Assembly (NCBI RefSeq): GCF_021117405.1
Contig: NZ_CP088251.1
Span: 1,984,001 to 2,048,000, forward strand
Reading direction: 5' to 3'
DNA length: 64,000 nucleotides
Source: Frateuria edaphi
GTDB lineage: Bacteria > Pseudomonadota > Gammaproteobacteria > Xanthomonadales > Rhodanobacteraceae
Part shown: in pieces, positions 1 through 64,000 of the stretch
How positions within the stretch are numbered: position 1 is the first letter of the stretch
Layout: each line of letters begins with the position of its first letter
The notes under the pieces: generated by a model
Told to the model about the DNA's origin: nothing
Databases searched by the model: none
Seen by the model: only the letters and a program-made list of their open reading frames with translations
Made by a program: the position numbers and the translations under genes

Positions 1-115
1 GACCGCGGTCGCGGGCCTGCGCGGCGATGGTTCACGGCCACGCGCAGCGACGCAGCTCGCAGTCATGCCCGACCGTTCATAATGGACAGTTCCCACTGAC
101 CGCCCGCCCCTACGC

Positions 116-973
116 ATGAAAACTCCCACCGGCTTGCAGGAGCTGATCGACGACGGCGTCATCGACGAAGTCCTGCGCCCGCTCAAGAGCGGCAAGGAAG
201 CTTCCGTCTATGTCGTGCGCTCGGGCGACCAGGTGCGTTGCGCCAAGGTCTACAAGGACATGGCCCAGCGCAGCTTCCAGCAGCGCGTGCAATACCAGGA
301 AGGTCGCAAGGTGCGCGGCAGCCGGCAGGCGCGCGCGATCGGCAAGGCCAGCAAGTTCGGCCGCAAGGAAGCCGAAGCCGCCTGGAAGAATGCCGAAGTG
401 GACGCGCTCTACCTGCTGGCCGACGCCGGCGTGCGCGTGCCGCAACCCTACGGTTACTTCAACGGCGTGCTGGTGATGGAGCTGGTCACCGACGCCGATG
501 GCCAGTCGGCCCCGCGACTGGGCGAGGTTGAGCTCTCCGCCGACACCGCCCGCGACTACCACCGCATCCTTATCCGCCAGGTAGTGCGCATGCTTTGCGT
601 CGGCCTGATCCACGGCGATCTTTCTCCGTACAACGTGCTGGTGGCGCCCGACGGCCCGGTGATCATCGACCTGCCCCAGGTGGTCAGCGCATCCGGCAAC
701 AACGCCGCGCGCACGATGCTGCGGCGGGACGTGAGCAACCTCACCATCAATCTGTCGCGCTTCGCACCCGACCTGCTCGACACGTACTACGCCGAGGAAA
801 TGTGGGCGCTGTTCGAACAGGGCGAACTGCAGCCCGAAAGCGAGCTGACCGGCCGCTTCGCGTTCGATGAGAGCGCGGTCGACGTGGACAGCGTGATGCA
901 GTCCATCATCGACGCGCGCGAGGAAGCACTCATCCGCCAGCAAGGGCGAGAAGCTGCGATGGCCGAAGACTGA
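116..973 (+). CDS. RIO1-family serine protein kinase
   Basis: The product is 285 aa. It has the atypical RIO kinase core: a nucleotide-binding loop GKEASVYVV near residues 24-32, a likely ATP-binding lysine in CAKVY, the catalytic loop HGDLSPYNVL near residues 168-177, and a metal-binding IDLPQ in place of the usual DFG. No signal peptide or membrane segment is visible, so it should be cytoplasmic. Bacterial RIO kinases of this size (PA4780-like) autophosphorylate, but their substrates are mostly unknown. No good Shine-Dalgarno precedes the ATG; the start is chosen because it gives the normal family N-terminus. It stands alone on the plus strand. Confidence 0.9.
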   Translation: MKTPTGLQELIDDGVIDEVLRPLKSGKEASVYVVRSGDQVRCAKVYKDMAQRSFQQRVQYQEGRKVRGSRQARAIGKASKFGRKEAEAAWKNAEVDALYLLADAGVRVPQPYGYFNGVLVMELVTDADGQSAPRLGEVELSADTARDYHRILIRQVVRMLCVGLIHGDLSPYNVLVAPDGPVIIDLPQVVSASGNNAARTMLRRDVSNLTINLSRFAPDLLDTYYAEEMWALFEQGELQPESELTGRFAFDESAVDVDSVMQSIIDAREEALIRQQGREAAMAED

Positions 974-1099
974 TTTGGCTGGCAGCAGGCATCGCGAACA
1001 TCGCTTGACCGGCTCCTCACCGCAACGTAAGGCCCGTTGAGGGATGGTGGCCCAGCACGGTGAACAGCCGTGCTGTCCCATCTATCCCGGAGATCGGAA

Positions 1100-1312
1100 A
1101 TGCCCAATAGCAATGACAACCGTGGTGGTTCGCACGAGCAGCACGTCAAGGCAGGCGAACAGAGCCACAAGAACGACGACAGGTCGAAGTCGGCCAGCAG
1201 CAGCTCGTCCGGCGGCAATCGCGGCAACCAGAGCGGAAGCCAGAGCGGAAGCCAGGGCGGCAGCCACGAGCAGCATGTGAAAGCGGGCGAGCAGAGCCAC
1301 AAGAACAGCTGA
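1100..1312 (+). CDS. Small hydrophilic KGG/stress-type repeat protein
   Basis: This 70-aa, very hydrophilic protein lacks aromatic residues. It contains the exact 17-residue repeat GGSHEQHVKAGEQSHKN twice (residues 9-25 and 53-69), joined by a Ser/Gly/Gln linker. Such GG-S-H/K-AG-Q-SHKN repeats occur in small 'KGG motif' or general-stress proteins related to con-10 and GsiB, which are usually induced by desiccation or osmotic stress. The role here is inferred from that resemblance. The start is the ATG behind CCGGAGATCGGAA; an in-frame ATG at 1070 lacks a ribosome site. A 9-bp hairpin follows the stop codon. Confidence 0.75.
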   Translation: MPNSNDNRGGSHEQHVKAGEQSHKNDDRSKSASSSSSGGNRGNQSGSQSGSQGGSHEQHVKAGEQSHKNS

Positions 1313-1337
1313 CCCAACACTCCAGCAACGATGCATG

Positions 1338-1359
1338 GAGGGGCGCTACGGCGCCCCTC
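1338..1359 (+). terminator. Stem-loop after the small stress-type gene
   Basis: A 9-bp perfect stem (GAGGGGCGC / GCGCCCCTC) with a TACG loop lies 25 bp after the stop at 1312. There is no T-run, so this may be a transcript-end stabiliser or a weak terminator. Confidence 0.45.
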
Positions 1360-1578
1360 GGCATATCCGCGTTGCAACGGAGCGACCCAGCGCTCCTCTC
1401 CTTCCACTCGTGCCGTACTTCAGAAGTCGACCGTGCGACAAGCCGCGAGCGCTTTCATGGCGCCTTGTACGCGCACCTGCATAATGCTCATCGCAGTGAA
1501 GCCCCCTCCCGCGCGGCTGTCGCATAGGCCACGCGCCGTTAAGGCTAAGCTCGCGATTCCCACGAGCGGAGATGGCCC

Positions 1579-2274
1579 ATGCGGATCCTCATCACCGGCG
1601 GAACCGGCCTGGTCGGTCAAGGCGTGCTTCGCGAGTGCCTGCGTGCCCCGGACGTGACGCAGGTGGTCGCGCTGGGCCGACACCCCACCGGCATCCACAA
1701 TGCCCGGCTGGAGGAACTGTCCTGCCCGGATTTCGCGCAGGTGGAATCGCTCGGCGATCGGCTGGCAGGGTTCGACGCGTGCCTCTACTGCGCCGGCGCA
1801 CCTCTGGTGGGGATCACCGCGGAGGCCTATCGCCATGTCACGCTGACGCTGACCTCGAAGGTGGCCGAGGCCTTCGCCAGGTACAACCCCCGTGGCCGCT
1901 TCCTGTACATCTCCGGGGCCTACTCGGACCCCGGTAGTCGCATGATGGTGGCAAGGGCCAAGGGCGAAACCGAGCGCGCCCTTGCCGCCTTGCCGATCAC
2001 TACCGTGATGCTCCGGCCGGGTGGCATCCGCCCGGTGGAAGGCATCCGTTCCCCGCACAAGCAGCTGGACCTGTTGTACCGGCTCGGATCGCCTGCGCTG
2101 GCCCTGGCCGTGCGCCTGCTGCCTGGCCAGATGACCACGACCGCCCGCGTGGGCCGGGCCATGCTCGCCCTGGCGCGTGATCCGTCGCCGCCCCCGATAG
2201 TGGAGAACGACGCGATCAATCGCCTCGGGCGCGAGCCTTCGCCAACGGGAACGGCGCCCAAGCCCGTTCCCTGA
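1579..2274 (+). CDS. NAD(P)-binding epimerase/YbjT-like Rossmann protein
   Basis: The 231-aa protein starts directly with the dinucleotide-binding motif ITGGTGLVGQGV (residues 4-15) of the extended/atypical SDR superfamily. A YISGAYSD segment and an AKGETE segment follow where the catalytic Tyr and Lys usually sit, so the classical YxxxK is not obvious. It resembles small NAD-dependent epimerase/dehydratase or NmrA/YbjT-type proteins; the substrate is unknown. GGAG at 1568-1571 lies 7 bases before the ATG. It converges with the M13 peptidase gene, only 18 bp apart. It appears cytoplasmic. Confidence 0.8.
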   Translation: MRILITGGTGLVGQGVLRECLRAPDVTQVVALGRHPTGIHNARLEELSCPDFAQVESLGDRLAGFDACLYCAGAPLVGITAEAYRHVTLTLTSKVAEAFARYNPRGRFLYISGAYSDPGSRMMVARAKGETERALAALPITTVMLRPGGIRPVEGIRSPHKQLDLLYRLGSPALALAVRLLPGQMTTTARVGRAMLALARDPSPPPIVENDAINRLGREPSPTGTAPKPVP

Positions 2275-2292
2275 AAAGCAACCCCGGTTCCA

Positions 2293-4344
2293 TCACCAGA
2301 TCCGCACGCGATCCTGCGGGGCACGCCACATGGGCTGGCCGGGCTTCACGTCGAACGCCTGGTAGAACGCGGGAATGTTCGACATCGGGCCGAGCACGCG
2401 CCACTTTGCCGGGGCATGCACATCCGACAGCAGGCGCTGGCGCAGTCGCTGCTCGCGCTGCTGGCTCATCCAGCCCAGCGCATAGCCGAGGAAATAGCGC
2501 TGGGTCGGCGTCAGGCCGCCGATCTTCCCGCTCTTCTTGAACTGCGCCGTCTTCTCGAAAGCTTCCAGCCCGAGCAGTACGCCGCCGTAGTCGGCGATGT
2601 TCTCGCCCAGGCTGGCCTTGCCGTTGATGTGCAGGCCGGGCAGCGGTTCGTAGGCATTGAACTGCTTGACCATCACTTCCGCCGCGGCGTTGAAGCGCGC
2701 CGCATCCTGCGCCGTCCACCAGCCGGACAGGTTGCCCTGTGCGTCGTACTGGCGGCCCTGGTCGTCGAACCCGTGGGTGATCTCGTGGCCGATGGTGCTG
2801 GCGGCGACATAGCCGTAGGCGACCGCATCGTCCACCTGGTCATCGGGCACGCCCGGCACCATGAAGATCGCCGCCGGCAGCACGATCTCGTTGTTCGACG
2901 GGTTGTAGTAGGCGTTGTAGGTCTGCGGGGTCATGTCCCATTCGGTGCGGTCGACCGGCTTGCCGAACTTCGCCAGGTTGTCCTGGAACTGCCAGCGCCG
3001 CGCCGCCATGACGTTCGCCGCATAGGAATCGCGTCCCACGACCAGCGCCGAATAGTCCTTCCACTTGTCCGGATAGCCGACCTTGGGCGTGACCGCGGCG
3101 AGCTTGGCCAGCGCCTTGGCCCGGGTTTGGGGACTCATCCAGTCGAGCCGTTCGATGCGGTCATGGAAGGTGCTGCGGATCGCCTCGACCATCGCCGTGT
3201 AGCGCTGCTTCGACGCCACCGGGAAATACTGCCTGACGAAGATGCGCCCGAGCACCATGCCCATGGCGTCGTTTTCTTCGTCCAGCGCCCGCTTCCAGCG
3301 CGGGCGCTGCTCCTGCTGGCCAGACATCGCACGGCCGTGGAAGTCGAAGTGCGCTTCATCCAATGCGGTGGACAGGAACGGCGCGTAGCCGTCGACCAGG
3401 TGGTAGCGCAGGTAATCCTTGATTACCGGCAGCGGCGTCTCGCGCAGCAGGCGGTCCTCGGCGGCGAAGAACTCCGGCTGGCCGACGATCACGTAGGTCG
3501 GGTGGATGCCCCAGGCCGCGAGCCGCTCGCTCCAGTCGATGGACGGCGTGACCTTGGCGGTGAAATCCGCCGGCGCCATCTTGTGGTAGTTCTTCTCCGG
3601 GTCGCGCAGGTCCTCGAGCTTGCGCGAGGCCTTGGCCAGCGCCGTCTCGAACGCCATCACCTGCGTCGCCGCCGCCCTGGCCGCGACCGGGTTGCGACCG
3701 AGCAACGTGAACGTGCGCGCGAGGTGCTCGACGTAGGCGGCGCGGATCTTCGCCACGCCCGCTTCGGGGTTGAAGTAGAAGTCGCGGTTGGGCAGGCCCA
3801 GCCCGCCCTGGTGGATCTGCACCGCCATCGTCGCGCTGTCCTTGTCGTCCTGCGCGATGCCGATGCGGAACAGCGCGCCGGCGCCGACCGGCTTGGACGC
3901 GAACACCGCATCGAGCACGCCAGCGGGCGAGGAAATCGCGTCGATGCGCGCCAGCTCGGCATCCAGCGGATGCAGGCCCAGGCGATCGGCCTTCGCCACG
4001 TCCATGGCGGTGGCCCAGAAATCACCGATCTTCTGCGTGTCGCTGCCGGGTTCGGCCGGCTGCTTCGCTGCCGATTCGCTGATGCCGCGCAGGCGCGCAT
4101 ACAGCTCGTCATCCACCTCGTTGCCGATGCCCCACGTCGCCTCGGAGGCCGGGATCGGATGCGCCTTCAGCCAGGCTCCGTTCGCGTACTGGAAGAAATC
4201 CACGCCCGGATCGACCGACGTGTCGATGTGCGCGGCGAGAAAATCCTGGTGGGGCGTGGCGTCGGCGGCCAAGGCGCCCGTGGAGGCGAAGGCCAGCGCT
4301 GCCGACAGCATCGTAGTGCGAAGGGAAATTGCCAGGCGGGTCAT
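2293..4344 (-). CDS. pepO: M13-family zinc metallopeptidase, secreted
   Basis: The product is about 683 aa when started at the ATG at 4344. An ATG at 4380 is also in frame, but the shorter form begins directly with a signal peptide (MTRLAISLRTTMLSAALAFA) cleaved near TGALA. The neprilysin/PepO layout is intact: an N-terminal M13 domain, zinc motif HEITH near residue 520 (TIGHEITHGFDDQGR), the ENIADYGG zinc-glutamate motif near residue 582, and the typical C-terminal tryptophan (VRIW). Family members are periplasmic or cell-surface oligopeptidases. It appears to be a single-gene unit. Confidence 0.93.
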   Translation of the reverse strand: MTRLAISLRTTMLSAALAFASTGALAADATPHQDFLAAHIDTSVDPGVDFFQYANGAWLKAHPIPASEATWGIGNEVDDELYARLRGISESAAKQPAEPGSDTQKIGDFWATAMDVAKADRLGLHPLDAELARIDAISSPAGVLDAVFASKPVGAGALFRIGIAQDDKDSATMAVQIHQGGLGLPNRDFYFNPEAGVAKIRAAYVEHLARTFTLLGRNPVAARAAATQVMAFETALAKASRKLEDLRDPEKNYHKMAPADFTAKVTPSIDWSERLAAWGIHPTYVIVGQPEFFAAEDRLLRETPLPVIKDYLRYHLVDGYAPFLSTALDEAHFDFHGRAMSGQQEQRPRWKRALDEENDAMGMVLGRIFVRQYFPVASKQRYTAMVEAIRSTFHDRIERLDWMSPQTRAKALAKLAAVTPKVGYPDKWKDYSALVVGRDSYAANVMAARRWQFQDNLAKFGKPVDRTEWDMTPQTYNAYYNPSNNEIVLPAAIFMVPGVPDDQVDDAVAYGYVAASTIGHEITHGFDDQGRQYDAQGNLSGWWTAQDAARFNAAAEVMVKQFNAYEPLPGLHINGKASLGENIADYGGVLLGLEAFEKTAQFKKSGKIGGLTPTQRYFLGYALGWMSQQREQRLRQRLLSDVHAPAKWRVLGPMSNIPAFYQAFDVKPGQPMWRAPQDRVRIW

Positions 4345-4466
4345 CGGACGTTTCCGAAAAGAGGTCGCGCGACTTTGCACGCAGCGGGGTCTTTTTGGAA
4401 CCGCCGGAGGTCATATCGGGCCTCGCCGGTCGAGCGCAGGCGCACCCAGAGCCGCGTGCGCGTCCG

Positions 4467-4904
4467 TCAGGACCGGAACAGCGCCGGGCCGGCTTCGCGC
4501 ATGAAGATGCCGACGGTCACCGGGCCGACTCCCTTGAACTCCCCCAATCGACGCTCGAAGTCTTCGCGGCTTCCGGCGGCTTCGAAGATGCCGAGCACGC
4601 GGCCCTGGTATTGCTCCAGCAGCATCCGGCACAGCAACGACAGGCGTGCGGCGGTGGATTCGTCGTAGCGCGCGTAGCCGCCTTCGCCGAGCATCCGGAC
4701 CAGTTGAGCGTGCGTGCAACCGCACAGCTTTCGTGGCGTATCCAGGCCATGGACCTCCACCAGCACCCGCCAGGTGGCGGCGGCCACCTTCTGGCCGATC
4801 CGCTTGCCGAACAGAAAGCTTGCCAACAGCCACTTGAAGAGGCTTTGCTCGTCATCCGCCGTTACGCGGATACCCAGGTCAGCGGCGGAGATGTACGAGC
4901 TCAT
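4467..4904 (-). CDS. Small HhH-GPD / endonuclease III-like protein
   Basis: This 145-aa protein is mostly helical and ends with a helix-hairpin-helix, EFKGVGPVTVGIFMRE (residues about 122-137), as in the HhH-GPD DNA glycosylases. The chain stops only a few residues after the hairpin, before the position of the catalytic aspartate of EndoIII/MutY, and no iron-sulfur cysteine cluster is present. It is therefore probably a DNA-binding relative rather than an active glycosylase. The ribosome site is weak. It lies between a terminator and the M13 gene, all on the minus strand. Confidence 0.65.
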   Translation of the reverse strand: MSSYISAADLGIRVTADDEQSLFKWLLASFLFGKRIGQKVAAATWRVLVEVHGLDTPRKLCGCTHAQLVRMLGEGGYARYDESTAARLSLLCRMLLEQYQGRVLGIFEAAGSREDFERRLGEFKGVGPVTVGIFMREAGPALFRS

Positions 4905-5004
4905 GGATATTCTCGAACGACATGGGGCCAGGTCAGCCCGTACCGGTCATTGGAGCGGGTCCCGTATCCGGTTGCCGTCAAAGCTGGCCCTGGCCTTCGA
5001 GGCG

Positions 5005-5040
5005 GGAAAAAAGAGGCCGGCATTGCCGACCCTTTTTTCC
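5005..5040 (-). terminator. Rho-independent terminator of the S41 peptidase gene
   Basis: Read on the minus strand, GGTCGGC / GCCGGCC forms a 7-bp stem (one G-T pair) with an AAT loop, followed by TCTTTTTT. It lies just past the stop at 5050. The other strand also carries a T-run, so it could act in both directions. Confidence 0.75.
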
Positions 5041-5049
5041 ATCACCCGA

Positions 5050-6126
5050 TCAATGGAGCTCTTTCAGGCGCCTGTTCAGCGCATCGCGCACTTCAGGATC
5101 CTTCTCGGTCGCCAGGAAGCCGGCCAGCAGGCGACGCTGCGCGACGGCGAGCGCGTCGTCCGAAGGTACAGCCAGGTCCGGAACGACACCGGTGCCTTCC
5201 CAGTCGGTATGGGTGACCGGACTGATGGAGCGACCGAACGGGATGAATACCGCGAAATGCCGGTCGAGCATGTGCGGCATGCCCGGATGCGCCCCGCCTC
5301 CGGTGGTCTCGCCAACCAGCGTTGCGCGCTTGAGATTCTTCAACGCGTAGCTGAAGTCCTCGCCGGCTGAAAACGTCTTGCCGCTGGTCAGCACGTAGAC
5401 CTCGCGCGCAGCGCCATAGCGGGGCCCATCCAGCCGGGTGCGGGTCCACATCTCATGGTTGCGGTTGTCGGTGCGCGTGTAGATGTCGTTGAGATGGGTA
5501 CGCCTGTCGAACAGGTAACTGGCAAGCAGTCCCACGGCGTCGGGATCGCCGCCGTCGTTCTTGCGCAGGTCGATGATCAGGGCGCGGGTATCGCCAAGCA
5601 GGGTCATCATGGCGGCATACCGGCTGCTCACCTGATCGGGCGGCATGAAGGCATGCAGGTCGACGTAGCCGATGTTGAAAGGCAGCCGGCCCACCGTCTC
5701 GATGCCGAAGTTGAGCCTGCGGCCGATGCCCAGGAGCTCGGCGTTTTCCTGCGCCGAAGGTTCGGTGTTCGCGCTTTCCGGCGGAAGCGGTTCCGCGCTG
5801 TACTGGACCTCCAGATGGCGGTCATGGCTGACGGCCTGCAGATCCCCGGTCAGCCGCCGGGCGAAGCCTTCCGCGCTCGACACTGCATCGTAGGCGCCTT
5901 GTTGCTGTTTGGCGTTCAGCATCGCGGCGTATTGCTTCGCCTTGTCGGGAAACACGTAATAGCGCTCCAGGTCGGCGACGAGCGTGTCGACCACCTGCTG
6001 GCGCGTGGCGGCGTCGATGACCATGTCCGGCTGCGGGGGTGGTCCGGGGGGCGATTGTGCGTTTACGACCGACGAAGCGCCGCACAGGGACGCGGCGCAT
6101 GCCGCCAATGACAGGAACCTTTTCAT
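5050..6126 (-). CDS. S41-family peptidase, secreted, in BlaI-type regulon
   Basis: The product is 358 aa with a signal peptide (MKRFLSLAACAASLCGAS...NAQS). It has a helical S41 N-terminal region (residues about 35-110) and a tail-specific-protease/IRBP-like core. The presumed nucleophile serine is in KTFSAGEDFSYAL near residue 253, and the family's LIIDLRKNDGG segment is near residue 185. No PDZ domain is evident, as in the short IRBP-like members. GAGGAG lies 8 bases before the ATG. A TACTAAT-type dyad like those in front of blaI lies immediately upstream (6144-6159), so it is probably repressed by the adjacent BlaI and induced through BlaR1. The substrate is unknown. Confidence 0.88.
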   Translation of the reverse strand: MKRFLSLAACAASLCGASSVVNAQSPPGPPPQPDMVIDAATRQQVVDTLVADLERYYVFPDKAKQYAAMLNAKQQQGAYDAVSSAEGFARRLTGDLQAVSHDRHLEVQYSAEPLPPESANTEPSAQENAELLGIGRRLNFGIETVGRLPFNIGYVDLHAFMPPDQVSSRYAAMMTLLGDTRALIIDLRKNDGGDPDAVGLLASYLFDRRTHLNDIYTRTDNRNHEMWTRTRLDGPRYGAAREVYVLTSGKTFSAGEDFSYALKNLKRATLVGETTGGGAHPGMPHMLDRHFAVFIPFGRSISPVTHTDWEGTGVVPDLAVPSDDALAVAQRRLLAGFLATEKDPEVRDALNRRLKELH

Positions 6127-6141
6127 CCGATGCTCCTCATG

Positions 6142-6161
6142 ACTACTAATTGATTAGTACT
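6142..6161 (-). promoter_or_regulatory. BlaI-type operator upstream of the S41 peptidase
   Basis: TACTAATTGATTAGTA at 6144-6159 is a perfect dyad of 7-bp arms around TG. The same half-site, TACTA(A/T)(T/A), is found twice in front of blaI. It sits 15 bp upstream of the S41 start codon, where a bound repressor would block transcription or early elongation. Confidence 0.7.
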
Positions 6162-6169
6162 TGTGCGCG

Positions 6170-6190
6170 AAAAAAAAAAAACGGGAGCCC
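6170..6190 (-). terminator. 12-T tract just after blaR1
   Basis: On the minus strand the blaR1 stop is followed immediately by GGGCTCCCG and twelve T residues. The stem is too tight for a strong terminator, but the U-tract could attenuate read-through from blaR1 into the peptidase gene, which has its own operator. Confidence 0.35.
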
Positions 6191-7750
6191 TCAGTCGCGT
6201 CGCGCCACATCGACCGCATCACCGCGCTCCGGGAGCACTTCGAGTCGCGAGTACCGCCATTGCCCGGCACGGCGCTCGCCGTTCGCCTGCAACCTCGCGA
6301 TGCCCTGCGGGCCACTGAGCATGATCGAGCAGTCGAACGCATCGCCGTTGAGCGCACACGGACCGGTGACCGCGCCGATCGGCGTTCCCAAGATGGCACT
6401 CACGCGTGCATCCCGTTGCACCATGGCAATGGCGGTCGTGTAGGCCTGCGTGGTCTCGATCCGGGGCGGAAGCGGCGGCGCCGGGGGCGCGGGCGGAGGC
6501 GGTGCCACGGGAGGCGGCGGAGGTGCTGGCGGCACCGGGGGTGCCGGCGGCTTCATCGCGACCGCCAGCCACTCGCGCACCTTGGCGTCGATGCGCGAGG
6601 GACGATCGTCGACGGTATAGGACTCGTGCGGGCGACCGTCCATATCGCTCCACTGGCGGTACTCGCGCAGATGCCCGTCGACCGTTGCGACGATGTGGAC
6701 CGAATGGCCGACGGTGTTCCACCAGTGCGGAACCTCCTGCGCGGCAACGTCGCCCGCGGTGGTCGAATGGTTCGCCTGTGCGGCATACAACGCGCCGGAA
6801 CATGCGACGGCGAGCAGGGCCAGGGGAACACCCAGGCGCAGCCGGTGCGGCGGTGAATCGGGGAACAACAGACGCTTGATGCGTTGCATAAGCACTCCTC
6901 CTTTGGCTGACAAGGCGAACATCGGGGCGGCGACACGCAAGCGCTCGAGGTTGTTGAGCGCTTCGGCAAGCACGATGGCGTCGCCACAGGCCGCCACCGC
7001 AAGATCGTCACAGGCGTTCTCGCGCTCCTGCCGGATGCGGCGGCTCAGCCACCACATGCCCGGGTGGTAGAACAGCAACGCTTCGGCCAGGCACTGCAGG
7101 CTGTTCCAGATCCAGTCCAGGCGGCGGATATGCGCCAGTTCGTGCGCGATCAGCGCCTCGATCTGATCGGGCGACAGCCGCGTCAGCATCGAAAGCGGCA
7201 ACCAGATCACTGGCCGCCACGCATAAGCCGAACACGGCAATCCCGTGTCGCGCAGCAGCCGGATGGCGACCTGGCGCCGAATGTCCAGCGACTGGCGCAA
7301 CGCCTCGGCACGCGCGTGCCAGTGCGCGGGCAACCGATCGCAGGCTTTCCGATCCAGCCTGCGGACCATCCACCAGCCGCCACACAGGCGCAGCAGCATC
7401 GTCGCCACGCCAAACGTCCAGACCCACGGCAACCACAGCGGTGCCAGGTTGGCGGGCGCATAGGCGATCGACGCGACCACGACCGGAACGCGCGCCAGTG
7501 GCCCCTGGACGACCGTCATGGCGTCGGCGACTTTGGCGTGGGTGGCGAGCAGGTTCACCAGCGTCAGCATCGGCAGCAGGACCATTGCCAGCAGGAACGC
7601 CATGCCCGTCGCATGCCGCGCCTTCGCGCTCGCCGTGGACTGGATCGCCAGGACCAAACCTGCGAGCAGCGCGAGCGCCGCGACCTGCCACACCGAATGC
7701 AGCAGGGTCAGCGCGAGCGCCGCCTTGAGCGCGTCTGGAAGGATGTGCAT
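6191..7750 (-). CDS. blaR1: BlaR1/MecR1-type M56 antirepressor membrane protease
   Basis: The 519-aa protein has an N-terminal M56 peptidase domain with hydrophobic segments near residues 8-30, 35-60 and 100-115. The zinc motif is HELAHIRRLDW near residue 201, and a further hydrophobic segment (PLALLAVACSGALYAAQ) lies near residue 310. The C-terminal part is not a penicillin-binding sensor: it holds a Pro/Ala-rich stretch (about residues 410-445) and a short unrecognised domain. Classical BlaR1 cleaves BlaI after ligand binding; here the inducer is unlikely to be a beta-lactam bound by a PBP-like domain. It lies 10 bp after blaI. Confidence 0.85.
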   Translation of the reverse strand: MHILPDALKAALALTLLHSVWQVAALALLAGLVLAIQSTASAKARHATGMAFLLAMVLLPMLTLVNLLATHAKVADAMTVVQGPLARVPVVVASIAYAPANLAPLWLPWVWTFGVATMLLRLCGGWWMVRRLDRKACDRLPAHWHARAEALRQSLDIRRQVAIRLLRDTGLPCSAYAWRPVIWLPLSMLTRLSPDQIEALIAHELAHIRRLDWIWNSLQCLAEALLFYHPGMWWLSRRIRQERENACDDLAVAACGDAIVLAEALNNLERLRVAAPMFALSAKGGVLMQRIKRLLFPDSPPHRLRLGVPLALLAVACSGALYAAQANHSTTAGDVAAQEVPHWWNTVGHSVHIVATVDGHLREYRQWSDMDGRPHESYTVDDRPSRIDAKVREWLAVAMKPPAPPVPPAPPPPPVAPPPPAPPAPPLPPRIETTQAYTTAIAMVQRDARVSAILGTPIGAVTGPCALNGDAFDCSIMLSGPQGIARLQANGERRAGQWRYSRLEVLPERGDAVDVARRD

Positions 7751-7760
7751 GGCGGCGGCG

Positions 7761-8147
7761 TCAGCGGTCGCGTTGCTTGCGGGCGCGAGCGATCAGCTGC
7801 GCGATGTCGTCGAGTTCCTCGCGGCTGGCGCCCTCCACGTCCAGCGCACGCTGCACGAGTTGCAGTGCCGAACCTGAAAACGCCCGCTGTACCAGGTCCT
7901 TCACCAGCGCCGACTGCACATTGGCCTGCGGATGGGCAGCGACGTAGCGGTGGCTACGCTCGGATTCGTCGCGGCGGACCAGGCCCTTCTCGGCCATGAT
8001 CGTCATCATCTTCAGGACCGTCGTATAGGCGGTGTCCTTGTGGCGCGAGAGTGCCTCGTGGACCTCTCGAACGGTGCACGGCTCACGGCGGTCCCACAGG
8101 ACCTGCAGGATGGCCAGCTCACCTTCGGTGGGGCGTACGTTCGTCAT
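7761..8147 (-). CDS. blaI: BlaI/MecI/CopY-family repressor
   Basis: The product is 128 aa from the ATG at 8147, which follows an ideal TAAGGAGGG ribosome site. An in-frame ATG at 8168 falls inside the operator region and is rejected. The N-terminal winged helix (PTEGELAILQVLW, VREVHEALSRHKDTAYTTVLKMM) and C-terminal dimerisation helices match the BlaI family. The protein should bind the dyads at 8159-8188 and 6144-6159, repressing itself, blaR1 and the S41 peptidase, and be inactivated by BlaR1 proteolysis. The control target is inferred from the operators. Confidence 0.92.
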   Translation of the reverse strand: MTNVRPTEGELAILQVLWDRREPCTVREVHEALSRHKDTAYTTVLKMMTIMAEKGLVRRDESERSHRYVAAHPQANVQSALVKDLVQRAFSGSALQLVQRALDVEGASREELDDIAQLIARARKQRDR

Positions 8148-8158
8148 GCGGCCCTCCT

Positions 8159-8196
8159 TACTAAACATATAGTACTATTTTATTAGTAGATGTCAA
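8159..8196 (-). promoter_or_regulatory. blaI promoter with two abutting BlaI-type operators
   Basis: Two 16-bp dyads share two bases: TACTAAACATATAGTA (8159-8174) and TACTATTTTATTAGTA (8173-8188). Each has 7-bp arms with one mismatch. On the minus strand a perfect TTGACA (8196-8191) and a TACTAT (8174-8169) spaced by 16 bp fit a sigma-70 promoter lying across the operators. The arrangement predicts tight autorepression. Confidence 0.75.
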
Positions 8197-8490
8197 CGGC
8201 GCAACGAACGCGCCCTGCGCTAACCGCTGCACCCTCGGAAAAGTGACTGCAGGAATCGGGTCGCGGCCCGAGCCGGAACGCCGCGAGCGGGCCGGATGGC
8301 ACGGGACGATGCGTAACCAGCGTGGGCAGACGCGTCCTCCGGAACCGTGCTGGCCAAGGTCAGCAAACTCGGCCGCCGAAGCACACAATCCGTCTACATG
8401 CCGTGGAGCAACTTCCGCCGCGAGTAAGGGGTGTTCGAGGCCATAGCGTTCGTTTCTCGATCCATCGGAAATCGAGCCAAGGAGACAGCC

Positions 8491-8637
8491 ATGTCTTCTG
8501 TCCCGTCCAAAACGCGAGCCGTTCCCGGATCCGCAGCGATCGCGCTTCCTCCGGCGCTGCCTGGTGGATGCACCCCCGCCCGGCATGGCAGCCGTGTTTG
8601 CAGATGGACGACCGACCGGTCCGGCAAATACCGGTAA
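8491..8637 (+). CDS. Possible 48-aa leader ORF
   Basis: The ATG follows a good AAGGAG (8481-8486). The reading frame runs 48 codons, and its TAA stop overlaps the AAGGAG ribosome site of the next gene (GGTAAGGAG), an arrangement typical of translational coupling. The peptide, rich in Pro, Arg and Ala, has no recognisable motif. It may be a small protein, a leader ORF, or chance. Confidence 0.35.
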   Translation: MSSVPSKTRAVPGSAAIALPPALPGGCTPARHGSRVCRWTTDRSGKYR

Positions 8638-8647
8638 GGAGTTCGAG

Positions 8648-9376
8648 ATGGCATCGATAGGCGCCCTGCTTGCCATCGCAGCGCTGCTGCTGATTCCCCT
8701 GGTTCCGGCCGCGGTGCTCTACAAGGCCCTTACCCCCAAGCGCCCGGCGGATGCGACCGGCAAAGCCACGCCCGAGGAAGGTGAAGCCCAAGGGGGCTGG
8801 AGCGCGGACGGCCGCATGTTCGGAAAGGCGAATCTCACGTTCAAGGTCGTCGGTTCCACCGCCACTTACGTCGTGCTGCTGGCGGTCTCGATATTCACCT
8901 ATCTGTTCCTGATGAACGAAGCGGACAAGGACGCCCAGCGGATCGCCGATTCGCTGAAGGACAACCAGGCATGGACGGTACGGGTACCCATCCGGCTTCG
9001 CGACGCGAGCGGCAACGTATTGCCCGTCGATGGCGGAACGTTGCCCCAGGTTCGCGTCGAAACCCAGCCCGCGCTGATCCAGGCATCCGCCAGCGACGTC
9101 ACCTTCCGCGTTATCCTCTCGGACGGCAAATTTCCCACGGCGCGCTTCCAGCTCCCCGCGCTGGATCCGGTCGTGCTGGATCTCAACGATTCGGAAAAGG
9201 TCCGGTTCGACTATCCGTCGCGCCAGATCATCGGGACCCAGCCGGTATGGATCGTGTTGAGGAACGCCTATGGCGCCACCAACGGGAGCCAGCTGGCGAC
9301 CTATCCGGATCCGGCGGATGAGGCGCGTCCGCCATCCCCGACGACCTCGCCGGTGTCCCAGGGGAACGCCCAATGA
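8648..9376 (+). CDS. Unknown two-TM membrane protein
   Basis: The product is 242 aa, started at the ATG 6 bases after AAGGAG. One hydrophobic helix is at the N-terminus (IGALLAIAALLLIPLVPAAV), a short acidic/polar linker follows, and a second helix (ATYVVLLAVSIFTYLFLM) lies near residues 76-93. The roughly 145-residue C-terminal part is rich in beta-prone segments and probably periplasmic. No family is recognised. Its stop overlaps the next start (ATGA), so it is the first main gene of a three-gene unit whose other members are small exported proteins. Confidence 0.75.
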   Translation: MASIGALLAIAALLLIPLVPAAVLYKALTPKRPADATGKATPEEGEAQGGWSADGRMFGKANLTFKVVGSTATYVVLLAVSIFTYLFLMNEADKDAQRIADSLKDNQAWTVRVPIRLRDASGNVLPVDGGTLPQVRVETQPALIQASASDVTFRVILSDGKFPTARFQLPALDPVVLDLNDSEKVRFDYPSRQIIGTQPVWIVLRNAYGATNGSQLATYPDPADEARPPSPTTSPVSQGNAQ

Positions 9377-9672
9377 AAAAGTGGCTTGTGTTGTTGCTGG
9401 CCTTCGTTTGCACGGATGCAGCCGCGGTCACGGTCGTTCGCGGTCGCGTCGACATCACGCTCCAGTACGGGGTCGTGCCGATGGCCGGCGCGAACGTCCG
9501 CCTGTGTGACAGCGGTGGCGGCTGCATGGACTACGTGACCGGATCCGACGGCATGTATTACTTCAATGCCGTGCCGGGTAACCAGGTCATCCTGATCAAT
9601 GGCGTCCAGCGCCTGCAACTGGTCGTCCCCGACCAGCAGTACCTCGACGTTGCGCCCATCAAGGCCAACTGA
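9373..9672 (+). CDS. Small secreted protein, carboxypeptidase-regulatory-like
   Basis: The 99-aa protein has a clear signal peptide (MKKWLVLLLAFVCTDAAA). The mature part (VRGRVDITLQYG, PMAGANVRLCDSGGGC, GSDGMYYFNAVPG) follows the beta-sandwich pattern of carboxypeptidase-regulatory-like domains, with two cysteines placed to form a disulfide. It overlaps the preceding gene by 4 bp (ATGA) and is followed by the next gene after 1 bp, so the three are co-transcribed. The role is unknown; it may be a structural accessory of an envelope assembly. Confidence 0.7.
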   Translation: MKKWLVLLLAFVCTDAAAVTVVRGRVDITLQYGVVPMAGANVRLCDSGGGCMDYVTGSDGMYYFNAVPGNQVILINGVQRLQLVVPDQQYLDVAPIKAN

Positions 9673-9673
9673 C

Positions 9674-10117
9674 ATGCACCCGCTCCCCGCGCTTGCCGTG
9701 CTCCTGTCGTACGCCCTATCCGCCGCAGCCACGGGCTCGCCGGCGGGTAAAGCGGAAAGGACATGCAAGGTCCAGTTCCGTGGAGACGCATTCCTTGCGG
9801 CAGCGTCCCAGCGAGGACTCGAGCCGGAACGCAAGACGGCGTGCGACAGGGTGTCGATCTCGGACAACGCGTTCTACGCAATGCCGCTGTCGGCATGCGA
9901 CATCGTCTTCAAGAACGCCACCTGGCTCATCAAGAGCGCAAGCTTCCAGAACCTGCGGGGCAACGGTGGCTTTACCGCACACGCCACCAGGGACGGGCTG
10001 GAAGTCCGGATAAAGCCGGCCGGCGGGTTCTACCTCAACCAGGTGACGGTGACCGTCACCGGCGCCTTCGCGTCGTGCAAGGAGGTGACGGTCGAGGACG
10101 TGCTCGGTGACGGATAG
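9674..10117 (+). CDS. Small secreted protein of unknown function
   Basis: The 147-aa protein starts 1 bp after the preceding stop. It has a signal peptide (MHPLPALAVLLSYALSAAATG). The mature part contains four cysteines (TCKVQF, ACDRVS, ACDIVF, SCKEVT) that could form two disulfides, and it is beta-rich. No family is recognised. It is the third gene of the operon beginning at 8648 and ends shortly before two convergent genes. Confidence 0.65.
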   Translation: MHPLPALAVLLSYALSAAATGSPAGKAERTCKVQFRGDAFLAAASQRGLEPERKTACDRVSISDNAFYAMPLSACDIVFKNATWLIKSASFQNLRGNGGFTAHATRDGLEVRIKPAGGFYLNQVTVTVTGAFASCKEVTVEDVLGDG

Positions 10118-10188
10118 TGGTGCTGGCAAACGCCCGCCATGCGCGGGCTGACCGTATCCCTGGTAACGCGGCGATCGCATGGGGCCCC

Positions 10189-10311
10189 TCAAATGGGAAG
10201 GGAGCCCGACCGAGCGGGCGCGTCAACTCGGAAAATCGAGAGAAGCAAAAACACCAGCAGTAAAGCGACCAGCACGGACGCGCGAATCATCGTGGATCGC
10301 CAGTCGCTCAA
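10189..10311 (-). CDS. Possible 40-aa single-TM micropeptide, coupled
   Basis: The TTG at 10311-10309 overlaps the TGA of the DUF6624 gene (TTGA), with GGAAAGG just upstream as ribosome site. The frame encodes SDWRSTMIRASVLVALLL and onwards, giving a positively charged N-terminus and one hydrophobic helix of about 18 residues. An internal ATG at 10290 would give 33 aa. Evidence is limited to the overlap, ribosome site and hydrophobicity. Confidence 0.35.
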   Translation of the reverse strand: MSDWRSTMIRASVLVALLLVFLLLSIFRVDAPARSGSLPI

Positions 10312-11348
10312 CCGGCCTTTCCATAGATCCGCTCCTTTGTCAGGGGCGACATGTGCAGGGCAGCGCGTCGCCGGTTCACGTGCTCCGGATCCGCGATAGG
10401 GCAATACCAATAACTCTTGGGATCTCTGCTGCCTTGCGTGCCGAACTGCTGAGGACGATGGTCCAGGACGCAATCAACCCTATCGGACAGCAATGCGTAG
10501 TCGATGCCGGGCAGCTGGCCTCTATTCGTTAGCTGTTTGGTTTGAGCGACTGCGCCGCGCATGAGTGCCGGATCGTTGATCGCATGCTGTATGAGAAGAA
10601 ACGCGGCATGCGTGCCTGACCGGCCCACCTGCATCGGCGAGGGAATTCCATACTGGTCGAAGATCGCCCTGACTCTAGGCAACGTATACGCGTCGGTATC
10701 CGACATGCGCTTTATGAACGCCTTCTCGTCGCCGCCCTTGAAGCCGCCTGCCGGCTCGCGCCGCGCCTCCTGGTCCATGCTTCCCAGGCGCATGAGTTCC
10801 GCGCGCAAAGCCGGAAGCGTCGGATGCGAAGGCTTTGCCATGGCCAGCGTGGCTTTGCCACGGATAGGCGCTACGGCCGTACGTGGGTCCAGGCCGATCA
10901 TGTCGCGCGCAGCGGCATAGATGCGCTGAGCGTCGGCGACGGGGTAGTCGCCCTTACCGCGCGCCAGCGTACCGAACTGCTGAGGCTCGCCTTGCTTGCG
11001 GGCGATCCGGTCTTCGAGGTTGGCGAAGCCCAGCGGATCCACGTCGATACCGACGCGCGACCAAAGCCCGTAGAACCCGTCCAAATACTCCGACTTCCGT
11101 TCGTCACCATTCGTACGCGCGATGATGTCACCGATGGCGTCGATGGTTCGCGGGCTCAGCTCGCTCCTTTGAAGGATGCGCGACTCAGCCAAAGTGTCGA
11201 AGAAGTTTTTGCTCTGGACTTCGTTCAACTCGCCGGACACCGCCTGAAAGTTGGCCAGCGCGGGTATTCCATCAGGCGTATCGGCAAAAGCGGTACCAGC
11301 GAGCGCCAACCCAACGGCTGCGATCAACAAGCCATAACGCAGATGCAT
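10308..11348 (-). CDS. Secreted DUF6624-type protein
   Basis: The product is 346 aa from the ATG after AAGGGGAGGGGAAA. A longer in-frame start at 11405 lacks such a site and would bury the signal peptide (MHLRYGLLIAAVGLALAGTAFA). Residues about 225-330 carry the DUF6624 pattern: IFDQYGIPSP, GTHAAFLLIQHAINDPA, YALLSDRVD and QQFGTQG. An upstream stretch (DPLGFANLEDRIARKQGEPQ followed by QFGT) echoes the C-terminal motif, suggesting an internal duplication. The biochemical role of the domain is not known. It may be translationally coupled to a downstream micropeptide. Confidence 0.75.
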   Translation of the reverse strand: MHLRYGLLIAAVGLALAGTAFADTPDGIPALANFQAVSGELNEVQSKNFFDTLAESRILQRSELSPRTIDAIGDIIARTNGDERKSEYLDGFYGLWSRVGIDVDPLGFANLEDRIARKQGEPQQFGTLARGKGDYPVADAQRIYAAARDMIGLDPRTAVAPIRGKATLAMAKPSHPTLPALRAELMRLGSMDQEARREPAGGFKGGDEKAFIKRMSDTDAYTLPRVRAIFDQYGIPSPMQVGRSGTHAAFLLIQHAINDPALMRGAVAQTKQLTNRGQLPGIDYALLSDRVDCVLDHRPQQFGTQGSRDPKSYWYCPIADPEHVNRRRAALHMSPLTKERIYGKAG

Positions 11349-11753
11349 TTTCCCCTCCCCTTGCGGTGTATACGGCTTCTTCCTCGCGGGGCCATGCAGC
11401 CACAACTGCCCTGGAGCAGTTTCGGAAGTCGGCCCTGAAAACCCATGTCGCCGCCCGCGTCGGCCGCCGGCAAGTTCGAAACACCACCAAACCTGGCATC
11501 GGCAAACAAGACGTCGCAGCGCAACGTCACTCTACGCAGCTGTCGATCTGCGTTCCACCAACGTGCTGGCGGCGGCCGGAGTGAAAGGGACGGATCGGGG
11601 AAGGAGTCGGGGATCCGGCTGAGGCAGGCGACCAGTTCAAACTGATCCGCCGGCCTGTTTCACCCCTCGACCTGACCGGGATCAAGACGACGTGCGCGCC
11701 GATCGGAAAGCATGTGATGCAGCAAAACGACATGCCTGTAACGAGGCCGCACG
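11349..11753 (+). other. 405-bp divergent intergenic region
   Basis: It separates the minus-strand DUF6624 gene from the plus-strand 79-aa gene, so it should contain both promoters. No convincing coding frame, repeat or hairpin with a T-run was seen. Confidence 0.5.
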
Positions 11754-11993
11754 ATGGAATTCCATATCGCACTCACCGATGCCAGCCCTCGACCCGAGGT
11801 GGTCCAGGACGCCATGTTCGATATCGACCCGAGCGCGCTGGTCGATCTCGATATGAGCGGTCTGGTCATGCGGATATCGTCCTGGGTGCCCGTGAAGGAC
11901 CTGATCGGCGTCCTGCGGCAAACCGGCTGGACAGTGGAGCCAGAGCAGGTGGTGCAGTTGCCCAGCATATGTTGTGGCGGCTGCTCCGGCTGA
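11754..11993 (+). CDS. Small protein with CCGGC tail
   Basis: The 79-aa protein follows GAGG (7 bases before the ATG). No signal peptide is seen. Predicted beta-alpha-beta-beta-alpha-beta order (SALVDLDMSGLVMRISSW, VKDLIGVLRQTGW, EQVVQLPS) suggests a ferredoxin-like fold resembling heavy-metal-associated domains, but the N-terminal CxxC is absent. Instead the chain ends in ICCGGCSG, a possible metal- or cluster-binding tail. The family is not recognised; the fold is inferred. It converges with the GH36 gene. Confidence 0.6.
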   Translation: MEFHIALTDASPRPEVVQDAMFDIDPSALVDLDMSGLVMRISSWVPVKDLIGVLRQTGWTVEPEQVVQLPSICCGGCSG

Positions 11994-12014
11994 AGGCGCC
12001 CAGGCTCGACGCTT

Positions 12015-14192
12015 TCACCGAACGCCATCGATCACCACCAGTTCGGAAGATTGCGGCGTCGGCAACCTTACCGCCAGGCCGGCATCCATCAGTTCCCTCC
12101 CGTCGACCACGCGATCGGGCGACGTGTGGTCGCGGAAGTGCACGCGGTACCGATGACCGGCGCGGAGTCCGCGTAGCCTGAAACGGAACACGCCGGGCGC
12201 CGGATCGCTGCCGTGGAACGCGAAAACCACGCCCTGGTCGCGTACGCCATCGAAATACTCGGTGCCATCCCAGCCCTTGCCGTCCGGGCGCGGACCCACG
12301 TGGTAGAGATCGGCGGCCCGGATGAGCGGTCGCAGGGTCGACTGGTAGAAGGCGATCTCGCTGCCCGCCGCCGCGTGTTGCGCGGGCGTCCAGCCGTTCG
12401 TGTCGATCATGACGGTGAACCAGCCCATCATGCCGCTGCGAAGCATGTAGCGAAAATTCTCGATCCGGGGCGTGGGCCACGCCTTGACGTAGGTTTCGAG
12501 CATGGCCGGCGGCAGCACGTGGCTGGCGTCGTAGAACGCCTGCCGGTTGGACAGCGGGTCGTAGGAATCGACGATGGAGAAGTAGTCGCCGTGGGCGGCG
12601 CTGCCGAAATCGACCATGCGCCCGCCGTCGTTGCAGACCTCGAGCAGCAGGCCGGGATGCCGGCGTTTGAGCGCGTGCTGGATGGCGTAGTACGCGCGCG
12701 TGGCGTGCAGGCTGACGTCGGTCGCATTGCTCCCGTCGACCCACAGAAAGTCGTCGTCGCGGTAACGCCGGATGCGGGTCGGGTCGGCCGGTGCGTGGGG
12801 ATGATCGTCGCGGTCGCAACCCTGTGCGACGACGTAGCCATCGTGTTCGAGCATGTCGAGGTGGTACTCGCGCACGAGGCGATCGGTCTCGCCAACCGCC
12901 CAGGCCTGCGCCGCCGGCACGCCCAGGTCGATCGTCATGCCCTTGAACTCGGTGGGCTTCCAGCCGGGCGGCGGGTCGGTGGTCAGCCAGTCGCGCACCT
13001 CCGGATCGGCAACGTCCAGTGCACCTTTTCCTTTGCTGGTGCCCGCCTGGGCCCAGTCCGCCCAGAGCCCGAACTTCAGGCCACGGCGGTGCGCGTAATC
13101 CGACAACGCCGCCACGCCGCGGGGGAACTTCTTCCGATCCGCGTGCCAGTCGCCGACGGCGCGGAACCAGCCTGCGTCCAGGTGGAACATCTCGAAGCCC
13201 AGCCGCTTCGCATCATCGATCATGCGCCGCGCCTGTGCCTCGTCGATTGCCATCGCACTGCCCCAGCTGTTGTTCGTCACCAACGGATAGGCCGCGTCGG
13301 CCAGCGTCGACGGATCACCCAGCACCTCGCGCACCCAGCGCCGCAGCGCGTTGCCGGTGTCGTCGATATCGCCGTCGCTGGCGCCGACGAAGACCGTCGG
13401 GGTGGTGAAGGTTTCGCCGGGTGCGAGGCGGGTGCGGAATGGACCGGGCTCGGGATCGAGCCCGACCGTGCTTTCCAGCCTCGCGCCCTTCCGCTTCAGG
13501 GTCATTGCGACACGACCACTGAATTCCACGCCGACGTACCAGCCGCCGACGCCTGCGTCCTCGCTGCGGATGAGGAACCAGGGAATGATCTCGCGCGTCT
13601 CGCCCGGGCGCGGGTGCGCGAACGTGCTGGAGGTGCCGCGCCAATCGCGGCCATCGGCGATCGGCACCTGGTGCGTCCCCACCGGCGGCGGCTCGCCGGC
13701 GCCCTTGTCGATCCACACCTGCTGCAGCGGCTGGCCTGCCGCGATTTTCCACGCGACCTGCAGGCTGGGCTGCAGTGGAAGCCAGACAGGGTGCCCGCTG
13801 CGGTTCTCGATGCGGATCGCATGTTCGAGCGGACCGTGCGAAGCCCGCGCGCGCCATTCCCAACGCAACCGCAGTCCGACGGCGCGATCTTCGTAGACCA
13901 GGCTTGCGGCGTCCGTCCCGTGACGGCTGGCGTCGGGATCGAAGCGCCAGTGCAGCGGTACCTCCCTGCCCGCGACATCGGCGTGCCCGATCAGGGCCGC
14001 GGCCGCGGCGCCCTGCCAGGCGACGCCACCAGGGCGCGCCAGTTGCAGCAGCTCCGGCGCCGAATCCCCGGCCTGCACGGCAATCCGGTTGTCGAGGTTG
14101 CCGATCCGGATCGGCGACTGTGCCCAGGTCGCCAGCGGCCACGCCGCCAGGAAGCCAAGCACGAGGCAGGCCCATGCAGGACGAAGGGTCAT
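12015..14192 (-). CDS. GH36-like alpha-galactosidase (melibiase), secreted
   Basis: The product is 725 aa from the ATG at 14192 (GGAACG ribosome site), which begins a signal peptide (MTLRPAWACLVLGFLAAWPL). It has an N-terminal beta-supersandwich domain (about residues 25-290), then the catalytic barrel. HLDAGWFRAVGDW and KFGLWADW match the barrel strands; the likely nucleophile aspartate is in YHLDMLEHDGY near residue 445, and the likely acid/base aspartate in EVCNDGGRMVDFG near residue 528. A C-terminal beta domain follows. It should hydrolyse alpha-galactosides in the periplasm or outside; exact specificity is open. The open frame upstream of the chosen start is not part of the gene. Confidence 0.88.
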   Translation of the reverse strand: MTLRPAWACLVLGFLAAWPLATWAQSPIRIGNLDNRIAVQAGDSAPELLQLARPGGVAWQGAAAAALIGHADVAGREVPLHWRFDPDASRHGTDAASLVYEDRAVGLRLRWEWRARASHGPLEHAIRIENRSGHPVWLPLQPSLQVAWKIAAGQPLQQVWIDKGAGEPPPVGTHQVPIADGRDWRGTSSTFAHPRPGETREIIPWFLIRSEDAGVGGWYVGVEFSGRVAMTLKRKGARLESTVGLDPEPGPFRTRLAPGETFTTPTVFVGASDGDIDDTGNALRRWVREVLGDPSTLADAAYPLVTNNSWGSAMAIDEAQARRMIDDAKRLGFEMFHLDAGWFRAVGDWHADRKKFPRGVAALSDYAHRRGLKFGLWADWAQAGTSKGKGALDVADPEVRDWLTTDPPPGWKPTEFKGMTIDLGVPAAQAWAVGETDRLVREYHLDMLEHDGYVVAQGCDRDDHPHAPADPTRIRRYRDDDFLWVDGSNATDVSLHATRAYYAIQHALKRRHPGLLLEVCNDGGRMVDFGSAAHGDYFSIVDSYDPLSNRQAFYDASHVLPPAMLETYVKAWPTPRIENFRYMLRSGMMGWFTVMIDTNGWTPAQHAAAGSEIAFYQSTLRPLIRAADLYHVGPRPDGKGWDGTEYFDGVRDQGVVFAFHGSDPAPGVFRFRLRGLRAGHRYRVHFRDHTSPDRVVDGRELMDAGLAVRLPTPQSSELVVIDGVR

Positions 14193-14732
14193 GAGCGTTC
14201 CGGATAACGCGATCGCGATTGGCCGGATGGTCGCTCTTGTCGAGAGCCGATGCCAGCGCATGGCCGGCCGGAAGGGTCGCGCTCGCCCGGCGCCCGCAAC
14301 GAGTGGAACGCCTACTGTCGTCCCCGGAAATTGCGGTCGAACCGCCACTCGGTGCGGCCAAGGTCGACAACAGCCGGTAGCCTTCGGCGGAGCGGCCGGC
14401 AAGGGATTGCTTCTCCGTCGGCTGCGCCAGGACCGCTCCCGCAGGGCCGAACTGGTTACTAGAAAAAACACCGCGACCGGATATTTACCCATGCTGCCGC
14501 CCTGACGAATCATCGTGCCGCGGCTGGCTGGACGCCGAGCGTGCGCTCCGCCGCCGTGACCGCCCGATTCGGGTAGACAGGGAGAACCGCCATTGATCAT
14601 TCCAGACGACACCGGGGCGACGTCCCCGGCGACCCGGTGCGCTCGCTTTCGCCCCGTCCACGGCCTTGGGGGCCGATGCCTCGGCAGATCCCATGCGTCC
14701 GGCATGTCACTACTGAAGAAGGAGGCATCAGG
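14193..14732 (+). other. 540-bp divergent intergenic region
   Basis: It lies between the GH36 gene (minus) and the TAP-like hydrolase gene (plus). Long open frames run through it on the minus strand, but they continue antisense into the hydrolase gene and have no family features. No repeat or terminator was seen; promoters for both genes are expected here. Confidence 0.5.
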
Positions 14733-16373
14733 ATGAATTTCCCTGCACTGTCCGCGCGCAAGCTCGTCGTGTTGATCGGCCTGGTGTTCTCGGGGCTGGC
14801 CAGCGCCCACGGTGTCGACGATCACAGCGGCGATCCGGCGTACGCCAGGTATTACCAGCAATCGGTGAACTGGGGCCGCTGCCCGCCATCGCTGTTCACC
14901 GATGGCAGCACCATCCAGTGTGCGCTGGTCACGGTGCCGGTCGACTGGGCCGACCCGAGCCAGGGCGACATCGCCATCGGCATTTCCCGGCCGCTCGATC
15001 CGCCGCCCCACACGCGCCTGCTGCTGGTGAACGCGGGTGGCCCGGACAACTCGAGCGCCTCCATGGCCGAGATGCTCGAGCAGTGGCAACCGCAGGTCCA
15101 GGTCGATCACCTGGTGGTGGGCGTCGACCTGCGCGGCATCACCGACGGCCTGGGCACGCAGGTGAGCTGCGAATATGCGCAGCGCAGCGGTGCCGAGAAT
15201 TTCATGGACGGTGACAGCCGCAATCCGACGCCCCGTAGCGTGCAGGCGCAGCAGGATTGGTGGAACCGGTCGATCAGCGCCTGCCTGCAGCAGCACGCCA
15301 CGTTCCTCAAAGGCATCAATACGCCCAACCACGCGCGTGACCTGAACCTGGTGCGCGCCGTGCTGGGGTTCCAGCACGCCGACCTGTTGGGCGTATCGAG
15401 CGGCACCAGCCTCATGGCCTATGCCGACCGCCTGTTTCCCGACCGGTTCGAGCGCGTGGCGCTCGACAGCAGCATGAACTGGTCGCACCTGGACTGGCAG
15501 CGGCAGGCATTGCATCGGGCGTCGATGGATCAGCTCAACCTGCAGCAGGCGTTCATCCCGTTCATGGCCCGGCATGACGAGCAGTTCCACATGGGCACGA
15601 CGCCGCACCAGGTGATGACGACGTTCCAGCGGATCTATCAGGCCACCTCGGAACACCGCATGGGCAGCGTGACGCCGGACCAGGCGCTGGGTTCGCTGGA
15701 AGGCACCGGCATGTGGATTTTCTGGGACCTGCTGGTGTCGCCATCGCTGAGCGCGATGTCCACGGCACTGGATGGCGATCCAGCCCACATCGCCTACGCC
15801 GAACAGATGGCGGCGATGACTTTCGCCGATTTGCGCAACCTACCCAGCTTCAACCCCATGGCCGATGCTCTTCAGTGCAACGATTCGGGCTCGACCGATC
15901 TGCGCAGCATCGCGCAGAAGATCAGGGATGTCCGCACCGATTGGGCCGTCGGCGCATCCACGCTGGTGGACAAGTGCCAGCAATGGCCGTGGCGGCCGGC
16001 GCTCGATCGCAGGCTGGAGTCGAACACCCGGGTACATGCCCTGATGGTGCAGCACGAGTTCGATCCGTCCACGCCCTACGCCGGGGCGCTCAAGGACCGG
16101 CGCGAGAACGGCCATGCCGCGCCGATGGTGCTGGTCAACAACGCCACCACGCACGGCGCCATGTTCGACGACAACGCCTGCACCGCCGATGCCGAGTTCG
16201 GCTATCTGAACTCCGGCGTCATGCCCGCCAGGGACCTGGTCTGCCAGGCGGGCCCGATGCACTCGTTCGCCATGCGAGACGACGCCACCTATGAGTACGG
16301 CCACCCTGCCGCGGGTTGGCGGCTACCGCCTCCGCCGAACGTGCATCAGGTGAGCTGGCTGCTGGTGCCCTGA
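14733..16373 (+). CDS. Secreted alpha/beta hydrolase, TAP-like (S33) peptidase
   Basis: The product is 546 aa, with GAAGGAGG placed 8 bases before the ATG and a signal peptide ending near SGLASA. The layout matches tripeptidyl-aminopeptidase-like hydrolases of clan S33: the oxyanion-side segment LLLVNAGGPDNSS near residue 95, nucleophile elbow GVSSGTS near residue 222, the acid in QHEFDPSTPY near residue 440, and the histidine in NNATTHGAMF near residue 470, inside the TAP-like C-terminal domain. It probably releases short peptides outside the cytoplasm. It is monocistronic, with a strong terminator after the stop. Confidence 0.85.
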   Translation: MNFPALSARKLVVLIGLVFSGLASAHGVDDHSGDPAYARYYQQSVNWGRCPPSLFTDGSTIQCALVTVPVDWADPSQGDIAIGISRPLDPPPHTRLLLVNAGGPDNSSASMAEMLEQWQPQVQVDHLVVGVDLRGITDGLGTQVSCEYAQRSGAENFMDGDSRNPTPRSVQAQQDWWNRSISACLQQHATFLKGINTPNHARDLNLVRAVLGFQHADLLGVSSGTSLMAYADRLFPDRFERVALDSSMNWSHLDWQRQALHRASMDQLNLQQAFIPFMARHDEQFHMGTTPHQVMTTFQRIYQATSEHRMGSVTPDQALGSLEGTGMWIFWDLLVSPSLSAMSTALDGDPAHIAYAEQMAAMTFADLRNLPSFNPMADALQCNDSGSTDLRSIAQKIRDVRTDWAVGASTLVDKCQQWPWRPALDRRLESNTRVHALMVQHEFDPSTPYAGALKDRRENGHAAPMVLVNNATTHGAMFDDNACTADAEFGYLNSGVMPARDLVCQAGPMHSFAMRDDATYEYGHPAAGWRLPPPPNVHQVSWLLVP

Positions 16374-16398
16374 AGCTGTTGCTTCCAGGTGGTATCGA

Positions 16399-16431
16399 GG
16401 GAACGGAGGCTCGTGCCTCCGTTCCCTTTTT
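16399..16431 (+). terminator. Rho-independent terminator
   Basis: A 12-bp perfect stem (GGGAACGGAGGC / GCCTCCGTTCCC) with a TCGT loop is followed by TTTTT. It ends the hydrolase transcript and also separates it from the convergent SRPBCC gene. Confidence 0.9.
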
Positions 16432-16443
16432 CTGGCGTCTGGA

Positions 16444-16932
16444 CTATCTGATCGACGCGACATGCGCGACCAGTTGATCGAGCGCGATGTCGGTGCCCTC
16501 TTTCCAACCAGACTCCTGGTTCGCCGCAACGTCAGCCTCGTTCCGGTGCAGCGCCGTGAAAACGTAGCGCGTGCCCGTCCCCGCCGGCTCCAGCGTCATG
16601 ATGGCCGTGATCGGGATATCGTCGAAGACGGCCGGGCGATAGCCGGGGAACAACATGGACGTCCAGACCAGCCGCTCCCTCGGCACGGCCTCGAGGATGC
16701 AGCCGAGGTTGGGGACCTCCTGGCCGTCGCCCACCACGATGTCGATACCGAAGACACCGCCCGGACGCGGGTCCATCTCGCAGCGCGACACGCGTCCCCA
16801 GGCCTTGGGCATGTACCACTCCTTGATGTGCTCCGGCTTCGTCAAGGCTTCCCACACCAGTTGCGGTGGCGCGTCCACAAACCGTTCGAAAACAATGTCG
16901 AGCCTGGGATCGAACGTGGGTTTCTTGCTCAT
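16444..16932 (-). CDS. SRPBCC (AHSA1/ATPase-activator-homology) protein
   Basis: The product is 162 aa from the ATG at 16932, whose ATGA overlaps the ArsR stop codon. Residues about 10-160 show the AHSA1/START-like pattern: FERFVDAPPQLVWEALTKPE, IKEWYMPKAW, DPRPGGVF, ERLVWTSM, ITAIMTLEP and GWKEGTDIALDQLV. These proteins form a hydrophobic cavity and bind unknown ligands. The ArsR-SRPBCC gene pair is common and usually forms an autoregulated unit, as the overlap and upstream palindrome suggest. Confidence 0.88.
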   Translation of the reverse strand: MSKKPTFDPRLDIVFERFVDAPPQLVWEALTKPEHIKEWYMPKAWGRVSRCEMDPRPGGVFGIDIVVGDGQEVPNLGCILEAVPRERLVWTSMLFPGYRPAVFDDIPITAIMTLEPAGTGTRYVFTALHRNEADVAANQESGWKEGTDIALDQLVAHVASIR

Positions 16933-17270
16933 GCCTGCGATTCCTTTTCCTTGAGTCGTTGGACGTATGCATCGAACCGGTCTAGCCGGGCCTCCCACAG
17001 CTGGCGCCGCTCGGCGAGCCAGTCTTCGGCCGCCTTGAACCTTTCCGGTGCGATCTCGTAGGTACGCACCCTTCCCTGTTTCGTGGACTTCACCAGACGA
17101 CTTTGTTCGAGCACCGACAGGTGCTGCACGAACGAAGGGAGTTTCATGTCGAACGGCGCGGCCAGCTCGCTGACGGTGGCTGGCCCGCTGAACAACTGCT
17201 CCAGGACTTTTCGTCGGGTCGTGTTGGACAGGGCGTAAAAGACCTCGTCGACGACGGCGGATGGGCTCAT
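16929..17270 (-). CDS. ArsR/SmtB-family transcriptional regulator
   Basis: The 113-aa protein has a single winged helix: EVFYALSNTTRRKVLEQL, TVSELAAPFDMKLPSFVQHL (recognition helix) and the wing KQGRVRTYEI. No metal-binding cysteine motif of the classic ArsR type (ELCVCDL) is present, so the signal is probably not a metal. It overlaps the SRPBCC gene by 4 bp. A perfect palindrome at 17334-17353, about 65 bp upstream, is the likely autoregulatory operator. Confidence 0.9.
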   Translation of the reverse strand: MSPSAVVDEVFYALSNTTRRKVLEQLFSGPATVSELAAPFDMKLPSFVQHLSVLEQSRLVKSTKQGRVRTYEIAPERFKAAEDWLAERRQLWEARLDRFDAYVQRLKEKESQA

Positions 17271-17333
17271 CTCGATGCCGGTTTCCCGATGGATGGACTG
17301 AAGTCCGACGGCGGCAGTCTGGCAGTTCAACTT

Positions 17334-17353
17334 ACTTAGGTCAATACCTAAGT
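17334..17353 (-). promoter_or_regulatory. Putative ArsR operator palindrome
   Basis: ACTTAGGTCAATACCTAAGT is a perfect inverted repeat with 8-bp arms and a 4-bp centre, upstream of the ArsR-SRPBCC unit. On the minus strand it contains TTGACC, which could be the -35 element, so repressor binding would block the promoter. Confidence 0.7.
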
Positions 17354-17413
17354 TTGATTGCCGTCTCCAGGCTCGAGGCCTCTCGCGAGCCATCCGCAAA
17401 CCAGGCTGGGCCG

Positions 17414-17926
17414 TTATTCCGAATCGGCAACAAACAGCCGCACGTCGCGCTCCGACCCGGGAGCGCGAACCACGCCATTGCCCTGGAAGCCGAGCTTTTC
17501 CAACAGCCGGATGGACGAGGCGTTGTCCTCGTCCACGATCGCCAGCACGCGCGGTGCATCGAGCACGCCGCGCGCGTGGGCCATCACCGCGGAGGCCGCC
17601 TCCAGCGCGTATCCCATCCCGGCGTATTCGGGCAGGAAGGCATAGCCGATATCCATGTCGTCCAGGTAGTCGCGCCGGATCAGGCCCGCCATGCCGATGG
17701 CCGTGTCTTCGCCGCGCAGACCGACGCACCACAGTCCAAAGCCGTGGCGCTCGTAGCTGGCCATCGGCCCGGCCTGCAGGTAACCGCGGGCGGCATCCAG
17801 ATCGCGCACACCCTTGTCGCCGATGTACCGGACAAAGCCCGGATCGTTGAGCAGCCGCAGGATGAACGCGGCATCGTCCAGCGTGAACCGCCGCAACTGC
17901 AGCCGTTCGGTTTCCAGCACGACCAT
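17414..17926 (-). CDS. GNAT-family N-acetyltransferase (RimJ/RimL type)
   Basis: The product is 170 aa from the ATG preceded by AAGGGA. The pattern is that of acetyltransferase_3 proteins: ETERLQLRRFTLDDAAFI at the N-terminus, IGMAGLIRRDYL, DIGYAFLPEYAGMGYALEA (acetyl-CoA binding turn) and EDNASSIRLLEKLGFQG near the C-terminus. Related proteins acetylate N-terminal amines of ribosomal proteins or small amines; the substrate cannot be told here. It is a single gene, transcribed away from the VOC gene. Confidence 0.88.
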   Translation of the reverse strand: MVVLETERLQLRRFTLDDAAFILRLLNDPGFVRYIGDKGVRDLDAARGYLQAGPMASYERHGFGLWCVGLRGEDTAIGMAGLIRRDYLDDMDIGYAFLPEYAGMGYALEAASAVMAHARGVLDAPRVLAIVDEDNASSIRLLEKLGFQGNGVVRAPGSERDVRLFVADSE

Positions 17927-18098
17927 GGGGATTTCCCTTGAAGACGTTTCGGTGCCCGGACGCCTTTCGCACGGGCTGCCTGTCGGGGGTTCGGTGCCAC
18001 GGAAACGGCACGTGTCCATCGAATGTCCGCGAAGCCGGCCCCCCCAACGGATTAAGCTGCGTTCCGCACCACGACAGCCATAGTCCGGAGGTCATCCC

Positions 18099-18458
18099 AT
18101 GCCCCACGGAAAGATCTGCTACCTCGAAATCCCCGCGAACCGCGAGGAGGACTCCGCCGCGTTCTATGCCAGCATTTTCGGCTGGAAGACACGGCAGCGC
18201 GGCGACGGCAACCTGGCCTTCGACGACGCGGACGGCGTGAGCGGAACGTGGGTCAAGGCAGCCGACCGCACGCCGGACGAGCGGACCCGCGTCTACATCA
18301 TGGTGGACGACATCGTGCATGCGCTCCGGCAGATCGAAGCAGCGGGCGGCAGCGTATTGACGCCGCGCACGGAGATCGGGGCCGGCATGGGCGCCTTTGC
18401 GGCGTTCGCAGATCCGGTCGGCAACGAGTTCGGCCTGTACGAAGAGCCGTCAGGCTGA
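18099..18458 (+). CDS. VOC-family (glyoxalase/bleomycin-resistance-like) protein
   Basis: The 119-aa protein forms one VOC domain: KICYLEIPANREEDSAAFYA, FGWKTRQRGDGNLAFDD, VYIMVDDIVHALRQIEAAGG and AFADPVGNEFGLYE. Possible metal ligands are the glutamates in YLEIP and EFGLYE. This single-domain form probably dimerises. Substrate unknown. It is divergent from the GNAT gene. Confidence 0.88.
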   Translation: MPHGKICYLEIPANREEDSAAFYASIFGWKTRQRGDGNLAFDDADGVSGTWVKAADRTPDERTRVYIMVDDIVHALRQIEAAGGSVLTPRTEIGAGMGAFAAFADPVGNEFGLYEEPSG

Positions 18459-18815
18459 TTCCAGGAATCGGCTCGGAGCCGACCCGGGTTTTGTTGCGCT
18501 CTTCTCTTCCAGATGCGAGCCAGCTCGCGCTTGGGACGTACGACCTCCGCAACCCGGGAATGACCAGAACGTTCCAGCCGGGCGTCCACTTGCAGGGCCG
18601 GTTCCGGCAGATACCGACATCCATCGACAGCGCCAACGCCGCAAGCCTGCCTCGTCGAGAAGATGCGTCGCTTCACGCTTGCAACCGCCCAGGGAGCTGC
18701 CGCTGACCCTCTGACACGTCCCGTCGATGGCTCCTCCAAGGTGTCCGTCGAGGGCTGCCTCAACTGGGTCCCGCGTCGCCGGTCCGCGCAACGCGTGGCC
18801 ACATCGCGCCAAAAG
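18459..18815 (+). other. 357-bp intergenic region without recognised content
   Basis: No coding frame with a ribosome site or family feature, no hairpin with T-run and no repeat was recognised. It precedes the conserved leader of the beta-helix gene. Confidence 0.45.
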
Positions 18816-19017
18816 TCTCTCCGGCCTTTGTGTGATGCGGTTCTCAGCCGCCCCGGCGGACTTTCGGGGCGCCCGGGCCCTTTTTGCCAACGTGGTCATA
18901 AATCTGCCATTCAGGTTGGTCTGTCGAGCTTGCTCAGGCTTGTGAAGGCTGTGCATTTTTGTCGTGAGCTTCGCGTGACGAAGTTTGACCCGACAAAGAC
19001 CTGAGACCTGCCTAAAA
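18816..19017 (+). promoter_or_regulatory. Conserved leader of beta-helix gene, copy 1
   Basis: About 200 bp before the ATG at 19018 closely match 35469-35670 before the paralogous gene. Shared blocks include GTGTGATGCGGTT, TGTCGAGCTTGCTCAGGC, GAGCTTCGCGTGACGAAGT, CCCGACAAAGACC and GAGACCTGCCTAAAAATG. The AGCTTCG-CGTGA-CGAAGTT block can form a hairpin. No normal Shine-Dalgarno is seen before the ATG, so the leader may also control translation. Confidence 0.6.
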
Positions 19018-20199
19018 ATGAACGTTTCCGTTAAAAACCAGAAGCTTGCGACCGTTTCTCGTACGTCCGTCACTGCGAAGCGCTTTGTGAAGAAGCCGTT
19101 GATGCTCGCATTCACCGCGCTGGCCCTTTCGGCCGTCGCTGCGCCCTCGTTTGCGGCCAACTGGTGGAACCCCAAGCCGCATACCGTCATCGGCAGCGCC
19201 TATGTGGATGTGCACAAGTTCGGTGCCCTGGGCAACGGCGTGCATGACGACACTGCCGCCATCCAGGCCGCCGTCGACTCGCTGCCGACCAGCGGCGGCA
19301 CCGTCTTCGTGCCGGCCGGCCACTACATGGTCAACGCCACCAAGCCGATCAAGCTGCGCTCGCACACCCGCCTGAAGATGGATCCGACCGCCACCCTGGA
19401 AGTGATCCCGACCAGCGCCGGCCGCTACATGGTGATCCAGGTCTACAACGCGACCGACGTGCGCGTGGTCGGCGGCAACCTGATCGGCGACCGCGCCAAG
19501 CACAAGGGCACCTCGGGCGAGTGGGGCTACGGCGTCAACGTCACGGCGTCGACCAACGTCGTGCTGAAGAACATCAAGATCTCCAACTTCTGGGGCGACG
19601 GCATCTGGATCGGCGCCAAGGACGTCAAGCGCGTGCACGTGCGTTCGGACTACGTGACCGTCAACGGCGTCGTGTCCAGCAACAACCGCCGCCAGGGCCT
19701 GTCGATCGGCCCGGCCCAGCACGTGTACATCGTCAACAGCACCTTCCAGAACACCAACGGCACGCTGCCGGAGGCGGGCATCGACATCGAGCCGATGACC
19801 GAAGGCCAGACCAACACCATCCGCCTGGAGAACAACACCTTCGCCGGCAACAACGGCAACGGCATCGAAATGCACGCCCACATCTCCGACATCGCGATCG
19901 TCGGCAACACGATGAAGGGCAACCGCGGCTTCGGCGTGCTGGGTGTGTCCGCCCCGGGCGTCACCGTCACCGGCAACACCATGACCGAGAACGGCCTGGC
20001 GGGCGTGCGCCCCAGTGGCAAGTCGCACGACTGGTCGATCACCGGCAACACGCTCAAGTACAACAGCACCCGCTACATGTCCGCGACCAAGGACGGCGGC
20101 TCGCTGAGCCGTGACATCCAGTTCGGCGCGAACGTGTACAACATCAAGGTGTCGAACAACATCTTCTCCAACGCCAAGTACAACACCTATACCCGCTAA
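19018..20199 (+). CDS. Secreted right-handed beta-helix protein (pectate-lyase-like), copy 1
   Basis: The product is 393 aa. A long basic N-terminal region precedes the hydrophobic core of a signal peptide (KKPLMLAFTALALSAVAAPS), with cleavage near FAANWW. KFGALGNGVHDDTAAIQAAV near residue 65 is the hallmark N-terminus of pectate-lyase-superfamily/GH28-like beta-helix proteins. Repeated Asn-rich turns (NNTFAGNNGNGIEMH, GNTMKGNRGFGV, GNTMTENGLAGV) form the parallel beta-helix. It probably binds or cleaves a polysaccharide; catalytic residues cannot be assigned. It is a paralogue of 35671-36855, with the same leader and terminator type. Confidence 0.85.
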   Translation: MNVSVKNQKLATVSRTSVTAKRFVKKPLMLAFTALALSAVAAPSFAANWWNPKPHTVIGSAYVDVHKFGALGNGVHDDTAAIQAAVDSLPTSGGTVFVPAGHYMVNATKPIKLRSHTRLKMDPTATLEVIPTSAGRYMVIQVYNATDVRVVGGNLIGDRAKHKGTSGEWGYGVNVTASTNVVLKNIKISNFWGDGIWIGAKDVKRVHVRSDYVTVNGVVSSNNRRQGLSIGPAQHVYIVNSTFQNTNGTLPEAGIDIEPMTEGQTNTIRLENNTFAGNNGNGIEMHAHISDIAIVGNTMKGNRGFGVLGVSAPGVTVTGNTMTENGLAGVRPSGKSHDWSITGNTLKYNSTRYMSATKDGGSLSRDIQFGANVYNIKVSNNIFSNAKYNTYTR

Positions 20200-20222
20200 G
20201 CAGCACCTGCCGGGAACGCAAC

Positions 20223-20252
20223 GGGGCAGCCTTTTGGCTGCCCCTTTTTTTT
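20223..20252 (+). terminator. Rho-independent terminator of beta-helix gene 1
   Basis: The stem GGGGCAGCC / GGCTGCCCC with a TTTT loop is followed by eight T residues. The same stem sequence terminates the paralogue at 36879-36908. Confidence 0.95.
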
Positions 20253-20275
20253 GTCTTCGCTTTCCTTCGCGAGAC

Positions 20276-21187
20276 CTATGGCGCCAATCCGGCCAGCCAG
20301 GCAAGCACCGTCTTCGACAGTTCGGTACGCATGTCCGAATAGGCGTGATCGGTGGCCAGGTGCGTGGTGGTTACATGGCCGTCGCCCGCCTTGCGCAGCC
20401 CGTCGACGAAAGCATCGTTGTAGTTGGCCAGGCCGTCGTCGGAGGTGACTACAAGCACGTTGCGGTCCTTCAGTGCGGGCGCCTTGGCGGTGAACACCCA
20501 ATCGGCGGCGTGCGCGGCCACCTGCTGCGCGAGACCATCGGGCGTGCAGCCGTGCAGCGGGGCCATGCCCTCGTCGGCCAAGGCGGCGGCCATTTTTCCG
20601 GTCGCGCCCGCGCTGGCGTTGTCGCGGCGCAAATGCTGGTACTCCCCACCGAGATCGCCGCCGGAAATCACACCGATGGCCCTGACGCGGGGATCGGCCG
20701 CGGCTGCCTGGATCGCCATGAAGCCGCCCATGCTATGGCCAATCAGCACGATGCGCGCGGGGTCCAGCCGCAGCTTCCTCGCCACGGCCGGTTGCCGCAG
20801 GTAAGCCAATGCCGATGCGACATCCTCGATGCCGTGGCTGAAGGAGAAATCGCCGGGTGTACCCCATGACCCGCGGTAGTTGAAATAGAGCACGTCCCAG
20901 CCGGCGCGACGGATGTCCTGCGCAAGGTCCAGGTTGCGTTCGTTGCCAGGGAAGCCGTGGAGCAGGATCACCGCCGGGTGCGGGCCGGTACCTGCGGCGA
21001 CGTACACCAGCGCATTCATCCGTTGGCCGTGGCTGGGGATTCCCATCGTCTCCATCGACGCGCGTTTTCCAGCCGCCGATGGACCGTGTCCGGCGGCGGG
21101 CGCCGGATGTGTCTGCGGACTGGCGATGCAGGTCAGGCTGAGAAGGAAACAGACGGCCAGAAGGCCTTGTCGCGCGTGCTTGTTCAT
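20276..21187 (-). CDS. Secreted alpha/beta hydrolase (dienelactone-hydrolase-like)
   Basis: The product is 303 aa, starting at the ATG behind GGGAGG, with a signal peptide (MNKHARQGLLAVCFLLSLTC) that may end in a lipobox-like LTCIA. The fold is clear: AVILLHGFPGNERN (oxyanion), GWDVLYFNYRGSWG, nucleophile elbow LIGHSMGGFMA near residue 150, the acid probably in VTSDDGLANYND, and the histidine in ATDHAYSD near residue 280. The substrate is unknown; an ester or peptide is likely. The longer in-frame start at 21289 lacks a ribosome site. Confidence 0.85.
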   Translation of the reverse strand: MNKHARQGLLAVCFLLSLTCIASPQTHPAPAAGHGPSAAGKRASMETMGIPSHGQRMNALVYVAAGTGPHPAVILLHGFPGNERNLDLAQDIRRAGWDVLYFNYRGSWGTPGDFSFSHGIEDVASALAYLRQPAVARKLRLDPARIVLIGHSMGGFMAIQAAAADPRVRAIGVISGGDLGGEYQHLRRDNASAGATGKMAAALADEGMAPLHGCTPDGLAQQVAAHAADWVFTAKAPALKDRNVLVVTSDDGLANYNDAFVDGLRKAGDGHVTTTHLATDHAYSDMRTELSKTVLAWLAGLAP

Positions 21188-21401
21188 GCGTCCTCCCGTG
21201 CGGAGCGGGCTGTCCGAGCGGCGCGTTAGCCGCGCCGACCTGCGTTCGGGCGAAAGACTACAGGTTTCGACCCGAGCGGATACCGGCACGATGCGCGATC
21301 GAAGCCGGCTCTGACGTCACGCCGCCCGGACGCTGGCGCCAGTCTCCGGAGCGCGCGTCACTTCACTCCCGACGACACCAGGGACGCCGACCCGTGGCTG
21401 C

Positions 21402-21845
21402 TCAATTGATGATCTCTCCCATGCCGCCTTCGACCCGACGCCTCAGTTCCCGGATGAACTCCGCGTCGTATGGCTCCCAGCGTTCAAGCTCGCCCACGAT
21501 CCTCAGCGGCGACGCGCTCCGGTACGACCGTGTCGGGTTGCCGCGGAACTTCTTGTCCGTGACGTTCGGGTCGTCTTCGAATGTTCCGGTCGGCACGATG
21601 ACATAGACCCGCGGCCTGCCTTCGCCCCGCGCCATCTCCGCGGCCAGACCGGCGCCCTTCGGCACGGCAGTGAAGTACACATGGTTCATCACGATCCGCT
21701 CGTCGTAATTGGAGACGAACCCGGCAGTCAGCAGGTCGCCGACCGAAAGGTCCGCCCGGGTCCCGTGATAGAACGGCCCTTCCACCCGGCAGCAGTTGTC
21801 GTGCGAAACCGGAACCCACTCGTCGTCATGCATCGTCCGGCGCAC
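21402..21845 (-). CDS. arr: Rifamycin ADP-ribosyltransferase Arr
   Basis: The 147-aa protein matches the whole length of Arr enzymes: VPVSHDNCCRVEGPFYHGT at the N-terminus, DLLTAGFVSNYD, HVYFTA, GRPRVYVIVPTG, FEDDPNVTDKKFRGNPT and SYRSASPLRIVGELERWEPY. Arr transfers ADP-ribose from NAD+ to rifampicin, giving high-level resistance. A GTG start with AGGAAG 7 bases upstream is preferred; an ATG at 21833 is the alternative. No integron attC site or transposon is seen around it, so this looks like a resident chromosomal copy. Confidence 0.92.
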   Translation of the reverse strand: MRRTMHDDEWVPVSHDNCCRVEGPFYHGTRADLSVGDLLTAGFVSNYDERIVMNHVYFTAVPKGAGLAAEMARGEGRPRVYVIVPTGTFEDDPNVTDKKFRGNPTRSYRSASPLRIVGELERWEPYDAEFIRELRRRVEGGMGEIIN

Positions 21846-21936
21846 CCACGCTTCCTGCCCGATCGGCAGGGCGGCGATCCTAGGTCACGCGGCGAGCCTT
21901 GCCGCAAGCCCCGCTGGCTGATATAAATTTTTGGTG

Positions 21937-21965
21937 GGAGGCGTAGGTGCGCCTCCTTTTTTTTT
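21937..21965 (+). terminator. Plus-strand terminator with no plus-strand gene before it
   Basis: A 7-bp perfect stem (GGAGGCG / CGCCTCC) with a TAGGTG loop is followed by nine T residues on the plus strand. The genes on both sides are on the minus strand, and no plus-strand gene ends here. It could be the 3' end of a small RNA or an antisense barrier. Confidence 0.7.
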
Positions 21966-22082
21966 GCGCGTCGGCGCCGCTATGCGACTCGTGAGCTCGA
22001 ACGAAAGCTGCGACTGTGCATCGACCTTTCGAAAGGGGCCCAAGCTACACGGGCCTTCTCCCCTCGTCCGCTCGAATGGCAG

Positions 22083-24737
22083 TCAGTCCCGCTGGAACAT
22101 GACGCGCTCGGGCTGATGCAGCGAAAAGCCCTGGGCCATGTCGACGCCAAGATCGCGCAACGACGCCATGACCGCCTCGTCCGTCACCCACTCGGCGACC
22201 ACCACCAGGCCCAACCGGTGTGCGATGTCGCTTACCGCCCGCACCATCGCATGGCTGATCGGATCACTGAGCATGTCGCGGATGAAGCTGCCATCGATCT
22301 TGAGGATGTCCACCGGCAGGTGCTTGAGATAGGAGAACGAAGACATGCCCACGCCGAAGTCGTCCAGGGCGACGCGGCAACCGGCATCGCGCAGCCGGGT
22401 CACGAAGCGGATGACGTCGGCCAACTTGCGTACCGCCACCGTTTCGGTGATCTCGAAACACACGCGCTCGGGCGCCACGTGATGCAAGCGCAGCAGCTCG
22501 ACGATCCGCTCGGCCAGCGTTTCATCGTCGATGCTGGCGCCGGAAAGGTTGATCGCCACCATGCGCAGCGCCGCCCCCGCCGGATGCAATCGGTTGACGT
22601 TCGCCAGCGCGGTCTCGATCACCCAGCGATCGATCAGCGGCATCAGGCCATAACGCTCTGCCGCGGGAATGAACGCCCCGGGGGACACCAAGTCGCCGTG
22701 TTCGTCGCGAAAGCGAAGCAGGAGCTCGACGTGGATCCCCGCCGGTTCGGCGCCTAGCGCACGAACCTCCTGGTAGGTCAGCACGAAACGCTGCTCCTGC
22801 ACCGCCCAGCGCAGACGATTGGCCCACTCCATCTCGCCGCGCCGCAGCGCGCTCTGCTCGTCCCGTTCGGAGTAGAAGTGCACGCGGTTGCGCCCCTGCT
22901 CCTTGGCCATGTAGCAGGCGGTGTCGGCGGCGGCGAGCAACTCCGCCAACGGCGTGCCGGGACGATCGATCATGACGGCGCCCACGCTGATGCTCGCCAT
23001 GTAGCTCTTGGTCTCCCAGACGAAGACGAAGCCGTCCAGGCCCCGGCGCAGGTGTTCGGCCAGCTCCGCGGCGTGCGCGGGCGTATCCAGTCCCGCCAGG
23101 ATCACGCCGAATTCGTCGCCTCCCAGCCGCGCGAGAACGTGTTCTTCGCCCAGCCGCGCGCGCATCACCGTCGCCAGTTGCAGCAAAAGCTGGTCACCTG
23201 CCACGTGCCCGGAGGTGTCGTTGACCAGCTTGAACTGGTCCAGGTCGATGAAAAGCACCGCGGCATACGGTGGTGATTCGCGAACGTCCTGGGTCACCCG
23301 CTGCAGGCGACGTTCGAATTCGCGCCGGTTGATCAGTCCGGTGAGTTCGTCGTGCGTCGCCTGGTAACCGAGCAGTTCGGTCAGCGCGCGCTGCTCGGTC
23401 ACGTCGCTGGCGACCATCGCCCATTGCGGACGTCCATCGAGCATCAACCAGGACATCGACACGCTGGCCCAGAAGCGTCCGCCGGATGCGTCGTGAAGGG
23501 CCAGCTCGACCGCGCCGGTCTCGGGACTGGCCAGGCGCCGTTCCACCTCGACCTCGTCCACCTCCAGCACCGAGGCCAATGGACTCCCCGCGAGGCTCTC
23601 CCCAAGGCGCCCTCGCGCGGCCTGGTTGGCGTAGACGATGCGCCCGTCCGCGGCATCGGCCAGCACCACGAGCGCGGGAAGCAGTTCGTTGAGGGTGCGA
23701 AAGCGCTCCTCGCTTTCCTGGTAGCGCTCACCCAGGCGCCGCCCCAGTTCCACGGCGCGACGCCGCGTGTCGGTCAGCGACCAGACCAGCAGGCCGAGCA
23801 ACACGCTGGCAAGTATCCCGGCGGGCGCCACCGATTGCGGCCAGGGCGGACTGCCGGCCGCCTCCGTCGGAAAGACCGCCAGTTCCCAGATGCGTCCCCC
23901 GAATGGCAGGCGGTGGACGATCGAGGGCGCCGCTCCTGGCGCGCCGCCATGGGAGTCGAAAAGCGGGACGTGCGGCCGCCGGGTGATGTCCGTCACCGAG
24001 ATGCGCGCCGCATTCAGCAGCGGTGCCGGCAGGCCCGTCCGGATCAGGTCGGCGATCCGGAAGGAGATCGCGATGGAACCGCGCAGCCGTTGCCGGCGCA
24101 CCGCTGGCGAATCGAGCGAATCGCCGGGCCCGAAGTCGGGCAACCGCAACGTGATGCCCTGCCTGCGCCCGCTGGTGCCCAGGTCCTGTACCAGCGGAAA
24201 GGGCTCCGACACGGCCAGCCGGTCCGTGTCGCGCGATTGGAGCAAGGCCTGCATGTTGGCCGGCTGGTCGACGACGTCCAGCCCCAGCAGGTTGCGATTG
24301 CCATCCAGCGGCGCGACCAGCGTGGTCGGGAAATGGTCGCCGTCGGATCGCGGCTCGCGGACGACGTACGCCACGGCGAGCAGGCTGGGAAAGTCCCGGC
24401 GCGGATCCAGGTTGTCATACACGCGCGCGAACTGACCCGCATCCATCTTCCCCGAGACCAGGAACATCGTCTGCAGGGATCGCAGCAGCAGTTCGGCCGA
24501 GCGTAGCTTCGCCCGCAGCTGGACCACGCCCTTTTCCGCTTCGGCCACCACGGCATCGCGCTGCGCCGCCTGCCACTGCCGCGCCTGGATCCGGTACAGC
24601 CACAACGTCAGTAGAAGGCCGCAGCCGACCGCGATCAGTCCCCAGAGCACGCCGGGCACCCGGCTGGCCAGTGGCAGGGCATCCTGTTCGACGACTTGCG
24701 GCGCAAGGAGACGTCGGTCGGTCGATTTCGGTGGCAC
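22083..24737 (-). CDS. CHASE-PAS-GGDEF-EAL cyclic-di-GMP protein
   Basis: The product is 884 aa from the GTG that follows GAGGGG; an in-frame ATG at 24791 is possible but has no site. Order: TM helix near residues 30-50, a periplasmic CHASE-type sensor (about 90-270), a second TM near 302-320, a PAS domain (about 335-450), GGDEF with intact RLGGDEFGVI near residue 537, and EAL. The EAL signature reads ELL (HVELLLRF), but INLSGAS, FEITET, LDDFGVG, LKIDGSFI and the MAQGFS glutamine are present, so phosphodiesterase activity is plausible. It could both make and degrade c-di-GMP. It appears monocistronic. Confidence 0.9.
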   Translation of the reverse strand: MPPKSTDRRLLAPQVVEQDALPLASRVPGVLWGLIAVGCGLLLTLWLYRIQARQWQAAQRDAVVAEAEKGVVQLRAKLRSAELLLRSLQTMFLVSGKMDAGQFARVYDNLDPRRDFPSLLAVAYVVREPRSDGDHFPTTLVAPLDGNRNLLGLDVVDQPANMQALLQSRDTDRLAVSEPFPLVQDLGTSGRRQGITLRLPDFGPGDSLDSPAVRRQRLRGSIAISFRIADLIRTGLPAPLLNAARISVTDITRRPHVPLFDSHGGAPGAAPSIVHRLPFGGRIWELAVFPTEAAGSPPWPQSVAPAGILASVLLGLLVWSLTDTRRRAVELGRRLGERYQESEERFRTLNELLPALVVLADAADGRIVYANQAARGRLGESLAGSPLASVLEVDEVEVERRLASPETGAVELALHDASGGRFWASVSMSWLMLDGRPQWAMVASDVTEQRALTELLGYQATHDELTGLINRREFERRLQRVTQDVRESPPYAAVLFIDLDQFKLVNDTSGHVAGDQLLLQLATVMRARLGEEHVLARLGGDEFGVILAGLDTPAHAAELAEHLRRGLDGFVFVWETKSYMASISVGAVMIDRPGTPLAELLAAADTACYMAKEQGRNRVHFYSERDEQSALRRGEMEWANRLRWAVQEQRFVLTYQEVRALGAEPAGIHVELLLRFRDEHGDLVSPGAFIPAAERYGLMPLIDRWVIETALANVNRLHPAGAALRMVAINLSGASIDDETLAERIVELLRLHHVAPERVCFEITETVAVRKLADVIRFVTRLRDAGCRVALDDFGVGMSSFSYLKHLPVDILKIDGSFIRDMLSDPISHAMVRAVSDIAHRLGLVVVAEWVTDEAVMASLRDLGVDMAQGFSLHQPERVMFQRD

Positions 24738-25073
24738 GAATTCCCCTCGGCAAGCCCCGGTCCGCCAAGCTACGGCGGGCTCCGCGATCATATCCCGGGA
24801 AAGTGAGGGTTCCGGGAACACGGCCACGGAAAGAAAGCGCCGCGCGAAACCTTCCACGGTTGCAAGCGCCACGACAGGTTTCGAGCCGCCGAAAACGCGC
24901 ACGCTGTCCGTCCGTTTTTCCTTCTCCGCCCCAGGGTTCTCGGGGTGTCCTTCGGCACGTGCCCGGCTTCCCCATCGATCGATAGCCTGCGTCGCCGACC
25001 GCGGGTTGGCGTGCCGGCGACCTTGCGCCCGGGACGGCGCACGGATACAAGTCTCGAACCCTGGGAGTTCACG
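24738..25073 (+). other. 336-bp divergent intergenic region
   Basis: It separates the minus-strand c-di-GMP gene from the plus-strand DUF4386 gene. No hairpin with a T-run, repeat or family-bearing frame was seen. If the ATG at 24791 is the true start of the c-di-GMP gene, the region is shorter. Confidence 0.45.
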
Positions 25074-25823
25074 ATGGCCACTCCAGCGAATGGAACATCG
25101 CCACAGGTCTATGCGCGGATCGCCGGCCTGCTTTACATCGTCCTCATCATCGCCGGCGCGCTCGGGGAGATCTTCATCCGGAGCAGGCTGGTGGTACCCG
25201 GTGATGCAGCCGCCACTGCCGGCAACATCCTGGGCTCGCCATCGCTGTGGCGCCTGGGCATCGCCGGCGACCTGGTCATGCACGTGTGTGACGTGTTCGT
25301 CATGTGGGCGCTTTACCTGCTGCTCCGGCCGGTCAGCCGCAACCTCGCCCTGCTGAACTTGCTGCTCAATCTCATCCAGACGGCCGTGCTGGTGGCCAAC
25401 AAGATCATCTTGCTGGTGCCGCTGTTCCTGCTGGGAGATGCGGCCTACCCCAAGGCCTTCGACCAGGCCCAGCTGCAGGCCTGGTCGTACCTGGCGATCA
25501 AGCTGCACGATTACGGCTTCGGTATCGGGCTCATCTTCTTCGGATGTGTTTGTCTGCTCGAGGGCTATCTGATCCGCACTTCGCGCTATCTGCCGAAGCT
25601 GATCGGCGTGCTCATGCAGATTGCGGGCGCCTGTTACCTGATCAACAGCTTTGCCCTGCTGCTCGCGCCCCACCTGGAGGCGCGTCTGTTCCCCGCGATC
25701 ATGGTGCCGTGCCTCCTCGCCGAGCTATCGCTGGCGTTGTGGCTGCTGATCAGGGGCGTGGACGAGGCCGAGTGGCGGAAGCGGGCAGGCATGGGCTCGC
25801 CAGCTTCGGCCGTTGGTGTCTGA
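25074..25823 (+). CDS. DUF4386 integral membrane protein, copy 1
   Basis: The product is 249 aa, started at the ATG 6 bases after GGGAG. It begins YARIAGLLYIVLIIAGALGE and contains about seven hydrophobic helices, with the family segments LWRLGIAGDLVMHVCDVFV and DYGFGIGLIFFGCVCLLEGY. DUF4386 proteins are inner-membrane proteins of unknown function. A related but frame-disrupted copy lies at 39460-40169. The last residues (RKRAGMGSPASAVGV) are hydrophilic. Confidence 0.9.
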   Translation: MATPANGTSPQVYARIAGLLYIVLIIAGALGEIFIRSRLVVPGDAAATAGNILGSPSLWRLGIAGDLVMHVCDVFVMWALYLLLRPVSRNLALLNLLLNLIQTAVLVANKIILLVPLFLLGDAAYPKAFDQAQLQAWSYLAIKLHDYGFGIGLIFFGCVCLLEGYLIRTSRYLPKLIGVLMQIAGACYLINSFALLLAPHLEARLFPAIMVPCLLAELSLALWLLIRGVDEAEWRKRAGMGSPASAVGV

Positions 25824-26028
25824 TTCTGCCGCGGCTGAGGTCCAGGCCGCTGCGGCCCTGGGCGATCGCCCGAAAAGGGCTTGCCGCTTTGCCCTGTTTC
25901 GCCAGCCACTGGTTCGCGCGCGGCAAGGCCGAGGCTGCCTTCATCGAAGTGCAGCGCGTGACTCACACGATCCCAACCGTGGGTTGCGCAGTCTTGGCAT
26001 ACACGCGACGCGCGAGAGGCGGGGCCCG

Positions 26029-26526
26029 ATGGAAATGCGAACGAACCGGAATAGAGACCGCCCTGCACTTCCCGTCAGCGCCGTGGTCACCGGTGCCGTA
26101 GCGAGCCTCGCTTCGGTGGCCGCCCTGGCGCTGCTGGCCAGAGCCGAAGGCAAAGGCCCCTTGCAACCCATCAATGCGACGAGCCACTGGCTGCATGGCG
26201 AGAAAGCGGCCGGGCGTGACGAGCTCGATGCCAGCCACACGTTGCTCGGCTTCGCGACCCACTACGCATCGGCCGTCTTCTGGGCGCTGCCTTTCGAGTT
26301 CTGGCGCGCCAGGCATCGGCCATCGACCGCGGGCACGCTCTTGCGCGGCGCCTGCATGACATCCGCGGTCGCCGCAGCGATCGACTACGGCGTCACCCCG
26401 AAAAGGTTCACGCCCGGATGGGAACTCGTGCTCAGCAAGCGCTCGATGGTGGTGACCTACGCCGCGCTGGCGCTTGGCCTGGCCGCTGGTGCGAAGCTTG
26501 CGCAGGCCGTGGTTGGCCGTCGTTGA
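26029..26526 (+). CDS. Unknown membrane protein
   Basis: The 165-aa protein starts MEMRTNRNR, after a GAGAGG-type site. Hydrophobic segments occur at SAVVTGAVASLASVAALALL, THYASAVFWALPFEFW, CMTSAVAAAIDYGV and TYAALALGLAAGAKLAQAVV, suggesting four membrane helices. A conserved-looking polar loop (NATSHWLHGE, DELDASHTLLGF) lies between the first two. No named family is recognised. It follows the DUF4386 gene by about 200 bp on the same strand. Confidence 0.7.
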   Translation: MEMRTNRNRDRPALPVSAVVTGAVASLASVAALALLARAEGKGPLQPINATSHWLHGEKAAGRDELDASHTLLGFATHYASAVFWALPFEFWRARHRPSTAGTLLRGACMTSAVAAAIDYGVTPKRFTPGWELVLSKRSMVVTYAALALGLAAGAKLAQAVVGRR

Positions 26527-26754
26527 GCAACGGTGGCAGTGGGCATTCGCGCAGTCCACGCGACACCACCCCAATCCGAACCGAAAACCAACCGGCAAGC
26601 TAGCCGGCTGGTCTGGTTGACCACGTTCCCTGATCGGCTTTCCCGGATGCGAAAACTGGCCACGAGATCGGGATACGACACGGTCTCGCGAGCGGGCTTG
26701 TGCGTGGACGTCCGCAGCGCCGACGCTGCGATCACTCCAGCTGCGGCCGCCCGG

Positions 26755-27195
26755 TCACGCGCCTTTATTCCACCCTTGTTCCCCACAACCGAGGGACGGC
26801 TCTCCTGCCGTCGGGTGTCCCGCGTGGGGACCACGCACGCGTTCGAGGTGTACCTGGCCCCATACCCTTGCCTGCTCGACCAGCGGTAACACCGACTCGC
26901 CGTAACTGCTCAGGCGGTACCGGACCGGCGCTGGCACCGGCCCGATCACGTGGCGCTCGATCAGGCCGTCGGCTTCCAGTTCGCGCAGTTGTTCGGTCAA
27001 TACCTTGTGCGAGATGGGAGCCACGCGGCGCAGGAGTCCGGAAAAGTGGTTGGGTTCGCGCGCCAGCCAGTACAGGATCGTCAGCTTCCATTTGCCGCCG
27101 ACCGCAACGAACGCGGCGTGCAGCGGGCAATCGGCGAGCGGGTGTGATTTCGCCAGGAGATACGCACCTCGAGGTGCCGTCTTGTCGCTGTACAT
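26755..27195 (-). CDS. HxlR-family winged-helix regulator
   Basis: The product is 146 aa. The HxlR pattern is complete: CPLHAAFVAVGGKWKLTILY with the characteristic cysteine, FSGLLRRVAPISHKVLTEQL, RELEADGLIERHV and VRYRLSSYGESVLPLVEQ. The C-terminal tail after residue 120 is longer and Gly-rich. It lies 43 bp from the divergent secreted-protein gene at 27239, which is its likely target along with itself. Confidence 0.9.
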   Translation of the reverse strand: MYSDKTAPRGAYLLAKSHPLADCPLHAAFVAVGGKWKLTILYWLAREPNHFSGLLRRVAPISHKVLTEQLRELEADGLIERHVIGPVPAPVRYRLSSYGESVLPLVEQARVWGQVHLERVRGPHAGHPTAGEPSLGCGEQGWNKGA

Positions 27196-27238
27196 GGCTG
27201 CCTCTAGCGTTCAGTCACCGACCGCGTTGGAGCATGCC

Positions 27239-27829
27239 ATGCCGAGCCCTTCCCGTGCTTTCCTGCCGTGGCTGGCCGCCTTCGGGCTGCTTTGCCTGCC
27301 GGCCCTGCCCCTGTGCGCGCGAGCGGAGACCCAAGCCACCAGCACGCGGGCGCAGACACCCCGCGACGGCCAGCGCGATTTCGATTTCGAGATCGGCACA
27401 TGGAAGACCCACCTCAAACGCCTGGTGCATCCCTTGTCGGGGTCGCACGAATGGGTGGAATACGAGGGCGTGACCACCGTGCGCAAGGTCTGGAACGGCC
27501 AAGCGAACCTGGTCGAGCTGACCGCCGATGGTCCGGCCGGCCACTTCGAGGGGTTGAACCTGCGCCTCTACAATCCCCAGTCGCGCCAGTGGAGCCTCAA
27601 CTTCGCCAGCAGTCGCAGCGGAACACTGGGCCAGCCGACGATCGGCGGATTCGCCAACGGCCGTGGCGAGTTCTATGACCAGGAGGACTTCGACGGGCGC
27701 GCTGTCTTCGTCCGTTTCGTGATCACGCCGATCGACGCGGACACGATCCGCTTCGAGCAGTCGTTCTCCGACGACGGTGGCAAGACCTGGGAGCTCAACT
27801 GGCTGGCGACGGATACACGGCTGAAGTAG
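27239..27829 (+). CDS. Secreted DUF1579-like protein
   Basis: The product is 196 aa with a signal peptide (SRAFLPWLAAFGLLCLPALP...ARAE). The mature part is beta-rich and lipocalin-like: RDFDFEIGTWKTHLKRL, GVTTVRKVWNGQANLVEL, LRLYNPQSRQWSLNFASSRS and DTIRFEQSFSDDGGKTWELN. This resembles DUF1579-type proteins, which may bind small hydrophobic molecules. It is divergent from the hxlR-type gene and probably controlled by it. Confidence 0.75.
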   Translation: MPSPSRAFLPWLAAFGLLCLPALPLCARAETQATSTRAQTPRDGQRDFDFEIGTWKTHLKRLVHPLSGSHEWVEYEGVTTVRKVWNGQANLVELTADGPAGHFEGLNLRLYNPQSRQWSLNFASSRSGTLGQPTIGGFANGRGEFYDQEDFDGRAVFVRFVITPIDADTIRFEQSFSDDGGKTWELNWLATDTRLK

Positions 27830-28035
27830 CAAAGACGAGTAAGAGCCGAGTTCAAGAGTGCCCTGCCCTGTTTTCGGTTTGCCAGGGCCAAGCGACGATC
27901 CCTCGATTCCCTTCGCTCATCCATCGGTCCGGAGCGCCCCGCCCGGAAGCATGTCTATCGTCGTGAACGGGCAGCGCGCAGGACCCATCCCCTCGACCGC
28001 CCCGAAGATGGGCTCGGAGTCGCGCTTCGGGCTTA

Positions 28036-30258
28036 CTACCCCCCGGTGGCATCCATCGTCGTCGCCGATGCTGTTGCCGCTTCGCAAGCTTCGTTAATCC
28101 GCGCGCTATGGTCGCCTTGCAGCAGCGACCATTGCGCGCGCAGGCAGCGGGCCTTCACACGCATCGGAATCGGTCCGGGATCCTCGCGCGCCAGTCCCTT
28201 GTCGAGGACGCCGAACAATTCATTGGCGGCGTCCCGGTCGCCCAGCGTGATCGCGACGCGGATCCAGCGCAAAGTGCGCTCGGCGATGCGGTCGCCCGGG
28301 CGGTCGAACACGACTGCCCGGTTGCGCAACGCCGCGTCCAGCCGGGTGTGCGCCTGTTCGCGCATGCCGTCCCCGGCCTCGGCCCAGGCCAGGTTCGCCT
28401 CGGCCAGCAGGCGTAGCGGATGATTGGGCCTGAGCGTGTCGCGCCAGGCGTCGAGGAGCGCCTGCTGCATTTCCCTGGCCTCATGCCAATGGCCCTGGCG
28501 CAGGCGGATTTCGGCACGCCAGATATTGGGCATCTGTGCCTCCACCCCGCCCTCGCCCTGGGTATGGACGAAGGCGTCGCGTGCGGCGAGCAGGGTCGTC
28601 TCCGCGCGTGCGTAGTCACCTGTTTCCACCATCACGCTGCCGAGCGAGTTGTAGGCCCATCCCATCCACGTGCTTTGCGGCCCGGCCTTCCGGTACAGCG
28701 CCAGCAGCGCCTCGAAGTGCTGGCGCGCCTCGTCGAATCGCCCGCTGTTGCGCGCGCCGAGCCCGAGCGCCCAGCGCAGTTCGCCAAGGTACTTGCTGTT
28801 GCCGGCGAAGGCCGATTGCGCCAGCAGCGGCTGCAGCAGCGCGTGCGCATCAGCGTAATGGCCCTGCTCGGTGCGCAACTGCCCCAGCTTGAGCGACGCA
28901 AGCGCCACGTCCGACCCGGTCCGACGGGCGCGGTTCCACGCCGCCATGCACGCCTCTTCGGCACGCGCGAAATCGCTGGCGATGCGGTGGACGTCGCACA
29001 GCGCCGTCTCCACGCGGACCAGTGCTTCCTCGTCGTTGCCGGCGCCGCGATAGAGCGCCCGCGCGCGTTCCAGTTCGTCGATGGCCGCGGCATGCCGGTC
29101 GCGCGCGAACAACACTGTCCCGACCATCGCGTGGACCGCCGCGGCTGATGCCGGGTCGTCGCCCAGGCGCTGGTCGACATGGCTCGCCGCACGCTGCACG
29201 GCCGCCAGCAGCGTGATGTCGGGCGCGGCATCCTCGCCGCCATAGGCATCGCCCTGCCCAAGGATGTCGTGGTTCACGAAGGCGAGCACCGCCTGGTGCT
29301 GGCGAGCCTGGGTCTCCGCTTCACGCAGCGCGTTTTCGGCCCGGAAGTACATCGCGAGCGCGCCCACCAGGCCGATGCCGGACGCGATCGCCGCGGTCAG
29401 CCAGAGGCGCCGCCGGCTGCGTTCGTGCTGCAGCGCCTGCTCGCGGCGTTGTGCCATCGCACGGGCATGGGCTTCGCGCCCCCGCGGTTCGCACCGCGAT
29501 TCCAGCGTGCGCAGGCGCTCAGCCAGCGCGCGTGCATCGAGCTGCCGCCGCTCCGGATTCGACGCGGCGGCCAACGCGATGTCTTCATGCAGCAGAGGAT
29601 TCTCGACGTCGCTCTCCCACCCGGGCGCCAGCGGCCGCCGCAGATTTCCCACGACCATCTGGTACAGCAGCACGCCCAGCGCGAACACATCGCTGCGCAC
29701 CGTGGGTTCCTCTCCCGCGATGACTTCGGGCGCGAGGTACATGAGGCTGCCCGCGCGCGCCTCGCCGCTACCCAGGAGAGTCAGGGTCAGTCCAAGCTCG
29801 GCCAGGCGCGGCGATAGTGCCGCCTCGCCCGCGCCAAGGTCGGACAACACCATGCGATGGCGGCCATCCGCGTCGGGGCACGGATAGAGATTCTCCGGCT
29901 TCAGGTCCTTGTGGATCACGCCGATCTCGTGCAGTCCGGCCACCGTTTCGCAGAGGCTGGCGCACAGCTCCAGGCGCATCGCCATATCCAGCTGGGCCAG
30001 GCCGCCATGCGCGGCGGCCCAGTCGGCCAGGTTCCCGTGGGGAAAGTACGGCAGCTCGACGAAGAACGGCGGCTGGCGGAGGTTCCAGTCCACCACCAGC
30101 GCGACGTCGGGCAGGTCCGCCTTGACCGCGCGGATGTAGCGGGTCAGCGTGATCTCGCGCTTGATGCCGTGCACGCCGGCTTCGCCCTTGGCGAACTTGA
30201 AAGCGTGCGCGTCGCCTGACGGCGAGCGGGCAAGAAACGTCACGCCCGAACTTCCCAT
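28036..30258 (-). CDS. Ser/Thr protein kinase with TM helix and TPR-like C-terminus
   Basis: From the ATG at 30258 the product is 740 aa. The kinase domain (to about residue 260) has the catalytic loop VIHKDLKPENL, a degenerate DFG (LSDLGAGEA) and the APE motif YLAPEV. A membrane helix (WLTAAIASGIGLVGALAMYF) lies near residue 300; the remaining roughly 420 residues are TPR-like helices. The annotated start cuts into the glycine-rich loop: the codons just upstream in the same frame read GWRIERRLG before MGSSGVTFLA, so the real N-terminus lies in the upstream winged-helix gene, separated by a one-base frameshift near 30300. See that entry and the finding. Confidence 0.88.
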   Translation of the reverse strand: MGSSGVTFLARSPSGDAHAFKFAKGEAGVHGIKREITLTRYIRAVKADLPDVALVVDWNLRQPPFFVELPYFPHGNLADWAAAHGGLAQLDMAMRLELCASLCETVAGLHEIGVIHKDLKPENLYPCPDADGRHRMVLSDLGAGEAALSPRLAELGLTLTLLGSGEARAGSLMYLAPEVIAGEEPTVRSDVFALGVLLYQMVVGNLRRPLAPGWESDVENPLLHEDIALAAASNPERRQLDARALAERLRTLESRCEPRGREAHARAMAQRREQALQHERSRRRLWLTAAIASGIGLVGALAMYFRAENALREAETQARQHQAVLAFVNHDILGQGDAYGGEDAAPDITLLAAVQRAASHVDQRLGDDPASAAAVHAMVGTVLFARDRHAAAIDELERARALYRGAGNDEEALVRVETALCDVHRIASDFARAEEACMAAWNRARRTGSDVALASLKLGQLRTEQGHYADAHALLQPLLAQSAFAGNSKYLGELRWALGLGARNSGRFDEARQHFEALLALYRKAGPQSTWMGWAYNSLGSVMVETGDYARAETTLLAARDAFVHTQGEGGVEAQMPNIWRAEIRLRQGHWHEAREMQQALLDAWRDTLRPNHPLRLLAEANLAWAEAGDGMREQAHTRLDAALRNRAVVFDRPGDRIAERTLRWIRVAITLGDRDAANELFGVLDKGLAREDPGPIPMRVKARCLRAQWSLLQGDHSARINEACEAATASATTMDATGG

Positions 30259-30704
30259 ACCCAGTCGGCGCTCGATCCGCCAGCCGGAACGGTGCGGGAT
30301 CGGTCGCCCTCGCGCAGCCGCATCGCCTCGTCGGGAGGCGCGACGAGCGGCGCGCTCGAGGGTTGCAATCGCACCGTCGCCGCCAGGCGATAACCGTAGC
30401 CGTGGACGACGCGGATCGCCTCGCCATCGCCGGCCAGCGCCTGGCGCAGCCGGCTGACCGCCTTGGCCAGCGAGTTTTCCGAGACCACGCGTCCGGGCCA
30501 GCCGGCATCCAGAAGTTCGTCCTTGGTGACGATTTCGCCGGCGTGGCGCAGCAAGGCCAGCAGCACGTCATAGCTGCTGCGGTCCAGTTGGACCGGATCA
30601 CCGGCGACATGCAGTTGCGCCGTCGCCTCGTCGAGCACGACCCGGCCGAACCGCCAGGTGCCGGTCCGCACTCGCCCGTCCGGCGCACCCGCCGCCTCTT
30701 CCAT
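30240..30704 (-). CDS. OmpR/CadC-type winged-helix domain, probably 5' part of the kinase gene
   Basis: The 154-aa frame holds a transcriptional-regulator C-terminal (winged-helix) domain: RFGRVVLDEATAQLHV, LDRSSYDVLLALLRH, GEIVTKDELLDAGWPGRVVS, NSLAKAVSRLRQAL and IRVVHGYGYRLAA. After REGD the frame diverges; restoring one C near 30300 would continue as PIPHRSGWRIERRLGMGSSG into the kinase. The natural product is therefore probably a wHTH-kinase-TM-TPR fusion of about 890 aa. As read here, translation ends at 30240, 18 bp inside the kinase frame. Confidence 0.75.
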   Translation of the reverse strand: MEEAAGAPDGRVRTGTWRFGRVVLDEATAQLHVAGDPVQLDRSSYDVLLALLRHAGEIVTKDELLDAGWPGRVVSENSLAKAVSRLRQALAGDGEAIRVVHGYGYRLAATVRLQPSSAPLVAPPDEAMRLREGDRSRTVPAGGSSADWVWEVRA

Positions 30705-30825
30705 CCCCGCATCCCCGATGCCCCTGATCGGCCGCCAGCTTCAGGCAGTACCGGCCGACCGGCAAGCGGTTTTCAGAAGGTTTCAGAACTTTTCCCCGCC
30801 GGGGAAAGACCCGCAGCGGACGGGA

Positions 30826-31548
30826 ATGGCCCACTTCGGCCCACGTGGCGGGCCCGTGCCCCGCGGCGAACTGCGCGACGTGAGGGGGGCGCTGGTGTTC
30901 CAGGAGATCGACGGCCAAGGCAACAACGCACCGCCGCGTTTGCCGGAACTGCTCCGGCGGGCGCAACGGGACCAGTCCGAGCGCATGGAGCAGGCCGCCG
31001 CGAGAGCCGGGTTCGGGCGCCAGGCCTATCGGGACTGGCTGGCCCTGGAGGCCGATCTCGACAGCCTTTGCGCGGAAGCGATGGATGCGCTGGCCGGCTG
31101 GCACGCCAGCGAACCTGGCCTCCTCGCCACCGCGCAGGCATGGGCGGTCGAGTTGCGCGGGATGGCCTGGCTGGCTGCCGTGGACCTGCGCGCGATAGGT
31201 GAAGCGCCCTCGCCGCCGCCGCCGCTGCTGGAGAAATGGCGCCGCTTCCTCGCCGTCGCCAGCGGATCGCAGCGCGCAGGAGAAGCCCTCGGCGCCATCG
31301 CCCTGCACTCGCGCGTGTTCCCGGGAGTGACGGACACGGCGCTGGCGGCCTGGCTCGCCCTGCCATCTGCACGACCCGCTTCGCACTACCTCACGCGTCG
31401 CCGGCAGCCCGAGGCCGCCGCCGTGCAAGCCGCCCGCGACCGCCTGCTCGACGCCTACGCCAGCGCCGCTCTGGCCGCCGGCGCGCAACGCGCGGCGGTC
31501 TGGGCGCTCGACGCATTCGCCGCCACCCGATCACAACCCCGCGGCTGA
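30826..31548 (+). CDS. Unknown Ala-rich helical protein next to the adhesin
   Basis: About 240 aa from the ATG at 30826; longer starts at 30718 or 30658 would run over the likely promoter of this gene. It has no signal peptide or membrane helix and is almost entirely helical (LPELLRRAQRDQSERMEQAAA, WLALEADLDSLCAEAMDAL and similar), with a Pro run near residue 130. No family is recognised. It ends 45 bp before the YadA-type adhesin gene on the same strand and is divergent from the wHTH/kinase gene, so a shared regulatory context is plausible. Confidence 0.6.
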   Translation: MAHFGPRGGPVPRGELRDVRGALVFQEIDGQGNNAPPRLPELLRRAQRDQSERMEQAAARAGFGRQAYRDWLALEADLDSLCAEAMDALAGWHASEPGLLATAQAWAVELRGMAWLAAVDLRAIGEAPSPPPPLLEKWRRFLAVASGSQRAGEALGAIALHSRVFPGVTDTALAAWLALPSARPASHYLTRRRQPEAAAVQAARDRLLDAYASAALAAGAQRAAVWALDAFAATRSQPRG

Positions 31549-31593
31549 GCCGCCGCGGCGTTCTTCAAGCAATACCAACCACAGGGGAAGCAC

Positions 31594-34536
31594 ATGAAAC
31601 ACTCGAACCGAAACCGCGATCGCAACCGGATGCTGTCGCCGCTGGCGCTGGCCCTGCTCGCCGCGATATCGGCGCCCGCCTGGGCTGCCGATCCCTCCTG
31701 CGTGGACGCCAGCGGCAACGTGATCTCACCCGCGCCGTCCACCAACCAGGGCGTGGAGGAAAACGAAACCGCCTCCGGCGGCGTCCTGGGACAGAACGCG
31801 ACCTGCAATCCGCAGGCGTCCGCCTACGGAATGTTCAACAACGCCAGCGCCGCCTACAGCAGCGCATTCGGTTACGGCAACGTGGCGAGGAACAGCTACG
31901 GCAGCGCGTTCGGCTACGGGAACACGTCCGCCGGCCAGTACAGCAGCGCGTTCGGGTTCAACAACAACGCCCTGGGCATGTTCAGCAGCGCGCACGGCAA
32001 CAACAGCCTCGCCAGCGCCGACTACAGCAGTGCGTTCGGCTTCAACAATACCGCCGGCGGCCAGCACGCCAACGCGTTCGGGGAAAACAACAACGCCGCC
32101 GGCGGGAACAGCGTCGCCTTCGGCCGCAACAACACCGCGACCAACGGCAGCGACACGGCATTCGGCTTCAACAACACCGCCACCGGGTCGTCGAGCGGCG
32201 CGTTCGGCCTGGGCAACACCGCCAGCGGCCTGAACGGCACGGCTTTCGGCGGCGGCAACACGGCCAGCGGCGCGCAAGCCAGCGCGTTCGGTTACGCGAA
32301 CACCGCCAGTGGCGCCAGCAGCGCCAGCGCGTTCGGTTATGCAAACACCGCCGGCGGCCTGCAAAGCAGCGCCTTCGGCTTCAACAACACGTCGAGCGCG
32401 GAGGGCGCCCAGACGTTCGGTTGGCGCAACACCGCCTCGGCGGTCGGCAGCGTCGCCGTCGGCGTGCGCGCGGTCGCTTCGGGCCAGAACAGCCAGGCGA
32501 TCGGCAACTGGGTCGACGCGGACGGCAACGGCGGGGTCACCATCGATCTGGACCTCGATGGAGACGGCACGAACGAGAGCAGCTCCGAGGTCACGACCGC
32601 CTCCGCCAGCTTCGCCACTGCGCTCGGCGTCGCGTCGCGCGCCTCGGGCCTGGGGTCCCTCGCGGTGGGCTACGCGAATGTCGCAAGCGGAGGGCAGGCG
32701 ACCGCAGTCGGCTTGCTCAACACCGCTTCTGGCGACTACAGCAGCGTCTTCGGCAACAGCAATACCGCGTCGACGACCAACTCCGCGGCGATGGGCACGG
32801 GCAACGTCGCCAGCGGCACCGAGTCGTTCGCGATCGGCGGCTTCAACGAGGCGTCCAATGCCGGCGCTACTGCCGTGGGCAGCATCAACGTCGCCAGCGG
32901 CAGCCGCAGCGTGTCGATCGGCCGCCTGAATATCGCCACCGGCGCGCGCAGCGTCGCACTGGGAGAACTGGGCCTGGCCGGCGGTGACGGCGCGGTGGTG
33001 GTCGGCGGCTGGTACGACCGCGACGGCGACGGCGCGGTGACACTGGACCTCGACCTGGACGGCGACGGCACGAACGAAGCCAGCAGCGAGGCCAGCGGCG
33101 CGACCGGCAAGTATTCGGTCGTCGTCGGCGGCGGCAACCTGGCCGCGGGCGAGAGCAGCACGGTGATCGGCGTCGACAGCCGTGCGTTCAACATCGGCAG
33201 CACCGCGATCGGGTTCGGTGCGGTGGCCGACCGCGACTATGCGGTCTCCGTTGGCCAGGCCGGCGCGGAGCACCAGATTATCCACCTTGCCGCGGGCACC
33301 GCGGATACCGATGCGGTGAACCTGTCGCAGTTGCTGCCGATGATGTCCGCACTGGGCGGCGGCGCCAGCTACGCGGGCGGGACATACACCCCGCCGGCAT
33401 ACGCCATCCAGGGGACGAACTACAACAGCGTCGGGGCGGCGTTCGCGGCGGTGGACTCATGGATGACCACGTCGGGCGTCGGCATCGCCGGCGACAGCGC
33501 CTACCAGGTCGCCGTCAACAATGGCTTCGTCGGTACCGAAACCGAATGGCTGGCCTCGCTGGTCGGGCCGCAGGGACCGGCGGGCCCGACGGGTGCCACC
33601 GGCGCCACCGGCGCCACGGGCCCACAAGGCTCCGCTGGCGATACAGGTGCTACGGGGGCGACCGGTGCGACTGGAACCGCGGGCCCGCAGGGACCGGCCG
33701 GTGCCAGCGCCTACCAGGTGGCGGTGGCCGCGGGCTACACCGGTACCGAAGAGGAATGGCTGGCCAGCCTCGGTGGCAGCGGCGGATGCGGGACCCAGGC
33801 GATCGCCTGCGGCGACGGCGCGCAGGCATCGGCCGAGGGCGGCGTGGCGGTGGGCCGCAACGCACAGGCGCAGAGCGAAGGCAGCGTCGCGATCGGCGAC
33901 GGCGCGATCGCGGCGTCCTCGGTGGCGGTCGGTGCAGGCGCGCAGGCGCTGGGCACCAACACCACGGCGGTGGGCGACGACGCACTGGCGTCCGGCGACT
34001 ATTCGGCGGCCTACGGCAACAACGCGCAGGCCACTGCCGACAACAGCGTCGCGCTGGGCAATGGCTCGGTTGCGGACCAAGCGAACACGGTGTCCGTCGG
34101 CGCGTCCGGCAGCGAGCGTCGCGTCACCCACGTGGCTGCCGGTACCGCGACCACCGATGCGGCGAATGTGGGCCAGGTGCAGGCTGGCGACGCGGCCACG
34201 CTGAGCGCCTCCAAGGCCTATACCGACACCCGCTTCGCCGCGTGGACCGATGGCCTCGCGCAATTCGAGCAGCAGATCCAGCGGCGCTTCGCGCAGACCG
34301 ATGCGCGCATCGACCGCGTGGGTGCGATGAACGGCGCCATGGCCGCCGCGGCGATGAACACCGCCGGCCTGCCCGGGCGCAACCGCGTTGGCGTCGGCAT
34401 CGGCTCGCAGGGCGGCAGGCCCGCACTCGCAGTGGGCTACCAGCATCTGGTTGCGCCGAATGCCAGCGTGTCGCTTGGCGGCGCTTTCTCCGGCAGCGAG
34501 CGCAGCGTCTCCGCGGGCGCGGGCTTCAGCTGGTAG
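31594..34536 (+). CDS. YadA-type trimeric autotransporter adhesin with collagen-like tract
   Basis: The 980-aa product follows AGGGGAAG and has a basic signal peptide ending near PAWAADP. The passenger carries many 14-residue YadA head repeats (of the type SSAFGYGNTASG) over roughly residues 70-300 and again further on. Two Asp/Gly-rich inserts (near residues 306 and 473, each with DLDLDGDGTNE) look calcium-binding. Neck motifs occur near residue 560 (HLAAGTADTDAVNLSQL) and 845. A collagen-like run of 16 GXY triplets lies near residues 654-702, flanked by two copies of a SAYQVAV...GTE-EWLASL element. The last 75 or so residues form the outer-membrane anchor (ending AGAGFSW). Confidence 0.93.
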   Translation: MKHSNRNRDRNRMLSPLALALLAAISAPAWAADPSCVDASGNVISPAPSTNQGVEENETASGGVLGQNATCNPQASAYGMFNNASAAYSSAFGYGNVARNSYGSAFGYGNTSAGQYSSAFGFNNNALGMFSSAHGNNSLASADYSSAFGFNNTAGGQHANAFGENNNAAGGNSVAFGRNNTATNGSDTAFGFNNTATGSSSGAFGLGNTASGLNGTAFGGGNTASGAQASAFGYANTASGASSASAFGYANTAGGLQSSAFGFNNTSSAEGAQTFGWRNTASAVGSVAVGVRAVASGQNSQAIGNWVDADGNGGVTIDLDLDGDGTNESSSEVTTASASFATALGVASRASGLGSLAVGYANVASGGQATAVGLLNTASGDYSSVFGNSNTASTTNSAAMGTGNVASGTESFAIGGFNEASNAGATAVGSINVASGSRSVSIGRLNIATGARSVALGELGLAGGDGAVVVGGWYDRDGDGAVTLDLDLDGDGTNEASSEASGATGKYSVVVGGGNLAAGESSTVIGVDSRAFNIGSTAIGFGAVADRDYAVSVGQAGAEHQIIHLAAGTADTDAVNLSQLLPMMSALGGGASYAGGTYTPPAYAIQGTNYNSVGAAFAAVDSWMTTSGVGIAGDSAYQVAVNNGFVGTETEWLASLVGPQGPAGPTGATGATGATGPQGSAGDTGATGATGATGTAGPQGPAGASAYQVAVAAGYTGTEEEWLASLGGSGGCGTQAIACGDGAQASAEGGVAVGRNAQAQSEGSVAIGDGAIAASSVAVGAGAQALGTNTTAVGDDALASGDYSAAYGNNAQATADNSVALGNGSVADQANTVSVGASGSERRVTHVAAGTATTDAANVGQVQAGDAATLSASKAYTDTRFAAWTDGLAQFEQQIQRRFAQTDARIDRVGAMNGAMAAAAMNTAGLPGRNRVGVGIGSQGGRPALAVGYQHLVAPNASVSLGGAFSGSERSVSAGAGFSW

Positions 34537-34543
34537 CCCGGCT

Positions 34544-34569
34544 GGCCGCCCGCCTTCGGGCGGGCGGCC
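34544..34569 (+). terminator. Strong stem-loop after the adhesin gene
   Basis: An 11-bp perfect GC stem (GGCCGCCCGCC / GGCGGGCGGCC) with a TTCG tetraloop lies 8 bp after the stop. There is no T-run, so it is a non-canonical terminator or a 3'-end stabiliser. Confidence 0.6.
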
Positions 34570-34658
34570 ACACCGCCGCGGCGGTCTTCACTCATCGGCG
34601 GTTCTGCCTATCCGGCAACTGCCGCGCGGCGCGCGCCATGGCCAAATGGCGAAAAGGC

Positions 34659-35251
34659 TCAGCCGCCGAACTGCTTCGGGATCGGCAAATCCGGGCGCTC
34701 GCCCTGCCAGTAGATGGTCACGATCCACCAGCGATGGCCATCGAACAGGAGATGCTGTTGATGCCGCGCTGGAAAGGCTTGTCGGCCGCCGCATGGCGCG
34801 TTTCGTAGGTGCTGAACACCTGGGCGATGTTGCCGAATCGCTGCACCGTGCGGTGCACCTCGTCTTCGAAAAAGCCGATCTCCTTGAGCTTCGGGTCGCC
34901 CAGGCGGATGTACTCGTCGACGCTCAGCACCCGCGTCGTGGTGACGCCGTCCTCGCCGGTGCGCGTGGGAATCATCCGCGCTCCTGGCGCGAACAACGAG
35001 CGCAGGCGATCCCAGTCGCGCTGGTGGCCCTTGGGCCCCGAAATCGTGTCGTAGGCCGCTTTCAGTATCGCGTCGATGGATGCCACGTCCACCGGTCGCG
35101 CGGCCGGCATGGCCTGTGTCCCTGCAGTGGCGGTGCCGGATACCGGGACGCTCGATGCGGCGGAGCTCTGCGCGGCGGCCCCCAGGGGAAACGACGCTGC
35201 GAGCGTCAGTGCGCACGTCAGAAGCAGCTTGCGGGACGAGACCAGGTTCAT
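34659..35251 (-). pseudogene. Secreted SnoaL/DUF4440-like protein, frame-disrupted
   Basis: The ATG at 35251 begins a signal peptide (MNLVSSRKLLLTCALTLAAS...AAAQS). The following 110 residues (AILKAAYDTISGPKGHQRDW, LRSLFAPGARMIPT, VDEYIRLGDPK, FGNIAQVFSTYETRH) fit a nuclear-transport-factor-2-like fold. After QRGINSIS the frame runs into unrelated residues and stops at 34718. The expected C-terminus (FDGHRWWIVTIYWQGERP...KQFGG) continues in the next frame to 34659. Adding one C to the TCCTG near 34752 restores one reading frame of about 197 aa. It could be a real mutation or a sequencing error. Confidence 0.75.
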
Positions 35252-35468
35252 GCGCGTACTCCGTTGGGTGTCGGGGTGGGTGGATTTCAAGGTTCCGGCA
35301 GTGCGCGACGTCTTCGCGGGCAGCAGAAAATCGAACGTCGCCGTCGGCTTCCCATGCCGGCTACGACTTCGATTACCCGCCCCCCTGAAACAGCCGGCAG
35401 CGTGGTTTCGCCTCGGAACGGGCTCTACGGTAAATGGCGCGGCGCTGGCTGACACGCCCTGCCTGGGT

Positions 35469-35670
35469 GCTCTCCGGCCCGTGTGTGATGCGGTTCCCAA
35501 CCGCCAGGGGGCGCCTGCAGGGCCATTCGGCACTTTCTGCCAACGGCGTCAAGGATTCGTCACAGCGGCCTTCTGTCGAGCTTGCTCAGGCATGTGACGA
35601 TCGCGCATTTTTGCCGTGAGCTTCGCGTGACGAAGTCTTTTCCCGACAAAGACCCGAGACCTGCCTAAAA
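35469..35670 (+). promoter_or_regulatory. Conserved leader of beta-helix gene, copy 2
   Basis: It matches 18816-19017 almost throughout, with small differences. The stretches nearest the ATG (GAGCTTCGCGTGACGAAGT and GAGACCTGCCTAAAAATG) are identical. Conservation of non-coding DNA as strong as this between paralogues implies a shared regulator, RNA structure or recent duplication. Confidence 0.6.
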
Positions 35671-36855
35671 ATGAACGTTTCCCTTAAGAACCAAACGCTT
35701 GCGGCGGCCGCTCGCACCTCCGTCACCACGAAGCGCCTCGTGAAGAAGCCGTTGATGCTTGCGTTCGCCGCGCTGGCCCTTTCCGCCGTCGCCGCGCCCT
35801 CGTTCGCCGCCGACTGGTGGACTGCCATGCCCAAGCCGGTCATCGGCCAGACCGCGACCATCGACGTGCGTACCACCGGCGCCCTGGGCAACGGCGTGCA
35901 TGACGACACCGCCGCCATCCAGGCCGCGATCAACGCGCTGCCGACCACCGGCGGCACGGTCACCATCCCGGCCGGCCATTACATGGTCAACGCCACCAAG
36001 CCCATCAAGCTGCGCTCGCACACCAGCGTCGTGATGGATCCGCTGGCCACCGTGGAAGTGATCCCGACCAGCGCCAGCCGCTACATGGTGTTCCAGATCT
36101 ACAACGTGACCGACGTGAGCATCTCGGGCGGCAACCTGATCGGTGACCGCACCAAGCACCTCGGCGACACCGGCGAGTGGGGCTACGGCATCAACATCAC
36201 GGCCGCGACCAACGTGCTCGTGCAGAAGGTCAACCTCTCCAACTTCTGGGGCGACGGCGTGTGGATCGGCGCCAAGGACGTCAACAAGGTGCACGTGCGC
36301 TCCAATTACGTGACCGTCGACGGTGTCGTGTCGAGCAACAACCGCCGCCAGGGCCTGTCGATCGGTCCGTCGCAGCACGTCTACATCGTCAACAGCACGT
36401 TCCAGGGCACCAACGGCACGCTGCCGGAAGCCGGCATCGACATCGAGCCGATGACCGAAGGCCAGACCAACGCCGTCCGCCTCGAGAACAACACCTTCGC
36501 CGACAACCACGGCAACGGCATCGAGCTGCACACCAACATTTCCGACATCGCGATCGTCGGCAACACGCTGAAGGGCAACTACGGTTTCGGCGCGATGGGC
36601 ATCGGCGCCGGCTACGTGACGTTCACCGGCAACTTCGCGACCCAGAACGGCCTGGCGGGCGTGCGCCCGAGCGGCAAGTCGCACGACTGGCTGATTACCG
36701 GCAACACGCTCAAGTACAACAGCACCCGCTACATGTCCGCCACCAAGGAAGGCGGTTCGCTGAGCCGCGACATCCAGTTCAGCAAGGGCTGCTACAACAT
36801 TTCCGTGTACAGCAACCTCTACTCGAACACGAAGTACGACACCTACACCCGTTAA
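35671..36855 (+). CDS. Secreted right-handed beta-helix protein (pectate-lyase-like), copy 2
   Basis: The 394-aa paralogue of 19018-20199 is identical at most positions, including the signal-peptide core (KKPLMLAFAALALSAVAAPS) and the LGNGVHDDTAAIQAA motif. Differences are concentrated in exposed strands: VTDVSISGG against ATDVRVVGG, TFADNHGNGIELH against TFAGNNGNGIEMH, and a C-terminal FSKGCYNISVYSN against FGANVYNIKVSNN. This fits divergence in a ligand-binding face. It is exported and probably extracellular. Confidence 0.85.
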   Translation: MNVSLKNQTLAAAARTSVTTKRLVKKPLMLAFAALALSAVAAPSFAADWWTAMPKPVIGQTATIDVRTTGALGNGVHDDTAAIQAAINALPTTGGTVTIPAGHYMVNATKPIKLRSHTSVVMDPLATVEVIPTSASRYMVFQIYNVTDVSISGGNLIGDRTKHLGDTGEWGYGINITAATNVLVQKVNLSNFWGDGVWIGAKDVNKVHVRSNYVTVDGVVSSNNRRQGLSIGPSQHVYIVNSTFQGTNGTLPEAGIDIEPMTEGQTNAVRLENNTFADNHGNGIELHTNISDIAIVGNTLKGNYGFGAMGIGAGYVTFTGNFATQNGLAGVRPSGKSHDWLITGNTLKYNSTRYMSATKEGGSLSRDIQFSKGCYNISVYSNLYSNTKYDTYTR

Positions 36856-36878
36856 GCATCACCCGCTGTGTACTCCCA

Positions 36879-36908
36879 GGGGCAGCCTTACGGCTGCCCC
36901 TCTTTTTT
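36879..36908 (+). terminator. Rho-independent terminator of beta-helix gene 2
   Basis: The stem GGGGCAGCC / GGCTGCCCC with a TTAC loop is followed by TCTTTTTT. The stem is identical to that after copy 1. Confidence 0.95.
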
Positions 36909-37125
36909 GCTCGGGGATACAGCGTCGCTGTCGATGAAAAGAGGAGGCGTTTTTCCCGACTCCCCAATGCCATCGCAGACATCGAAAGCGCCGGCAAACG
37001 CACACCTGATCGCTGGGAAAGACGGAATGCGTCCGAACGGCGCGTCAATTGAGGTTCACCCTGTCGTGCGCCGTGGAAACCCGGATCCGCTACGCATGCG
37101 CTTACGAGGTCATGCAACCGCAGCC

Positions 37126-37942
37126 TTACATCGGAGGCATCGCCGCAGGCGTCCCATCAGACCAGGTGGCGACGCCGACCAGCAGAACCGACAGCGGCGG
37201 CAACCTGGCGGCATCGACTTGATGAGCCGGCGTGTAATACCAGTAGTTCCCGCCAAAAACAGGCGAACCGGACGCGTTGGCGCCCCAGTCATCGCCATCC
37301 TTCAATGGCACGTAGAACATGACGTGGGCCATGTCATGGCCGCTCTCGTCGGAAAGATAGGATGACTTCGACATCATGTAGCACGTGGCGCCTGTGCCCA
37401 GCGGCGGGATTTGCCCGGTGCGAAGGCCAACCTTGATGCGGTCGGCGATGTCGGCGTCGGAGTGGCCTGCGAGGGTCATCGCCGTGCGGAGCTTGGCGAT
37501 CGGCGTCATGCTGCGCGCGGCCTGCGGGTTGTCGCACCCGGCGGCGCGGATTTTCGTATTCCATCGCTCAGGCCAGTCCGGAGCACCGCTGAAACCCCGG
37601 GCTACCCCAGACGAATCCGTTGGTGCCGGTGACCGCCGTTTCATAGCCGGTGGGTGTCAGCACCAGGACCGTCGCATCCCTGGAAATGGAAGCGGGTGCG
37701 GCGCTCCGGGCCAAAGCGATTTCCTCGCCGCGCTCCATCAGGTAGGCCTTGACGGGGCCCATGCGGGGATAGGATCCGGTCGCCTGTGCAACGGCACCGA
37801 GCAGGGCGAAGGCGACCAGCGCGACGCGAGCGATCCGCCTGGCGGCAAGCCCTCCCGTGGAGCCCCTTCTCTCCAGCCTCCGAACGGCCAGGCGGGAGCC
37901 GCATTCCTCGCTTCCGGACGTCCTTGCGATAGTGATGAACAT
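37126..37942 (-). pseudogene. Secreted conserved hypothetical protein, frame-disrupted
   Basis: The ATG at 37942 (GGAGAG upstream) starts a signal-bearing chain. AYLMERGEEIALARSAAP, ISRDATVLVLTPTGYETAV and GTNGFV are typical of a widespread exported family of unknown function. The frame then runs into nonsense and stops at 37568. The rest of the protein (ARGFSGAPDWPERWNTKIR, TCYMMSKSSYL, GSPVFGGNYWYYTP) is in another frame and ends at 37126. Removing one base from the CCCC run at 37605-37608 rejoins the frames. Real inactivation or homopolymer error cannot be told apart here. Confidence 0.75.
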
Positions 37943-38240
37943 GCGTTGCTCTCCAGGTGGCGCCGTCTTCTCGGCTCGATTCGTGGTCTTGGGTGCGCGG
38001 CATCTCGACCACGCATGGGAACGACGAAAGTGGATCGTCCGAAATCGACATCAACCGGATTTTCATTCGATGGCACGGGCCGAAGCGGCTGCGACCCGAT
38101 GCCTCGGGTTCTCCGGTGCGCCATCGGTCTTGACAGGCGCCCCGCCCCCTATCCGATGTGACCTCCAGATTCACCTGCTTCGGTCGATAACCCCAGCGAA
38201 AAGGTGGAAAGGATGCGCGTCCAGGAGGCGCCATGACTTC

Positions 38241-39350
38241 ATGAGCGCGCATTCCAGAGTGCTCGATGTTCTGGGCGGCCGGGACCCGCGACGGCGACTG
38301 CGGCTCGTCCAGTGGCTGATCGCCAGCGCAGTCTATGTCGGGGCCGCCACGCTGCTGATCACCGGCGTGGGCCAGGGCTGGATGAACACGTCCGCGCTCA
38401 TGCTCTGGCTCGGCTTCGTTCTCGCAGTACTGGTTGTCGGTTACGCGGCCTTGCGCAGCGGCTGGACCGAACGTTTCCGCGACCCCTCGGTAACGGTCTG
38501 GCAGCTTTCGATGGGCGTGATCGCCGTGAACTGGGGCTACCTGATCTGCGGTCCGATGCGCACATCGGCGCTGTTTCCGATCATGGTGATCTTCGCCTTC
38601 GGCGCGTTCACGCTGCGGTGGCGCGAGATCGCCTGGGTGACCGTGCTGGCGGTATCCAGCCTGGTCGCGGCGGTGGCGGCGCGCGCGCTCTACCCCCAGT
38701 GGGTGCCGGCACAGGGCGAGGTGGCACCGCTGCGCGTGGACATCAACAACGTTCTGATGCTGATCGTGGTGTTACCGGCGCTGGCGGTGATCGCCGCGCG
38801 CCTTTCAAACCTGCGGCAGAAGCTGCGGGACCAGCGCGAGGCCCTGTCGCGCGCGCTGGCCGAAGTGGAGCGATTGGCCGTCAGCGACGAGCTCACCGGC
38901 ATCGCCAACCGCCGGTCCATGCGCAGCCTGCTCGAACACCATGTCGCACTGTCGGCCCGCCACGTCATGCCGTTCTGCGTTGCCATTCTCGACATCGATC
39001 ACTTCAAGACCGTCAACGACGAGCTGGGGCACGCGGCCGGCGACGAGGTGTTGAAAGCGTTCGCGCGGCGCGCGTCCGAAACACTGCGCAGCTCCGACGT
39101 GCTCGGGCGCTGGGGAGGCGAGGAGTTTGTGCTGGTGATGCCCTGCGACCTCGAGGCGGCTCGCCGCGTACTCGAGCGCACCCACCGCGCGGTCTTCAGC
39201 AGCTGCTACCCGTCGCGGCCGATCACCTTTTCCGCTGGCGTCGCTCAACATCATCCCGAAGAGAGCGCCGACCACTTGCTGTCACGCGCAGACCTGGCCC
39301 TGTACCGGGCCAAGCGCTCCGGCCGGAATCGTTACGTTGAAGCGGGCTGA
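38241..39350 (+). CDS. Membrane-bound diguanylate cyclase (GGDEF)
   Basis: The product is 369 aa from the ATG at 38241; AGGAGG lies 12 bases upstream. Six hydrophobic segments fill residues about 20-190 without a recognised sensor domain. A helical linker (RLSNLRQKLRDQREALSRAL) follows, then a GGDEF domain with DELTGIANRRSM, ILDIDHFKTVNDELGH and active-site GRWGGEEF near residue 294. The inhibitory RxxD site is not obvious. It should make c-di-GMP in response to a membrane-perceived cue. Confidence 0.9.
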   Translation: MSAHSRVLDVLGGRDPRRRLRLVQWLIASAVYVGAATLLITGVGQGWMNTSALMLWLGFVLAVLVVGYAALRSGWTERFRDPSVTVWQLSMGVIAVNWGYLICGPMRTSALFPIMVIFAFGAFTLRWREIAWVTVLAVSSLVAAVAARALYPQWVPAQGEVAPLRVDINNVLMLIVVLPALAVIAARLSNLRQKLRDQREALSRALAEVERLAVSDELTGIANRRSMRSLLEHHVALSARHVMPFCVAILDIDHFKTVNDELGHAAGDEVLKAFARRASETLRSSDVLGRWGGEEFVLVMPCDLEAARRVLERTHRAVFSSCYPSRPITFSAGVAQHHPEESADHLLSRADLALYRAKRSGRNRYVEAG

Positions 39351-39459
39351 GTCAGCGGGTCACGGCAGCACAACCGACCGTGAAGCGCGCACTGCTTCCG
39401 CTGTCCCATCGGGTCCATCACGCGACCCACGGCAGCCTGACACTGAGAAAAGCGGCCTG

Positions 39460-40169
39460 TCAGCGTACCGCGGCGGGAGTCAGTCCCCCGAAAACAAGCC
39501 AGAGTCCCATCGTCAGCTCGAACAGGAAGATGGGGCCGCCGAATATCGCCACGCCGACGAACCGCTCGAGTTCGGGAAATACGATGAACGCGAACGCGCA
39601 TGCGCCCATCAAGAAGGACGCAGCCACGCCCCAGGCAGCCAGCATTCGCGGGATAAAACGGGATTGGAACCACAGCCAGCAGAAGGCGGCACTTCGAAGC
39701 CGGCCAGCACCAGGCCAACGCCGTACGCGTCGCCATGGGCACCGGCGGACAGGCGCGCCAACGCCTGCAACTGACCGGCGTCGAACGCATGCAGGTAGTC
39801 GCCGCAACCCAAGATTCCCAGAACGCCGAAGTCACTGAGCGTGACCGCCATCAGGACCGAGGTCTCCACCAGGCCCCAGCCCGCAGCCACCAGGGCGATG
39901 CCGCGATGGATCGGCTTCAGGACAATGTACAGGGCGGCGATGAGGACGACATCCACCGAGAAAACCGTGAGGTTGCTGGCGATCCCCAAGCGAAAGAGGC
40001 GTTCGTGCGCCACGATGTTTTTAGCCGTCTCCGCGGCGTTCCCCAGAACCACGAGCTGGCCGCGGGAAAAGAACTCCGCAAAAATCGCCGGCGGCAGGGC
40101 AAGCAGGTATGCGAGCCCCACCACTTTCGCGGCTTTGCGCTGCGATTCGTCGATGGTGCCGATCATCAT
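39460..40169 (-). pseudogene. DUF4386 membrane protein, copy 2, frame-disrupted
   Basis: The ATG at 40169 (GAGGGGAAG upstream) opens a normal DUF4386 start (AAKVVGLAYLLALPPAIFAE, FRLGIASNLTVFSVDVVLI, GDAYGVGLVLAGFEV). The frame then fails, ending at 39609. The missing helices (FCWLWFQSRFIPRMLAAWGV, GGPIFLFELTMGLWLVFGG) continue in another frame to 39460. One extra C in the GCCTTC near 39685 would restore a protein of about 236 aa. Membrane location as for copy 1. Confidence 0.8.
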
Positions 40170-40345
40170 TGCTTCCCCTCAAGGCAGCGCCGTACCGCTC
40201 CGGCTCGGCAGCTCCATCACCCTGTACGCTGCCATCGATTCGCAGCCTCGACCTTGGCGGTCGCGCGGGACCGGAACCATGCGAGGCTGAAGGGACGGCG
40301 GCAATTGCCGGAATTCAATCGCCTCCGTCCCCTCGTCCGTCCTCT

Positions 40346-40780
40346 TCAGGCACGAACGAGCCAGATGCCGATGAGCGCCGCGAGTGATACCAGGACGAGG
40401 AAACCGTTGACGCTTACCAGAAGCGAAGGCGGTAGCCGGCGGATATCGGGACGAGGTGGCGGTGCCCCGGGGTCAAGCTCGCGCCACACGCCTGCAAGGA
40501 AGCAGAAGGCGCTGAACAGGATCAGCACCGAACCCGTCGCGCTGGCCAGCCACGGATCCACCACGTCCTTCAGTAGTGCCTTCGCGCCAACACCCGCAGC
40601 CAGGGCCGAGAGACCGGTACGGACCCACGCCGCATAGGTCCGCTCGGCAGCAAATATCGTGCGGTCGGCTGCAAGCTCGGTTCGACGGTCCGCGCTGTCG
40701 GTCTGCTGCACCGCGCTGTCTTTCAACTTGCTCGCGCTCGCGACAAGTTTGGCATTGCCTGCTCGTCGGCTATCTGTCAT
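40346..40780 (-). CDS. DUF202 small membrane protein
   Basis: 144 aa from the ATG at 40780; a GTG at 40819 is a weaker alternative. The family core RTELAADRTIFAAERTYAAW is followed by three membrane helices (TGLSALAAGVGAKALL, SVLILFSAFCFLAGVW, LLVSVNGFLVLVSLAALIGI). DUF202/YidH-type proteins are inner-membrane proteins of unknown role. The N-terminal 50 residues are charged and Ser/Ala-rich. Confidence 0.85.
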   Translation of the reverse strand: MTDSRRAGNAKLVASASKLKDSAVQQTDSADRRTELAADRTIFAAERTYAAWVRTGLSALAAGVGAKALLKDVVDPWLASATGSVLILFSAFCFLAGVWRELDPGAPPPRPDIRRLPPSLLVSVNGFLVLVSLAALIGIWLVRA

Positions 40781-41082
40781 GTCGCGTTGCTCGCCGTGAT
40801 TCGATCGACCGAGAGCCACCTTCGTGAACCAGGAACCGTAGTCAGGAAGTGAACCTCACGCGCCCGTGTGGCAGTGGGATCATGCGCACCTTGCAAAAGG
40901 ACTGCGTAGCTCGGGGTCTCCGACACATGTCCCCTTCTCCGACACGGGGAAAAATGAAGCCGACCGCTCTATCGCTTCTTCTCCATCGCCCACTCTGAGC
41001 CCTGTTTCCGATCGTCCCGTCACACCATCACCGCAGCCCGACACTAAGATGTTCCCGGTCGTTCGAAGAAGGAAACGGGCAG
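40781..41082 (+). other. 302-bp divergent intergenic region
   Basis: It separates the DUF202 gene (minus) from the sugar dehydrogenase gene (plus). A block ACGGGGAAAAATGAAG near 40945 resembles the loop and right arm of the family A repeats, but no matching left arm was found. Nothing else is seen. Confidence 0.4.
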
Positions 41083-42303
41083 ATGATGAAGCTGGCAACC
41101 GGGGGCATTCTTGCGGCCCTGCTGACGTGCGCCGTCCATGCGCAGACCAACGCGGGGGAACAGGAAACCGATCCCGGCCTGCCCTTCACCATGACGAAGG
41201 TGGCGAGCTTCGATCTACCCTGGCGCATCGCGTTCCTGCCCGATGGCCGCATGCTGGTGACCGAGAAGGTCGGCCGCGTCGACCTGGTTACCCCGCAAGG
41301 CGCCAAGACCGAGATCGCAGGCGTCCCGCCCTCCTATGTGGAAGGTCAGAACGGCATGCTGGGCGTCTTCCTCTCGCCCCATTACGCCACCGACCACAAT
41401 GTCTACCTCACCTATGTCGCCCCGGGCGAGTATGGCGGCGGCCTGACGCTGGGCCGCGGGCAGCTCGTGCTCGATGGCAAGCAGCCTCGCCTCGACGGCT
41501 TCAAGGTGCTGTGGCGACAGATGCCGACCGGCAAGGGCGGCCAGGCCGGCGCCCAGATCGCCTTCTCGCCGGATGGCAAATATCTCTTCCTCACCGTGGG
41601 CGACCGCCAGCGCTTCACACCCGCGCAGGATCCCGACCAGCCGGCAGGCAAGATCCTGCGACTGACGCTGGACGGCAAGCCCGCGCCCGGCAACCCGTGG
41701 GCAGGCAAGGTCGGTGCGCGCACCATTCCGTTGATTGACCCTGCCGAGGACACGGAGAAGGCCAAGACCGCGCCGGTGGTCAGCACCTATACCTTCCCCG
41801 GGCCCAACCTGACGCCGGCCGAAACCTGGGCCACCGGTGTCCGCACACCGTATGGCCTCGCCTTCGCACCCGACGGCCGGTTGTGGGAAGTCGAGCATGG
41901 CCCGCGCGGCGGCGACGAACTCAACCTGATCCAGCGTGGCAAGAACTACGGCTGGCCGCTGGTCTCCTATGGCGTCAACTACAACGGCGTGCCCATCCCC
42001 AACCCTGACACGCGCCCCGACCTCGCCAAGCCGGTGATCTACTGGGTGCCGGTGATCGCACCGGGCAACCTGATGTTCTACAAGGGCAACGTTTTCCCGC
42101 ACTGGAAAGGTAGCGCCTTGATCAGCGGACTTGCCGCCGAGACCATCGTTCGCGTCACGTTCGACGGCAAGGGCGGAGCCACCGCCGTCCAGCGCTGGAA
42201 CATCGGCAAACGCGTCCGCGATATCGAAGAAGCGCCGGACGGCACGCTCTGGATGCTGGAAGATGCCGCACCGGGTGGGCTGTACCACCTCACGCCGAAA
42301 TAA
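41083..42303 (+). CDS. PQQ-dependent soluble sugar (aldose) dehydrogenase
   Basis: The product is 406 aa with a signal peptide (MMKLATGGILAALLTCAVHA). It is a six-bladed GDH-B/YliI-type propeller: FDLPWRIAFLPDGRMLVTEK at the N-terminus, GQNGMLGVFLSPHYATDHNV, GGQAGAQIAFSPDGKYLF, GVRTPYGLAFAPDGRLWEVE, HGPRGGDELNLIQRGKNYGW and IGKRVRDIEEAPDGTLWML. Such enzymes oxidise aldoses in the periplasm with PQQ and calcium. A family A repeat with a T-run follows and can serve as terminator. Confidence 0.92.
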   Translation: MMKLATGGILAALLTCAVHAQTNAGEQETDPGLPFTMTKVASFDLPWRIAFLPDGRMLVTEKVGRVDLVTPQGAKTEIAGVPPSYVEGQNGMLGVFLSPHYATDHNVYLTYVAPGEYGGGLTLGRGQLVLDGKQPRLDGFKVLWRQMPTGKGGQAGAQIAFSPDGKYLFLTVGDRQRFTPAQDPDQPAGKILRLTLDGKPAPGNPWAGKVGARTIPLIDPAEDTEKAKTAPVVSTYTFPGPNLTPAETWATGVRTPYGLAFAPDGRLWEVEHGPRGGDELNLIQRGKNYGWPLVSYGVNYNGVPIPNPDTRPDLAKPVIYWVPVIAPGNLMFYKGNVFPHWKGSALISGLAAETIVRVTFDGKGGATAVQRWNIGKRVRDIEEAPDGTLWMLEDAAPGGLYHLTPK

Positions 42304-42325
42304 ATCGGCAGCTCAGATCAAACAA

Positions 42326-42375
42326 GGGGCCAGGTCCATTTACCGATACGGGAAAATGGACCTGACCCTTTTTTT
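42326..42375. repeat. REP-like inverted repeat, family A, copy 1
   Basis: The arms GGGCCAGGTCCATTT (42327-42341) and AAATGGACCTGACCC (42354-42368) pair with one mismatch around a 12-bp loop and are followed by a T-run. It lies between the convergent sugar dehydrogenase and LysR genes and probably terminates the former. Confidence 0.75.
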
Positions 42376-42381
42376 GCATAG

Positions 42382-43308
42382 CTACCTCCGCCCCCTTGGT
42401 TCCCCGCCACCGGATGCCTCCGCCCGCTCGCGTACCAGGTCAATCAGTGCGCGCAGGCCGGCCGGCACGTGGCGATGGCCCGGGTAATAAAGACGCAGGC
42501 CGGGGAACGGCGGGCACCAGTCCTGCAGTACCGGGATGAGTTCGCCGCGCGCCAGCTCGTCGCGGATGTGCCACTCGGACAGGAACGCCAGGCCCATGCC
42601 GGCGCGCGCGGCCTGGCGCATCAGCAGCGGATCGTCCAGCAGGACGCGGCCCGGCACGTCCACCGTGACCGACTCGCCGCGACGCTCCAGCTCCCAGTGA
42701 TGCAGCCCGCCGTGCGACAGCCGCATGCGCACCGCCTGATGGCCGGCCAGGTCCGCAGGCGACTGCGGTACGCCGTGCGCGGCCAGGTACGCGGGCGAGC
42801 CCACCACCACCATGCGCAGGTCCGGGCTCAGCGGCACGGCCACCATGTCCTGCGGCACGCTCTCGGCCAGCCGGATGCCGGCGTCGAAACCCAGCGCCAC
42901 GATATCCACCAGCTTCGCCTCGCTCACGATGTCCACCTTCATCTGCGGATGGCGCTGCAGGAATTCGACGATCAACGTGTCGAAGATCATCTGCGCCGCG
43001 CCCGCCGAGGTGTTCAGCCGCAACGTCCCCGAAGGCATGGAAGGATCGCCATGGATCTCCTCCGACGCTCGGCGGATCTCCGTGACCGCCGGCTCGATGC
43101 GCGCCACGTAGCGCTGCCCCGCCTCGGTCAGCGCAACGCTGCGCGTGGTGCGGTTGAACAGCCGCGACGCCAGGCGCGCCTCCAGCCCGGCGACTGCATT
43201 GCTCACCGCGGAGGTGGACATGCCCAGCTCCTTCGCCGCCGCGCGGAAGCTGCCGCGGCGGGCCACCGCCAGCACGGCGTCGAGTTCGGTCAGGCCGGAG
43301 CGGTGCAT
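42382..43308 (-). CDS. LysR-family transcriptional regulator 1
   Basis: The product is 308 aa. The N-terminal HTH ([55 protein letters not shown]) is followed by the ligand-binding domain typical of the CrgA/YhjC-like group ([20 protein letters not shown]). It is divergent from the aldehyde dehydrogenase gene with 115 bp between the starts, the normal geometry for control of that gene. Confidence 0.92.
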
Positions 43309-43423
43309 GCGGATTGTCCCGATAATGAGGATGCCCCTTGCACCATACACCGGCTTATCGCAACGGTGCCGCGCGCCCACACTGCTCCTCGACCCGCCCC
43401 CCCTGCCCTTCGAGGACACTCCC

Positions 43424-44842
43424 ATGCAACGCATCGAGCACATCTACATCAACGGCGCCTTCGTCACCCCGCACGGCAGCGAATGGTTCGACCTGTTTAA
43501 CCCTGCCACCGAAGAGGTCATCGGCCAGGTGCGCCTGGGCGACGCCGACGATGCGCGACTTGCCATCGCCGCGGCCAAGGCCGCCTTCCCCGCGTTCTCG
43601 CGCACCAGCCGCGAGCAGCGCATGGCCATGCTGCAGCGGATGGAGGCGGCGATGGCCGCGCGCGAGGACGAGCTGTTCGAAGCCATCGTCACCGAATACG
43701 GCGCGCCGGTTTCGCGCGCGCGCTGGATGGCGGCCTACAGCCACCAGGTGATCGGCGAGGCCGCGGCGACCCTGGCCGAGTACCCGTTCGAGCGCCCGGC
43801 CGGCAGCGCCCTCGTGGTGATGAAACCGCTCGGCGTGGCCGGGCTCATCACGCCATGGAACAGCAACGCCAGCTTCATCTGCGGCAAGCTCGCCGCCGCG
43901 ATGGCGGCCGGCTGCATCGCGGTGATCAAGCCCAGCGAGATGAGCGCGCTGCAAACACAGATCGTGATGGAGGCCCTGCACGAAGCCGGCCTGCCCCCCG
44001 GCGTGGCGAACATCGTCAACGGACGCGGCGACGTGGTCGGCGCGCAGATCAGCGCACATCCGGACGTGGCCAAGATCTCCTTCACCGGGTCCGGCGCCGT
44101 CGGACGCGCCATCATGCGCAGCAGTGCGGATACGCTCAAGCGCGTCACCCTGGAGCTGGGCGGCAAATCGCCCACCATCGTGCTGGACGACGCCGACCTC
44201 GCCACCGCCGTGCCCCTGGCTGTGAGCGCCGGCTTCATGAACAGCGGGCAGGCCTGCATTGCAGGCACGCGCATCCTGGTACCCGCCTCGCGGCTGGCCG
44301 AATGCGAGGCCGCCATCGTCGAGCAGGTACGCGCCACCCCCGCCGGCGATCCGCGCGACCCCGCGACCGCCATCGGCCCGATGGTCAGCGCCAGGCAGTG
44401 GCAGCGCGTGCAGGGCTACATCCGTCGCGGCATCGAGGAAGGTGCCCGCGTGCTGATCGGCGGCGAAGGTCGCCCCGATGGCATGACCCGCGGCTGGCTG
44501 GTCAAGCCCACCGTGTTTACCGACGCGCGCAACGACATGACGATCGCCCGCGAGGAGATCTTCGGTCCGGTGCTTACCCTCATCCCCTACCGGGACGAAG
44601 CCGAAGCCATCGCCATCGCCAACGACACGCCCTATGGCCTGCACGGCTACGTGCTCACCGGCGACAGCGCCCGTGGCGCCCGCGTGGCCTCGCAAATCCA
44701 GGCCGGCCGCGTGCTGGTCAACACCCTCACTCACGAACCGAAGGCGCCGTTCGGCGGGTTCAAGCAGTCGGGCATCGGGCGGGAGAACAGCCACTACGGG
44801 CTGGAGGCATATCTGGAGCCACAGGCCATCGTGGTGGGTTGA
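43424..44842 (+). CDS. NAD(P)-dependent aldehyde dehydrogenase
   Basis: The product is 472 aa, with GAGGA 7 bases before the ATG. It has full ALDH landmarks: [43 protein letters not shown], general-base glutamate in TLELGGKSP near residue 243, nucleophile cysteine in [12 protein letters not shown] near residue 279, [13 protein letters not shown] and [14 protein letters not shown]. Substrate is unknown. It is probably regulated by the divergent LysR protein. Confidence 0.93.
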
Positions 44843-44913
44843 ATGTCAGGGCGGCCCGCTGCTGCTGGTCACGAGCGCCGCCGGAGCACAGCGGCTACCA
44901 GCTGCCTTGCCTC

Positions 44914-44960
44914 ACGGGTCAGGTTCATTGACCCCCACGGGAAAATGAACCTGGCCCGGT
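44914..44960. repeat. REP-like inverted repeat, family A, copy 2
   Basis: GGGTCAGGTTCATT (44916-44929) pairs with AATGAACCTGGCCC (44944-44957) around a CCCCACGGG-type loop. It lies between the convergent ALDH and SDR genes. Confidence 0.75.
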
Positions 44961-45038
44961 GGGCTAGATCGCTTTTGCGGACCCGGTCAGCTCTAGAAGT
45001 GCCAGGCAAGTGAACGTGGCCTCATGGTGGCTTGGCCG

Positions 45039-45818
45039 TCAGACCTGCGCCTGGCCTCCATCGACGAACAGCTCCACACCGGTGATGTAGCTGGCCTCGT
45101 CCGAAGCGAGGAAGGACACGGCACTGGCCACCTCCTCCGGCTTTCCACTTCGCCCCAGTGGCGTGACCGCCGCCGTATGCACTTCGAACTGCGCGATCTG
45201 TTCGTCGCTCATGCCCAGCTCGCTCTTGTAGCCCGGCGTGACCACGACGCCGGGCGCCACGATGTTCACGCGGATGCCGCTGCCCTTGAGGTCCGAGGCC
45301 CAGGTTCGGGTGAATGAACGCAGGGCCGCCTTGGTCGCGGCGTAGACGCCAAACGCTGGTACGCCCTGCTTCGACACCATCGAGCCGGTGATGACGATCG
45401 CCGCGCCGGGCTTCATCAGCGGCAGCGCCTTCTGCACGGTGAACAGCGTGCCTTTGACATTGATGTTGAAGTACTTGTCGAACTGCGCCTCGGTGATCGC
45501 GCCCAGCGGGGCGAACTCGCCGCCGCCGGCGTTGGCGAACAGGATGTCCAGGCGGCCGTGCCTCTCGCTGATGGTGGCGAAGATGCGGTCCAGGTCCGCG
45601 GCCACGGCGATGTCACCGCGGATCGGCACGACCTTCGCGCCGATCCGCGCCGCCGCGGCATCCAGTTCGGCCTGGCGGCGGCCGGTGATGTACACGGCCT
45701 CGGCGCCTTCCTGCACCAGCCGCTCCGCGGTGGCCAGGCCCAGGCCCGAGCTTCCGCCGGTGACCAGGGCGATCTTGCCGGCGTGGCGCGTGCTGTGGAT
45801 GGAGGTCGGGGTATTCAT
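45039..45818 (-). CDS. Short-chain dehydrogenase/reductase
   Basis: The product is 259 aa behind AGGAGA. Classical SDR: cofactor motif TGGSSGLG (residues 20-27), NAGGG (90s), serine in VITGSMVS, catalytic YAATK near 158-162, and [14 protein letters not shown]. The C-terminus ([18 protein letters not shown]) is complete. Substrate unknown. It is divergent from a LysR gene 135 bp away, which probably controls it. Confidence 0.93.
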
Positions 45819-45953
45819 GGACTCTCTCCTGGGCGACCGAATGTCGCCCTCGGGAGCAGACTATTCCTCAACGAAAAGCGGATAAATCCGGATTTCGTGG
45901 TTTCTTTATTTCCACAGGTGGATAATTACCGTCCTTCCCGTGGGACGCCGTCG

Positions 45954-46910
45954 ATGGACCATCTGCAAGCCATCCGTGCCTTCGCTCGCGTCGTGGAAAC
46001 CGGCAGCTTCGTGCGGGCGGCGCAGACGTTGCAGATGCCGACCGCCACGGTCAGCAAGGCAATCCAGTCACTCGAGCGGCATCTCAAGGTCAAACTGCTG
46101 GAGCGCACGACCCGGCGTGTGAGCGTGACCGAGGATGGCGCCGCCTACTACGAGCGCATGCAACTGGTGCTGGAAGAACTGGCCGACGTGGAGGCGACGC
46201 TTGGCCGCGCCCGCAGCAATCCGCGCGGACGCCTTCGGGTGGACACCGGCGGCTCGGTGGCCAGCGGCATCCTGATCCCGGCCCTGCCAGGCTTCCGCGC
46301 CGCCTACCCCGATATCGAACTGCACCTGGGCGTCACCGATCGCACTGTCGATCTCATCGGCGAGAACATCGATTGCGCCATCCGCAACAGCGCCACCGAC
46401 CCCGCGCTGATCGCCCGACGCATCGGCGCGCTGGCCTGGACGACCTGCGCCAGCGCCGCCTACCTCGCTCGCCATGGCACCCCCGAGCGTCCCGAGCAGT
46501 TGCTGGACGGCGGCCACGTCGTTGCCGGCTATTTCTCCGCACGCACCGGCCGCAATCAGCCCCTGCATTTCCTGGACGAGGGCAAGCCGTTGCAGATCGA
46601 GCCGCCGACCCCGATCAGCGTCAACGAGAGCAACGCGCACGTCGCCGTCGCCCTGGCCGGGCTGGGCCTGATCCATACGCTGGACTTCATGGTCCGCCCG
46701 GCGATCGAGCGCGGCATCCTCATCCCGGTTCTCGAACGGTGGCGGCCGGCGCCGCAGGAGGTCTACATCGTCTATCCGCCCAGCCGCCAGCTCAGCACCA
46801 AGGTACGGGTGTTCGTCGAGTGGACGATGGAACTGTTCGCCGCGCTCGATCGGAGCGCGACAGTTGCAACGGGCAAGGTTCGTTTATCACGCACGGGAGA
46901 AGGAACCTGA
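45954..46910 (+). CDS. LysR-family transcriptional regulator 2
   Basis: The product is 318 aa. HTH: LQAIRAFARVVETGSFVRAA, MPTATVSKAIQSLERHLKVK and LLERTTRRVSVTEDG; ligand domain begins GRLRVDTGGSVASGILIPAL. The last residues (GKVRLSRTGEGT) are encoded by a family A repeat, so the natural C-terminus has been replaced or extended by the repeat; the conserved domain ends earlier. It is divergent from the SDR gene. Confidence 0.92.
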   Translation: MDHLQAIRAFARVVETGSFVRAAQTLQMPTATVSKAIQSLERHLKVKLLERTTRRVSVTEDGAAYYERMQLVLEELADVEATLGRARSNPRGRLRVDTGGSVASGILIPALPGFRAAYPDIELHLGVTDRTVDLIGENIDCAIRNSATDPALIARRIGALAWTTCASAAYLARHGTPERPEQLLDGGHVVAGYFSARTGRNQPLHFLDEGKPLQIEPPTPISVNESNAHVAVALAGLGLIHTLDFMVRPAIERGILIPVLERWRPAPQEVYIVYPPSRQLSTKVRVFVEWTMELFAALDRSATVATGKVRLSRTGEGT

Positions 46911-46915
46911 GCCCT
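46871..46915. repeat. REP-like inverted repeat, family A, copy 3 (degenerate)
   Basis: GGGCAAGGTTCGTTT (46871-46885) faces AAGGAACCTGAGCCC, around a CACGGGA loop. Mismatches are more numerous than in copies 1, 2 and 5. It overlaps the 3' end of the LysR gene. Confidence 0.6.
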
Positions 46916-47033
46916 TCGGTCCCCAAGGGGCATCAATTCTTTGTTTCGCGATCTTCCAGCGTAACGCCGGGGGGATTGCCGTTACCTAGAGCCTCCACAC
47001 TCATTCCAGGCGGTTTCTAGACTCAGAAGACAC

Positions 47034-48236
47034 TTACTGGGCAAGTGCTGCGATCGGCAGTTCCATTTGAAGGACCAGGCCCGACGGTCGCCAGTCGTGC
47101 CGAAGCGAGCCGCCCAGTTGCCGGGTCACCGAGTTCAACACCAAAGTTGCGCCGAATCCCGACCGCTCAGGGCTGCCCTCGATCCGCGGTCCTCCGTTCT
47201 CGGTCCAACGCAGGAACAGGCGTTCGCCCTCTTCGCGCCAGTCGATGGCGACACGGCCGACCTCGGTGGAGAGCGCGCCGTACTTGGCGGCGTTGGTCGC
47301 CAACTCGTGGAAGATGAGCGCGAGAGCCGTCGCGCTGCGCGGGCCGCAAACGAGCGGCGTGCCGGAGAGGGCGCAACGCGCGGGTCCAGACTTTGCTTCG
47401 TGCGGCTCCATGATGTCGCGGATCAGGTCCTCGAGATCCGATCCGCTCGGGGCCGCCTGCGACGAGGCAAAGCCGCTGCGCACCCGCCCGTGGGCGCGCT
47501 GCAGCGCACCCAGCCGCCCGAGCAGCGTGTCGGCCAGTTCGCTTGCGCTGCCTGCATGGCGCGCACTCATGCGGACCAGGCTGTGCGTCATCGCGAACAG
47601 GTTCTGGATCCGGTGGTTCATCTCCCGGGTGAGCATTTCCTGCTCGTCGAGGGTCTGGCGCAGGTGTTGTTCGCTGCGCACCATGCGCAACGGGATGTCC
47701 ACGAACGATGCGAACTCGGTCAGGACGCGGGCATGCTCCCCATCGAAGTACCCGTTGCTATCGGCGACCACCCACAGCGTGCCCAGCGGCGAATCGCTGC
47801 CGACGTAGAGCGGCACGAGCAGAACCTCCGGCAGCGACAGCCCCGCTTCAACCAGCCAGTCGTAAACCTTTTCCGGGTTCTGCGCGAGTACCGGGGCGCG
47901 CTGGTCGAGCGTGATGCCGCAAGGGCTGTAGTCGCGGGGCGCAAGTCCGCCGTCAAACGGCTCCAGCAAGCCGCGGAGAAAACGCCAGCGGAATGCGCCG
48001 GGCGTCGATGCCTCGTCGTAGAGGCTCAATCCACCGGTGACCGCTCCCGTTGTTTCCAGCGCGAGATCCACCAGCCGGGGAAGCAGCTCGTCGGGACAAC
48101 CGGCCATGCGCGCCGCCAGATCCTGGAGCGCGGCCTTCTCGCGCCGGTAGTCGACCTTGCGGGGAACCCGGGCATACAACTCGGAGGTGATGAAGACCTC
48201 CGTGTTGGCAGCTTGCTCGGCAGGCGACGGGTACAT
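47034..48236 (-). CDS. GAF-domain HWE-type sensor histidine kinase
   Basis: The product is 400 aa from the ATG behind AAGGGAGAAGG; an ATG at 48257 lacks a site. It has no membrane helix. GAF domain at about residues 35-185 (LVDLALETTGAVTGGLSLYD, LLVPLYVGSDSPLGTLWVV); phosphoacceptor histidine in REMNHRIQNLFAMTHSLV near residue 207, as in HWE/HisKA_2 kinases; then the ATPase domain with FHELATNAAKYGALS, RWTENGGPRIEG and SGFGATLVLNSV. It is a cytoplasmic light, redox or ligand sensor kinase. No response regulator is adjacent. Confidence 0.9.
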   Translation of the reverse strand: MYPSPAEQAANTEVFITSELYARVPRKVDYRREKAALQDLAARMAGCPDELLPRLVDLALETTGAVTGGLSLYDEASTPGAFRWRFLRGLLEPFDGGLAPRDYSPCGITLDQRAPVLAQNPEKVYDWLVEAGLSLPEVLLVPLYVGSDSPLGTLWVVADSNGYFDGEHARVLTEFASFVDIPLRMVRSEQHLRQTLDEQEMLTREMNHRIQNLFAMTHSLVRMSARHAGSASELADTLLGRLGALQRAHGRVRSGFASSQAAPSGSDLEDLIRDIMEPHEAKSGPARCALSGTPLVCGPRSATALALIFHELATNAAKYGALSTEVGRVAIDWREEGERLFLRWTENGGPRIEGSPERSGFGATLVLNSVTRQLGGSLRHDWRPSGLVLQMELPIAALAQ

Positions 48237-48454
48237 GCCTTCTCCCTTGTCGGTCATGGCAGAACGGTGAGCACGACAGGCGATCTATGGACAATTCGGA
48301 CTGTCCCGCCGATGCATGCGTTGCCGAGAAGGGAGCGCTGGCATGACGGTAGGATCGATGGAACCGTGCAAGGCGACCATCATCGGCACTCGGGGCGCAG
48401 ACCACAAGGAAATCCGCTGGGCACCGAGACGGCAAGGCGCCGTCCGCCGCCGCG

Positions 48455-48506
48455 AAGGTCAGGTCCGTTTGCCGGCCCCCAAAAAAAAATGAACCTGCCC
48501 CTTTTT
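48455..48506. repeat. REP-like inverted repeat, family A, copy 4 (degenerate)
   Basis: AGGTCAGGTCCGTTT faces AAATGAACCTGCCCC, with an A9 run in the loop and a T5 run after. It lies 10 bp beyond the 3' end of the secreted-protein gene at 48517 (minus). Confidence 0.6.
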
Positions 48507-48516
48507 CGACACGGCA

Positions 48517-48957
48517 TTAACCACCACAGCGGTTTTTCCACAAGAGCGTGTTCCGCTCCTTTGACTGCAGGCCGGTCGGTGACTCCGGACGCACGGAGAT
48601 TCCATACGCGAGGTACTGGCAGAGTGTCTGGCGGCTCAACGGCCGCTGCCGGACCGCCGTCGGCCCGGCGCTGGAACTCGGTGCGTAGGTAGCCGGGCAT
48701 GGCTTCGTCTGCACCCAAAGCTTGCGCTCTGTAGAGCAGAGAAACCCGGGTACAGGGTTGTTTGGATCGGTAACATCAATGCCGCCCGGCCTCGAGGGCT
48801 GCGGGGGACTCTCGTTGCCCGGAACATGTAGAGGAGCAAGTCGAACCTGCGCTCCAGGCCGTGCCGCAGATTGCGGCCATGGGGCACTTCCGGGAGCATG
48901 GCCGACCGGTAAGATCAACATGCACACTGCCGGTACGATAAGCCTCGATCGCGCCAT
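48517..48957 (-). CDS. Small secreted Cys-containing protein
   Basis: The 146-aa protein starts at the ATG behind GAGGTAGGGGA and has a signal peptide (MARSRLIVPAVCMLILPVGH). Mature segments DPNNPVPGFLCSTERKLWVQ, TKPCPATY, PLSRQTLCQYLAYGI and ERNTLLWKNRCGG, with four cysteines, resemble a family of exported hypothetical proteins in Xanthomonadales. Function unknown. Confidence 0.65.
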   Translation of the reverse strand: MARSRLIVPAVCMLILPVGHAPGSAPWPQSAARPGAQVRLAPLHVPGNESPPQPSRPGGIDVTDPNNPVPGFLCSTERKLWVQTKPCPATYAPSSSAGPTAVRQRPLSRQTLCQYLAYGISVRPESPTGLQSKERNTLLWKNRCGG

Positions 48958-49088
48958 TCCCCTACCTCGTAGCACTTTGAAGGCGCCCCCTGTCACCAGG
49001 CCCTCCCAAAAACGAGACGGAGGCTATTATCGCGAAAAGGCAGAGCCATTACGTAGTTTAATTGGCTCCGCCCCTTATCGTCGGCCCC

Positions 49089-49190
49089 CTATCTCTTCTC
49101 GGCCTTTTTTGCAGCCTTCTCAGCCCTCTTCTCCTTCGGCGTCTTCAGCGGCTTCTTTTTGTCGCTCTTCTTCTGATCCATGCCTTTCAT
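49089..49190 (-). CDS. 33-aa lysine-rich small protein
   Basis: The frame starts MKGMDQKKSDKKKPLKTPKE and ends AEKAAKKAEKR, with about half of all residues Lys or Arg. Small proteins with a KKPLKTPKEKR core occur in proteobacteria and are usually unannotated. Such composition suits RNA, DNA or ribosome contact. The ribosome site (GAGAG) is moderate; a start at the second Met is possible. No function can be assigned. Confidence 0.6.
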   Translation of the reverse strand: MKGMDQKKSDKKKPLKTPKEKRAEKAAKKAEKR

Positions 49191-49300
49191 AAGTGCGCTC
49201 TCGATCGGTTTGTTGAGTGGGTTGAATGTTTACGAAGCAGCCGACAAAGGGAACCCGCGCCCACTTCCTCGGGGCTGTGATCTGAAGCTGATCAAAGATC

Positions 49301-49381
49301 TGGTCAGAATCAACTTTAAAAGTGCACTCTGACCCCAGCCTCAGTCATGCCCGCTCTTAATAAAAAGGGATCTGACCCCGT
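49301..49381. repeat. REP-like inverted repeat, family B, copy 1 plus half copy
   Basis: TGGTCAGAATCAACTTT (49301-49317) faces AAAAGTGCACTCTGACCC (49318-49335), imperfectly palindromic. A second half element (AAAAAGGGATCTGACCCC) follows at about 49363-49379, before the DUF922 gene end. Confidence 0.65.
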
Positions 49382-49396
49382 TAGTTCCTGTTGATC

Positions 49397-49945
49397 TCAC
49401 CAGCGCAGGGCCACCCCCTCTGACGCCCCATGCCTGGTCTGCGCATCGAGCCGAATACCAGCAGCGTCAGCACGCTGCATGATCACCCTCCCCTTCGCCT
49501 GCAAGAAGGCGTTGAGGTGGTCGCAGGAGACGTCGGTAGGGTGTTCACGCATCAACGCCACCAACGCCTCGGCCGCGGTGCGGGCTATCTCTGCGTGCTC
49601 ACCCTCGTGATGGCGCATCGCTCGCTCGAGGTCATGCCACTTGGCCACCACAGTGTCGGACGTGCCAGGTGGCGGCGTCCACGACGGCAGGGTCGTGGTG
49701 ATGATCAGCGACACCTTGGGGTGGACAAGCATGCAGCGACCGCCCACGTCTTTCACATCGAAATTCCAGGTCAGCTGCGGCGCGGTGTATGCCCAATAGC
49801 GGTTACCCCCGCTTGCGTAGCCTTTCGCATTCATCTGTGCGACCAGCGCCGGCTCGTTCCGACCTTCGATGGCGTAGTAGCGGACATCCTCCTGAATGAC
49901 CGGCACCGGAATGGCTGGTGGCGGTAGCGGCGGCGTGGCGAACAT
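49397..49945 (-). CDS. DUF922 zinc-protease-like protein
   Basis: The product is 182 aa. The DUF922 core is visible: VRYYAIEGRNEPALVAQMNA, QLTWNFDVKDVGGRCM, and the zinc-type motif MRHHEGEHAEIA near residue 112, followed by a long helix. Such proteins are predicted metalloproteases and normally exported, but this chain begins with a Pro-rich stretch (FATPPLPPPAIPVPV) and shows no clear signal peptide, so the start may be further upstream or the protein cytoplasmic. It lies 31 bp after the VOC gene, likely in one transcript. Confidence 0.8.
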   Translation of the reverse strand: MFATPPLPPPAIPVPVIQEDVRYYAIEGRNEPALVAQMNAKGYASGGNRYWAYTAPQLTWNFDVKDVGGRCMLVHPKVSLIITTTLPSWTPPPGTSDTVVAKWHDLERAMRHHEGEHAEIARTAAEALVALMREHPTDVSCDHLNAFLQAKGRVIMQRADAAGIRLDAQTRHGASEGVALRW

Positions 49946-49976
49946 GCAGCGTGCGCTCCGTTATCGTTGCAGCAGG

Positions 49977-50354
49977 TCAGACGCTGTTTACGTGGAGCAC
50001 GTTGCCATCCGGATCCTTGAACCAGATGGCAGCGAAGCCGTCGGCTGTGTGGACGCCACGGTCGATTCGCATCCCCAACGCAGGATATTCCTCGAGCGTC
50101 ACGCCCTTGGCGCGCAACGCCTCGGCGATGGTTTCCACGTCTTCGCCGCCATTCCAGGCAACTGCATTGCCCGAGCCTGGCCGCACATTTTCGGATCGGT
50201 AGACCACGAGGTAGCTGTCGCCCGTGCGGTACCTCAGCACACCCTCCATGGCCTCCTCGGCCAGTTCCAGGCGGAGGATGTCAGTGTAGAACGCGCGAGC
50301 GCGTTCGAGGTCGCTGACCGCGACGATGGCGTTCGACGTCTTGCCCTGGAGCAT
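49977..50354 (-). CDS. VOC-family protein 2
   Basis: The 125-aa protein follows AGGAG. VOC pattern: SNAIVAVSDLERARAFYTDI, LRLELAEEAMEGVLRYRTGD, DVETIAEALRAKGVTLEEYP and AAIWFKDPDGNVLHVNSV. The last strand carries a histidine rather than the usual glutamate, so metal binding is uncertain. It precedes the DUF922 gene. Confidence 0.88.
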   Translation of the reverse strand: MLQGKTSNAIVAVSDLERARAFYTDILRLELAEEAMEGVLRYRTGDSYLVVYRSENVRPGSGNAVAWNGGEDVETIAEALRAKGVTLEEYPALGMRIDRGVHTADGFAAIWFKDPDGNVLHVNSV

Positions 50355-50455
50355 GGTGTTCTCCTCCCCAACGGCGGGAACCCCGCGGCGCTCCCATAAG
50401 GTTGCGCGCGTGCCGTTACAGGGGCGTCACAGCCGGACGGCGCAGGCTCGAAACA

Positions 50456-50510
50456 GGGTCGGAGTCGACTTTGCACAAAGCGCCTGTCACGAACGTGCAC
50501 TCTGATCCCA
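50456..50510. repeat. REP-like inverted repeat, family B, copy 2
   Basis: GGGTCGGAGTCGACTTTGCA (50457-50476) faces GTGCACTCTGATCCC (50496-50510) with mismatches. It lies between two minus-strand genes. Confidence 0.6.
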
Positions 50511-50576
50511 ACTCGCGATTGAAAGACCCAAAGCGCTGAGCGTGCGGGGCCATAATTGCCTCCGTCCCCGTAAGTG

Positions 50577-51407
50577 TTACTTCAGTTCTGCAGCTGCGGG
50601 CACGGAGGCTGGCTTCGCGGGCTGCATGTCCCCCGAAGCATACTGTCCGACCTGCAGGGTAAACCGTGCTTTTTGTCCGGACGGAATCGCCGCTGGATCG
50701 ACGTACACCTGAATCTCGTAATTCGTCGCTCCCGCAACCGATTCGGACCAGGTGTTCGCTCCGGTCGTGCTCGTGTCGACCAGCTTTTTGTCATGGGTCT
50801 GGTCGGTCACTCTGAAGTGCAATTCGGGATTGCCCGAGACGAGATTGACCTTGACTGTCATGCCGGCCGCGATGGCAACGGTGAAGTTGTAGACAGGAGC
50901 CCCGGAATCCAGCACCCCATCCCGCTGCGCCCATGGCTTGCCAGCTTCGAACGTCACTGCGGTCGCCGGCGATTGCATGTCTTCGGCTCCGTATTGCCCG
51001 ATCTGCAGCGCGAATTTCGCGCTTTCGCCGGATTTGATCGCGGCAGAATCGATATAGACCCGGATCGCATACGTGGTGGCCGTCGGGTTCGGTGTTGACC
51101 AGGTGGACTCGCCTGTCTTGCCGGTATCCAGCACCACCTTGTCCTGGCTCTGATCCTTCACCTTGAAAAACACGTTGGGATTACGGCTCAGGAGGTTGAG
51201 CTGCAACGTCTTGCCCGCCGCGACCGCAACCGTGTAATCAAGCGAGTCGTCGGAATGGGTGAGGTTGCCAACTTCCTGCGCCCAGACGCTGTTTGCCGGG
51301 AAGGTGACTGCGGTGGGCATATCGGCGAGTGCAGGCAGCGACATGCAGGCAGCGGCCAGGCCGACACTCACGAATAGAGCGCGGCGGAGAAGGTAGAAAC
51401 GTGGCAT
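50577..51407 (-). CDS. Secreted protein with two tandem PPC-like beta domains
   Basis: The product is 276 aa with GGGGAA 6 bases before the ATG and a signal peptide (RRALFVSVGLAAACMSLPAL). Two homologous domains follow (about residues 30-145 and 146-260), each beginning TAVTF..., with VAxAAGxTLxLNLLSxNPxxFFxVxDQ-type strands and ending LQ-GQYG/ASGDMQ. The architecture is that of bacterial pre-peptidase C-terminal beta-sandwiches, without a protease. The function may be binding to sugars or the envelope. Confidence 0.7.
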   Translation of the reverse strand: MPRFYLLRRALFVSVGLAAACMSLPALADMPTAVTFPANSVWAQEVGNLTHSDDSLDYTVAVAAGKTLQLNLLSRNPNVFFKVKDQSQDKVVLDTGKTGESTWSTPNPTATTYAIRVYIDSAAIKSGESAKFALQIGQYGAEDMQSPATAVTFEAGKPWAQRDGVLDSGAPVYNFTVAIAAGMTVKVNLVSGNPELHFRVTDQTHDKKLVDTSTTGANTWSESVAGATNYEIQVYVDPAAIPSGQKARFTLQVGQYASGDMQPAKPASVPAAAELK

Positions 51408-51616
51408 GTAAAATTCCCCGTGGTTTGTATTTCGCTTTTGAACGTTCCGACGATCGCCGCCCGACATCGGCGCAGTTGCACCGGCGCAACCTTACTTGCC
51501 CATGACCATCCTCATCCCTGACCGGCGCCGTGCGCGACACCATACGCCTACTTCGTTCAACTCGCCATATCCATCAAAGACAAAATAAGGGGCTGCGACC
51601 CGATATTTTTAGACAA

Positions 51617-51666
51617 AAGGGTCAGGTTCGATTGCCGCCGCGGGAAAATGAACCTGACCCCTTTTT
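51617..51666. repeat. REP-like inverted repeat, family A, copy 5
   Basis: GGGTCAGGTTC (51619-51629) and GAACCTGACCC (51650-51660) pair perfectly, extended by ATT/AAT, around a CCGCCGCGGG loop, then a T-rich tail. It encodes the last 13 or so residues of the DUF4062 gene. Confidence 0.8.
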
Positions 51667-52716
51667 TCTTTTTGAAGACACCGCTTTCTCCCTGCCCCCT
51701 TCCTTTCGAATGGCCTGTATCTTTAAGAGCTGAGCCTCGCCCACGGTAGAAAGCTTCCAATAGGTCTTGCGATCAGAAACCGCTCTACGCTTTGTCCCTG
51801 GCACCATATAGCCCAGTGCGCGAAACTGGACCTTAATCGCATCGACGATAACGTGCGGCAGGATAACGGAGCCGAGATCTACCTTGTCTTCCTTATCTTC
51901 TTTCTGGAGCCGAGCTTCGGCAGCATGCGCAAAGCAAAGATGCAACTTTTCCACGAACTCTTCGTCAGAACATTCTGGAAGCAACGTTGGGCCGACATAT
52001 TTTAATATTTGATCCCAACAGAAGTTGACTCTGTGCCACTTCTTGGCCTGCTTGGACGTTTTAAAGTAAACGTCAGTCTCAAATTCATCCAAACCGGAGG
52101 ATAAATCGGCGACTGACATGTTGCTTTCTTCTAGCTTCCGGTTCAGCTGCGCCTCAAGCTCAGCGACCCTTGCTCTCAACATGGCCACTTCCACGCGGGA
52201 GTTCTCATCGGTGGCGTACGCACCAGGCACCCAGCCATCTGACGGATGAGTCTTTCGCAATGCCACGATAGAGCGAGATACTTTCCCGCCCAATTCATCA
52301 GGGGTGCACCAATATTTACAGTGATGAGCGGCCTCCACACGGGACCTAAAGGCCGCCAGGCGTTCTCTTCCTGCCTCTGATTGCTCAGACCTTTCTAAAG
52401 AGATAGCCCCGGGATTTCCATGTAAAAAGGCAACAATCGGCTTCCCGATCGATACAGCGTAATCATATTCTTTTTCGGTGTAGCTTAACCCGCTCATCTC
52501 GGTTGAACCATAACGACCGCCAACTACCAACAAGTAGTAATCTGAATCATCAATTACACCCTTAATCAAATCCCATGCACCTTCGCTGGTTGCTGGAAAG
52601 ATCTCCATCCCAGCTGGAAAGCAATCCAGCTCGAGCAAAGCTTGCACAACCTCTGCCCTCTCCTGCTTAAGATCGGAGAACGTGGACGATATGAAAACTT
52701 GATGTCGACGATCCAT
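51622..52716 (-). CDS. DUF4062 (TIR/SLOG-like) protein, candidate defence gene
   Basis: The product is 364 aa from the ATG at 52716. Residues 4-100 are a DUF4062 domain: VFISSTFSDLKQERAEVVQA, CFPAGMEIFPATSE, DDSDYYLLVVGGRYGSTEMS and SYTEKEYDYAVSIGKPIVAF. The family is distantly related to TIR and nucleotide-processing folds and is often fused to STAND ATPases in defence proteins. A coiled coil (VEVAMLRARVAELEAQLNRK) and a helical, winged-helix-like C-terminus follow. The last residues come from a REP-like repeat. Base composition is much lower in GC than the flanks. It lies downstream of an OLD-type nuclease gene. Confidence 0.85.
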   Translation of the reverse strand: MDRRHQVFISSTFSDLKQERAEVVQALLELDCFPAGMEIFPATSEGAWDLIKGVIDDSDYYLLVVGGRYGSTEMSGLSYTEKEYDYAVSIGKPIVAFLHGNPGAISLERSEQSEAGRERLAAFRSRVEAAHHCKYWCTPDELGGKVSRSIVALRKTHPSDGWVPGAYATDENSRVEVAMLRARVAELEAQLNRKLEESNMSVADLSSGLDEFETDVYFKTSKQAKKWHRVNFCWDQILKYVGPTLLPECSDEEFVEKLHLCFAHAAEARLQKEDKEDKVDLGSVILPHVIVDAIKVQFRALGYMVPGTKRRAVSDRKTYWKLSTVGEAQLLKIQAIRKEGGREKAVSSKRKKGSGSFSRGGNRT

Positions 52717-53019
52717 GGTTCCCACTCAACGAAAACGTTTATAAGAAAACCCGACACCAGAAAAGCTGGAGTAGTCAAGAACGACGGGAACGGGATCAGG
52801 TCCAGCTCTCGATTTCTAATAAGTGCGATAGGTGAACCCGCCTCTGCTCTGGCGTTAAAAAAAAGCTCTGACCCGGGTTATCCGACTCCGGTTAACCCAA
52901 TCAAAAAAAATTACGCCCACCCTGAAGGCGCCGGAGGCAATTATCCCACCTTAATTGCGTCCCTCTTTGTTGCGTTTCCCCCCATCCCTTGTTGCCAGTC
53001 TGATCGAGAAAGAGGTTAG
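52717..53019 (-). other. 303-bp gap in the AT-richer island
   Basis: It lies between the OLD-type gene and the DUF4062 gene. It contains a family B half element (AAAAGCTCTGACCC near 52860-52873) and A-rich stretches that may hold a promoter for the DUF4062 gene. No coding frame was recognised. Confidence 0.45.
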
Positions 53020-54855
53020 TCAATCTTCCTGCCCTACATTACCCTCGGCGGCAAAAATGTAGGATGTGATCGAGCCCAAGGTACCCTCAAGAAATGCGAA
53101 CCGTTGGCGGAACGAAGCTTCTGGCAAATTCGCAAGAAAACGTGCCATTGGCCGTTTGCCGTGCTGCGCAAACTCCTTCTTTACATATATGGACCAAGCG
53201 GGATTAAGGTGGTCGTCGAGCGCGGTCTGTCCGTCGATGATTCTGTTAGTAAGCGCCACAGGGACAACACTCGTCTTATCTCTATCAACCAAGTGTCCAC
53301 TCCGCTCAGCCCATTCCCAAGCGGGCTTATCGTATAGGGTTTCCAGTACAACGGGTATTCGGAAGCCAGCGTTTATAGCTGGCAAAATATGCGGCGGCGT
53401 TGGAAGCTTAAAACATTTTGCAGATTTTATGTTGTCCGGAACCTTGTTCCACTCTGTCGCCGCCACCCGTGCGTCCTCGTCCAAATCGAGCAATCCAGCC
53501 GCCTTGGGAATTTCAGGATCATGCTTTGCCTTGCTTCGCCAAGATCGGAGCATGTCGATCACATAGTTGATGCCAGCACTTTCCCTGGTTTCAACGTCAA
53601 CTTGTGCAGCATAGTCAGGAGCGAATACCTGAAGCGCCTTTTCAATGAGAATTTTGTCGGATGGGCCTTCCACAAATATTTTCCGCCTGCGAGCGGCAGC
53701 AAGCCTTTCGACTGAGGCCTTCGCCTTTTCTTGCCTGCGAACTCTGTCCTCTAAATCTGCGACCAGAGGGGAAAAGAGCGTCATAGTGCCCATCCGCTCA
53801 TCTAGATCGCTCAGTTCTGCTGCCTCCTTGGTCCCTTCTTCACCAACATCGCGGAACATGTGATGGATGTTGATCCAGTCATCATCCTCCTCCTGCTTGC
53901 GGTGTAGGTTGTAGAAAACCGGTGAGTGCGTGGTAAGAAAAACCTGCGAGATCCCCTCATCCAGAAAATCCAAGAACTGGTCAGCAAGTTCGACACAGCT
54001 CGCGAGTTCCAAGCTGTTTTCCGGCTCTTCGTATCCCCATATGAAGGTATGAGGTTGAGCGCCACGCCCTTGCAAACCACGTTTTTTGTCTGCCATGAAT
54101 TTTAGGATGAGAGGTATGTGTCGCGCCTTAACGCCGTCACCTCGTGCATCGAGAGAGATGCTGTCTGACTCACTCAAAAAATCAAGGCTTTCAAAAATAT
54201 GACTTAGATCCTTAGGTAACGCTAGGCGGGACTGAAATCCTAGCGATCTTGCGATCTGGTTAGTTAGGTCTTGCAGCTGAGTGGAAATCGAGCGCTCAAA
54301 GTCACGACTGGAGTTTCTGAACTGTCGGTCTGCAACTTCGGAAATTACGTTGTAAATGCTGGCCCGCAGCTCCGAAAAATATTCAGGATCTTTGATAGCA
54401 GGCACGTACACGTAATTTATATTTCGCAAGAGGCCGTGTACGTTAGACCGGTCAGGAATTTCGATTTCTTCGAACCCCACCCCTCCTCGGGGACCAGCGA
54501 CATCTCTCCTGCCCATATAGCTGCTATGAAATAGCCCATCCGAGCGCCAGCGCTTTTCCCAAACAACGTAATCACCATTCACGCGTCTGTAGCTTCCCGG
54601 CAAGTCGATCTCGAGCTTAATCGAAACCTCTCTAGCCCGACGGTTAGGCTTGTTATAGATATTGTGATCGGTGTCGAAGTTGAAACTGTCGAGCGCTCCG
54701 ATTCTCCCATTAAAAAACAAGTTGAGGGCGCGAAGTACATTCGACTTACCCGAATCGTTTTTACCTACTAAAACTGAAAGCGAGTTCGGCTTTAGTACGA
54801 GATTTCTTACTGATCGAAAATTTCGGATCTCGATGTTTCGTATGTACAAGGACAT
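53020..54855 (-). CDS. OLD-family ATPase/TOPRIM nuclease, candidate defence gene
   Basis: 611 aa from the ATG behind CAGGGAG. The N-terminal ABC/SMC-like ATPase has IEIRNFRSVRNLVLKPNSL, Walker A GKNDSGKSN (31-39), a central helical part, and Walker B with FIWGYEEPENSLE near residue 270 plus the histidine switch LTTHSP. The C-terminal TOPRIM domain has KIFVEGPSDKILIEKAL near residue 391 and GLLDLDED near 455, the acidic metal-binding set of OLD nucleases. Relatives (P2 Old, Gabija GajA, retron nucleases) act in phage exclusion. No GajB helicase is adjacent; the same-strand neighbour is the DUF4062 gene. Low-GC coding suggests acquisition. Confidence 0.88.
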   Translation of the reverse strand: MSLYIRNIEIRNFRSVRNLVLKPNSLSVLVGKNDSGKSNVLRALNLFFNGRIGALDSFNFDTDHNIYNKPNRRAREVSIKLEIDLPGSYRRVNGDYVVWEKRWRSDGLFHSSYMGRRDVAGPRGGVGFEEIEIPDRSNVHGLLRNINYVYVPAIKDPEYFSELRASIYNVISEVADRQFRNSSRDFERSISTQLQDLTNQIARSLGFQSRLALPKDLSHIFESLDFLSESDSISLDARGDGVKARHIPLILKFMADKKRGLQGRGAQPHTFIWGYEEPENSLELASCVELADQFLDFLDEGISQVFLTTHSPVFYNLHRKQEEDDDWINIHHMFRDVGEEGTKEAAELSDLDERMGTMTLFSPLVADLEDRVRRQEKAKASVERLAAARRRKIFVEGPSDKILIEKALQVFAPDYAAQVDVETRESAGINYVIDMLRSWRSKAKHDPEIPKAAGLLDLDEDARVAATEWNKVPDNIKSAKCFKLPTPPHILPAINAGFRIPVVLETLYDKPAWEWAERSGHLVDRDKTSVVPVALTNRIIDGQTALDDHLNPAWSIYVKKEFAQHGKRPMARFLANLPEASFRQRFAFLEGTLGSITSYIFAAEGNVGQED

Positions 54856-54916
54856 GCTCAACTCCCTGAGAGCAAACGCGGGGACTACCTTGCGTCAAAT
54901 TTAGACGAACTGCCAA

Positions 54917-56587
54917 TCAGATCATCGGCAGCTTCAACCCTTGCTCCCTCGCGCACTCGACCGCAATCTCATACCCCGCATCCGCATGCCGCATCACCCC
55001 GGTGCCCGGATCATTCCAAAGCACTCGCGCAATCCGCTTGTCAGCCGCCTCGCTGCCGTCGCAAACGATCACGACACCGCTGTGTTGCGAGTACCCCATC
55101 CCCACGCCACCACCGTGATGCAGCGACACCCAAGTCGCGCCACCCGCGGTATTGAGCATCGCATTGAGCAACGGCCAATCCGACACCGCATCGCTCCCAT
55201 CCTTCATCGCCTCGGTCTCCCGATTCGGACTCGCCACCGACCCCGAATCCAGGTGATCGCGTCCAATGACGACAGGCGCCTTCAACTCCCCCTTCCGCAC
55301 CATCTCATTGAACGCCAGCCCCAGCTTGTGCCGCTGCCCCAGCCCCACCCAGCAGATCCGCGCCGGCAACCCCTGGAAGCTGATCCGCTCCCTGGCCATG
55401 TCCAGCCAGTTGTGCAGGTGCTTGTCGTCCGGAATCAGCTCCTTGACCTTCTGATCGGTCTTGTAGATGTCCTCCGGGTCACCCGAGAGCGCCACCCAGC
55501 GGAACGGGCCGATGCCGCGGCAGAATAGCGGGCGCACGAAGGCGGGCACGAAGCCGGGGAAGGCGAAGGCGTTCTCGCAGCCTTCGTCCTTGGCCATCTG
55601 GCGGATGTTGTTGCCGTAGTCGAAGGTGGGGATGCCCTTGGCGTGGAAGGCGAGCATGGCTTCCACGTGCTGCTTCATCGAGCGCTTGGCGGCGTCGCGG
55701 GTGCCGTTGGGGTCGCTCTTGCGGCGCTCGAACCACTGCTCCACCGTCCAGCCGAGCGGCAGGTAGCCGTTGACCGGGTCGTGCGCGCTGGTCTGGTCGG
55801 TGACGGCGTCGGGGCGGACGCCGCGGCGCACCAGCTCGGGCAGCACGTCGGCCGCGTTGCCCAGCAACGCGATGGATTTGGCTTCGCCCGCCTTGGTGTA
55901 CTTCTCGATGCGCGCCAGCGCGTCGTCCAGGTCGGTGGCCTGCTCGTCGACGTAGCGGGTCTTCAGGCGGAAGTCGATGCGGCTCTGCTGGCATTCGATG
56001 GTCAGCGAGCATGCGCCGGCGAGGCTCGCGGCCAGCGGCTGCGCGCCGCCCATGCCGCCTAAGCCCGCGGTGAGGATCCACTTGCCCTTGAGGCTGCCGT
56101 TGTAGTGCTGGCGGCCCATCTCCACGAAGGTCTCGTAGGTGCCCTGCACGATGCCCTGCGAGCCGATGTAGATCCAGCTGCCGGCCGTCATCTGGCCGTA
56201 CATCATCAGGCCCTTCTTATCGAGCTCGTTGAAGTGCTCCCAGTTGGCCCAGGCCGGCACCAGGTTGGAATTGGCAATGAGCACACGCGGGGCGTCGGCG
56301 TGGGTCGGGAACACGCCGACCGGCTTGCCGGACTGCACCAGCAGGGTTTCGTCGTCGTTGAGCTCGCGCAGGGAGCGCAGGATGGCGTCGAAGCATTCCC
56401 AGTTGCGCGCGGCGCGGCCGATGCCGCCGTAGACGACCAGCTCCGCCGGGTTCTCCGCCACCTCGGGGTCGAGGTTGTTCTGGATCATCCGGAACGGCGC
56501 CTCGGTGAGCCAGCTCTTGCAGGTCAGCTCGGTGCCGCGCGGGGCGCGGATGGTGCGGGTGGTGTCGATGCGGGTGGGGGCGTTCAT
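54917..56587 (-). CDS. hutU: Urocanate hydratase
   Basis: 556 aa from the ATG behind AAGGAGA. Full-length family match: [20 protein letters not shown] near the N-terminus, [52 protein letters not shown] (NAD site), [14 protein letters not shown] and [20 protein letters not shown]. It converts urocanate to imidazolone propionate in histidine degradation. The other hut genes are not adjacent, so the pathway must be encoded elsewhere. Confidence 0.97.
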
Positions 56588-56740
56588 GGCCGGTCTCCTT
56601 GAGGCAGATGGCCGAGTATAGCCAGCGTGCCCGGGGCGGCTTTCCCGGCCGCGCGGGGTGACCGCCGGCACGTGTGCGAGGCGGGCGCGGCGATAGACTC
56701 GGCGGGCAAGCTGTCGATCGTTCCTGCCCGGGAGACACGC

Positions 56741-58054
56741 ATGTTGCTTCGGTCCGCTTTGCCCTGCTTCGTGCTGATGGCCCTGGCACCCGCCGCGATG
56801 GGTGCCGATGCGCGGGCCATCGATCCCGCCCTCGCCGGCCGCTATTTCAAGGAAGCTGCGCAGCTTTGCCACGCCGACGGTGGCCGCCTGTGGGGCAAGT
56901 CGCTGTGCGGCCCGACCCTGCTGGTGGACCCGGTCACGCGCCAGGTGGTGGCCAACCAGGCGGATGCCGAGGGTCGGCTGCGCGCCGAAGGCGGCGTGTA
57001 CGTGGGTCAGTTGCCGCCGGACCAGGCCATCGCCAACACCGCGGTGGCGTGGGCCGGGGTGCGCTGGACGGAAATGCTTTGGCCGCTGAAGGAAGACGCC
57101 GCGCTACGGCACACGGTGATGGCGCACGAAGCCTTCCACCGTATCCAGGACAGCCTGGGCCTGCCCCTGGCTGGTCGCGACAGCCCCCACATGGACACGC
57201 TGGAAGGCCGCTACACGGTGCAACTGGAGTGGCGCGCGCTGGATGCCGCACTGGCGGCGAAGACCGATGCGGAACGCCGCGCGCGAGCCGCCGATGCGCT
57301 GGCGTTTCGCGCCGCGCGCTACCAGAAGTTTCCCGAGGCCGAGCAGGCCGAGACCGCGCTGGAGCGCAACGAAGGCCTGGCCGAATACACCGGCGTGATG
57401 GTCGGCAACCGCACGCCGGCCGAGCAGGTGGCGATGGCGCACTGGGACCTCACCTGGCATCCGAATAACGATTCGACGTTCGCGCGATCGTTCGCCTACC
57501 CGAGCGGACCGGCGTACGGGATCCTGCTCGATCGCTACCGGCCGGGGTGGCGCAAGGCGATCGTCAAGGGCGGATCGCCCGCGCGAATGCTGGCCGAGGC
57601 GTTGCACGTCGACATGCGCGCCACGCCGGATGTCGGGAAGCTGGCCGCGCGCTATGGCGGCCCTGCCCTCCTCGCCAGCGAACACGCGCGTGCCGAGGCC
57701 CGAGCGCGGCAAGCGGCGAAGTACACCGCGCAACTGGTGACCGGGCCGGTGCTGAAGCTGCCGCTCAAGCACATGAAGGTGCAGTTCAACCCGAGCAATT
57801 TGATGCCGCTGGGTGATGCCGGGACGGTGTATCCGACCATGCAGGTGATCGACGACTGGGGGTCGATCACTGTCGATGGCGGCGCACTGATGGCTCCCGA
57901 CTGGACGCTGTTGACCGTGGCCGCGCCCGCGGGCGACGCCACGAGCGGCACGCTGCGCGGCCAAGGCTGGACGATGAAACCCGCACCGGGCTGGCACGTG
58001 GTGCCGGCCGGGCGCACGGGTGACCGTACGATCGCCAAGGGTGACGACCGCTAG
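56741..58054 (+). CDS. Secreted HExxH protein of unknown family
   Basis: The product is 437 aa with a signal peptide ([20 protein letters not shown]). Near residue 128 it has [18 protein letters not shown], a zinc-protease-type HExxH, with a possible third ligand glutamate about 80 residues on ([18 protein letters not shown]). The C-terminal third is beta-rich ([36 protein letters not shown]). It may be a gluzincin-like peptidase; no named family is recognised. Divergent from hutU. Confidence 0.75.
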
Positions 58055-58416
58055 GCCCGCGGCGGCCTGATCGCCGGTTCTGCCATGGCGATCGCTGTCA
58101 TCGAACCCTTCCATTGAAGGTGGCCCTCAGCCACGCGTGATGTGCCGGCCGACCGGCGCGTATTCCTTGTGCACCAATACTTGCTCGCAGGGGCGCGGAA
58201 CCACGCCTCCGCCCGCCAGGCAGCCGCTCGGCCGAAAACTGCCTAGACAGCGAGCTGAACATGAACGTACGCAAAACGCTCACGAAAACTGAAGCATTAT
58301 TCCGCGCCGCCAGAACACCCGTGGCGATCGAGCCCGACAGGGAGCCCGCGTTTCCAGCGGGCGGGACCAGACCGCACCGAGCCGAACCAGGGGGACTTCC
58401 GTCAGGAGCATCACCC
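58055..58416 (+). promoter_or_regulatory. Leader of the first propeller gene
   Basis: From about 58309 this gap contains CGCCAGAACACCCGTG and, just before the ATG, CAGGGGGACTTCCGTCAGGA. Both elements recur before the second and third propeller genes. The rest (58055-58308) shows nothing recognisable. Confidence 0.5.
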
Positions 58417-59505
58417 ATGAAAAACCATAAGCTTGCCGGCTCCATCTGTGCCCTTCTGCTCACCGCCCTGGGCGTGTCGACCGCCGCCGCCGCACAGACC
58501 GCCACCGCCTCGATCCTCGTCACCCGACCCATCTACCGTTTCGACGGCGCCCACGGCAGCCAGCTCTACCGTGTCCAACCGTCCGGCCAGAACCTGACGA
58601 CGCTGGTGCCGGTCACTTACGGCGTCGACATCCAGAACCCCGGTTGGTCGCCCGGTGGCAGTTCTGTAGTGTTCGAGGCGCTCGCGCGGGAAGCGAACGA
58701 TTCCTACAGCGGCTGGCAACTGTATGTGGTCAATCGGCAAGGCGGCTCGCCGCGCCAGCTCACCACAGGGAACGGCGAGCACTCCCACCCCTTGTGGGGA
58801 CCCAACGGCATCATCGCCTTCGTCAACGGGGGCTGCCTGGGCGCCGTCCGGGCCGACGGCACGCAACAGCACATCGTCTTCTGCCCTCCGCATGAATCCG
58901 GACAGCGCACCAGCTATCCGCTCCACTTGTTCCAATGGACCGCCAGCGGCAACGGTGTCCTGATCGAGGCCAGCGGCGACGAGGGCGGACTGGAACCGGA
59001 GTTGCTTTTTTCGACCGTCTACCGGGTCAACGTTTCCACTGGCTTTGCCACCAAGCTCGCCGCGCAGGTGTTCGAAAGCGGCGGAGGCGACTTGACCATC
59101 GCGCCCGATGGCCAACACGGGGTGTACGGCGGGAGCCCCATGCTGGCCCTCGACTTCGCGAGCAACAGCGTCACTCCATTGCCGGCCGGCGGCGCGAACC
59201 CGACGTATTCTCCGGACGGCTCGAAGATCGCTTTTCTCCACTCCAACGATCCAAGCAACCCCGACGAAAACCTGCGCATCTACATCATGCGTGCCGATGG
59301 AAGCAACGTTCATCCGGCGCCTGCCCAGACGACGAATCCCGATGTCTACATCCCTTCCATCTCCACCTGGTCGGCTGATGGAACGCGCCTGTTGTTCAAC
59401 CAGGTAGGCAACAACCAGTGGGTGCGGATGATCGACTTGCGCACCAAGACGTCCAGGAACGTCACCAACGGCGTCGCGGCCAAGCGCGCCTGGTTCCATC
59501 CGTAA
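58417..59505 (+). CDS. Secreted TolB/PD40-type beta-propeller protein, paralogue 1
   Basis: The product is 362 aa with a signal peptide (HKLAGSICALLLTALGVSTA, cleavage near AAAQT). WD40-like PD40 blades are recognisable by SPGGSSVVFEA, LYVVNRQGGSPRQLTTGNGE, APDGQHGVYGG, SPDGSKIAFLH and IYIMRADGSNVHP. It lacks an N-terminal TolB domain. Two conserved cysteines (GGCLGAV, VFCPPHESG) may form a disulfide. It is probably a periplasmic or extracellular binding protein; ligand unknown. First of three tandem paralogues. Confidence 0.85.
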   Translation: MKNHKLAGSICALLLTALGVSTAAAAQTATASILVTRPIYRFDGAHGSQLYRVQPSGQNLTTLVPVTYGVDIQNPGWSPGGSSVVFEALAREANDSYSGWQLYVVNRQGGSPRQLTTGNGEHSHPLWGPNGIIAFVNGGCLGAVRADGTQQHIVFCPPHESGQRTSYPLHLFQWTASGNGVLIEASGDEGGLEPELLFSTVYRVNVSTGFATKLAAQVFESGGGDLTIAPDGQHGVYGGSPMLALDFASNSVTPLPAGGANPTYSPDGSKIAFLHSNDPSNPDENLRIYIMRADGSNVHPAPAQTTNPDVYIPSISTWSADGTRLLFNQVGNNQWVRMIDLRTKTSRNVTNGVAAKRAWFHP

Positions 59506-59515
59506 GCCGCTTGCC

Positions 59516-59539
59516 GGGGGCGGCGGCCCAGCCGCCCCC
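59516..59539 (+). terminator. Hairpin after propeller gene 1
   Basis: A 9-bp perfect GC stem (GGGGGCGGC / GCCGCCCCC) with a GGCCCA loop, without a T-run. An equivalent hairpin follows paralogue 3, and a GC-palindrome follows paralogue 2. Confidence 0.55.
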
Positions 59540-59657
59540 ACCGAGCTTTCGCCAGAACACCCGTGACGATCCCGCCCGACAGGGGAGCCCGCATTCGCGG
59601 GCCCGGACCCGACCGCACGACCCGAATCAGGGGGACTACCGTCTGGGAGCACTACCC

Positions 59658-60740
59658 ATGAAAACCAACAAGCTTGCAGGCTCCATCTGTGCCCTTCTGC
59701 TCACTGCCCTGGGCGCTTCTTCCGCGTTTGCGCAAAGCTCCACCGCCTCGATCCTGTTCACCCGGACCCTCTACCGGGCAGTCGACGGCACGCATGGGAG
59801 CCAGCTCTACCGTGTCAGGCCCTCCGGGTCGGACCTGGCGCTCCTGATGCCGGTCACGTACGGAACGGACATCACCGCCAGCAGTTGGTCGCCCACGGGT
59901 GCCTCCGCCGTCTTCGAAGTCAGGAACAGTGACGGCACGCAGCTCTACGTGGTCGACCGCCAGGGCAGCTCTCCGCGCCAGATCACCAGCGGCGCGAGCA
60001 GGCCCGAACAGCCCTTGTGGGCGCCCAACAGCGGGACCATCGCGTACGTCGCCACCAACCGGCGGATCCAGTGCCTTGGCACAGTGCGCGCCAACGGCAT
60101 GAACCAGCACATCGTCTTTTGCCCACCGACTCAGCCTGGGACGGCACTGAACCTCTCGCTCTCGATTGCCCGGTGGACAACCGACGGCAATAGCGTCCTG
60201 GTCGCGGTCGGCGCCGAGCAGGGCGGGCTGGAACCGGAGAAGTGGTACTCGAATGTCTACCGGGTCAACGTCTCCACCGGCGCGGCCGTGGAGCTGGCCA
60301 ATCAGGTGTTCGACAGCGACCAGATTCGGAAGCTGGCCATCTCGCCCGATGGCACGCACGGGGTGTACGACGGCGACCCGCTGTACTCGATCGACTTCGC
60401 CAGCAACACCGTCACAGCGTTGCCGGTGGGCGGCTACGACCCGGTCTACGCGCCGGACGGCAGGAAGGTGGCCTTCCTCAGGAACGAGACGAACGGTTCC
60501 CCGTATTACTCGAACGTCTACCTGATCCACCCCGACGGGAGCCATCTGCGCCAGCTGACGTCGGACGCGAACCCGCTTCTCACCTACACCGCGGTCGCAG
60601 ACTGGTCGTGGGACAGCACACGCGTGCTGGTGGACCAGGTGGGCGACGACCGCTGGCTGCACATGATCGACCTGCGCGACAACAGCGCGCGGAACGTCAC
60701 CAAGGGTACTGCTGCCGAATATGCATGGTTCCATCCGTAA
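59658..60740 (+). CDS. Secreted beta-propeller protein, paralogue 2
   Basis: The 360-aa protein has almost the same signal peptide (NKLAGSICALLLTALGASSA) and blade order as its neighbours, but is the most diverged in the middle: the cysteine context reads RIQCLGTVRANGMNQHIVFC, and the third blade has KWYSNVYRVNVSTGAAVELA. The leader before its ATG repeats CGAATCAGGGGGACTACCGT. The transcript may be independent, because each unit has its own leader and end hairpin. Confidence 0.85.
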   Translation: MKTNKLAGSICALLLTALGASSAFAQSSTASILFTRTLYRAVDGTHGSQLYRVRPSGSDLALLMPVTYGTDITASSWSPTGASAVFEVRNSDGTQLYVVDRQGSSPRQITSGASRPEQPLWAPNSGTIAYVATNRRIQCLGTVRANGMNQHIVFCPPTQPGTALNLSLSIARWTTDGNSVLVAVGAEQGGLEPEKWYSNVYRVNVSTGAAVELANQVFDSDQIRKLAISPDGTHGVYDGDPLYSIDFASNTVTALPVGGYDPVYAPDGRKVAFLRNETNGSPYYSNVYLIHPDGSHLRQLTSDANPLLTYTAVADWSWDSTRVLVDQVGDDRWLHMIDLRDNSARNVTKGTAAEYAWFHP

Positions 60741-60750
60741 GCGACTGACC

Positions 60751-60771
60751 GGGGGGCCGCGCGGCCGCCCC
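60751..60771 (+). terminator. GC palindrome after propeller gene 2
   Basis: GGGGGGCCGC followed by GCGGCCGCCCC is strongly self-complementary but has no proper loop or T-run. It occupies the same place as the hairpins after paralogues 1 and 3. Confidence 0.4.
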
Positions 60772-60869
60772 ACCCGCTCGCCAGAACATCCGTGCCGATC
60801 GCGTCCGCGGGCCGGACCTCGTCTACTCGGATCCCGAATCAGGGGGACTACCGTCAGGGAGCATCACCC

Positions 60870-61946
60870 ATGAAAACCAACAAGCTTGCCGGCTCCATCT
60901 GTGCGCTTCTGCTCACTGCCCTGGGCGCGTCATCCGCGGTCGCACAGACCTCCACCGCGTCGATTCTGTTCACGCGGACGATGTTCCGCTTCGATTCCGC
61001 GCACGGGAGCGAGCTCTACCGCGTACAGCCCTCGGGCCAGAACGTGGTGACACTGGCCCCGGTGACCTACGGATTCGACATTCATGGCGCCGACTGGTCA
61101 CCCGGCGGCGCCTCGGTCGTTTACGAGAAAGTCCAGCAGGCGAGCGGCGATTCCGCCTACAACTCGCAGCTTTACGTGGTCAATCGTCAAGGCGGTTCGC
61201 TGCATCAGGTCACGACCGGCGATGGCCGGCATTCACAGCCCTCGTGGGGGCCAAATGGGGTCATCGCCTTTGTCCAGGGTGGTTGCCTCGCCACGGTGCG
61301 CCCCGATGGCACGCAACAGCACGTGGTCTTCTGCCCTCCGCACGAGTCCGGGCAGCACGGCGGAATCGTGCTCACTTTGTTCCACTGGACCCCGAGCGGC
61401 AATGGCGTCCTGATCGAGGCTGCTGGCGACGAGGGCGGGCTCGAGCCGGAGATCTGGTACTCGACCGTCTACCGGGTGAACGTTACGACCGGCTCGGCCG
61501 TCAAGCTCACCAGTCAGGTCTTCAACAACTCCCACGAGCGGTACCTGGCGATCGCTCCCGACAATCAGCATGGCGTGTATACGGGCAACCCCATGGAGGC
61601 AGTGGATTTCGCATCCAACACCCGCACCACGATCCAGTCCCAGGGCATGGACCCGGTGTACTCGCCCGATGGCTCGAAGGTCGCCTTCCGCGACACTCTG
61701 ACCGACTACCCCCACGCGCGCATCAAGATCATGCGCGCCGATGGAAGCAACATCCATCTGGCACCCACACAGGTCAACCCGGACGTCACCATCACCTCCA
61801 TTTCGGACTGGTCCTGGGACGGCACGCGCCTGTTGGTGGACCAGGTGGGCAACAACCAGTGGGTGCGAATGATCGACCTGCGCAACAAGACCGCGAGGAA
61901 CGTCACCAACGGCGTGGCGGACAAGCACGCCTGGTTCCACCCGTAG
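60870..61946 (+). CDS. Secreted beta-propeller protein, paralogue 3
   Basis: The 358-aa protein is closer to paralogue 1 in the central blades (GGCLATVRPDGTQQHVVFCP, SGNGVLIEAAGDEGGLEPEI) and to paralogue 2 in its signal peptide, a mosaic pattern that suggests recombination among the copies. The C-terminus NNQWVRMIDLRNKTARNVTN is shared. Ligand unknown. Confidence 0.85.
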   Translation: MKTNKLAGSICALLLTALGASSAVAQTSTASILFTRTMFRFDSAHGSELYRVQPSGQNVVTLAPVTYGFDIHGADWSPGGASVVYEKVQQASGDSAYNSQLYVVNRQGGSLHQVTTGDGRHSQPSWGPNGVIAFVQGGCLATVRPDGTQQHVVFCPPHESGQHGGIVLTLFHWTPSGNGVLIEAAGDEGGLEPEIWYSTVYRVNVTTGSAVKLTSQVFNNSHERYLAIAPDNQHGVYTGNPMEAVDFASNTRTTIQSQGMDPVYSPDGSKVAFRDTLTDYPHARIKIMRADGSNIHLAPTQVNPDVTITSISDWSWDGTRLLVDQVGNNQWVRMIDLRNKTARNVTNGVADKHAWFHP

Positions 61947-61955
61947 GCGTTGAAC

Positions 61956-61977
61956 GGGGCGGCCATTGAGCCGCCCC
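61956..61977 (+). terminator. Hairpin after propeller gene 3
   Basis: An 8-bp perfect GC stem (GGGGCGGC / GCCGCCCC) with a CATTGA loop and no T-run, between the convergent propeller and fumC genes. Confidence 0.5.
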
Positions 61978-62015
61978 CACTTCCCAGCCGGTAACAAGCC
62001 GTGCCGTGCAGAAGA

Positions 62016-63398
62016 TCACTCGCCGTGGATGCCACCGCGCGTCAGTGCCGTGGGATCGAGCAGCTTCTTCAACTCGTCCTTCGACAGCCCCGTGGTCTCC
62101 AGCGCCACGTCCATGATCGGGCGCTTCTCCTTGTAGGCCTGCTTGGCGGTGGCGGCGCCGTTCTCGTAGCCGATCACCGGGTTGAGCGCGGTGACCAGGA
62201 TCGGGTTCATCGCCAGCGCCTGGTTGACGCGCTCGCGGTTGACCTTGAAGCCGGCGATGGCCTTGTCGGCGAGCAGGCGGCTGACGTTGCCCAGGATGTC
62301 GATCGACTGCAGCAGGTTGTAGGCGATCATCGGCAGCATCACGTTGAGCTGGAAGTTGCCGGACTGGCCACCGACGGTGATTGCCGCATCGTTGCCTATC
62401 ACTTGCGCGGCGACCATGGCGGTGGCTTCCGGGATCACCGGATTGACCTTGCCGGGCATGATCGAGGAGCCCGGCTGCAGCGCGGGAAGTTCGATCTCGG
62501 CAAGGCCGGCCAGGGGACCGGAGTTCATCCAGCGCAGGTCGTTGGCGATCTTCATCAGCGCGACGGCCAGCGTCTTGAGCGCGCCGGAGAGTTCGACCGC
62601 CGCGTCCTGCGAGGCCATGCCTTCGAAGAAGTTCTCGGCAGACTCGAAGCGCACGCCAGTGAGCGTCTTCAGTTCGCGCGCCACCGCCGGGCCGAACGTC
62701 GGATCGGCATTGATGCCGGTGCCGACCGCGGTGCCGCCCTGGGGCAGACGGCGCATGCGCTTGAGCGCATCCTCGATCCGCTCGATGGCCGAACCGATCT
62801 GCGCGGACCAGCCGGAGAGCTCCTGGCCGAAGGTCACCGGCATCGCGTCCATCAGGTGGGTACGGCCGGTCTTTGGCACGTTCTTCAGCTCGCGGGCGCG
62901 CTTGTCGATGGTCTTCTTCAGGTGCCTGAGCGCCGGCACCAGGCGTTCGCTGGTGGCCAGCGTGGCGCTCACGTGGATGGCCGTCGGGATGACGTCGTTG
63001 GAGCTCTGGCCGTAATTGACGTGGTCATTGGGGTGCACCTTCGCGCCGCCCTGCGCGGCGAGGTGGGCGATCACCTCGTTGGCGTTCATGTTGGTGCTGG
63101 TGCCCGAGCCGGTCTGGAACACGTCGATCGGGAATTGGGCGTCGTACCGCCCTTCGGCTACCGCCAGCGCGGCCTTGCGGATCGCCGCGGCCTGTCCCTT
63201 TTTCAGGTGGCCGAGCGCCAGGTTGGCGGCCGCCGCGGCCGCCTTGATCAAGCCCAGCGCGCGGATGAACTCGCGCGGCAGCGCGAGGCCGGAGATCGGG
63301 AAGTTGTCGATCGCGCGCTGGGTCTGCGCGCCGTAGAGCCCGTCGGCGGGGACCTTGAGTTCGCCCATGCTGTCGTGTTCGGTGCGGTAGTCGGCCAT
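62016..63398 (-). CDS. fumC: Fumarate hydratase class II
   Basis: 460 aa, the usual length. Fumarase landmarks: EHDSMGELKVPADGLYGAQT at the N-terminus, FQTGSGTSTNMNANEVIAHL, NYGQSSNDVIPTAIHV, TGRTHLMDAMPVTFGQEL with the catalytic histidine, and the superfamily signature GSSIMPGKVNPVIPEA near residue 317. It interconverts fumarate and malate in the TCA cycle; iron-independent. Divergent from purB, 152 bp apart. Confidence 0.97.
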   Translation of the reverse strand: MADYRTEHDSMGELKVPADGLYGAQTQRAIDNFPISGLALPREFIRALGLIKAAAAAANLALGHLKKGQAAAIRKAALAVAEGRYDAQFPIDVFQTGSGTSTNMNANEVIAHLAAQGGAKVHPNDHVNYGQSSNDVIPTAIHVSATLATSERLVPALRHLKKTIDKRARELKNVPKTGRTHLMDAMPVTFGQELSGWSAQIGSAIERIEDALKRMRRLPQGGTAVGTGINADPTFGPAVARELKTLTGVRFESAENFFEGMASQDAAVELSGALKTLAVALMKIANDLRWMNSGPLAGLAEIELPALQPGSSIMPGKVNPVIPEATAMVAAQVIGNDAAITVGGQSGNFQLNVMLPMIAYNLLQSIDILGNVSRLLADKAIAGFKVNRERVNQALAMNPILVTALNPVIGYENGAATAKQAYKEKRPIMDVALETTGLSKDELKKLLDPTALTRGGIHGE

Positions 63399-63550
63399 GG
63401 CGGGTTCCTGTGCGTAGTCCAAAGGACTATAGATGCGCCCCTGTCGGCCCGATGGCAATGACATGGAGCAAGACGTCGCGCTTGCCGGTGCGGCGTGGTG
63501 TTCGGCGGGATGTAAAATGCCGCGTTTTCCCCTTGCCGGAACCTGCCCCG

Positions 63551-64000
63551 ATGTCCACCCACGCCCTTACCGCCCTGTCGCCGCTGGATGGCCGTTATGC
63601 CGGCAAGGTCGAGACGCTGCGCCCGATCTTCAGCGAATTCGGCCTGATGCACCGGCGCGTGCAGGTGGAAATCGAATGGTTGCTGGCGCTGGCCGCCGAG
63701 GGCGCCATCGTCGAACTGCCGCCCTTCTCCGGCGCCCAGGTCGACCAGCTGCGCGCCATCGCCAATGACTTCAGCGTGGCCGACGGCGAACGCGTGAAGG
63801 CGATCGAGGCGACCACCAATCACGACGTCAAGGCGATCGAGTACTTCATCAAGGAGCGCATCGGCGCTGATCCTGCGCTGGCGCAGGCCAAGGAGTTCGT
63901 GCACTTCGCCTGCACCAGCGAGGACATCAACAACCTGTCCTACGCGCTGATGCTGCGCGATGCGCGCGAGGGCGTGCTGCTGCCGATGTTCGACCGGATC
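63551..64000 (+). CDS. purB: Adenylosuccinate lyase, N-terminal part (runs off the window)
   Basis: The first 150 codons are present. LTALSPLDGRYAGKVETLRP and EATTNHDVKAIEYFIKERIG, followed by FVHFACTSEDINNLSYALML, are diagnostic of the PurB subgroup of the fumarase/aspartase superfamily. The enzyme acts twice in purine biosynthesis, releasing fumarate, which links it to the neighbouring fumC. The catalytic signature lies beyond the window. Confidence 0.96.
   Translation, partial: MSTHALTALSPLDGRYAGKVETLRPIFSEFGLMHRRVQVEIEWLLALAAEGAIVELPPFSGAQVDQLRAIANDFSVADGERVKAIEATTNHDVKAIEYFIKERIGADPALAQAKEFVHFACTSEDINNLSYALMLRDAREGVLLPMFDRI

Follow-up and report, generated by a model that had tools for sequence, protein, structure and literature searches.

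We asked whether two adjacent genes in a low-GC island of Frateuria edaphi, one for an OLD-family protein and one for a DUF4062 protein, form a new two-gene anti-phage system, as had originally been predicted from the 64,000-nucleotide stretch of genome analysed here (the window). The results below favour another reading, to which we assign a probability of about 0.8: the two are independent, stand-alone anti-phage genes that were gained horizontally and lie in a variable slot behind hutU. Each protein is a fresh example of a known family. Since none of the other genomes examined carried the pair, the locus holds known kinds of gene side by side rather than a new two-gene system.

Two intact genes in a low-GC island

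Both reading frames were found intact at the positions that had been predicted. The OLD gene (53020-54855, minus strand) runs from an ATG at 54855 to a stop codon at 53020 and encodes 611 aa, and the DUF4062 gene (51622-52716, minus strand) runs from an ATG at 52716 to a stop codon at 51622 and encodes 364 aa. The island itself is real and forms a sharp trough in the GC profile, at about 50% versus 65%: the GC content of the two genes was 0.496 and 0.502, compared with 0.667 for hutU and a window mean of 0.653, and their GC3 was about 0.53 in both cases, compared with 0.91 for hutU. On the upstream side the OLD gene starts 61 bp past the end of hutU, and on the other side the predicted REP-like repeat was confirmed as a palindrome at 51615-51664. 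Pfam analysis agreed with the domain labels given earlier, detecting AAA_15 (6e-26) and a weak Toprim-like DUF3226 match in the OLD protein, and an N-terminal DUF4062 domain alone (1.3e-27) in the other.

The genes are separated by a 303 bp intergenic gap (52717-53019), which the original prediction had left unmentioned. A terminator scan placed a terminator-like site inside it (52931-52913, minus strand), with the number of such sites no higher than in shuffled sequence. Within the island, a crude scan found no sigma-70-like promoter and Rfam gave no match for a structured RNA. There was no tRNA in the window, so tRNA-linked integration is unsupported, and no close relative of the island was found on plasmids at the nucleotide level.

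Full-length homology of the DUF4062 protein to Swarozyc

The DUF4062 gene received no name from PADLOC (2023 library). When a profile (A1) made from seven full-length or nearly full-length DUF4062 homologues was compared with KpSwz (PDB 10wc, 11cq and 11cv), it matched with E=2.2e-106 over profile positions 2-346 of 349 and chain residues 3-324, and the window protein as a single sequence matched at 8e-55. KpSwz was not among the Foldseek or VIA-align matches, the structure library used (ending 8 April 2026) probably being too early. On this sequence evidence the gene product is homologous over its full length to Swarozyc (KpSwz), a one-gene anti-phage system that Osinski et al. reported in a preprint of May 2026 (PMC13174449). 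In KpSwz a TIR-like domain hydrolyses NAD+ with E97 as the catalytic residue, and a C-terminal auxiliary domain, the tip of whose hairpin contacts the phage portal, binds the portal protein that switches the NADase on (PMC13174449).

We then examined these parts in the window protein. Its predicted catalytic residue, Glu83 (52468-52470, minus strand), aligned to the Ala of the E97A construct 10wc, making it the equivalent of KpSwz E97, and all of 90 diverse homologues have Glu at this position. An AlphaFold2 model built with 90 sequences (mean pLDDT 89.8) contained a TIR-like domain of five strands and five helices in alternation (residues 1-158; 52243-52716, minus strand), which matched TIR and nucleoside deoxyribosyltransferase folds with Z scores of 11-13.6 in a fold search. 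It is followed in the model by a stalk helix (residues 171-198; 52123-52206, minus strand) corresponding to alpha-F of KpSwz (PMC13174449), and by the auxiliary domain (residues 211-334; 51715-52086, minus strand), in which a beta-hairpin (211-219/225-233), three helices, a wing and a last helix (H324-334) follow one another with high pLDDT. This layout of TIR-like domain, stalk, hairpin and HTH/winged region is the one reported for KpSwz (PMC13174449). The auxiliary domain was barely covered in the fold search, and its assignment comes from the sequence match to KpSwz and from secondary structure.

Conservation differed strongly between these parts. Across most of the TIR core (residues 9-90) the column entropy was 0.95 bits, rising to 3.14 in the hairpin and to 3.26 in the loop that comes after the first auxiliary helices. 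The window hairpin contains a Trp (KKWH), in a segment too variable for confident alignment with the W238/Y239 tip of KpSwz. Because that tip touches the portal in KpSwz, a fast-changing hairpin fits, and may be the expected outcome of, an arms race over portal recognition. A further 155 Swarozyc-type loci were collected from bacteria, archaea and viral contigs, giving a set of proteins that combine an invariant catalytic residue with a hypervariable recognition hairpin.

The OLD protein fits Class 1

The OLD protein consists of an N-terminal ABC ATPase and a C-terminal Toprim part in one chain. Its Walker A motif GKNDSGKSN (residues 31-39; 54739-54765, minus strand) occupies mostly invariant columns in alignments A2 and A4. 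Five residues of the Walker B segment IWGYEEPEN (residues 272-280; 54016-54042, minus strand), namely E276, E277, P278, E279 and N280, were invariant in both alignments. The same was true of the Toprim residues: the predicted metal-binding glutamate E396 in FVEGPSD (53668-53670, minus strand), the DxD residues D457 and D459 in LLDLDED (53479-53487, minus strand) and the C-terminal lysine K567 (53155-53157, minus strand). His310 is also present and conserved among relatives. With a model of this protein (pLDDT 78.5), Foldseek retrieved GajA (2.5e-18), the OLD protein of retron Eco8 (6e-15) and TsOLD 6p74 (2.7e-13). The subfamily is rare: of 369 genomes of the class, two had a member at E<=1e-60, one of them being the genome that contains the window.

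Under the published class scheme, a stand-alone gene of ABC ATPase/Toprim build belongs to Class 1 (PMC10568477, PMC12796447), and the sequence of the window protein fits this class. Within Class 1, P2 Old and the YbjD protein of E. coli have anti-phage phenotypes (PMC13261556); some OLD-family proteins, archaeal Cran1 being an example, lack a defence role (PMC12796447). We also considered that the protein might be of a multi-component type, that is Class 2 (Gabija), Class 3 (retron) or Class 4 (PARIS), with a partner that had been missed. The best PADLOC match was AriA (1e-27), many GajA models also scored, and a homologue on the Aminobacter plasmid pAM01 lies directly downstream of a Gabija pair. 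However, no helicase, reverse transcriptase or split Toprim gene adjoins the OLD gene in the window, in agreement with the earlier remark that GajB is absent, as no helicase ORF occurs in the flanks; Toprim and ATPase form a single chain, unlike the Class 4 split; and the Gabija system at the Aminobacter locus already has its own GajA. A missed partner is thus very unlikely. The neighbours of the OLD gene here are hutU and the Swarozyc gene, and among its relatives the neighbours vary; another relative adjoins RmrA and a cytosine methyltransferase.

A REP-like palindrome forms the end of the Swarozyc gene

The REP-like palindrome GGGTCAGGTTC...GAACCTGACCC, with 22-nt arms (51615-51664), overlaps the 3′ end of the DUF4062 gene. 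The frame enters the palindrome and stops there, so that the stop codon and roughly 13 terminal residues are encoded by the palindrome and are REP-derived. Pattern searches of the genome found this exact palindrome type in two places only, the window and one other, indicating a low-copy element. The second cluster lies near 3.04 Mb (genome 3042628-3042775), and REP-like half sites occur at window positions 49329, 50489 and 52867, the last within the intergenic gap.

A REP-like element in place of the natural tail could affect the activity of the protein. This raised the question of whether the island holds degraded or silent cargo, acquired defence genes in decay, with the natural end of the Swarozyc gene lost to the insertion. 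The origin of the final 13 or so residues and the lack of a sigma-70-like promoter in the island speak for decay, the latter coming from a crude scan. Both frames, however, are open over their full length with all catalytic residues present. In the AlphaFold2 model the tail (residues 342-364) is disordered, with pLDDT of 51-56, and tails beyond residue 338 vary from 0 to 36 aa among homologues, suggesting that its replacement may be harmless. We therefore regard decay as unlikely, and both proteins are presumably expressed in this strain.

The two genes are not a conserved pair

The original prediction had the two genes working together, with the OLD protein as sensor or nuclease and the DUF4062 protein as effector or partner. 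Common strand, a common low-GC island and similar GC3 would agree with one functional module in which OLD senses or cuts and DUF4062 executes. When loci from genome, viral and plasmid sources were compared, most with flanks of up to 8 kb, the other family was found at none of 161 other DUF4062 loci and at none of 30 other OLD loci, and 12 further loci with 1.5 kb flanks likewise had no case of both together. Among 299 genomes of the order, the two families occurred in different genomes: G115 and G215 have full-length DUF4062 relatives, and G009 and G279 have good relatives of the OLD protein. In addition, 303 bp separates the genes, and each family is known as a single gene, KpSwz working alone (PMC13174449). 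The homologue search thus showed that the two are not neighbours in the other genomes examined, and a conserved OLD-DUF4062 system was rejected. A Swarozyc protein has its own sensor and effector, so pairing with OLD in these roles is not needed, and we consider the single-module explanation extremely improbable. Least likely of all is that the two act together in this strain, with, for example, NAD+ or ATP loss caused by one freeing the nuclease of the other. The DUF4062 gene by itself also matches the single-gene system Swarozyc. A role in phage defence is supported as probable for each gene separately.

Some relatives adjoin the portal gene in P2-like prophages

We found no conserved neighbour of the DUF4062 family, prophage structural genes excepted. 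Clustering gave terminase or portal neighbours at 11-13 loci. On contig L184, from a P2-like prophage, gpA (phrog_91, E 1e-290) and the portal gene gpQ (phrog_68) stand on either side of the DUF4062 gene, which adjoins the terminase, and at two loci (L258 and L259) an OLD relative sits beside gpQ in the corresponding place. The gpA-gpQ region of P2-like prophages is an anti-phage hotspot and contains old and tin in P2 (PMC9122126). The two families are thus each found next to the portal gene in these prophages, independently of one another. Swarozyc-type genes adjoin gpQ at L184 (8001-9035), L126 and L223. With the portal as the reported Swarozyc trigger, the sensor gene in such prophages directly adjoins a portal gene, and presumably the prophage must avoid triggering its own copy.

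Other surroundings were also seen. One Swarozyc homologue (L093 7029-8069, in G115) lies between repeated GNAT acetyltransferase fragments. On the A. junii plasmid pAJ_068-3 (L026 4684-6855), an HTH gene, a type VI retron reverse transcriptase and a DUF4062 gene stand in a row; after the DUF4062 gene comes an ISNCY transposase, and beyond that an MspI restriction system. The adjacent reverse transcriptase made DUF4062 a candidate retron effector; none of the other DUF4062 loci collected has a related reverse transcriptase, and this reading was rejected.

The slot behind hutU is variable

To learn about the site itself, we compared the three congeners whose assemblies extend past hutU (G184, G299 and G022), and the DNA after hutU was different in each. 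G184 carries a type I restriction system (hsdR, hsdM and hsdS), and G299 a low-GC cassette of nucleotidyltransferase-like, GmrSD_N and unknown genes. In this cassette (L091 2363-5382) the nucleotidyltransferase-like ORF was recognised by eye, with no Pfam match, the second protein is GmrSD_N/NsnA-like, and the third, of 423 aa, had no Pfam or PADLOC match; the three genes are possibly an uncharacterised defence operon. G022 has a low-GC GGDEF gene, which is not a known defence gene. The 752 aa protein (L089 6181-8439) combines GGDEF with a long C-terminal part lacking a Pfam match, and a small lipoprotein-like ORF is also present. The gene on the far flank of the island (window 50577-51467) is conserved in G022, indicating that the site is the same and that the cargo differs, and the GGDEF gene indicates that the slot is not exclusively defensive. 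The hutU slot is thus variable, often but not always defensive, and the other cargo behind hutU supports the earlier view of the island as a likely defence slot.

Proposed mode of action

Both genes are probably abortive-infection cargo, independent of one another. By analogy with KpSwz, the TIR-like NADase encoded by the distal gene would be held inactive at rest, and sensing of a phage portal would lead to destruction of NAD+. In the protein encoded by the proximal gene, the ABC ATPase would sense a disturbance made by the phage and control the metal-dependent Toprim nuclease, which would then cut host or phage nucleic acid. As a more tentative idea, doubtful at present, the Swarozyc hairpin may be the determinant of portal specificity, its tips being swapped over a constant NADase core as portals change, while the portals of prophages bearing the gene escape their own copy. 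The analysis removes a false lead, the new two-gene system, and offers two specific, testable single-gene assignments instead.

Comparison with known systems

PARIS (AriA/AriB) shares the AAA_15 ATPase with the OLD protein, and the AriA model had the top PADLOC score, but PARIS has ATPase and Toprim in separate adjacent genes or in a longer fusion, whereas the window has one 611 aa chain. Gabija GajA has the same ABC ATPase/Toprim architecture and was the best structural match; the window OLD gene differs in having no GajB (UvrD-like helicase) in its flanks. Agreement was closer with Class 1 OLD proteins (P2 Old, T. scotoductus OLD 6P74 and E. coli YbjD/OldB), which are likewise products of single genes and combine an ABC ATPase with a Toprim part within the same chain. 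The Walker and Toprim residues are intact in the window protein, and relatives adjoin gpQ in P2-like prophages, the region of P2 old and tin. It differs from them in showing 18% identity to TsOLD in the fold alignment and in belonging to a separate subfamily (about 28-64% identity).

The DUF4062 protein shares with Swarozyc full-length homology, the TIR-like domain with its catalytic Glu, the stalk helix, an HTH/winged auxiliary domain bearing a beta-hairpin, and the single-gene arrangement. Two differences were found, the REP-derived C-terminal tail of the window protein and the hairpin sequence, SKQAKKWHR in the window protein compared with GWYDEDREEH in KpSwz. The latter makes a different portal likely, and the weak sequence conservation of the auxiliary domain suggests that the trigger may be the portal of some other phage, or something other than a portal.
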